This document shows positions 1-32,166 of a stretch of DNA of 32,166 bases, one piece after another. Source of the DNA: Erysipelotrichaceae bacterium (GTDB lineage Bacteria; Bacillota_I; Bacilli_A; Erysipelotrichales; Erysipelotrichaceae); assembly GCA_015058875.1 (NCBI GenBank), contig SVBN01000031.1, positions 1 through 32,166 on the forward strand. The letters are read 5' to 3'. The position numbers and the translations under genes are program-made. A model generated the notes under the pieces. The model was not told where the DNA came from. It saw only the letters and a program-made list of their open reading frames with translations, and searched no databases. How positions within the stretch are numbered: the stretch's first letter is position 1; each line of letters begins with the position of its first letter.

Positions 1-1
1 T

Positions 2-940
2 ACAGAGAATACACCGGAACCTTTTCCTTCCCCGCAGACACAGGAAACGGCAGAACCGGCCGCATCTGTGATACCGGAGAATACACCGGAAGCGGCGCCG
101 GAGCCTTCGGAGGAAACGGAAGAAACAGATACCGTTTCTCTGGAAGAATACCGCAGGGATTATGAACCGAAAGCCGGAACGGATCTGTTCGGTGTATGCG
201 AAGTGCCTCTGAGCGATGAGGAACGTCAGATTTACGGCTGGCTTTATCTGCCGTATGAAGATAAAGAGTCTTATCCGCTGGTAATTCTCTGCCACGGATT
301 CCAGTCAGGCTTCTATGACCTGGCGGACCAGGCAGGGAAATATGTGGACGCCGGTATGGCAGCTTACGTATTTGACTTCTGCGGCGGTTCCACCTATTGC
401 AAAAGCAGCGGAGATATTCTGCACATGTCTGTACGGACGGAGCTGGATGATCTGAATCTCGTTCTGGATGAGCTGCGGAAGTTTGAATTTCTGGATAAGA
501 ACAATACCTTCCTGCTGGGAGAAAGCCAGGGAGGACTGGTATCCGCCATGCTGGCGGCACAGCGTCCGCAGGATATTGCCGGAATGGTACTGCTGTATCC
601 GGCATTCGTCATTCCCGATATGGCAAGAGAAACCTATACGGATGAACAGCATCTGCCGGAAGTTCCGTATGCATTCAATGTACCGGTTGGCTGGCCGTAT
701 TATCAGGATGTATTTGATATGGATGTCTGGGAAGAAACCCGCGGATATGAAGGACCGGTGCTGATGATCCATGGATCCGCCGATACCATTGTGCCGATTT
801 CCTACTCCGAGCAGGCGCTGGATATTTATCCGGAAGGCGAACTCAGAGTTATGGAAGGCGCAGGGCACGGTTTTGAAGGGGAACAGCAGGAAGAAGTTTA
901 CCGGATGACTGTTGAATTCGTGCAGGAACACGTGAAGTGA
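2..940 (+). CDS. Alpha/beta hydrolase, probably exported (5' end outside window)
   Basis: The reading frame is open to the left edge, so the true start is outside the window; a GTG at 68 is in frame but has no ribosome binding site. The first ~45 visible residues are a Pro/Thr/Glu-rich low-complexity linker of the kind that follows a lipobox or signal peptide, so I infer an extracytoplasmic protein. A serine hydrolase fold follows. The oxyanion region is CHGFQSG, the nucleophile elbow is GESQGG (Ser codon 524-526), the acid is in HGSADTIVP and the catalytic His is in GAGHGF. The family includes carboxylesterases and acyl hydrolases, and the substrate cannot be read from sequence. The gene ends at a strong terminator and is convergent with the PucR-type regulator. 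Confidence 0.85.
   Translation, partial: TENTPEPFPSPQTQETAEPAASVIPENTPEAAPEPSEETEETDTVSLEEYRRDYEPKAGTDLFGVCEVPLSDEERQIYGWLYLPYEDKESYPLVILCHGFQSGFYDLADQAGKYVDAGMAAYVFDFCGGSTYCKSSGDILHMSVRTELDDLNLVLDELRKFEFLDKNNTFLLGESQGGLVSAMLAAQRPQDIAGMVLLYPAFVIPDMARETYTDEQHLPEVPYAFNVPVGWPYYQDVFDMDVWEETRGYEGPVLMIHGSADTIVPISYSEQALDIYPEGELRVMEGAGHGFEGEQQEEVYRMTVEFVQEHVK
5..91 (+). repeat. 15-bp direct repeat in hydrolase linker
   Basis: GAGAATACACCGGAA occurs at 5-19 and again at 77-91, 72 bp apart. The interval is 24 codons, so both copies encode ENTPE in the same frame. This is an internal duplication in the disordered linker. Confidence 0.7.
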
Positions 941-958
941 AAATCTGAATGGCACACG

Positions 959-988
959 AAAAGGAATACGCGCTGTATTCCTTTTTTT
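959..988 (+). terminator. Intrinsic terminator between convergent genes
   Basis: The 11-bp perfect stem pairs 959-969 (AAAAGGAATAC) with 975-985 and has a 5-nt loop. A T run to 988 follows. Four A residues at 959-962 give a weak U tract in the other direction, so it may also end the minus-strand regulator. Confidence 0.85.
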
Positions 989-995
989 CCGGCCG

Positions 996-2243
996 TCAGC
1001 CGGCCTGATGTTTCTGCATTCCGGCACTGAGGTAGAAGCGGATCAGTGTCTGTCCGTCATGATAGTCAAGTCCGCAGAGTTCACAGATCCTGTCCAGCCG
1101 CTTCGTCATGGTGTTGCGGTGAACATACAGAAGCTTTGAAGATTCCGTGACGGAGCACCCTGTTTCAATATATGTCATCAGCGTTCGGCAGTATTCAGTC
1201 TGATGAAGTGCGTCATATTCCGCCAGCATGTTATATTCCGGAAGACAAAGCACACGCTTTTCCTCTTTCTTCAGATAATCGGACAGAACATCAAAATAGA
1301 CATCGCTCATTTCCGTGATCCGGTTTTCACGCTTCTGTCTTCTGGCGACTTCTCTGATCGCAAGACAGGATTCATAATACTGCTTCAGATAAATCAGACT
1401 GCGGAATGGCTCGGATATATTCAGAAACAGATCAAACTGCCTGACCGGCGGTTCCAGCAGGCGGATGTTCTGTTCCTGCATGGCGGAATCATCGTAATTT
1501 AACAGCAGAAGCAGTCCTTCCTCCACCTTGACAAGGTTTGCCGCAGGAAACTGATTGAGGAGTACGGAAGAAAGATAATCACTGTTGTCGATGCCGGACG
1601 ATTTATGGGCGGGGGTGATCAGTACGCATTGAAATATACTGTCAGGAGTCCAGAGGGCGGTCCGCATCCGGTCGTTGAGCACAGTGGAGGAAACAAGCGA
1701 TCCGCTGAGCAGATCACTCAGGATGGATTCATGCATTGTCGAAATGCCGGTCAGAACTGCCGGATCGTGTTCCAGCATAATGGATAGAATATCGCACAGC
1801 AGATCGGTGGTTTTCAGGTCATCATCCGTGAAGGGCTTCTGTGTCTGGAAAATCCCGATGTATGCGGCTGGTTTTCCATGGATCATGACTTTCTGCAGAA
1901 TGCGGGGGATCTGTTTGGCAAGGCCGCTGTCCAGGATAAATGAGTTCTGTGCTTCAAGTACATCGTGCGTAATGCCCTGTATCTCAAACTCCGCAATGTC
2001 CTCACCGCTGCAGTATCCGGTCCTGCGGGCGGTTTTCCATACCGGATCATCTACTTCCATCCCGAGGTCATCCATCACCAGCACCCGGTACAGACTGGTG
2101 GTCAGAATGACCGGCGCATGAAAAAGAATGGCTGCTTCATGAATCATGCCGGTCAGATTCATGTGCGACAGAAAACAGTTAATCAGATGTTCTTTCCGTG
2201 CTTCAAAGCCGGGAGTCAGAGGTGACTGAAGTTCTTTTTCCAT
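996..2243 (-). CDS. PucR/CdaR-type transcriptional regulator
   Basis: The product is 415 residues. The C-terminal ~60 residues match the PucR-type helix-turn-helix: a YIETGCSVTESSKLLYVHRN stretch, then TMTKRLDRI and a CGLDYHDGQ tail. The N-terminal and middle parts look like a ligand-sensing (GAF-like) region with no catalytic motif. Family members respond to purine catabolites, sugar acids or other small molecules. The gene is divergent from the flavin reductase at 2387 across a 143-bp spacer containing a palindrome, so local control and autoregulation are likely (inference). The effector is unknown. Confidence 0.8.
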   Translation of the reverse strand: MEKELQSPLTPGFEARKEHLINCFLSHMNLTGMIHEAAILFHAPVILTTSLYRVLVMDDLGMEVDDPVWKTARRTGYCSGEDIAEFEIQGITHDVLEAQNSFILDSGLAKQIPRILQKVMIHGKPAAYIGIFQTQKPFTDDDLKTTDLLCDILSIMLEHDPAVLTGISTMHESILSDLLSGSLVSSTVLNDRMRTALWTPDSIFQCVLITPAHKSSGIDNSDYLSSVLLNQFPAANLVKVEEGLLLLLNYDDSAMQEQNIRLLEPPVRQFDLFLNISEPFRSLIYLKQYYESCLAIREVARRQKRENRITEMSDVYFDVLSDYLKKEEKRVLCLPEYNMLAEYDALHQTEYCRTLMTYIETGCSVTESSKLLYVHRNTMTKRLDRICELCGLDYHDGQTLIRFYLSAGMQKHQAG

Positions 2244-2254
2244 ATATTTCTACG

Positions 2255-2271
2255 GTGTGCAGAATGCACAC
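2255..2271. promoter_or_regulatory. Perfect palindromic operator candidate
   Basis: GTGTGCA-GAA-TGCACAC is a perfect 7-bp inverted repeat with a 3-bp spacer. It lies a few bases downstream of the minus-strand -10 box (2276-2281), so it covers the predicted start of the regulator transcript. The position suits autorepression; binding by the PucR-type protein is inference. Confidence 0.5.
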
Positions 2272-2275
2272 TTGT

Positions 2276-2281
2276 ATTATA
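2276..2281 (-). promoter_or_regulatory. -10 box of the PucR-type regulator gene
   Basis: The minus strand reads a perfect TATAAT at 2281-2276, 33-38 bp upstream of the ATG at 2243. No good -35 box is visible at 16-18 bp, so the promoter may need an activator. Confidence 0.5.
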
Positions 2282-2302
2282 TCTTTTTTCTTTCCGTGAA
2301 CA

Positions 2303-2332
2303 CAGACAGCAGGGAAATCCGGATTTTATAAT
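2303..2332 (+). promoter_or_regulatory. Promoter of the enoate reductase gene
   Basis: A -35-like CAGACA (2303-2308) lies 18 bp from a perfect TATAAT (2327-2332). The predicted transcript starts near 2339, leaving a leader of about 48 nt. Confidence 0.5.
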
Positions 2333-2346
2333 ATTTGAAGAGGAGA

Positions 2347-2371
2347 GGAAGTCGGACCTGTAAAGACTTCC
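2347..2371 (+). promoter_or_regulatory. Leader hairpin before the reductase RBS
   Basis: GGAAGTC (2347-2353) pairs perfectly with GACTTCC (2365-2371) around an 11-nt loop. The hairpin ends two bases before the GAGAGGAG ribosome binding site at 2373-2380. No T run follows, so it is not a terminator. It could affect RNA stability or translation. Confidence 0.35.
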
Positions 2372-2386
2372 GGAGAGGAGAACATA

Positions 2387-4327
2387 ATGATACCTGAAAA
2401 GTACCCGCATCTTTATTCGTATGGAAAAATCGGAAAACTTTCTTTGAAAAACCGTATTGTCATGAGCCCGATGGGAACATTCTCGGAGAATCATGACGGT
2501 TCCGTTTCATCCAATCAGCTGGAATACTTCCGTGCCCGTGCCCGCGGCGGCGTCGGCATGGTGATCACCGAAGTACAGTATGTCACCAACAAAACAGACC
2601 CGTGGATTAATTACATCACAACTGCTGACACCGATGAACAGATGAAAGGCTGGTCGCAGCTTGTGGAAGCGATGCATGCCGAAGGCGCAAAAGTATGCAT
2701 TCAGCTGGGATGCGGTCTCGGCAGAAATGCATTCCCGTTCTCGGATGACCAGATGGTATCCGCGTCCGAAGTGCCTTCCTTCTACTTCCCGGACAGACTG
2801 TGCCGTGCATTTACGGTGGAAGAAATCCATGACATGGTAGGCTGCTTCACCAGAGCCGCCGCACGTGCAAAACTCGCGGAAGCCGATGCCGTGGAAATCC
2901 ACGCCCACGCCGGTTATATCCTTGACCAGTTCATTACGCCGATCTGGAACAAGAGAACCGATGAATACGGCGGATCATTTGAAAACCGCATGCGCATCTG
3001 CAAAGAAATCTATGAAGGCATCCGTTCCCAGGTCGGACCGGATATGCCGATCCTGATGCGCATCGCCGCAACTCATGATTTCGAAGGCGGAAGAACACTG
3101 GAAGAATCCATTGAAGTCATCAACTATATGAAGAACCTCGGTGTCGATGCATTTGATATCGATGTCGGCGCTTATGAAGACAAGCAGTGGGTCTGCCCGT
3201 CAATTTATCAGGGAGACTCCAGCATGGCCGATTACGCCGCAAAGATCAAGGAAGCCTGCGGCGTTATCGTACTGAACTCCGGTACACATACGCCCGCATC
3301 CGCTGAAAAAGCACTGGCCGACGGAAAGATTGACTTCGCTATGTTCGGACGTGCACTGATTGCCGATCCGGATATGCCGAACAAGATCCTCGAAGGACAC
3401 GAGGAAGATGTCAGACCGTGCCTGTTCTGCAATCAGATCTGTGTAGGAAGACTGTATCAGAACCGCGCCATCAGCTGCGCTATCAATCCGCAGGCAGTCC
3501 ATGAAAAGGAATATCCGCTTGTTAAGACACAGAATCCGAAGAAGGTCGCGGTTGTCGGCGGCGGTCCGGGCGGACTGGAAGCAGCACGCGTTGCGGCAGC
3601 GCAGGGACATGATGTCACATTGTATGACAAGGGTGAAGCGCTCGGCGGCCAGCTGATTGCAGCGGCTGTGCCTTCCTTCAAGACACATCTCAGAGAATTC
3701 GTCGCCTATGAAAAATGCCAGATCGAAAAGAACGGCGTGAAAGTTGTTCTCGGGAAAGAGATAACGCCGGATTCTCCGGAACTTGCTGAAGCAGACCGTA
3801 TTATTCTTGCCCTCGGTGCAGTTCCTTCCATCCCGCCGATTCCCGGAATTGACGGTGCGAACGTTGTGGAAGTATGCGAATCCCACCTGCATCCGGAAAA
3901 GGTGAAGGGTGAGAAGATCGTCGTTGCCGGCGGCGGTGTCAGCGGATGCGAAGCTGCACTGGATCTGGCGATGGAAGGAAAGGATGTCACGATTGTGGAG
4001 ATGCTGCCGGAACTCTGCCCGACAGCACTGCTGGACAACCGCAATCCGCTCCTGTTCCGTCTGCGCGATAACCATGTAAAACAGCTGACATCCACAAAGA
4101 TCCTCAGATTCACGGAGGAAGGCGTTGTTGCGGAAGGCCCGGATGGAGAAAAGACCATTCCGGCGGATACGGTAATCGTTTCCTTCGGCATGAAGCCGAA
4201 CAACGGCATCGTTGAGGCAATCTGTGAGAAGTATCCGACAACGGCAGTCGTCGGTGACTGCACCGGCGTCGGACAGGTCGGCGAAGCTGTCAGAGGCGGA
4301 TTCTTCGCGGCATGGGGTCTTCATTAA
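2387..4327 (+). CDS. NADH:flavin oxidoreductase / 2-enoate reductase family
   Basis: The product is 646 residues, the usual length of the three-domain family (2,4-dienoyl-CoA reductase FadH, clostridial enoate reductase, BaiCD/BaiH). Residues ~1-340 form an old-yellow-enzyme FMN barrel with EIHAHAGYILDQF and RTDEYGGSFENR. Cys345, Cys348, Cys352 and Cys364 (CLFCNQIC...ISC) fit a 4Fe-4S cluster. An FAD dinucleotide motif (VVGGGPGG) lies near 390 and a second nucleotide motif (VAGGGVSG) near 512. Such enzymes reduce activated C=C bonds of enoates, dienoyl-CoA, cinnamates or steroids in anaerobes, and the substrate here is not evident. GAGAGGAG precedes the ATG at good spacing. The gene is alone between its promoter and a terminator. 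Confidence 0.9.
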   Translation: MIPEKYPHLYSYGKIGKLSLKNRIVMSPMGTFSENHDGSVSSNQLEYFRARARGGVGMVITEVQYVTNKTDPWINYITTADTDEQMKGWSQLVEAMHAEGAKVCIQLGCGLGRNAFPFSDDQMVSASEVPSFYFPDRLCRAFTVEEIHDMVGCFTRAAARAKLAEADAVEIHAHAGYILDQFITPIWNKRTDEYGGSFENRMRICKEIYEGIRSQVGPDMPILMRIAATHDFEGGRTLEESIEVINYMKNLGVDAFDIDVGAYEDKQWVCPSIYQGDSSMADYAAKIKEACGVIVLNSGTHTPASAEKALADGKIDFAMFGRALIADPDMPNKILEGHEEDVRPCLFCNQICVGRLYQNRAISCAINPQAVHEKEYPLVKTQNPKKVAVVGGGPGGLEAARVAAAQGHDVTLYDKGEALGGQLIAAAVPSFKTHLREFVAYEKCQIEKNGVKVVLGKEITPDSPELAEADRIILALGAVPSIPPIPGIDGANVVEVCESHLHPEKVKGEKIVVAGGGVSGCEAALDLAMEGKDVTIVEMLPELCPTALLDNRNPLLFRLRDNHVKQLTSTKILRFTEEGVVAEGPDGEKTIPADTVIVSFGMKPNNGIVEAICEKYPTTAVVGDCTGVGQVGEAVRGGFFAAWGLH

Positions 4328-4344
4328 TCTGAATAATGTATCGG

Positions 4345-4374
4345 GAGAGGCGGAATGATCTGCCTCTCTTTTTT
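4345..4374 (+). terminator. Intrinsic terminator of the reductase gene
   Basis: GAGAGGC (4345-4351) pairs with GCCTCTC (4362-4368) around a 10-nt loop, followed by six T. Confidence 0.85.
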
Positions 4375-4419
4375 GCGCCGGATAATGATATATTAATGAC
4401 GGTTAGCTTCAGCTGACGT

Positions 4420-4479
4420 GCATACGGATTATATCCTTCCCCGGCAGGGGAAAGATACAGATGCCGGCAGGCCGTATGC
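4420..4479 (+). promoter_or_regulatory. Structured leader RNA upstream of ATC hydrolase gene
   Basis: An 8-bp perfect outer helix (GCATACGG 4420-4427 with CCGTATGC 4472-4479) encloses a 6-bp hairpin (TTCCCC 4437-4442, loop GGCA, GGGGAA 4447-4452). A following TGCCGGCA (4462-4469) can pair with the hairpin loop or, alternatively, with CCGGCA at 4441-4446, which disrupts the hairpin. The element ends 18 nt before the AGGGAGG ribosome binding site. I do not recognise it as a known riboswitch class. Confidence 0.4.
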
Positions 4480-4510
4480 TGAAGAGAGATTATTACAGGG
4501 AGGCTGTGTG

Positions 4511-5146
4511 ATGCGCTATATGGGGATGCCGTGGGGCATGTGGAAACTGTTTGAAAAATCATTTACGGAATCGTTGGTCAGTGTGATCGGATTCAATGAA
4601 GATACCGCGCTCAGAGTGAAAAACAGTGCGCAGGCAGAATACAGAAGGATCATTGCTTCGCTTCCTGAGTTTGAAAAGGATGACCGCTTTCAGATGAATA
4701 TTGTCAGCTGTGCAATGCTGTCGGCATATTATCTGAGCATGCCGGTGAAGCCGGATGTGACGGTCATGACGGAATATTATAAAAAAGCAATGATGACACC
4801 TGCCATGAAGGCATTCTGCCGGATGGGCGGAAAGAATAAATTCTCGGCAAATGATATGAAAAGCATGAAGCAGACCGCAGCGCTGAAGGCGGCGGACAGG
4901 AATCCGTATTCCTGGAATATGGAACTGCATGAGTATCCCGACGGAAGCGGGTATGAAGCCAGATTTACGAAATGCGGGATCTGTACATTAATGAAGGAAC
5001 TTGGGATTCCGGAAGTGATTCCGGCAATGTGCCGCCTGGACTATACAATGAGTGAAGCCGGAGGGGCATCGGAATTTGTCCGTCAGTATACACTGGCTTC
5101 AGGCGGACCGTACTGCGACTGCGGTTATAAGAAGAAAAACATATAA
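4511..5146 (+). CDS. ATC hydrolase family protein (L-2-amino-thiazoline-4-carboxylate hydrolase)
   Basis: The product is 211 residues from ATG 4511, chosen because AGGGAGG (4497-4503) sits 7 nt upstream; an in-frame GTG at 4418 has no such site and falls in the structured leader. The C-terminal half carries the family hallmark: FTKCGICTLMKELGIPE, then PAMCRLDYTMSEAGG and a Cys-rich end GGPYCDCGY. The characterised family member opens the thiazoline ring of ATC on the way to L-cysteine, but most homologues are untested and the Cys pattern could serve another amide or thioether substrate. It is a single gene, not obviously coupled to the upstream reductase because a terminator intervenes. Confidence 0.75.
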   Translation: MRYMGMPWGMWKLFEKSFTESLVSVIGFNEDTALRVKNSAQAEYRRIIASLPEFEKDDRFQMNIVSCAMLSAYYLSMPVKPDVTVMTEYYKKAMMTPAMKAFCRMGGKNKFSANDMKSMKQTAALKAADRNPYSWNMELHEYPDGSGYEARFTKCGICTLMKELGIPEVIPAMCRLDYTMSEAGGASEFVRQYTLASGGPYCDCGYKKKNI

Positions 5147-5148
5147 CA

Positions 5149-5206
5149 GAAAAAGCATGTGTCCGGCGGATACAATACAGCAGAGCTGCCCGCGGTACAT
5201 GTTTTC
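5149..5206 (+). terminator. Possible terminator hairpin after the ATC hydrolase gene
   Basis: GAAAA plus CATGT (5156-5160) can pair with ACATG TTTTC (5197-5206) with a 2-nt bulge. Inside, GCGG/CCGC and CAGC/GCTG add helices. The only T tract is the paired TTTT at 5202-5205, so termination strength is doubtful. Confidence 0.35.
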
Positions 5207-5444
5207 ATATTGCCGACAGTCCGGATCTGCCATGCAGGCAGCTTCATTTTCCATCCTCTCCAATTGAGTTTGAAAAACGAATGATTTTCATGAAAACTCC
5301 GGTATTTATGCGTACCCTTTGCAAACAGGCAGATGGACGCTGTAAAAGGAATTTTGAATATAGTTTATAAATTCACATTGCAAAATTATGAAAACATTTT
5401 CAGAAATAGAAGTGCAAATATTTACGGAAATCAATGAAAATGTG
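5207..5444. other. AT-rich intergenic stretch, nothing recognised
   Basis: I see no convincing ORF with a ribosome binding site, repeat or RNA fold. The stretch leads into the promoter at 5445. Confidence 0.5.
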
Positions 5445-5473
5445 TTGACTATTGTCTCTGCGGCAATGATAAT
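5445..5473 (+). promoter_or_regulatory. Promoter of the lysine riboswitch transcript
   Basis: TTGACT (5445-5450), a 17-bp spacer and GATAAT (5468-5473) predict a start near 5480, about 15 nt before the first riboswitch helix. Confidence 0.7.
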
Positions 5474-5494
5474 GTCACCAGGAAAACTGATCGA

Positions 5495-5653
5495 AATAGA
5501 GGCAGCGGTGCAGATAAGTACGATGCGGAGCCGGCAGGCAATGAAGCATATGGAAAGGCAATCACCGCCGAACGACGGAATCAGGCGTGAGACCGGCGTG
5601 GGGATGCGGATAAGATCCGTACCACTCCTTCACAGAAGTGAAGAGGCGCTATT
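5495..5653 (+). promoter_or_regulatory. Lysine riboswitch (L box) aptamer
   Basis: The conserved order of lysine riboswitch elements is present. P1 pairs AATAG (5495-5499) with CTATT (5649-5653). The AGAGGC(A)GCGGTG...AGATAAGTA block follows, and P2 closes with GCGGTG (5505-5510) and CACCGC (5563-5568) after the typical GGAAAGGCAATC. CGGAT/ATCCG (5607-5611/5615-5619) and CTTCAC/GTGAAG (5628-5633/5638-5643) form later arms before GAGGCGCTATT. The 159-nt length is close to the class. Lysine binding is expected to favour the downstream terminator and so lower expression of the gene at 5731. Confidence 0.85.
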
Positions 5654-5670
5654 ACGTATGGAGTGTATGC

Positions 5671-5702
5671 AACCGTATGTAATGGCATACGGTTTTGTTT
5701 TT
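5671..5702 (+). terminator. Riboswitch expression-platform terminator
   Basis: AACCGTATG (5671-5679) pairs perfectly with CATACGGTT (5686-5694), followed by TTTGTTTTT-like sequence. GTATGC at 5665-5670 can instead pair with GCATAC at 5685-5690, which would be an antiterminator. This fits transcriptional OFF control by lysine. Confidence 0.8.
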
Positions 5703-5730
5703 CCGGGCTACATTTGAGGAGGAAATATTT

Positions 5731-7428
5731 ATGCAGCACTTCACACGTACAGCGGCTTCAGTTCTGACTGCCGCACTCCTTCTGGCAGGATGCTCATCCG
5801 GATCCGGAGGCACGGCATCCGAGACAGCGGCTCCTGCAGGCAGCGAAACTGCCGCGGCGGAAACAGCCGGTGCAGAAACAAAAGATCATGTAACCGTAGC
5901 GGTATTCTCACAGTTTACGGATCTCGATCCTGCGACCAACGGCGAACTGGTCAACAGCCATGTAATGCATCATCTGTATGCGACAATGTTCCGCAATAAT
6001 GCCGACAATCAGCCGGAGATGGAACTGTGCACAGATCATCAGGTATCTGACGACGGTCTTGTCCATACATTCAAAATCCGCGAGGATGCTGTATGGAGTG
6101 ACGGCACGCCGCTGACTGCAAATGATTTTGTCTACGCATATCTGCGTGCGCTGAGCTTCGGCGTGGATTCTTCCAATGCTGTCTACAATATGAATGTATT
6201 TATTGAAGGCGCGGAAGAATACAACCTGAGAGCGCTCGAAGCAGGCGACTCCTTCGACTGCACAACCGAAGACCACAGCGGCGTCGGTATTGAAGCGCCG
6301 GATGATTATACACTTGTGCTTACACTGAAGATGCCCTGCACATATCTGACAACACTGATGACCAGCGGCGCATGGATACCGCTGCCCCAGAGCACTCCCC
6401 AGCATGACAACCAGTGGGCACTCGGCACTGGATATCCGACCAGCTTTGCATACACTGTCACAGACATGAATATCAATGACAAGTGCGTTCTGGAAAAGAG
6501 CGATACATTCTATGATGCGGATGACGTCATCATGCCTGAGATTGTATGGCAGGTAGTTCCGGACAGCGAATCCCAGCATCTCGCATTTGAATCCGGTGAT
6601 ATCGATGTCGCAACAGAGGTTTCTTCCGATACAGCACTTTCCTATCTTGATACAGAGTCCCTGTGGGTCATGATTGATCCGTCCAGCTATGCAATCATTA
6701 TCAACACCGGTGAAAAGGGACCTGAATGGGCAAAGGACGTCCGTGTCAGAAAGGCTCTGGCTCTGGCAATCGATCAGCAGTCTGTAGTCGATGTCATCGG
6801 CGGTGATACATTCTATCCGGTTCTGCACAGCTTCCTGCCGTTCGGCCTGGAAGGCATCAACGGCGACTTCCGTGAAGAACGCGATGCGGAAGGCGGCTAT
6901 GATCTGAGCTACGATCCCGACCGTGCAAGAGACCTCCTGGCACAGGCGGGATATGATGAAAACAATCCGCTCCATATCGAATACTACTATTCCACAAACT
7001 CCATGCACGGCGATGTTGCAACATGCCTGCAGAATATGTGGAGCGCAGTAGGCGTGGATGTCAGCTTCAGAGCTGTTGAATCCGGCGTTTACTACGATGC
7101 ATGGTATGACGGCGACTATGAAATCGCACGTTACGGCGTATCCCTGAGCCATCCGATCACAGCCATGAACATGTGGACAACCGGCTACCAGCAGGTTCCG
7201 ACAGTCAATGATCCTGTCTATGATGAAATGATGGCTGATATTCAGGCGACTGTTGATGCAAAGGAAGCACTGCAGAAGACACATGATATCGAAGATTATC
7301 TGATCGATCAGGAAGTTCATCTGATTCCGATGTTCCAGTTCACAACACCGATGCTGAAGAATCCGAATCTCCACGGAAATGAATCACATTCCGCATACCT
7401 CTGGTTCGGCTACAGCTACTTTGATTGA
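5731..7428 (+). CDS. Family-5 extracellular solute-binding lipoprotein (OppA-like)
   Basis: The product is 565 residues from ATG 5731, which follows GAGGAGG at correct spacing. The N-terminus MQHFTRTAASVLTAALLLAG ends in a lipobox with Cys21, then a Ser/Ala/Glu-rich linker to ~50. The rest is the SBP_bac_5 fold: LDPATNGELVNSHVMHHLYA, WSDGTPLTANDFVYAYLRAL, DVRVRKALALAIDQ and a DPDRARDLLAQAGYD segment. Family members deliver oligopeptides or other solutes to ABC importers. Lysine riboswitch control suggests peptides or lysine-containing solutes (inference). No permease or ATPase gene follows, so it is an orphan receptor using a transporter encoded elsewhere. A strong terminator ends the unit. 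Confidence 0.9.
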   Translation: MQHFTRTAASVLTAALLLAGCSSGSGGTASETAAPAGSETAAAETAGAETKDHVTVAVFSQFTDLDPATNGELVNSHVMHHLYATMFRNNADNQPEMELCTDHQVSDDGLVHTFKIREDAVWSDGTPLTANDFVYAYLRALSFGVDSSNAVYNMNVFIEGAEEYNLRALEAGDSFDCTTEDHSGVGIEAPDDYTLVLTLKMPCTYLTTLMTSGAWIPLPQSTPQHDNQWALGTGYPTSFAYTVTDMNINDKCVLEKSDTFYDADDVIMPEIVWQVVPDSESQHLAFESGDIDVATEVSSDTALSYLDTESLWVMIDPSSYAIIINTGEKGPEWAKDVRVRKALALAIDQQSVVDVIGGDTFYPVLHSFLPFGLEGINGDFREERDAEGGYDLSYDPDRARDLLAQAGYDENNPLHIEYYYSTNSMHGDVATCLQNMWSAVGVDVSFRAVESGVYYDAWYDGDYEIARYGVSLSHPITAMNMWTTGYQQVPTVNDPVYDEMMADIQATVDAKEALQKTHDIEDYLIDQEVHLIPMFQFTTPMLKNPNLHGNESHSAYLWFGYSYFD

Positions 7429-7452
7429 GAACCACCCTGACATCTTTCGGGG

Positions 7453-7477
7453 AATGCCCGGCAATATGCCGGGCATT
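7453..7477 (+). terminator. Intrinsic terminator of the binding-protein gene
   Basis: A perfect 10-bp G/C-rich stem pairs 7453-7462 (AATGCCCGGC) with 7468-7477 around AATAT. A moderately T-rich tail follows. Confidence 0.75.
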
Positions 7478-7579
7478 TCAGTTTCTTCTGACATTCCGGA
7501 CCGGCATGAACCGGAAATTCTATTTCATTTGTGAAGGAAATGTTTTATCATTTTAGGTATAGGAAAAAGGAGTAGATAT

Positions 7580-9241
7580 ATGTCAATTTCACCGCTTCAG
7601 AAAGAACGTCTTCAGTATTCTCCGAAACTGCCGGGAATGCTCAGAAATGGTATCGCAGAGATCTGCGTAAAGGAAGGCGAAGAAACAAAGAGTGTTGCCG
7701 ATCAGGAGAAAATCAAGGCTCTGTTCCCCAACACATACGGCAAGAGAGAAATCACTTTTGAAAAAGGACAGAATACATCCGCAGCGAAAAAGCAGGTTGT
7801 CGGTGTCATTCTTTCCGGCGGACAGGCTCCGGGCGGACACAACGTTGTCTGCGGTCTGTATGATGCACTGAAAGCTACAGACAGAGAGAATGTTCTCTAT
7901 GGCTTCAAGAACGGTCCGAGCGGACTTCTGAATGATGATTATGTCGAATTCACAGATGAATTCATCGACCAGTACAGAAATACCGGCGGATTCGATATCA
8001 TCGGTTCCGGCAGAACAAAGCTCGAAACAGAAGAACAGTTTGCCGTGGCAGCGGAAGTCTGCAAGAAGCACGGCATTACAGCGATCGTCATCATCGGCGG
8101 CGATGACTCCAATACAAACGCTGCAGTTCTGGCTGAATTCTTCGCGGCACACAACACCGGCGTACAGGTGATCGGATGCCCGAAGACCATCGACGGCGAC
8201 CTCAAGAATGAAGATATCGAATGCTCCTTCGGTTTCGATACAGCCACAAAGACATACAGCGAGCTGATCGGAAACATCGAAAGAGATGCAAACTCCGCAA
8301 AGAAATACTGGCACTTCATCAAGGTAATGGGCCGCTCCGCTTCCCACGTTGCTCTGGAATGCGCTCTGGAAACACAGCCGAATATCTGCCTGGTTTCCGA
8401 AGAGGTTGCTGAAAAGAAAATGTCCCTTTCCGAGATTGCCGACTACATCGCTGACTCCGTTGCCAACAGAGCTGCCAACGGCATGAACTTCGGCGTAGCG
8501 ATTATTCCGGAAGGCGTAGTTGAATTCGTTCCTGAATTCTCCGTCCTGATTGCTGAAATCAATGAACTTCTGGCAGGCGCAAAGGCTGATGAATTCAATG
8601 CTCTGCCGACATGGAAAGACAAGTATGCATTCATCGAAAACGGTCTGACAAAGGAATCCATGGCTGTATTCGCAATTCTGCCGGAAACCATCCAGCAGCA
8701 GCTGTTCCTCGAAAGAGACCCGCACGGAAACGTGCAGGTATCCCTGATCGAATCCGAAAAGCTGTTCTCCGCTCTTGTTAAGGCAAAGCTGGAAGAAAGA
8801 AAGCAGACAGGAACATACAGCGGCAAGTTCAGCCCGCTCCATCACTTCTTCGGTTATGAAGGAAGATGCGCATTCCCGTCCAACTTTGACGCTGACTACT
8901 GCTATTCCCTGGGCTACAACGCATTCATGCTGATCCAGTATGGATACAACGGATATCTGTCCAAGATTTCCAACCTGTCCAAGCCTGCTGAGGAATGGGT
9001 TGCCGGCGGTATGCCGATCACAAAGATGATGAACATGGAAAGAAGACACGGTGAAGACAAGCCTGTTATCAGAAAGGCACTTGTTGAACTCGATGGCAAA
9101 CCGTTCAAGTTCTTCGAAGCACACAGAGCTGAGTGGGCTGTTGAAACAGCTTACACATATCCCGGTGCGATCCAGTACTACGGACCTGCTTCCGTATGTG
9201 ACATCACAACCAGAACGCTTGCTCTGGAAAAAGGTGAATAA
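7580..9241 (+). CDS. pfp: Diphosphate-dependent phosphofructokinase (PPi-PFK, long type)
   Basis: The product is 553 residues, matching the long PFP class (plant beta-subunit / spirochaete type) rather than ~320-residue ATP-PFK. Near the N-terminus it has [11 protein letters not shown]. The phosphoryl-donor motif is GGDDSNTNA; the second Asp, in place of Gly in ATP enzymes, marks PPi use. [10 protein letters not shown] carries the PFP-type catalytic Lys/Asp region and [11 protein letters not shown] the fructose-6-phosphate site. It interconverts fructose-6-phosphate and fructose-1,6-bisphosphate with PPi, reversibly, in the cytosol. AAAAAGGAG precedes the ATG. The PPi donor saves ATP in fermenters. 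Confidence 0.93.
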
Positions 9242-9272
9242 TCTCATCTGATTCTGCGGTAAAACCGAATAG

Positions 9273-9309
9273 AAAAAAAGAGGCCTGCGGCAAATTGCTG
9301 CAGGTCTCT
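9273..9309 (-). terminator. Intrinsic terminator of the Rpn-like gene
   Basis: On the minus strand a long stem (9309-9295 with 9293-9279, two G-U-type pairs) is followed by seven T (plus-strand A 9273-9279). It has no T run on the plus strand, so it serves the minus-strand gene, and pfp upstream has no clear intrinsic terminator of its own. Confidence 0.8.
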
Positions 9310-9323
9310 GCATGTCTGCGGGT

Positions 9324-10319
9324 TCAGCTTCCGGATCCGGTTCCTGTGCTGAAGTTCGGGACACTGCTGAGTTCACTGTCCATCAGTCCGGATTCTTTCA
9401 GCAGGCTGATTCCTTCTTCGCCGAACTTCTCAGTGATTCTATGAATCAGTGTTTCGAACTTTGCCTGCTTCTTTTCCATCTTTGCCAGTTTGGTTTCCAT
9501 CTGTGTACGCTCGGTTTCCATCTTTGCCCGCTCGGTTTCCATCTTTGCCCGCTCTTCTTCCATCTGTTTCTGCATTTCCTTTTTTGCTTTTTCAACGGGT
9601 CCCATCGGGTATCGTTTCATATCAAGTTCTCCTTCCTCTATGTATGCTTCCAATCCTTCGAATTCTGTTGTTCCGGTCATCTCTTTCAGCAGTGCAAATA
9701 CTTCCTTCGGGTGCTTCAGCTTCTTCGGCTCCGGATGGAATTCTCCTGTCTGCCGCATCTGCCTGCAGAAATCCGCCACGGTAAACAGATCGCTGTCCAG
9801 CAGACTGACTTCTTCTTCACTCAGTCCGCCCAGATCAATGACGTTGTAGATGTAATTTGTCTGCAGGCTCTGCATCGCTTCCGGCAGAGGCTGGACCTTC
9901 TTCCATGAGCGGAAATCCTTCGGAGTATGCCATCTGTCAAATCCATAATACAGCCCGATTGTGAAGACGGAGTACACGGATTTCGGCATATGATCATCTA
10001 TGACCTGATTTTTTAACATTGAACTGACATATCCGGGGAATTTTAAAAACAGCCTGTTGTCATCATCGGACATGTTCTCAATTCCGAACGCCGCAATGAT
10101 CATATTTCCATTCTTCCAGCCTTTTACGACATCACGGTAATATTCACGGAAATCGCCTTCCGTGTCTTCATAGGAAGAACGGGTATCCATATCAATCAGG
10201 TCTTGCGGCCTCAGCGTACCTTTTCCTTTCAGCACGAGATTATTCACCGCATCGCAGAACACTTCGGGATAGCTGAGCAGGTTCTTTTCGGCAATGTCTT
10301 TTGTATTTCTGACTTTCAT
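9324..10319 (-). CDS. Rpn-like family protein (putative PD-(D/E)XK nuclease/transposase)
   Basis: The product is 331 residues from the ATG at 10319, preceded by AGAGGTGG; an upstream in-frame start at 10400 lacks a site. The N-terminal ~230 residues resemble the large Rpn/PD-(D/E)XK nuclease family of gut Bacillota: a DAVNNLVLKGKG start region, a Tyr/Arg-rich FREYYRDV segment and FTIGLYYGFDRWHTP. Residues ~255-300 are a charged coiled coil made of heptads of the form AKMETER encoded by 21-bp repeats. The C-terminus is a short Ser/Gly tail. Rpn proteins are linked to DNA cleavage and RecA-independent recombination, but many homologues are untested. I could not place every catalytic residue with certainty. 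Confidence 0.6.
   Translation of the reverse strand: MKVRNTKDIAEKNLLSYPEVFCDAVNNLVLKGKGTLRPQDLIDMDTRSSYEDTEGDFREYYRDVVKGWKNGNMIIAAFGIENMSDDDNRLFLKFPGYVSSMLKNQVIDDHMPKSVYSVFTIGLYYGFDRWHTPKDFRSWKKVQPLPEAMQSLQTNYIYNVIDLGGLSEEEVSLLDSDLFTVADFCRQMRQTGEFHPEPKKLKHPKEVFALLKEMTGTTEFEGLEAYIEEGELDMKRYPMGPVEKAKKEMQKQMEEERAKMETERAKMETERTQMETKLAKMEKKQAKFETLIHRITEKFGEEGISLLKESGLMDSELSSVPNFSTGTGSGS
9477..9581 (-). repeat. 21-bp tandem repeat encoding coiled-coil heptads
   Basis: Units begin at 9477, 9498, 9519, 9540 and, degenerate, 9561. Each starts CATCT and encodes seven residues. Units 3 and 4 are nearly identical (differing near 9555-9557), suggesting recent duplication by slippage. Confidence 0.85.
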
Positions 10320-10832
10320 CTGCCACCTCTTTCTGTTAAGAATATATGCAGAAAAAATCTGATCCCCGCAAATTTTCCGGAAAAATATTCGAAAAGTCAT
10401 TTTTTATGCCATATGCAGTCAGGAAGGGGTTATCTGAATGAATGCCCCGTTTCATGAAGCCGGGAGCTGTTCAGTTCAGCTGATATATGATATTGCCGGG
10501 ATGAACAGATCCGTAAAAACAGCAGAATGAATCAGTGCATCAGGCAATGCCGGTTTATGAACCGGATATGATACAAAAGATTGACGGCCAGATGACGCAT
10601 TGAAGATTATCCGCGGATATGAAAAAATAAAAGTGTTTTATCAGAGTACTTTGAATCGTTTGTGAACAGTCAGGATCGGAGCACCCGGTTGAATAATGCA
10701 GGAAGAAACTGAAAGAATGCGCCGGCCGCATCCGGTTAAAAGATGTGTGCAGATGGAATGAAATGATTGCCGCAATAACCGGAGGAAAGCAGTCCGTCAC
10801 GTTCGGCAGGATGGAAAGGATCGGATCTTGTT
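10320..10832. other. Intergenic region, no convincing gene
   Basis: The 513-bp spacer lies between the divergent Rpn-like and CvpA-like genes. It holds a perfect 6-bp hairpin (CCGGTT 10550-10555 / AACCGG 10560-10565) with no T run, and a 30-codon ORF at 10438-10530 behind AGGAAGGGG (10421-10429) that resembles nothing I know. I see no RNA gene or repeat. Confidence 0.45.
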
Positions 10833-11504
10833 ATGGCAGAATTGCCTGTTTGGTCTGTATATCTGACAGACATTATCGTTGTACTGGTATTTGTATGGTT
10901 CTTTTTCTCGGGATTCAGAAAAGGCATTATAAGCGTGGGAGCTGATGTTCTGACAAGCCTGCCGGCTGTTATCATATCGGGGTTTTCTGCTGCTTTTATT
11001 ACAAAGAGATTCATCTTCTGGCCTTTGGCGTGGACGCCTCTGAATACATATCCCTATGCGCAGCTGATCAGAGCTGCAGTCAATTGGACCGTCTGTTTTA
11101 TCATTTTGCTTGTTATCATGCAGAGACTTCTTCATCCCCTGTACAAAAAGGCATTGGAATTTCAGAAACAGCATGATCAGATACAGCATCTGAGCAGGTA
11201 TGCGGGCGGCGTGCTCGGACTGATCTTCGGCGTATTCGTTGTGAATATCATCAGTATCATGATCCTGACAATGTCCCCGCACGTCCTGCATGAGGGAAAA
11301 GAACTGTATGAGAAAACCTTTCTTTCCGCGATAGCTTCCGTAACCGGAGACAGATTCGCTGTTTCAATTGGGAATAAAGCAGATCTTGACTGCATACGGA
11401 ATCTGTTCCGTGAGGGCATCACGCTGGAGATCAGTGATCATGATTACCTGGTCATACAGAATATGGTGAACGGATCGGAATACATACCGGATGAGCTGAA
11501 ATAA
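10833..11504 (+). CDS. CvpA-family membrane protein
   Basis: The product is 223 residues. Hydrophobic segments at about 8-28, 38-56, 78-98 and 122-146 fit the four-helix CvpA architecture, with a conserved-looking GFRKGIISVGADVL after the first helix and YAGGVLGLIFGVFVVN in the last. The C-terminal ~75 residues are soluble and charged. CvpA was found as a colicin V production factor; in most bacteria its role is envelope homeostasis and it has no enzyme motif. The ribosome binding site is modest (AAGGAT about 11 nt upstream). It is a single gene before the leuS leader. Confidence 0.7.
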   Translation: MAELPVWSVYLTDIIVVLVFVWFFFSGFRKGIISVGADVLTSLPAVIISGFSAAFITKRFIFWPLAWTPLNTYPYAQLIRAAVNWTVCFIILLVIMQRLLHPLYKKALEFQKQHDQIQHLSRYAGGVLGLIFGVFVVNIISIMILTMSPHVLHEGKELYEKTFLSAIASVTGDRFAVSIGNKADLDCIRNLFREGITLEISDHDYLVIQNMVNGSEYIPDELK

Positions 11505-11609
11505 ATGCTGAGAGGAACAGTATAAAGCAGCTGATGGAGAAATCAGTGAGCGGGGGATATCCGGATCCGTCTGCCGCAAAAAGTTATCACGGACGGCCGT
11601 ATATACTCA

Positions 11610-11638
11610 TTGCAGTTTCGGAATGCCTGCGTTAAAAT
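11610..11638 (+). promoter_or_regulatory. Promoter of the leuS T-box leader
   Basis: TTGCAG (11610-11615), a 17-bp spacer and TAAAAT (11633-11638) predict a start near 11645, just before stem I of the T box. Confidence 0.65.
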
Positions 11639-11644
11639 ATGTGC

Positions 11645-11855
11645 GTTACGTTGAAGAAGAACGAGTAGGTCAGGCAATGCGGCAGAGAGAGACGGGGGAT
11701 GGTGAAACCCGGAGCGCAGAACCCGGGTGAACTGAGCTTCGGAGCAGCCGCATGACAGGCGTTATCTGTCGGAATGAGTGCACGTTTATACGTGAACTAA
11801 GGTGGTACCGCGTTGATTCAGACGTCCTTAGATGAAAAGGGCGTCTTTCTTTTTT
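11645..11855 (+). promoter_or_regulatory. T-box leader, leucine specifier (CTG)
   Basis: The stem I landmarks are present: GAGTA, AGAGAG, then the distal GGTGAAACCC region. The specifier loop reads GAA-CTG-AGC, putting the Leu codon CTG at 11732-11734. The T-box sequence AAGGTGGTACCGCG (11799-11812) contains the UGGN bulge that pairs with the tRNA 3' end. A terminator follows directly. Uncharged tRNA-Leu is expected to stabilise the antiterminator and switch leuS on. The specifier agrees with the downstream gene. Confidence 0.92.
11821..11855 (+). terminator. T-box regulated terminator
   Basis: GACGTCCTT (11821-11829) pairs with AAGGGCGTC (11837-11845) with one G-U pair, then a T-rich run to 11855. 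It competes with the antiterminator formed by the T-box sequence. Confidence 0.85.
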
Positions 11856-11869
11856 ACCAGGAGGAACTT

Positions 11870-14266
11870 ATGTACGATCACAAGGGTATTGAAAAGAAAT
11901 GGCAGAAGTACTGGGAAGACCATAAGACATTTAAGACCGATGGTTACGACTTCTCCAAACAGAAGTATTACATTCTGGACATGTTTCCGTATCCGTCCGG
12001 TCAGGGCCTGCATGTAGGTCATCCGGAAGGCTATACGGCAACGGACGTTGTTGCCAGAATGAAGCGCATGCAGGGCTTCAATGTCATGCATCCGATGGGA
12101 TTCGATGCGTTCGGTCTGCCGGCAGAGCAGTTTGCCCTGAAGACCGGACATCATCCTTCCGTATTCACATATGCGAATATCGATCATTTCCGCGAACAGA
12201 TCAAATCACTCGGCTTTTCCTATGACTGGGACAGGGAAGTCAGAACCTGCGATCCGGATTATTACAGATGGACGCAGTGGATCTTCCTGCAGCTGTATAA
12301 CAGAGGTCTGGCATATATTGCCGAGATGCCTGTCAACTGGTGCCCGGAACTCGGTGCCGTGCTTGCCAATGAGGAAGTCGTTGACGGCAAATCCGAGATC
12401 GGCGGATTCCCGGTTGTCCGCAAGAACATGCGCCAGTGGGTGCTGAAGATCACCGACTATGCAGAACGTCTGCTGGAGGATCTGGATCTGGTTGACTGGC
12501 CGGAATCCACCAAGGAAATGCAGAAGAACTGGATCGGAAAATCCACCGGTGCCGATGTCGTGTTCAAAATCAAGGGCACGGACAAGGAATTCACGGTATT
12601 TACTACAAGATGCGATACGCTCTTCGGTGCCACATACTGCGTCATGTCTCCGGAACATCCGTTTGTCAATGACATCGTAACCGATGCGCAGAGACCTGCG
12701 ATTGAGGCTTATCAGGCGGAATGCGCCAAGAAGTCGGATCTGGAAAGAACGGATCTGAACAAGGACAAGACCGGCGTATTCACCGGCGCCTATGCAATCA
12801 ACCCGGTCAACGGAAAAGAGATTCCGATCTGGGTGGCAGACTACGTACTGGCTACCTACGGAACAGGTGCCATCATGGCTGTTCCGGCACATGATGAACG
12901 TGACTATGCATTTGCGAAGAAGTTCGGTCTGCCGATCATTCCGGTGCTGGAAGGCGGCAATGTCGAAGAGGAAGCCTGGACACAGGACGGTCTGCATATC
13001 AACTCCGAATGGCTGAACGGACTGAACAAACAGGATGCCATCGATAAGATGGTTGCCTGGCTCAGGGAAAACAAGGTCGGTGACGCGAAAGTCCAGTACA
13101 AGCTCAGAGACTGGCTGTTCTCCCGTCAGCGCTACTGGGGAGAACCGATTCCGATCATCCACATGGAAGACGGAACGATGCGCACGGTCGACGAAAGTGA
13201 TCTGCCGCTGGAACTGCCGGCAACCGACAACTACAGGCCGTCCCCGGACGGAGAATCCCCGCTGGCAAACTGCACGGACTGGCTGAACGTGGAAATCGAC
13301 GGCATGAAGGGCAAGCGTGAAACCAATACCATGCCGCAGTGGGCAGGTTCCTGCTGGTACTATATCCGCTATCTGGATCCGCATAACAATGAAGCGATTG
13401 CCGATAAGGAACTGATGGATCACTGGCTGCCGGTCGATCTGTATGTCGGCGGTGCCGAGCACGCCGTGCTGCACCTGCTGTATTCCAGATTCTGGCACAA
13501 GGTGCTCTATGACTGCGGCGTCGTATCCTCACCGGAGCCGTTCAAAAAGCTGTTCCACCAGGGCATGATTCTCGGTGAAAACGGCGTCAAGATGTCCAAG
13601 TCCCTCGGCAACGTCGTCAATCCGGATGAGCTCGTGGAAAGCCATGGTGCCGATGCGCTGCGTCTGTATGAAATGTTCATGGGACCGCTCGAGGCATCCC
13701 TGCCGTGGTCCGCAAAGGGCATGGACGGTGCGAGAAAATGGCTCGAAAGAGTCTGGAGACTCGCGACTGATGAAAAGATGATCACCGACGAGAAGACGCC
13801 GGAGCTGAACTACAGCTACAACTTCACCGTGAAGAAGGTGACTTCCGATATCGAAACGCTGAACTTCAATACGGCAATCTCCCAGATGATGATCTTCGTC
13901 AACGATGTTTACAAGCTCGGAAAGATCAATAAGGACATGCTGGTGGGATTCGTGAGAATGCTGTCGGCATTCGCTCCGCATATGTGCGAAGAGCTTCACA
14001 GCCAGCTGACCGGTGAGGAAACACTGGCGTATGCAGAGTGGCCGAAATGGGATGAGGCCGGCCTTGTGCAGGATTCCGTGACCATTGTTGTCCAGGTCAA
14101 CGGCAAGATCCGCGGCAAGTTCGAAGCCGCCTCCGGTGCCGACAAGGCGGTGCTGGAAGAAACCGCGCTGCACCTGGATTCCGTGATTCCCTATATCGAA
14201 GGGAAGAACGTTGCCAAGGTCATTGTTGTTCCGAACAAGATCGTCAATATCGTCGTCAAAGGCTGA
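11870..14266 (+). CDS. leuS: Leucyl-tRNA synthetase
   Basis: The product is 798 residues from ATG 11870, which follows AGGAGG (11859-11864); an in-frame start at 11813 would lie inside the T box and terminator, so it is rejected. Class I motifs are intact: HVGH (48-51) in [16 protein letters not shown] and KMSKS (574-578). The editing-domain insert carries [13 protein letters not shown] and an [18 protein letters not shown] stretch typical of LeuRS. The C-terminal region ends in [10 protein letters not shown] and [13 protein letters not shown]. The enzyme charges tRNA-Leu in the cytosol. Length and order fit bacterial LeuRS. Its expression is tied to leucine supply by the T box. Confidence 0.97.
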
Positions 14267-14282
14267 AAAAAAATACAGGACG

Positions 14283-14321
14283 AAGACGGAAAACCCGTGT
14301 AACCGGGATTCTCCGTCTTTT
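14283..14321 (+). terminator. Intrinsic terminator of leuS
   Basis: AAGACGGA (14283-14290) pairs with TCCGTCTT (14312-14319), with inner CCCG/CGGG pairing, followed by TTTTC. Confidence 0.75.
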
Positions 14322-14490
14322 CTGATGGGACAAAACATCAATATCGGTGTTATCCGGATTGTGGGAAACTGCCGGAAATAGCAGAGAAAAAGGGCGGTCT
14401 GAGCAAAACGTGATGCAAATCCGCATATATGACACCGATATCAGCGTTACGGGTGTAAATCTTTTCCTGTTTCCTTATGGAGGAAGCGCA

Positions 14491-14505
14491 ATGATTTTGG
14501 TATAA
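14491..14505 (+). CDS. Possible four-codon upstream ORF before scpA
   Basis: GGAGG (14479-14483) sits 7 nt before ATG 14491, which reads M-I-L-V-stop and ends 10 nt before the scpA ATG in another frame. The binding site is far better than that of scpA itself. The ORF could couple translation into scpA if a longer transcript exists, or be chance. Its last codons overlap the -10 box at 14501. Confidence 0.25.
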   Translation: MILV

Positions 14506-14506
14506 T
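14498..14506 (+). promoter_or_regulatory. Extended -10 promoter of scpA
   Basis: TGGTATAAT is a perfect -10 with the TGn extension; the -35 position (14478-14483) is poor. The predicted start is near 14513, only about 3 nt before the scpA ATG. Confidence 0.55.
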
Positions 14507-14515
14507 CTCTGAGGT

Positions 14516-15250
14516 ATGGAAGAATTCAAGGTAACGATCGAAAATTTTGAGGGCCCGCTTGATCTGATGCTGCATCTGATCAAAGAAAAGGAACTTGATC
14601 TGTTTGATCTCGACGTCAATATCCTGACCGACCAGTATGTGGCCTATCTCAATGCGATGCAGGAGATGCATCTGGAGATTGCCAGCGAGTATCTGGTGGA
14701 ACTTGCGGATCTGATCGAATACAAATCCAAGCGGCTGCTTCCGAAGGATGACAGCGAGCTGAATGATGAATATGAAGAAGATCCGAAGGAACGTCTGATC
14801 CGCAGACTGCTGGAATACCAGCAGTTCAAGGAAGTCAGCAGTGAGCTGAACCGGCTGTACGATGAAAGACAGCAGATGATGTCCAAGCCGCTTTCTTCCG
14901 AAGCCGAGGAATGGATGAACAGCACGGAAGATGTGCATTACCGGGGCAATCCGAACGATCTGTTCAAGGCGATGCGCAAGGTCATGATGCGGATGCGTCT
15001 GGCAAGACCGATTGAAACCCGCTATACCTCGAGGGAAATCTCAATGGAAGACCGGGAACTTGAAGTGCGGGCAAAGCTGGACCGGCTGCCGAAGACATTC
15101 CGGTTTGAAGCGCTGCTCGATGACTGCGAAGATCTGCCGATGTTTATCGCGACATTCCTGGCGGTGCTGGACCTTGCCCGCCAGCATATCCTTGCCTTTA
15201 CCGTAGATGATGAAGATGTAATCTGGTTCTCCAGAGGGACTGGTCTGTAA
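14516..15250 (+). CDS. scpA: Segregation and condensation protein A
   Basis: The product is 244 residues, typical for ScpA. The N-terminus FKVTIENFEGPLDLMLHLIK is the kleisin N-terminal domain that contacts the SMC coiled coil. The following LADLIEYKSKRLLP is also typical, and the C-terminal winged-helix region (~165-244) binds the SMC head. It acts with ScpB and SMC in chromosome condensation. The ATG at 14516 is the first possible start because a TGA at 14510 is in frame. The only Shine-Dalgarno-like bases (GAGG) touch the ATG at unusable spacing, so a short or leaderless mRNA is likely. It is the first gene of a four-gene operon. Confidence 0.95.
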   Translation: MEEFKVTIENFEGPLDLMLHLIKEKELDLFDLDVNILTDQYVAYLNAMQEMHLEIASEYLVELADLIEYKSKRLLPKDDSELNDEYEEDPKERLIRRLLEYQQFKEVSSELNRLYDERQQMMSKPLSSEAEEWMNSTEDVHYRGNPNDLFKAMRKVMMRMRLARPIETRYTSREISMEDRELEVRAKLDRLPKTFRFEALLDDCEDLPMFIATFLAVLDLARQHILAFTVDDEDVIWFSRGTGL

Positions 15251-15251
15251 T

Positions 15252-15923
15252 ATGGATGAAGAAAAAGAAATCAGGGAAGAACCGGCGCCGTTTGAAGTAA
15301 CGCCGGTTACCGGACAGAAGCCCGTGCAGCTGCAGGATCCGGAGCTGGCAAAAGCGCTGAAGACGCAGGAAGAGCAGGAGGACGGCATGTCCGAAGCAAT
15401 CCTGGAAGGTCTGCTGTTCATTGTCGGCGACGACGGCATTACAGCTGCCCAGGCCGCCAATGCGCTGGAAATCTCCGAATCAAGAATCGTGCAGCTGTTT
15501 GAAAACCTGCAGAAAAAATATCTCGATGATTCCTACGGGATTGAGATCGCCAATTACGGCGGTACCTACCGCTTCCTTTCCAAGGCGATTGTCCATCCGT
15601 ACGCAAAGAAGCTGTTCCAGCTGTCCAAATCGAACACGCTGTCGCAGGCGGCGCTGGAAACGCTGGCAATCATTGCCTACAAGCAGCCGATCACCCGGGT
15701 TGAAATCGAGGAAATCCGCGGCGTCGGTGCGGATATGATGCTGAGAAAGCTCGAGGCAAGGGATCTGATCCGGGTATCCGGCAGATCCGAAGCTCCGGGA
15801 AGGCCGATCCTGTACGAGGTGACGGAAGAATTCATGGATTCCTTCAAGCTGCTGTCGCTGGATGAACTGCCGGCGCTTCCGAGCTTTGAAACCGAAGAAA
15901 GTGATGACCTGTTCGAACAATGA
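15252..15923 (+). CDS. scpB: Segregation and condensation protein B
   Basis: The product is 223 residues from ATG 15252, one base after the scpA stop. ScpB motifs are clear: AILEGLLFIVGDDGITAAQA, YGIEIANYGGTYRFLSK, SQAALETLAIIAYKQPITR, EIEEIRGVGAD and APGRPILYEVTEEF, forming two winged helices. The first 45 residues are an acidic, Pro/Gln-rich extension unusual for ScpB. An internal ATG at 15387 with AGGAGG (15376-15381) would give a 178-residue protein of usual size, so two forms or the shorter one are possible. ScpB dimerises and binds ScpA in the SMC complex. The stop overlaps the next ATG (ATGA). Confidence 0.95.
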   Translation: MDEEKEIREEPAPFEVTPVTGQKPVQLQDPELAKALKTQEEQEDGMSEAILEGLLFIVGDDGITAAQAANALEISESRIVQLFENLQKKYLDDSYGIEIANYGGTYRFLSKAIVHPYAKKLFQLSKSNTLSQAALETLAIIAYKQPITRVEIEEIRGVGADMMLRKLEARDLIRVSGRSEAPGRPILYEVTEEFMDSFKLLSLDELPALPSFETEESDDLFEQ

Positions 15924-16681
15924 AGAAACTGATAACGTTAGTCTGCCTGAGCCTGCTGTGCGGCTGCTCGGGCACGGATAAAAAAGCGGAGGCGGAGGCA
16001 ACCGAAGCGCCGCAGCCGGTCTATGCATGCCGTTATATCGACAGCTACGATTACAATCAGACGGTGCCGTGGAAAGAAGCGCCGGATGATTCCTATTACG
16101 ATGATGTGCTGTTTGCGGGCGATTCCCGCATGGGATCGATTTATCTCTACGGCACGCATAAAAACGCCGAGGTCGCCTATGTCACCTCGCTGAATCTGAT
16201 GCGGATCAAATCGATGAACGTGGATGAAAGAACGCCGGAGATCACGCTGTGGGAAGTGCTGGATCAGACCGACAAGCAGAACATCTATCTGCTCTTCGGC
16301 ATCAATGAGATCCGCAATCCGAACTTCGATGCATTCGGCGATACGCTGCGCGAAGTCGTGGATATGCTGCAGAAAAACAATCCGGAAGTGCAGATCTATC
16401 TGGTTCTGTCCTACCATCCGGATCTGATCACGGGTCTGCCGGAACCCGGTCTCACGGAACATCTGGATATGCTGAACGGAAAGCTGATCGAGATTGCGAA
16501 GGAAAAGCGAGTCTTCTGGGTGAACCCGGATGAGGCGCTGGATGATGATCAGGGAACGGTCATCGACGATTATGTATGGGACGGGCTGCATTTCAACCCG
16601 ACCGGCGCAAAAGCATTTGAACAGTTCCTCGCGGAACATGTAGTAAGGAGAGACGATTATGTTAAAAAAATTTGTGAGTAG
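15920..16681 (+). CDS. SGNH/GDSL-hydrolase-like lipoprotein
   Basis: The product is 253 residues, starting in the ATGA overlap with scpB. The N-terminus MKKLITLVCLSLLCGC is a lipoprotein signal with Cys16. Block I is LFAGDSRMGS (Ser69), the mid block is LLFGINEIRN in place of the usual GxND, and the C-terminal dyad is DGLHFNP (Asp221, His224). This fits a surface SGNH esterase or acyltransferase partner acting on wall glycans, though the substrate is unknown. It overlaps the next gene by 23 nt. Continuous overlap with scpAB means it is co-transcribed with chromosome condensation genes. Confidence 0.75.
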   Translation: MKKLITLVCLSLLCGCSGTDKKAEAEATEAPQPVYACRYIDSYDYNQTVPWKEAPDDSYYDDVLFAGDSRMGSIYLYGTHKNAEVAYVTSLNLMRIKSMNVDERTPEITLWEVLDQTDKQNIYLLFGINEIRNPNFDAFGDTLREVVDMLQKNNPEVQIYLVLSYHPDLITGLPEPGLTEHLDMLNGKLIEIAKEKRVFWVNPDEALDDDQGTVIDDYVWDGLHFNPTGAKAFEQFLAEHVVRRDDYVKKICE

Positions 16682-17108
16682 TATCATGGCAGTGCTTCTG
16701 CTCGTCGGATGCGGTTCTTCCTCCGGCAGCGCAAAGCCTTCGACAGCAGCCGAGCAGCTGGTCAAAAATCTGAACCTGAGTTCAAAGATGGATGCGATGG
16801 ATGAGTCGCAGACCCAGGGCCTGTTCTTCTTTGCGGACGGTGCCGTCAAATCCTCCAGCCTGTATCTGGCCAACGATAAGAGTGCCGATATTGTCGGCGT
16901 ATTTGAAGCGGAGGATGTCAGCTCCGTCAGAGAGTCCGTCGAGACATATCTCGAAACGACAAAGCTTCAGAATCAGACATACAATCCGGAGGAAGTATTC
17001 AAGCTCGACAATGCCGTGATTGATGACAACGGAAAGACTGTCGTTGTCGTTGTCTGCGATGATCTGGAAAGCGCGAAGAAAGAAGTAAAATCAGTCCTCG
17101 GAAAATAA
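16659..17108 (+). CDS. Small lipoprotein, DUF4358-like
   Basis: The product is 149 residues. MLKKFVSSIMAVLLLVGC is a lipoprotein signal with Cys18, followed by a Gly/Ser linker and a compact soluble domain of ~115 residues. The domain reads like DUF4358, with a repeated VxVxVCDDLESAKKEV ending. No catalytic motif is seen. AAGGAG lies 8-10 nt before the ATG. In Bacillota, DUF4358 lipoproteins are often next to SGNH hydrolases or MBOAT acyltransferases, so a joint role with the preceding gene at the cell surface is inferred. The family call is from memory of the pattern, not a search. Confidence 0.6.
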   Translation: MLKKFVSSIMAVLLLVGCGSSSGSAKPSTAAEQLVKNLNLSSKMDAMDESQTQGLFFFADGAVKSSSLYLANDKSADIVGVFEAEDVSSVRESVETYLETTKLQNQTYNPEEVFKLDNAVIDDNGKTVVVVVCDDLESAKKEVKSVLGK

Positions 17109-17118
17109 AGAAAGCGGA

Positions 17119-17149
17119 AGAAGGATTTCATGACGGAAATCCTTCTTTT
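17119..17149 (+). terminator. Intrinsic terminator of the scpAB operon
   Basis: A perfect 11-bp stem pairs AGAAGGATTTC (17119-17129) with GAAATCCTTCT (17136-17146), followed by TTT. Confidence 0.8.
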
Positions 17150-17208
17150 CAGCTGATGCAGAAAAATACGTCATATAAAATTGCCTTGTCGCAGGGAGGA
17201 GTGCAGAA

Positions 17209-18504
17209 ATGATAGAACGTTATTCCCGTAAAGCAATGCGCGATGTCTGGAGCGAAGAAGCAAAATTCAGCTCCTGGCTGGAAGTGGAAATCCTGATTGA
17301 TGAAGCCTGGGCAGAGCTCGGTGAAATCCCGAAGGAAGACGCGGAAAAAATCAGGCGCAATGCCGCATTCAATACACAGCGCGTACTTGAGATCGAGCAG
17401 GAGACCAGACACGATGTCGTCGCCTTTACCAGATGCGTTTCCGAAAGTCTGGGAGAGGAAAAGAAATGGATCCATTACGGCGTCACGAGCACAGATGTCG
17501 TCGATACCGCCCAGGGATACCGGTTTAAGAAAGCGGATGAAATCCTGTATCAGGACATGCTGGACTTCATGGAGATCCTGAAGACCAATGCGCTGAAATA
17601 CAAGGATACCGTCTGCATGGGAAGAACGCACGGGGTCCACGCCGAGATTACGACCTTCGGCATGAAGTTTGCACTCTGGTATGAAGAAATGAAGCGGAAT
17701 CTGGAACGCTTCGAACTGGCACGGAAGGAAGTGGAATGCGGAAAGATTTCCGGCGCCGTCGGCACATTCGCCAACATCCCGCCGTTTGTGCAGGATTATG
17801 TCTGTGAAAAGCTCGGCATCCAGTCGGCCGCGATTTCGACCCAGATCCTGCAGCGCGACCGCCATGCATTCTATTTCGGCACGCTGGCGGCCATCGGTAC
17901 GACGCTGGAACAGATGGCGACCGAAATCCGCCACCTGCAGAGAACCGAAGTCAGGGAAGCGGAAGAGCGCTTCCGCAGCGGTCAGAAGGGATCCAGTGCG
18001 ATGCCGCACAAGCGCAATCCGATCGGATCCGAGAATATCTGCGGATGCGCCAGAGTGCTCAGGGGCTATATGGTAACGGCATACGAGGATGTCGCATTGT
18101 GGCATGAGCGGGATATTTCCCATTCTTCCGCCGAGCGCATCATCGCTCCGGATGCCACCGGACTGCTGGACTACATGCTGTACCGCTTCGGCAATATCCT
18201 GAAGAACCTGACGGTTTTCCCGGAACAGATGGAAAAGAACATCTGGCTGACGGACGGCGTCATCTTCTCCCAGAGGTTCATGCTGAAGCTGGTGGAGAAG
18301 GGCTGGTCCAGAGAAAAGGCGTATGATACCGTCCAGCCGAAAGCAATCGAGGCGTGGACAAAGCACGTTTCTTTCCGGAAGCTGATGGAGGAAACGCCGG
18401 AAGTCACAGAAGCACTGACGCCGGAGGAGATCGACGACTGTTTTGATACCCGGTATCACATCCGCAATGTGGATGAAGTATTCCGCAGGGTCGGACTGCT
18501 CTGA
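17209..18504 (+). CDS. purB: Adenylosuccinate lyase
   Basis: The product is 431 residues, usual for bacterial PurB. The fumarase/aspartase-superfamily signature [18 protein letters not shown] lies at ~262-279, with the flexible catalytic Ser in the first pair. [17 protein letters not shown] and [15 protein letters not shown] are the substrate-binding blocks. It splits SAICAR to AICAR and adenylosuccinate to AMP, each releasing fumarate. GGGAGGAG precedes the ATG. A TATAAA/TAAAAT at 17174-17181 could be its -10, with a weak -35. It is not clustered with other pur genes, but purA, which makes its substrate, is at 27628 on the other strand. Confidence 0.97.
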
Positions 18505-18583
18505 ATAAAATTCCGAAATGCGGATATGGATAACACCAGATTCCGGTTAACATTGACCTTCTGAAAGGAATGGAGGTACATGC

Positions 18584-18812
18584 ATGAAGCAGAGACAGAT
18601 TTATATCAGATCAGGGAACAGCCGTATTCTGCTGATCACTGACAATGCAGCGATCGATCATCGCAGTTATATTCTGAAAAAGGCTGGGGAAGGATTTCAT
18701 TGCGCGGCCGGCAGATCGTCCATGGCTGCCCGTTGAACTGTACGCCGGTACATTCCCGGATGATTTTATTCCGGAAATGGAAAATGCACGAAATAATCAA
18801 AAGGATATCTGA
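18584..18812 (+). pseudogene. Frameshifted VapB/AbrB-type antitoxin remnant
   Basis: GGAGG (18572-18576) precedes ATG 18584, which opens a 50-codon frame. Past a five-A run at 18677-18681 the next frame stays open and reads IARPADRPWLP, then FPDDFIPEMENARNNQKDI to a TGA at 18810. Removing one A joins the two into 75 residues, the normal size of VapB antitoxins. The joined protein has the family layout: a short beta-rich N-terminus, a I-x-x-P strand, a W in the toxin-binding tail and a DF near the end. No PIN toxin follows. It could also be one ORF with a sequencing error, or a chance pattern. Confidence 0.4.
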
Positions 18813-18815
18813 ATG

Positions 18816-18846
18816 AAAAACAATGCCGCGGGAAACTGCGGCATTG
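18816..18846 (-). terminator. Intrinsic terminator of cutC
   Basis: A perfect 9-bp stem pairs CAATGCCGC (18821-18829) with GCGGCATTG (18838-18846). On the minus strand it is followed by five T. Confidence 0.75.
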
Positions 18847-18866
18847 TCCGTTATTAGCATAGGTAT

Positions 18867-19574
18867 TCAGATATTCTTTCTCAGATTGTCGAGGATGGCG
18901 TTGATTTTCCGCTCATCGCAGGCAAGATAACCGCCGCTGTCCTGCTTCAGGGATTTTGCCGCAAAGTGAATCTGTTTTGATCCGCTCTGCTTTATGATCT
19001 CTGAAGCGTTGTCACCGCTGACGCCTCCGCCGGGAAGAATCTCAATATCATCCCCGTACAATGCGTTCAGCTGGGCAAGCAGAGGTGTTCCCTCCAGGGC
19101 ATTTGCCGCATGTCCTCTGGTGAGTACTCTGGTTGCGCCGCAGGCGATCAGCGTCTCGCATGCCGCAAACGGATCGGGAGTCAGATCAAAGGCCATATGG
19201 AATACCGCCTGTCTGTCATATTGCAGGATCAGCCGGCACATGTCGGAAGTCAGCGTTTTATCAACAGTGTGATCCGGATTCAGGAAACCGAAGGCAATGC
19301 CGTCCGCACCGTTCTGCAGAAACAGTTCCGCATCCGCGAACATGGTCTTCTGTTCCTCGGGATAATATACAAATCCGGCGGGTCTCGGCCGGACCATGCA
19401 GATGATCTTTTTGCCGGTGCGTTTTCCGGCGAGCCGGAGCGCTGAAAGGGAAGGCGTCAGGCCGTCCAGTTCCAGGGCGCTGTTGAGTTCGATCCGGTCA
19501 ATCGGAAACCGTTCGGCAAGTTCGCAGTCCCTCAGACTGCCGGCACACAGCTCCAGCGTAATTCCATGCATCAT
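18867..19574 (-). CDS. cutC: CutC family protein (copper homeostasis)
   Basis: The product is 235 residues from the ATG at 19574, placed 8 nt after GGGGA; an ATG three bases on is equally possible. CutC TIM-barrel blocks are present: IELNSALELDGLTPS, MVRPRPAGFVYY, NGADGIAFGFLN, FHMAFDLTPDP, TRVLTRGHAANALEG and EILPGGGVSGDN. The usual FHRAFD has Met for Arg here, a small deviation. CutC was tied to copper tolerance, but its biochemical activity is not settled. The gene is divergent from the GNAT gene and ends at its own terminator. Confidence 0.88.
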   Translation of the reverse strand: MMHGITLELCAGSLRDCELAERFPIDRIELNSALELDGLTPSLSALRLAGKRTGKKIICMVRPRPAGFVYYPEEQKTMFADAELFLQNGADGIAFGFLNPDHTVDKTLTSDMCRLILQYDRQAVFHMAFDLTPDPFAACETLIACGATRVLTRGHAANALEGTPLLAQLNALYGDDIEILPGGGVSGDNASEIIKQSGSKQIHFAAKSLKQDSGGYLACDERKINAILDNLRKNI

Positions 19575-19596
19575 AATCAAATCCCCGCTTATTAAC

Positions 19597-19605
19597 TGCT
19601 ATAAT
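19597..19605 (+). promoter_or_regulatory. Extended -10 promoter of the GNAT gene
   Basis: TGCTATAAT is a perfect -10 with TGn extension. The predicted start is near 19612, with GGAGG and ATG 19636 downstream. The -35 region is weak. Confidence 0.6.
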
Positions 19606-19635
19606 ACACCACAGAAAACGATTTTGGAGGTTTGT

Positions 19636-20115
19636 ATGGAAATCAGAAGAGCATGCAGAGATGATATTCACGGAATCAGCGACCTGCTGATGCAGGTGTT
19701 GAATATTCATGCGGAAGGAAGACCTGATCTGTTTATCCCGAATACGACAAAGTATACGGAAGAAGAACTGAATCAGATGATTCTGAATGACAATGCGCCG
19801 ATCTTTGCAGCGGTGGAAGACGGAAAGGTGCTCGGCTATGCAATGACCGAGATGAAGCAGCGTCTTCACAGCAACAATATGACCGATATCAGGACGCTGT
19901 TTATCGATGATCTGTGCGTTGACGGAAACGAGCGCGGAAAGCATATCGGGCATGAGCTTCTGGCATATGTAAAGGAATATGCGCGTGCCCATGGCGTTTA
20001 CCATATCACGCTGAATGTCTGGTCCTTCAACACACCGGCGATCCGCTTCTATGAAAAGGAAGGCATGAAGCCGATGGAGACCGTCATGGAATACATTCTT
20101 GAGGAACATGAATAA
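19636..20115 (+). CDS. GNAT family N-acetyltransferase
   Basis: The product is 159 residues from ATG 19636, preceded by TTGGAGG. An in-frame start at 19396 lies in the cutC coding region and is rejected. The GNAT fold is visible: an N-terminal IRRACRDDIHGISDLL helix, then motif A as FIDDLCVDGNERGKHIGHEL (the acetyl-CoA pyrophosphate loop), then GVYHITLNVWSFNTPAIRFY and KEGMKPMETVMEYIL. It acetylates an unknown small molecule or protein amine. Its stop overlaps the start of the next gene by 8 nt, so the pair is translationally coupled. Confidence 0.88.
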   Translation: MEIRRACRDDIHGISDLLMQVLNIHAEGRPDLFIPNTTKYTEEELNQMILNDNAPIFAAVEDGKVLGYAMTEMKQRLHSNNMTDIRTLFIDDLCVDGNERGKHIGHELLAYVKEYARAHGVYHITLNVWSFNTPAIRFYEKEGMKPMETVMEYILEEHE

Positions 20116-21268
20116 GCGCAGGATAATCACTTTACTGGCTGCCGCATTGTTTTTCTTTGCCGGCTGCATGCAGAAGAAACCGGTATCCTATCAGGAGACG
20201 GGTTTTACGGCGGTGATTGTTTCCGATCTGCACTTTACGGAAAAGAAAGACACGCTGAATACGATCGTTCCGCTCATGAGCAATGCCGCGGAGTGCATTT
20301 CGGCAATGATGGATGAAGTGACTGCGCTTCACCCGGATGCGCTGATCATTACCGGAGACAATACCAACAGCGGATCTGACAGTGATGAAAAGGCCCTGGC
20401 AAAGATACTGGACAGGGTGAAAAAGGCCGGGATTGCCGTTGTCATGACAACCGGAAACCATGATTTCAATCAGGCTTCCGTACAGACATATGAAAAGAAC
20501 TTCATGCCGCTGGCGGACTGTCACAGCAGGGATGAAGCGTCTCTGAGCCATTCCGTGCTGAGAAACGGCGTGCTGATGCTGGCAATGGATGACAGCTCAG
20601 GTACCGGCGGAAACGGCGCCGCATTTCCGTCACAGACCATGCAGTGGCTGAAAGATCAGCTGAAAGAAGCGGACACAAACAGATGGATCCCGCTGTTTCT
20701 TTCCCATCACTCCGTGCTCAGCCCGTACGGCAGCTCCTATACCATATCCAATCCCGATCTCTTTCAGACGCTGGAACAGGGCGGCGTGCGGCTTTGCTTT
20801 ACCGGCCACCAGCACGGACAGGCGCATCTGGAAAAAGGGAACATGCAGGAGATCATTTCGGCCATGCCGCTGAACGGCGCCCATCTGTACGGCGTGCTGA
20901 AGATCAATGATGCGGGAATGCATTATCAGACGCATTCCTTTGACTTCAGAACCTATGCTACAGAGGATCTGTATCGGATCATTTCCGATGCGGATGAAAC
21001 CGCCGCGGCCCATACCCGTGAAACGTTTGAAAAACTGCTGGATGAGCGGGGGTGCACAGGGGAAGCACAGGCTCAGGCGGTGGAAATGGTGACGCGGATG
21101 TTTTCCGCAATGGCCCGCGGAACGCTCGGGTCCGAAGCGGATGAGATCCGGAATATGCCGATGTATGAGGAAACGCTGCGGCTGCTTGCGGATACCAACT
21201 ACGGACCGTGGATGAAATCGCTGATGGAACATCCCGCGGATGCGGATCATCTGGAGATTGAATTCTGA
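20108..21268 (+). CDS. Calcineurin-like metallophosphoesterase lipoprotein
   Basis: The product is 386 residues from ATG 20108, which has GAGGAA just upstream inside the GNAT gene. MNKRRIITLLAAALFFFAGC is a lipoprotein signal with Cys20. The metal-binding series is complete: SDLHF (Asp40, His42), ITGDNTN, TTGNHDF, LSHHSVL and FTGHQHGQAH. These coordinate a di-metal centre that hydrolyses phosphoesters outside the membrane. The C-terminal ~110 residues are a helical extension of unknown role. Coupling to the GNAT gene is clear from overlap, but a functional link is not. Confidence 0.88.
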   Translation: MNKRRIITLLAAALFFFAGCMQKKPVSYQETGFTAVIVSDLHFTEKKDTLNTIVPLMSNAAECISAMMDEVTALHPDALIITGDNTNSGSDSDEKALAKILDRVKKAGIAVVMTTGNHDFNQASVQTYEKNFMPLADCHSRDEASLSHSVLRNGVLMLAMDDSSGTGGNGAAFPSQTMQWLKDQLKEADTNRWIPLFLSHHSVLSPYGSSYTISNPDLFQTLEQGGVRLCFTGHQHGQAHLEKGNMQEIISAMPLNGAHLYGVLKINDAGMHYQTHSFDFRTYATEDLYRIISDADETAAAHTRETFEKLLDERGCTGEAQAQAVEMVTRMFSAMARGTLGSEADEIRNMPMYEETLRLLADTNYGPWMKSLMEHPADADHLEIEF

Positions 21269-21277
21269 AGATCCGCA

Positions 21278-21306
21278 GAGACATTCCGGAAAAAAGAAGG
21301 TAGAAT
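21278..21306 (+). promoter_or_regulatory. Promoter of the MFS gene
   Basis: GAGACA (21278-21283), a 17-bp spacer and TAGAAT (21301-21306) predict a start near 21313. Confidence 0.5.
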
Positions 21307-21336
21307 GAAAACAGATATTCAAAGGGGACGCATCAT

Positions 21337-22671
21337 ATGAAACTCAACTATAAAAGGACCTTTCTTGTCGGTCTGGCATTTCTTTCCATCTGCGCTTTCT
21401 GGCAGATGTATGACAATGTGATTCCGCTGATTCTGACCAATACCTTCCATCTGAACGAGACCTATTCCGGTGCGATCATGGCTGCCGACAATGTGCTGGC
21501 GCTGTTCCTTCTGCCGCTGTTTGGCTCGCTGTCCGACCGTTTTGAATCCAATATCGGCAAGCGCATGCCGTTCATCCTGTGCGGGACAGCCCTGGCAGTG
21601 ATTCTGATGAATATCCTGCCGTTTGTGGACAATTCCTATGCAAAGACGCCGGATACCTTCAAGGTCGGGCTGTTCGTGGTGCTGCTGGGACTGCTGCTGA
21701 TCGCCATGGGAACCTACCGTTCCCCGGCGGTTGCCCTGATGCCGGATGTGACGCCGAAGCCGCTGCGCTCCAAAGCCAACGCCGTAATCAATCTGATGGG
21801 TGCGGTCGGCGGCATTATCTATCTCGGTATTGCGGCTGTGCTCTATCCCAATGCAAAGACGGCAGGAGTGAGCCATGTCAATTACCAGGTTCTGTTTATT
21901 ACCGTATCGGCAATCATGGCCGTGTCAGTTGCCCTGCTTTATATCTTTGTGAAGGAAAAGGAACTGACGGATGAAAACCGCAGGCTGGAGGAGGAACATC
22001 CGGAATGGAATCTTGCCGAGGACGACGGATCCGGAAATGAAAAGCTTCCGCCGGAAGTCAAGCGCTCCCTGGGCTTCCTGCTGGCGTCAATCGCCTTATG
22101 GTTTATCGGATACAATGCGGTTACGACATGGTTTACCACCTACGTATCGGTTGTGATGGGGCAGGGACTCGGCGGTGCGAGCACGTGTCTTCTGATTGCG
22201 ACGGCCGGAGCGATCATCTCCTATATTCCGATCGGCAATCTTGCCTCGAAAATCGGACGCCGGAAGACGATCCTGGGAGGCATCATCCTGCTGGCTTCGA
22301 TGTTTGCGGCCGGATTCATCCTGACCAGCATCTTCACATCCATCAATCCGGTTATGTTTGTGTGCTTCGCACTGGTCGGCGTCGCCTGGGCGGCGATCAA
22401 TGTCAACTCGCTGCCGATGGTAGTTGAAATGTGCAGAGGCTCGGATATCGGCAAGTTTACCGGATATTACTACACCGCATCCATGGCTGCCCAGATTGTC
22501 ACGCCGGTGCTTGCCGGCACACTGATGCGGCTGATTTCCTATAAGGTTCTCTTTATCTACGCCGCGGTATTTGTCCTGCTCTCATTTGCGACAATGACCC
22601 AGGTAAAGCACGGCGATCAGAAAGTTGAGGCAAAGCACGGTCTCGAAGCATTCGAGGACATGGATAACTGA
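21337..22671 (+). CDS. MFS transporter, sucrose/maltose permease-like (SLC45-like)
   Basis: The product is 444 residues with about 12 hydrophobic segments and a charged central loop near 205-245. FGSLSDRFESNIGKRMPFIL is the loop 2-3 motif and YRSPAVALMPDVTPKPLRSK with ANAVINLMGAVGG is characteristic of the sugar:cation symporter branch that includes SLC45 and sucrose permeases. GNLASKIGRRKTILGG is the second-half repeat of the loop motif. It probably imports a disaccharide or glycoside with a cation; the substrate is inferred only from family. AGGGGA lies before the ATG. It has its own promoter and no sugar hydrolase gene beside it. Confidence 0.8.
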   Translation: MKLNYKRTFLVGLAFLSICAFWQMYDNVIPLILTNTFHLNETYSGAIMAADNVLALFLLPLFGSLSDRFESNIGKRMPFILCGTALAVILMNILPFVDNSYAKTPDTFKVGLFVVLLGLLLIAMGTYRSPAVALMPDVTPKPLRSKANAVINLMGAVGGIIYLGIAAVLYPNAKTAGVSHVNYQVLFITVSAIMAVSVALLYIFVKEKELTDENRRLEEEHPEWNLAEDDGSGNEKLPPEVKRSLGFLLASIALWFIGYNAVTTWFTTYVSVVMGQGLGGASTCLLIATAGAIISYIPIGNLASKIGRRKTILGGIILLASMFAAGFILTSIFTSINPVMFVCFALVGVAWAAINVNSLPMVVEMCRGSDIGKFTGYYYTASMAAQIVTPVLAGTLMRLISYKVLFIYAAVFVLLSFATMTQVKHGDQKVEAKHGLEAFEDMDN

Positions 22672-22677
22672 AAGAAG

Positions 22678-22707
22678 ATGCGGCAGGGCAGGTGCTCCGC
22701 CGCATTT
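22678..22707 (+). terminator. Terminator-like hairpin after the MFS gene
   Basis: ATGCGGC (22678-22684) pairs with GCCGCAT (22699-22705). Only a short T stretch follows, so it is weak. Confidence 0.5.
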
Positions 22708-22719
22708 CTGTATGATCTT

Positions 22720-22747
22720 AAAAAAACCGCTCTGCATTGGGGCGGTT
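22720..22747 (-). terminator. Intrinsic terminator of the LppM-like gene
   Basis: On the minus strand GCGGTT-complement arms 22742-22747 and 22725-22730 pair, followed by seven T (plus-strand A 22720-22726). Confidence 0.7.
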
Positions 22748-22762
22748 CGGTGATTGATATGC

Positions 22763-23437
22763 TCAGGCGATGTTCTCCGGCTGATCCTTCTTTTTTCTCA
22801 GGAAAAGGAACAGAATGCAGACGGCTGCCGCAATTCCGCAGCCGATCAGCAGCGGATTGATCTTTCCGGTGGCGGAAGTGATGACGATTTCATCAATGTC
22901 GTCAGAAAGCTCCACAAGATCAATCGTGACGGTCTTTCCTTCGGCAACGCCGGCGTTTGTCTTCGCCGCTGCAGGCATATTGACGATCATCACCGCTTCG
23001 AATCCGATCTCCTTCAGTTTTTCCGTGTCAAAATCTTCCGATGAGGGGGCGCCGATTTCTTCGGATACTTCCTCATTGATGCTGTTTCTCGGAATCCGTA
23101 CCGTTACGGTATTGCGGTCCGCGGTGACATTGAATCTGTGCGTATCCTTTTCGGCAATCGCAACGCCGCTGAAGGATGGTTCTTCTGAGGTGCCTTCTTC
23201 CTTAACAATTGTCACTTCGGCACCCGGATTGCTTTCCGCGGTGTTCTGACGCATCTCTTCGAGTGCGGCGTCGATATCATTTCCGCCCATGCCGAGCATT
23301 TCATGACTGATCAGTATCGTCTGTGTGGAATTGACTTTTCCGTCCCCGTCCACATCCAGCCGCATCCGTATCTTCATGCATCCGCAGAGCAGAAGGCTGC
23401 AGGCAATCAGCGCTGTTTTCAGTAATCTGTTTTTCAT
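22763..23437 (-). CDS. LppM-like lipoprotein with C-terminal membrane anchor
   Basis: The product is 224 residues from the ATG at 23437, which follows AGGAG; an in-frame start at 23536 lies in the LysR gene and is rejected. MKNRLLKTALIACSLLLCGC gives a lipobox with Cys20. The body begins MKIRMRLDVDGDGKVNST, a beta-rich pattern like the LppM domain of actinobacterial lipoproteins. Residues ~192-212 are a transmembrane helix followed by RKKK, so the protein is held at both ends with the domain outside. It lies 40 bp downstream of the LysR gene on the same strand and probably shares its transcript. Confidence 0.65.
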   Translation of the reverse strand: MKNRLLKTALIACSLLLCGCMKIRMRLDVDGDGKVNSTQTILISHEMLGMGGNDIDAALEEMRQNTAESNPGAEVTIVKEEGTSEEPSFSGVAIAEKDTHRFNVTADRNTVTVRIPRNSINEEVSEEIGAPSSEDFDTEKLKEIGFEAVMIVNMPAAAKTNAGVAEGKTVTIDLVELSDDIDEIVITSATGKINPLLIGCGIAAAVCILFLFLRKKKDQPENIA

Positions 23438-23477
23438 ATGTGCTCCTCTTTCCCAGACATGGTCATTGCAGCATGTT

Positions 23478-24368
23478 TCACTCCGGATGTTTTCCGGCAA
23501 AGGAAGCGGTGAGCTGTTCCAGGAACTTTCCGGCAATCGGGGTCATATGCTGGTAGCGGCTGCGGATCAGATACAGCCGTGTTTTCAGGGAAGGAAACAG
23601 GGGGATGAATTTCAGTCCGCTTTCCTGCGAAGTGTTGATCAGGTTGCGGAAGGTGAGCAGGTATCCCAGTCCTGCCGAAACAAAGACGGAACCGTTATAG
23701 GAAAGACGGAAGGATCCTTCCAGATGCATTTCACCGAACTGGTCAGACGCCCATGTCCTGATCTCCTGGTTCCAGCTCTGTTCCGAACAGAACAGGGGAA
23801 GTCCGTGCAGATCTTCAGGCGTGATGCGCTCTTTATGCGCAAGCGGATCATTCACAGGCACGATGAGACCCCAGTCATCATCCTCGGGGAAGGGGATTGC
23901 CTGATAGCGGCTGTAGTCCGGCGTTTCCGCCAGTACCGCAAAATCCAGCAGTCCCTTATCGAGCTTTTCCAGTACCTGCTCGCTGTCGCCGCTTGTGATG
24001 TGGTAATGCAGGGACGGAAAGCGCTGCTTCAGCCTGCGGATTTCTTCCGCCAGATACCGGATCTGATAAGACTCCGCGAGACCGAAATACAGCTCGCCGC
24101 CGGCAATGTCGTCCAGCGAGACAAATTCCTTTTCGATCTTGTCAGCCATGCTGATAAGGTCCTCGGCGCGGTTTCTCAGCAGTACGCCTTCATCCGTCAG
24201 GGAGATCGAGAAGCTGTGGCGGACAAACAGCTTTCTGCCCAGTTCGTCTTCCAGGTTTTTCAGCGCCTTCGACAATGTCGGCTGGGTGACATGCAGTGAT
24301 TCGGCGGCTCTTGTCAGGTTTTCTTCCCGGGCAGCCGCAAGAAAATATCTGAGTGTTCTGATTTCCAT
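23478..24368 (-). CDS. LysR-family transcriptional regulator
   Basis: The product is 296 residues from the ATG at 24368, placed after AGGAGA; an upstream in-frame start at 24401 overlaps the promoter region. The N-terminal winged HTH reads LRYFLAAAREENLTRAAESL then HVTQPTLSKALKNLEDELG, followed by a two-lobed periplasmic-binding-like effector domain (~90-296). It is divergent from the four-gene redox operon and the spacer holds LysR-type boxes, so it most likely controls that operon and itself. The effector is unknown. Confidence 0.92.
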   Translation of the reverse strand: MEIRTLRYFLAAAREENLTRAAESLHVTQPTLSKALKNLEDELGRKLFVRHSFSISLTDEGVLLRNRAEDLISMADKIEKEFVSLDDIAGGELYFGLAESYQIRYLAEEIRRLKQRFPSLHYHITSGDSEQVLEKLDKGLLDFAVLAETPDYSRYQAIPFPEDDDWGLIVPVNDPLAHKERITPEDLHGLPLFCSEQSWNQEIRTWASDQFGEMHLEGSFRLSYNGSVFVSAGLGYLLTFRNLINTSQESGLKFIPLFPSLKTRLYLIRSRYQHMTPIAGKFLEQLTASFAGKHPE

Positions 24369-24394
24369 AGGTGTTTCTCCTGTATCCTTATGAT

Positions 24395-24435
24395 ATTCCA
24401 AATACGAATAACATGATATATAAAATAACTATTCG
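24395..24435. promoter_or_regulatory. LysR-type binding sites in divergent promoter
   Basis: ATTC-N7-GAAT (24395-24398 / 24406-24409) is the classic T-N11-A inverted repeat. A third half-site lies at 24430-24435 (TATTCG), the exact inverse of CGAATA at 24405-24410. Between them is TATATAAAAT (24417-24426), a likely -10 of the rightward operon. This resembles the recognition-plus-activation site layout of LysR regulators. Confidence 0.55.
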
Positions 24436-24482
24436 CGCAATTCATCCCGGATGATTAAGATGAAACCGTGAAAGGAAAAGCG

Positions 24483-24701
24483 ATGCGGAATATCGAAGAA
24501 AACGGATTGGAAATCAGTCTGGCACATGCCGGCATTCCCGAAGAAAGCAGGAAGATGATGCTGGAGATGCAGGAATGCGGATGTGAGGCGGAACTGCTCA
24601 TCAGGCTGAAAATGCACCGGTGCCGGCTGATGGATGAAATGCATGACATCCAGAGAAAGATCGACAGTACGGATGATCTGATCCGCATGCATCGCAGGTA
24701 A
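24483..24701 (+). CDS. Small helical protein, MerR-effector-like
   Basis: The product is 72 residues from ATG 24483, which follows AAAGGAA; the in-frame GTG at 24468 has no site. It has no signal or membrane segment. The C-terminal half, LLIRLKMHRCRLMDEMHDIQ then RKIDSTDDLIRMH, looks like the long coiled-coil helix that ends MerR-family regulators, but there is no DNA-binding HTH. Two Cys (ECGCE) lie mid-protein. It could be a dimeric ligand or redox sensor or a helper of the LysR protein. I do not recognise a named family. Confidence 0.65.
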   Translation: MRNIEENGLEISLAHAGIPEESRKMMLEMQECGCEAELLIRLKMHRCRLMDEMHDIQRKIDSTDDLIRMHRR

Positions 24702-24707
24702 GTGATT

Positions 24708-25703
24708 ATGATGAAGACAGAACAGCTGAACCTCACGGAAACATGGGACAAGACATTTCCCAAAAGTGATAAAGTATCACACCGGAAAATCACATTCATC
24801 AACCGCTACGGCATTACGCTGGCAGCGGATCTGTATAAACCCCTGAATGCGGAAGGGAAACTCCCGGCAATCGCCGTCTGCGGTCCGTTCGGCGCCGTCA
24901 AGGAACAATGCTCCGGACTGTATGCACAGACCATGGCGGAGCGCGGATATCTCACCCTGGCATTTGATCCTTCCTTTACCGGAGAAAGCGGCGGTTTCCC
25001 GCGGTATATGGCTTCCCCGGATATCAATACCGAAGACTTCCAGGCAGCCGTTGACTGGCTTTCCGTCTGTGAAGAAGCGGATCCGGAACGCATCGGCATC
25101 ATCGGAATCTGCGGCTGGGGCGGACTGGCACTGAATACCGCCGCAATTGATACGAGAATCAAAGCCGCGGTTACATCCACGATGTATGATATGAGCAGGG
25201 TCAATGCCTTCGGCTACTTTGATGCCATGGATGAGGACGCAAGATATGCTCAGCGTGAGGCACTGAATGCTCAGCGCACGAAGGATTACCGGAACGGTTC
25301 CTATGAGCTGCGGGGCGGTGTCGTGGATCCGCTGCCGGCAGATGCGCCGTTCTTTGTAAAGGACTACTACGACTACTACAAGACAGAGCGCGGCTATCAT
25401 CCGCGTTCCCTCAACTCCAACGGCGGCTGGAATAAAACCGGCTGCATCTCCTTCATGAACATGCCGCAGCTGACATGGACGCATGAAATCCGCAATGCGG
25501 TGCTGATGATCCACGGAGAAAAGGCGCATTCCTGCTATTTCTCCAGAGATGCCTATAAAAACATGACAGAGCACAGCAGATACACGGACAACAAGGAGCT
25601 GCTCATCATTCCGGATGCCGTGCATACCGATCTGTATGACGGCGGCGGAAAGAATCTGATTCCGTTTGACAGGATCACGGAATTCTTCGGGAGATATCTG
25701 TAA
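24708..25703 (+). CDS. Alpha/beta hydrolase with Cys nucleophile (dienelactone hydrolase-like)
   Basis: The product is 331 residues; ATG 24708 or 24711 can start, both close behind the preceding stop with a weak AGG site, suggesting coupling. There is no signal peptide, so it is cytosolic. The nucleophile elbow is GICGWGG with Cys135 where most hydrolases have Ser, as in dienelactone hydrolases and the YcjY-like group. SFTGESGG follows strand 4, the acid region is HGEKAHS and the catalytic His is in DAVHTDLYD. A lid-like insert spans ~165-250. The last base overlaps the next ATG (TAATG). The substrate is unknown. Confidence 0.82.
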   Translation: MMKTEQLNLTETWDKTFPKSDKVSHRKITFINRYGITLAADLYKPLNAEGKLPAIAVCGPFGAVKEQCSGLYAQTMAERGYLTLAFDPSFTGESGGFPRYMASPDINTEDFQAAVDWLSVCEEADPERIGIIGICGWGGLALNTAAIDTRIKAAVTSTMYDMSRVNAFGYFDAMDEDARYAQREALNAQRTKDYRNGSYELRGGVVDPLPADAPFFVKDYYDYYKTERGYHPRSLNSNGGWNKTGCISFMNMPQLTWTHEIRNAVLMIHGEKAHSCYFSRDAYKNMTEHSRYTDNKELLIIPDAVHTDLYDGGGKNLIPFDRITEFFGRYL

Positions 25704-26233
25704 TGGAAATCCTGGTTCTGAACGGCAGCCCGAGACCGCAGGGCACCACCGCAAAGATGATCGCCGCATTTACGGAAGGTGCTGAATCAGCCGGACATCA
25801 TGTGCATACGGTGAATGTCTGCAGGAAGAATATTCGCGGCTGTCTGGCCTGTGAGTACTGCCATGGGGAAGGCAGGGGAACCTGCGTGCAGAAGGATGAC
25901 ATGCAGGAAGTATATGAGCTGCTTTCCGAAGCAGACATGCTGGTGCTTGCCTCACCAATCTACTACCACAACATCAGCGGCCAGCTGAAATGTACGGTTG
26001 ACCGCTTCTATGCGGCGGCCTATCCCAACGGGCCGGAAAAGCTGAAAAAGGCCGCGATGTTTCTGACTTCCGGCGATCCGGAGATGTATGAAGGTGCGCT
26101 GTTCTCCTACCGGGGAGATTTCCTGGGCTATCTGAAGCTGGAGGATATGGGTGTATTCACATCTTCCGGAAAGGAAAACGGATCGGAAGAAAAACTGAAT
26201 GAACTGAAGGCGTTCGGAGCCGGACTGCAATAA
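25703..26233 (+). CDS. NAD(P)H-dependent FMN reductase / flavodoxin-fold protein
   Basis: The product is 176 residues, starting in the stop codon of the hydrolase gene. MEILVLNGSPRPQGTTAKMI is the flavin phosphate loop, and DMLVLASPIYYHNISGQLKC the second flavin-binding block typical of iron-sulfur flavoprotein and NADPH-dependent FMN reductase groups. Four Cys in GCLACEYCHGEGRGTC could bind a cluster or act in redox. It would carry electrons or reduce quinone-like or conjugated compounds in the cytosol. Tight coupling to the hydrolase suggests a shared pathway. Confidence 0.85.
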   Translation: MEILVLNGSPRPQGTTAKMIAAFTEGAESAGHHVHTVNVCRKNIRGCLACEYCHGEGRGTCVQKDDMQEVYELLSEADMLVLASPIYYHNISGQLKCTVDRFYAAAYPNGPEKLKKAAMFLTSGDPEMYEGALFSYRGDFLGYLKLEDMGVFTSSGKENGSEEKLNELKAFGAGLQ

Positions 26234-26253
26234 GATAACAACGGGAGATGCAT

Positions 26254-27594
26254 ATGAAGCGATATGCCGTACTGCTGTCCGCAGTGATTCTGCTTCTCAG
26301 CGGATGTGTGAAATACGAGGGATCCGAAACGGAAAAACAGCAGTTTTCCGCTGCGGAAACACCGGCTGCCTCTGTAAAGGAAGAGAAGACTGAGACGGCG
26401 GAACAGAATGAAGGAAACCTGATCCTGCAGATCGGGGATGCGGTATTTGAGGCGGAAACCGCAGACAATGACACAGCCCGGGCATTTCTTGAACTGCTTC
26501 CCTCGGAACTGGAGATGAGCGAGCTCAACGGCAATGAGAAATATGCATATCTCGATCAGGAACTGCCTTCGGCTTCAGCCAATCCGGGCACAATCGAAGC
26601 CGGGGATCTGATGCTGTACGGAGATAACTGTATCGTTCTGTTCTATGAGACCTTTCCGACTTCCTATTCCTATACCCGGATCGGAAAAATCAGAGATACT
26701 GCCGGTCTGAAGGAAGCGCTCGGCACCGGCAGCGTCCATGTATCACTGAGTTTGTCCGCTTCCGAAGCGGATGTGCTGATCCCTCAGACCGTTCTTCTGA
26801 ACAGCGGATATGAGATGCCGGTGATCGGGCTCGGCACGTGGACGCTGGACAATGCACAGGCAGAGGAATCCGTTTACGCCGCATTGAAAACAGGCATGCG
26901 CCTGATTGATACGGCACGGTATTACCGCTGCGAGGAAGGGGTCGGAAACGGCATCCGGAAGGCAGTTGAAGAAGGGATTGTCCGGCGGGAAGATGTCTTT
27001 GTGACATCCAAGATCATGCCCTCAGACTATGACAATACGGCCCGGGCAATCGATGATTCATTGAGGGATCTCGGACTGGATTATATCGATCTGATGCTGA
27101 TACATCAGCCGGGTACGGATGATGCAGCGGTATATAAGGCAATGGAACAGGGCGTCCGGGACGGGAAGATCCGTTCCATCGGCATTTCCAATTACTATAC
27201 GGAAGAACAGGTGGATGAAGTGCTTTCCTTTGCGGAAATCATGCCGGCGGTGATCCAGAATGAGAATCATATTTATTATCAGAACCGGAAACTGCAGGAA
27301 TATGTAAGGCCGTACGGGATCGTCATCGAATCATGGTATCCCTTCGGCGGGCGGGGACATACGCAGGAATCCTTCGGCAATGAGACAATTGTTCAGATTG
27401 CCGGGGCGCACGGGAAAACACCTGCCCAGGTGATATTGAGATGGCAGATTCAGGACGGATATATTGTCATTCCCGGTTCTTCGAATCCGGACCATATCGC
27501 TGAGAATTACGATCTGTTTGACTTTGCATTGAGCAAAGAGGAAATGGAAAAGATCCGTGCCCTCAATCAGCAGAAAAGATACGAAAACTGGTAA
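26254..27594 (+). CDS. Lipoprotein fusing a cyclophilin-like domain to an aldo/keto reductase
   Basis: The product is 446 residues from ATG 26254, 6 nt after GGGAG; the ATG at 26248 is too close to that site. Residues 1-18 are a lipoprotein signal (VILLLSGC, Cys18), then an acidic linker to ~55. Residues ~56-165 match the bacterial cyclophilin-like fold (ILQIGDAVFEAE, a DLMLYGDNCIVLFY strand pair, SYSYTRIGKI). Residues ~178-446 are a whole aldo/keto reductase: MPVIGLGTWTL, tetrad Asp219, Tyr224, Lys253 and His284, GISNYY, and an IPGSSNPDHIAEN cofactor loop. The tetrad is intact, yet the lipobox puts the enzyme outside, where NADPH should be absent. It is the last gene of the LysR-linked operon. 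Confidence 0.85.
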   Translation: MKRYAVLLSAVILLLSGCVKYEGSETEKQQFSAAETPAASVKEEKTETAEQNEGNLILQIGDAVFEAETADNDTARAFLELLPSELEMSELNGNEKYAYLDQELPSASANPGTIEAGDLMLYGDNCIVLFYETFPTSYSYTRIGKIRDTAGLKEALGTGSVHVSLSLSASEADVLIPQTVLLNSGYEMPVIGLGTWTLDNAQAEESVYAALKTGMRLIDTARYYRCEEGVGNGIRKAVEEGIVRREDVFVTSKIMPSDYDNTARAIDDSLRDLGLDYIDLMLIHQPGTDDAAVYKAMEQGVRDGKIRSIGISNYYTEEQVDEVLSFAEIMPAVIQNENHIYYQNRKLQEYVRPYGIVIESWYPFGGRGHTQESFGNETIVQIAGAHGKTPAQVILRWQIQDGYIVIPGSSNPDHIAENYDLFDFALSKEEMEKIRALNQQKRYENW

Positions 27595-27623
27595 AAAAAC
27601 AAAGAGGCGGGATGCCTCTTTGT
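27593..27623 (-). terminator. Terminator between convergent operon and purA
   Basis: A perfect 10-bp stem pairs ACAAAGAGGC (27599-27608) with GCCTCTTTGT (27614-27623). The A run at 27593-27599 is a T run for the minus strand, so it ends purA. It has little U tract for the plus strand. Confidence 0.8.
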
Positions 27624-27627
27624 GCGT

Positions 27628-28926
<1,299 letters not shown>

Positions 28927-28941
28927 TCAAAAACCGGAACG

Positions 28942-28950
28942 ATTATAGCA
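28942..28950 (-). promoter_or_regulatory. Extended -10 promoter of purA
   Basis: The minus strand reads TGCTATAAT from 28950 to 28942, a perfect extended -10. The -35 is weak. The predicted start is near 28935, about 24 nt before the ATG. Confidence 0.6.
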
Positions 28951-29056
28951 TAATGCAGGGATCCGGACAGATGAAATCATACCGGTATTCAGCCATTCCC
29001 TGTGCAGGTTCTGAAACAATTTGATAAAATGTTTCAGAAGGAGATTTAAACAAACT

Positions 29057-29902
29057 ATGAGTGAGAATAGACAGAACCCCGAAAACTGCAATCACAACTG
29101 CGAAGGATGCTCCGCAAACTGCAGTGAGAGGAATTCCCCGGAGAGCTTCCGGATTGAACCGAGTCCGCGCTCATCCATCAGAAAGATTATCGGCGTCGTA
29201 TCGGGAAAGGGCGGCGTCGGCAAATCTTTTGTCACATCGGTGCTGGCTTCCGAGATGCAAAGAAGAGGGCACAGAGCCGCAGTACTGGATGGCGATATTA
29301 CCGGTCCGAGCATGGGCAAGGCGTTCGGCATCCATGAAAAGGCAATGAGCGACGGGCAGCTGATTTATCCGCATGTCACGGAGAACGGCATCCAGGTCAT
29401 GACCGCAAACATGCTGCTGGACAGAGACGACCAGCCGGTCATCTGGAGAGGGCCGATGGTTGCCGGCATTCTCAGACAGTTCTATCAGGAAGTGTTCTGG
29501 GATGATGTCGATTATATGTTCATCGACATGCCTCCGGGAACCAGCGATGTCCCGCTGACCCTGTTTCAGAGCATTCCCCTGGACGGCATCCTGGTGGTCA
29601 CAAGCCCGCAGGATCTGGTATCCATGGTTGTGGAAAAGGCCATCAACATGGCAAAGATGATGGACATCAACGTCCTCGGCCTTGTTGAAAACATGAGCTA
29701 TGTAGAATGCGATCAGTGCGGAAACAAGATGTATGTCTTCGGACAGTCCCACATTGACGAAGTTGCCGGAAAGACAGGTCTGCCGGTACTGGCCAGAATC
29801 CCGCTCCGTCCGGCCCACGCCGAAGCGACCGACAAAGGCGCAATCGAAGCGCTGGAAGTACCGGAACTGAAGGATACAGCCGATCTGATCGAGAATCTTT
29901 AA
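29057..29902 (+). CDS. mrp: Mrp/Nbp35-family Fe-S cluster carrier ATPase
   Basis: The product is 281 residues from ATG 29057; AAGGAG lies 13 nt upstream, a longer gap than usual. An in-frame TTG at 29021 is unlikely. The first ~30 residues hold a Cys cluster, NCNHNCEGCSANC, recalling Nbp35 N-termini. The deviant Walker A is VVSGKGGVGKS, with two Lys. MFIDMPPGTSDVPLTLFQ is the Walker B/switch region, and VECDQCGNKMYVFG carries the C-terminal CxxC that binds a bridging 4Fe-4S cluster in dimers. It would assemble or carry Fe-S clusters in the cytosol, for clients such as the cluster enzymes seen here. No terminator separates it from the two-component genes. Confidence 0.9.
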   Translation: MSENRQNPENCNHNCEGCSANCSERNSPESFRIEPSPRSSIRKIIGVVSGKGGVGKSFVTSVLASEMQRRGHRAAVLDGDITGPSMGKAFGIHEKAMSDGQLIYPHVTENGIQVMTANMLLDRDDQPVIWRGPMVAGILRQFYQEVFWDDVDYMFIDMPPGTSDVPLTLFQSIPLDGILVVTSPQDLVSMVVEKAINMAKMMDINVLGLVENMSYVECDQCGNKMYVFGQSHIDEVAGKTGLPVLARIPLRPAHAEATDKGAIEALEVPELKDTADLIENL

Positions 29903-29961
29903 GATAAACGTCACCTGAAGTTCACATTGGCCTGCTATTGTTGAGGCCGGAGGTAAATAAC

Positions 29962-30636
29962 ATGACAAGGATACTGGTTGCGGATGATGAAGCAAGGATC
30001 AGGGAGATGATCCGTAAATATGCCGAATTTGAAGGCTTTCAGGTAGAGGAAGCTGCCGACGGCATGATCGCTGTGGAAATGTGCAGCAGGACGGTTTATG
30101 ATCTGGTGGTCATGGATATCATGATGCCGAATCTGGACGGATTCAGTGCCTGCAAGGAAATCCGCAGGCTGTATCCGGATATGCCGATCATTCTGCTCTC
30201 GGCTCTGGGAGAAGAATATGACCGGATTCACGGATTTGATCTCGGTGTGGATGACTATGTGGTCAAACCGTTCTCCAGCAAGGAACTGATGATGCGGATC
30301 CATGCGATTCTCAAGCGTGTGCATCCGGAAACAACCGAAAACCAGACATTCCGTCTCGACGGACTGGAGATTGATTATTCCGCAAGAATCGTAAAAATCG
30401 ACGGGGAACGCGTACAGCTTTCGCCGAAGGAATATGAACTTCTGATCTATCTGGTAAAGAACGCCGGCATTGCCCTGACCCGTGAACAGATACTGCAGAC
30501 GGTATGGGGCTATGATTTCTTCGGAGATGACCGGACGCTGGATACGCATATCAAGCTGCTGAGAAAGAATCTCGGCGATTACAGCAGATATATCGTTACG
30601 CTGAGAGGAGTGGGGTACCGCTTTGAAAAAGATTAG
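29962..30636 (+). CDS. OmpR/PhoB-family response regulator
   Basis: The product is 224 residues from ATG 29962, preceded by CCGGAGG. The receiver domain has the acidic pair VADDE, phospho-acceptor Asp52 in VVMDIMMP, and Lys102 in VVKPFSS. The C-terminal winged helix (~130-224) has LSPKEYELLIYLVKNAGIAL and DTHIKLLRKNL, with the final RGVGYRFEK hairpin. It is phosphorylated by the adjacent kinase and binds DNA as a dimer. The stop overlaps the kinase start by 14 nt. An extended -10-like TGCTATTGT at 29933-29941 may give it its own short-leader promoter. Confidence 0.95.
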   Translation: MTRILVADDEARIREMIRKYAEFEGFQVEEAADGMIAVEMCSRTVYDLVVMDIMMPNLDGFSACKEIRRLYPDMPIILLSALGEEYDRIHGFDLGVDDYVVKPFSSKELMMRIHAILKRVHPETTENQTFRLDGLEIDYSARIVKIDGERVQLSPKEYELLIYLVKNAGIALTREQILQTVWGYDFFGDDRTLDTHIKLLRKNLGDYSRYIVTLRGVGYRFEKD

Positions 30637-32026
30637 TCTGAAACTGAAAATCGGACGGTATCTTGCGGTCTTTGCGGCACTGATTCTTAGCGTGATCTGG
30701 ATTTTCCAGTTTCTTCTGCTTCAGCCGATGTATGAAAGCTCCAAGATTGCATCGCTGAAGGAATCCGGTGATCTCATCGCCGATACCATTCAGAATGACA
30801 GTGAGAGTCTGACCGAGGTCGTGTATGATGTTTCGCTGCAGAATGATACGTGCGTCAGAATCTTCTCGAACGGCATCAATATGTCTGCCGGCAATTCCGG
30901 CTGCACACTGTACCGGATGTCTTCCTATGAACTGGGCAGCTATGTTGCGGAAGCGCAGGAAAACGGCGGGACATATCTGAGCACGATCGAGCGCCGGGGT
31001 GTCCGTGACGATGAGGAGGACAAGTTCAAGGAGATCACCTATACCAAGGTGATCGGTGAAGATGATATCAGTGTGGTCCTGGTTTCCACCGGAATCACGC
31101 CGATGAGCGCAACCGTCAAAACAATGCGCCGCCAGCAGATCTGGATCTCGCTGATCGTGATCGTGCTGGTGCTCGGAATCACCTATATGATGTATTCCAG
31201 AATCGTCGGACCGATTCACCGGATCACCGAGGAGGCAGCCCATCTTCCGGAAGGAAAGTTTGCGGCGGATGAAAGGAACAACGAGTATCTGGAGGCGCAG
31301 CAGCTCAATGAAGCACTGGAAAAGGCGGCCGTGGATATCCGCAAGGCCGATCAGGCAAAGCGTGATCTGATTGCCAATGTCTCGCATGATCTCAGAACAC
31401 CGCTGACAATGATCAGCGGATACGGTGAGATGATGCGGGATCTGCCGGGTGAAAAGACAGATGAGAACATTCAGGTCATCATTGATGAATCGCAGCGTCT
31501 GACCGCACTGGTCAATGATCTGCTTGATCTTTCCAGAATGCAGAGCGGCAGGATCGTATTGGAAGAATCCGATTTTGATCTGGTGCAGCTGATCCGCATC
31601 CAGATGCGCAAATATGAAGTGTATCAGATGAATGACGGATTTGAGTTTGAACTGGAGCTGCCGGAAAAAGCTTATGTGCATGCGGATGAAAAACGCATCG
31701 CCCAGGTGTTCAACAACTTCATGACCAATGCGGTCAATTACTCCGGAAACAGCCGGAAGATTATCGTCAGGCTGAAGGAACAGAACGGAAATTACCGTAC
31801 CGAAGTCCGCGACTTCGGTGAGGGAATCTCAGAAAGCGATCTGGAGAATGTCTGGGACCGCTATTACAAGGTCGATAAGGAACATGTGCGTTCCTCCAGC
31901 GGATCCGGAATCGGTCTGGCTATTGTCAGGGAAATACTGGAGATGCACAAAGCACGGTACGGTGCTGAATCAAAACTGAACGAAGGAAGCACATTCTGGT
32001 TTGAACTGAAGAAAACCAATGAATAG
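30623..32026 (+). CDS. Sensor histidine kinase of the two-component pair
   Basis: The product is 467 residues. The start is TTG 30623, inside the regulator gene; no ATG or GTG is available near the first helix, and AGAGGAG lies upstream. Helix 1 (~10-32) and helix 2 (~172-191) bracket a ~140-residue extracytoplasmic sensor with no motif I recognise. A HAMP-like linker follows, then HisKA with NVSHDLRTPLTMISGYGEMM (His255), and a HATPase domain with the N box NNFMTNAVNYS, RDFGEGIS and a G2 box GSGIGLAIVREIL. It senses an envelope or external signal and phosphorylates the regulator. Confidence 0.93.
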   Translation: MKKISLKLKIGRYLAVFAALILSVIWIFQFLLLQPMYESSKIASLKESGDLIADTIQNDSESLTEVVYDVSLQNDTCVRIFSNGINMSAGNSGCTLYRMSSYELGSYVAEAQENGGTYLSTIERRGVRDDEEDKFKEITYTKVIGEDDISVVLVSTGITPMSATVKTMRRQQIWISLIVIVLVLGITYMMYSRIVGPIHRITEEAAHLPEGKFAADERNNEYLEAQQLNEALEKAAVDIRKADQAKRDLIANVSHDLRTPLTMISGYGEMMRDLPGEKTDENIQVIIDESQRLTALVNDLLDLSRMQSGRIVLEESDFDLVQLIRIQMRKYEVYQMNDGFEFELELPEKAYVHADEKRIAQVFNNFMTNAVNYSGNSRKIIVRLKEQNGNYRTEVRDFGEGISESDLENVWDRYYKVDKEHVRSSSGSGIGLAIVREILEMHKARYGAESKLNEGSTFWFELKKTNE

Positions 32027-32046
32027 GAGTAAAGGAAACGGATCTC

Positions 32047-32097
32047 CAAACTTTATGGGGGAGTAGTCAAACTTTCTGGGGGAGTACCATGGGGGAG
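32047..32097. repeat. 21-bp direct repeat with GGGGGAG core at window edge
   Basis: CAAACTTTATGGGGGAGTA (32047-32065) and CAAACTTTCTGGGGGAGTA (32068-32086) are spaced 21 bp apart and differ at one base. A third ATGGGGGAG follows at 32089-32097. It is non-coding and unlike the surrounding sequence; it may be the end of a mobile element or a set of protein-binding sites. Confidence 0.6.
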
Positions 32098-32132
32098 CGA
32101 CGAAAAAAGCCATAAAGAATGAGCACAAAATG

Positions 32133-32165
32133 AAAGCTTGAGAATGTGAAAATCTCAAGCTTTTT
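32133..32165 (+). terminator. Intrinsic terminator at right edge
   Basis: AAAGCTTGAGA (32133-32143) pairs perfectly with TCTCAAGCTTT (32153-32163), ending in a T run. It would end transcripts from the kinase gene or read through the repeat. Confidence 0.8.
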
Positions 32166-32166
32166 A

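Follow-up and report, generated by a model that had tools for sequence, protein, structure and literature searches.

The window, a stretch of 32,166 nucleotides, carries on its forward strand a single-gene unit in which a complete lysine riboswitch leader precedes a gene for an OppA-like substrate-binding lipoprotein. The features of this unit are as follows.

5445-5473, + strand: sigma-70-type promoter, TTGACT-17-GATAAT, consensus score 10/12, conserved in three orthologous leaders (G157, G159, and G180)
5489-5659, + strand: lysine riboswitch aptamer (RF00168), covariance-model match of 63.6 bits
5492-5499, + strand: 5' strand of the P1 helix, pairing with 5649-5656 with one mismatch (Rfam alignment; the outer two pairs are our own extension)
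5648-5661, + strand: 5' arm of the antiterminator, GCTATTACGTATGG, comprising the P1 3' strand and a few further bases, in 14 continuous pairs with 5673-5686
5673-5686, + strand: 3' arm of the antiterminator, CCGTATGTAATGGC, overlapping the terminator's 5' stem and loop and pairing with 5648-5661
5671-5702, + strand: intrinsic terminator, stem 5671-5694 followed by TTGTTTTT, -12.6 kcal/mol, its design shared with the three orthologs and with C103, another leader of the same genome
5716-5724, + strand: ribosome binding site, GAGGAGGAA, read from the sequence, 6 bases before the ATG at 5731
5731-7428, + strand: orphan OppA-like (family-5) substrate-binding lipoprotein of 565 aa with lipobox LLLAGC, from the ATG at 5731 to the stop codon ending at 7428
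7451-7479, + strand: intrinsic terminator closing the single-gene unit, 13 pairs with a T-rich tail

The next gene past the closing terminator encodes a PPi-dependent phosphofructokinase, and no permease or ATPase gene is adjacent to the receptor gene, which agrees with the description of the receptor as "lone" in an earlier, sequence-only reading of this locus. Further along the window, an ORF on the minus strand (9324-10400) has a repetitive, coiled-coil-like tail (TERAKMETERAKMETE...); a scan of 332 of its residues matched nothing in Pfam or NCBIfam.

The leader and its expression platform

The aptamer matched the lysine riboswitch model over its full length (model positions 1-182, E = 1.4e-14, gathering score 30), and it was the sole match above the gathering score when the complete window was run through cmscan against Rfam 15. 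The sequence-only reading had claimed a full L-box aptamer here and had named a covariance-model search as the way to check it; the score, at more than twice the gathering score, bears the claim out. All 34 of the 34 near-invariant columns, defined as at least 93% conserved across 47 other aptamers from the same bacterial family, are kept both in the window and in the three orthologs, and there is therefore no sign of an altered ligand. Judged by its sequence, the aptamer is a regular member of the known lysine riboswitch class, and the RNA itself is unremarkable: it shares a complete aptamer, a near-invariant core, and a terminator/antiterminator platform with the L-boxes on lysC, lysA, dapA, lysP, lysW, yvsH, and lysXY.

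The stretch singled out in the earlier reading begins at the -35 box (5445), with the aptamer proper starting at 5489, and ends with the stop codon of the receptor gene. Its claim of a good promoter held up as well, as the three orthologous leaders carry TTGACG-17-GATAAT at the same place. Promoter-like sites in the region as a whole showed no excess over chance (4 observed vs. 3.7 expected).

Two mutually exclusive states were found in the expression platform: P1 together with the terminator, or the antiterminator with its 14 pairs. The antiterminator duplex (5648-5661 with 5673-5686) has a computed stability of -18.1 kcal/mol, which was equalled by 0 of 2000 shuffles, and the antiterminator hairpin is computed at -18.6 kcal/mol vs. 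-12.6 kcal/mol for the terminator. The competing terminator and antiterminator described in the earlier reading are thus both present. The same layout was found in the leaders of the three orthologs and in C103, the other lysine riboswitch of the genome.

This architecture predicts a transcriptional OFF switch. With lysine scarce, the nascent leader would form the antiterminator, RNA polymerase would read through, and the lipoprotein would be made. With lysine plentiful, binding to the aptamer would lock P1 (5492-5499 with 5649-5656) and take away the 5' arm of the antiterminator; the terminator (5671-5694 plus the U run) would then fold, and transcription would be expected to end in vivo.

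Conservation and distribution of the arrangement

The closest relatives that we found were the three Solobacterium assemblies G157, G159, and G180, at least two of them from ruminant gut, in which the receptor is 75% identical. Searches with laxer filters placed a riboswitch directly upstream of this receptor in each of them (67.6, 77.3, and 68.9 bits, respectively). The possibility that the orthologs lack the riboswitch, raised by negative RF00168 searches under default filters, was rejected as a filter artefact, and riboswitch censuses under default filters are undercounts.

A total of 126 lysine riboswitch loci were sampled from the bacterial family, their targets were grouped by BLAST, and representatives were named by Pfam. 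Family-3 lysine-type ABC receptors were the most frequent target (57 loci), followed by lysA (26), YfcC/DcuC-type carriers (14), dapA (9), the sodium:alanine symporter family (5), amino acid permeases (4), OppA-like receptors (4), amidohydrolases (3), and NhaC-type carriers (2); two targets were unassigned. The sodium:alanine symporter family genes and the amidohydrolase-3 genes (L023, L025, L098, and others) are both missing from the list of targets in the 2017 lysine riboswitch survey (PMC5584792). The four OppA-like loci comprise that of G159 and one each from G035, G078, and G104, which are species of a second genus; the riboswitches of these three scored 78.3-83.3 bits. There, too, the receptor is an orphan and the leader looks alike, with a GC-rich terminator stem past the aptamer. 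Once the window, G157, and G180 are added, OppA-like receptors with a lysine riboswitch are found in seven species.

A recent gain in the window's species alone is ruled out by the orthologs and the second genus. In a maximum-likelihood tree the two groups of riboswitch-led receptors are separate, and strongly supported branches force at least two label changes. The wiring of riboswitch to receptor therefore either arose on two or more occasions or was lost repeatedly, and the tree is compatible with both.

These comparisons also bear on whether the riboswitch might be a non-functional or incidental leader that was captured by copying and is not under selection. The window aptamer is 70-74% identical to those of the orthologs, which are the nearest, and then 73% identical to lysX-type leaders such as C103; this resemblance suggests, without proving it, that the window aptamer may have been copied from a lysX-type leader. 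However, the core, promoter, terminator, and antiterminator are all kept among leaders that are only about 70-74% identical, and the arrangement recurs on a second, separate receptor branch, which makes an incidental leader extremely unlikely. Lysine control of the orphan receptor is, on these comparative grounds, a well supported prediction: the core is canonical, terminator and antiterminator exclude one another, and the arrangement is present in three further species and in a second genus.

The second riboswitch of the window's genome, C103, precedes a lysine-type ABC importer, as is usual for known L-box targets, whereas the target in the window is an orphan OppA-like receptor. The 2017 survey reports biosynthetic and transporter genes, plus Mycoplasma oligoendopeptidase F as the nearest case, and no peptide receptor (PMC5584792); nor does a C. 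difficile review include a peptide receptor among lysine riboswitch targets (PMC11477304). No lysine riboswitch on an Opp receptor was found in the open-access literature searched, a scope outside which the founding 2003 survey falls, and an earlier mention is possible. What is new here is the target and the setting in which it occurs, not the RNA.

The receptor, its candidate transporter, and lysine supply

The protein begins with a signal peptide with lipobox (MQHFTRTAASVLTAALLLAGC, read from the sequence) and has one Pfam match, SBP_bac_5 (E = 3.4e-68, 230.9 bits vs. a cut-off of 32.4), which spans most of its length, as in OppA, DppE, and MppA. The OppA-like target of the earlier reading is thereby confirmed. 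Among solved structures the best matches were B. subtilis DppE (6e-46) and E. coli OppA (3e-41), MppA entries ranked among the top, and the hits also included AgaA and AccA. The score against the NCBIfam OppA equivalog NF011684 was well below its cut-off (164 vs. 947 bits). By these matches the receptor is homologous to OppA, not an assigned OppA.

In OppA, Asp419 holds the amino terminus of the peptide. Unlike in the characterized proteins, this residue has no clear counterpart in the alignment: it aligns to a Ser, in a segment that differs in length between the proteins compared. Close paralogs have Ser, Thr, or Asn at this position, followed by His-Pro, and receptors from Opp operons have an Asp nearby. 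An AlphaFold2 model built from a seven-sequence alignment was too poor to locate the pocket (mean pLDDT 37.7). Binding of peptides with a free N-terminus is therefore not assured, and a non-peptide lysine derivative is possible. The switch could then operate as described on a receptor for free lysine or for an opine-like or glycated lysine. Besides the unmatched Asp419, this is favored by the usual service of lysine riboswitches to lysine importers and by the presence of opine and nickel-chelate receptors in family 5 (AgaA and AccA among the matches). The best matches are nevertheless DppE and OppA, the genome already encodes a family-3 lysine-type importer behind a riboswitch, and the most similar operon-borne receptor belongs to an Opp operon. 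We consider such a ligand unlikely.

A peptide receptor without a permease of its own would need one from elsewhere. Opp-type ATPases and permeases are encoded at three loci of the window's genome (C40, C62, and C64), and systems of the C64 and C62 types were also seen in G159 and G180. These complete transporters make it plausible that the receptor shares an Opp permease encoded elsewhere. The receptor of the C40 operon is 47% identical to that of the window, the C64 receptor 21%; the leading candidate for a partner is the C40 permease, because its receptor is the most similar operon-borne one. The use of one permease by several receptors is known for Borrelia and pneumococcus (PMC5736914, PMC11192437). 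The Borrelia OppA paralogs and pneumococcal AliA/AliB, which are served by one Opp/Ami permease, resemble the present case in having multiple receptor genes located away from the permease operon. They differ in that here individual receptors have leaders for different amino acids and that permease sharing is, for now, our inference. Additional orphan OppA-like receptors, about 55% identical to the C40 operon receptor, occur in G159 (L118, 2964-4658) and G180 (L122, 2276-4039) behind a plain promoter with no recognised leader RNA.

The earlier reading had proposed import of lysine-rich peptides through a shared transporter. The shared transporter stands as plausible in view of the three loci and the C40 receptor; "lysine-rich" overreaches, "lysine-containing peptides" is the most that the context supports, and the residue aligned with Asp419 is not Asp.

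No match to lysA was found in the window's genome (G000, 93% complete), nor in G157, G159, or G180. Across the genus, 51 of 70 genomes have some lysA match and 36 of 70 pass the cut-off, and in many relatives a riboswitch lies directly in front of lysA. All 4 of these 4 genomes with a riboswitch-led receptor (G000, G157, G159, and G180) are without any lysA match vs. 15 of the 66 others, in a comparison of mostly incomplete assemblies in which three of the four are closely related and thus not independent. A link between the absence of lysA and the riboswitch-led receptor is suggestive on these counts, and the gut bacterium from which the window comes appears to be unable to make lysine. The family-3 importer led by the C103 riboswitch is of the lysine/arginine/ornithine type, and peptides would be a second lysine route beside this importer of free lysine.

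We therefore favor, at a probability of roughly two in three, a transcriptional OFF switch on a peptide-scavenging receptor whose peptides pass through an Opp permease from another locus, in a cell that lacks lysA. The receptor would most likely capture lysine-containing oligopeptides and hand them to an Opp permease, most likely that of the C40 operon, complementing the C103 importer with its own lysine riboswitch.

Sister receptors with T-box leaders

Paralogous orphan receptors have T-box leaders. Those with a His specifier (CAC) are G000:C65, G157:C201, G159:C80, and G180:C20, and those with an Arg specifier (CGC) are G157:C214, G159:C57, G180:C70, G185:C260, and G185:C266. Specifiers were read by a rule calibrated on synthetase leaders from the same genome, in which the specifier is followed by a purine, 5-6 bases, and GAG. 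This rule returned GCT Ala, GTC Val, TCC Ser, ATG Met, TAC Tyr, ACT Thr, ATC Ile, and TGC Cys and, with one extra base, AAA Lys, TGG Trp, and CTG Leu; it fits most synthetase leaders, with the pheT leader deviating and hisS ambiguous. The T-box before hisS (L143, G000:C66:6440-6640) contains an overlapping GACAC that can be read as GAC (Asp) or CAC (His). A fixed-offset reading of the specifier after GAA was discarded, as it was wrong on the leucyl-tRNA synthetase leader. The window itself has a T-box before a leucyl-tRNA synthetase gene (11642-11832, + strand; 84.7 bits, just below the Rfam gathering score; specifier CTG).

Two further T-boxes in the genome precede lipoprotein genes of other types. 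A T-box with its specifier read as Arg (CGC) lies before a family-3 amino-acid-binding lipoprotein (L136, G000:C122:2128-2343), a counterpart to the orphan family-5 receptors that have Arg T-boxes in the sister species. A T-box with TGG (Trp) in the specifier region (L146, G000:C63:5958-6205) precedes a lipoprotein resembling a TrpX-type ABC receptor.

The paralogs with His or Arg T-boxes recall the T-box leaders known on amino-acid transporters; the sensor in the window differs from these in being a metabolite riboswitch. A T-box survey does not mention peptide transporters (PMC2494555). We found hisD to be absent in G000, G157, G159, and G180. In contrast, argH is present in G157, G159, and G180, the species carrying Arg T-box receptors; the Arg receptors are therefore not explained by loss of argH, and auxotrophy does not cover all members. 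No recognised leader RNA was found on C79 or the tandem genes, which at 60-67% identity are the paralogs nearest to the lysine receptor.

The T-boxes also bear on a third possible ligand. The receptor might salvage cell-wall peptides that contain lysine (murein tripeptide), in the way that MppA and DppE handle murein peptides of their own. This would fit the rank of DppE as the best match among solved structures and the MppA entries near the top of the same list, and lysine in the peptidoglycan, if present, would increase the lysine need of a cell without lysA. The His and Arg T-boxes on the paralogs point instead to a general supply of amino acids, because neither His nor Arg normally occurs in murein, and we regard recovery of murein peptides as decidedly improbable. 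Import of lysine-containing peptides gains further weight from the absence of lysA together with the His and Arg T-boxes on the sister receptors.

A tentative generalization for this family of gut Firmicutes would be that its enlarged repertoire of orphan Opp receptors corresponds one to one to RNA amino-acid sensors (lysine riboswitch, His T-box, Arg T-box), each receptor preferring peptides of its amino acid and feeding shared Opp permeases, so that the leader RNA predicts specificity. We hold this as a possibility rather than an expectation. Protein sequence is a poor guide to the specificity of Opp-type receptors, and our data suggest that the RNA switch ahead of one could indicate which substrate the receptor imports. 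If the leader names the amino acid supplied, ligands could be assigned by leader, and the genomes of uncultured gut bacteria could show which amino acids they need. If the favored reading of the window is true, lysine riboswitch control would reach beyond lysine synthesis and the import of free lysine to include peptide scavenging.
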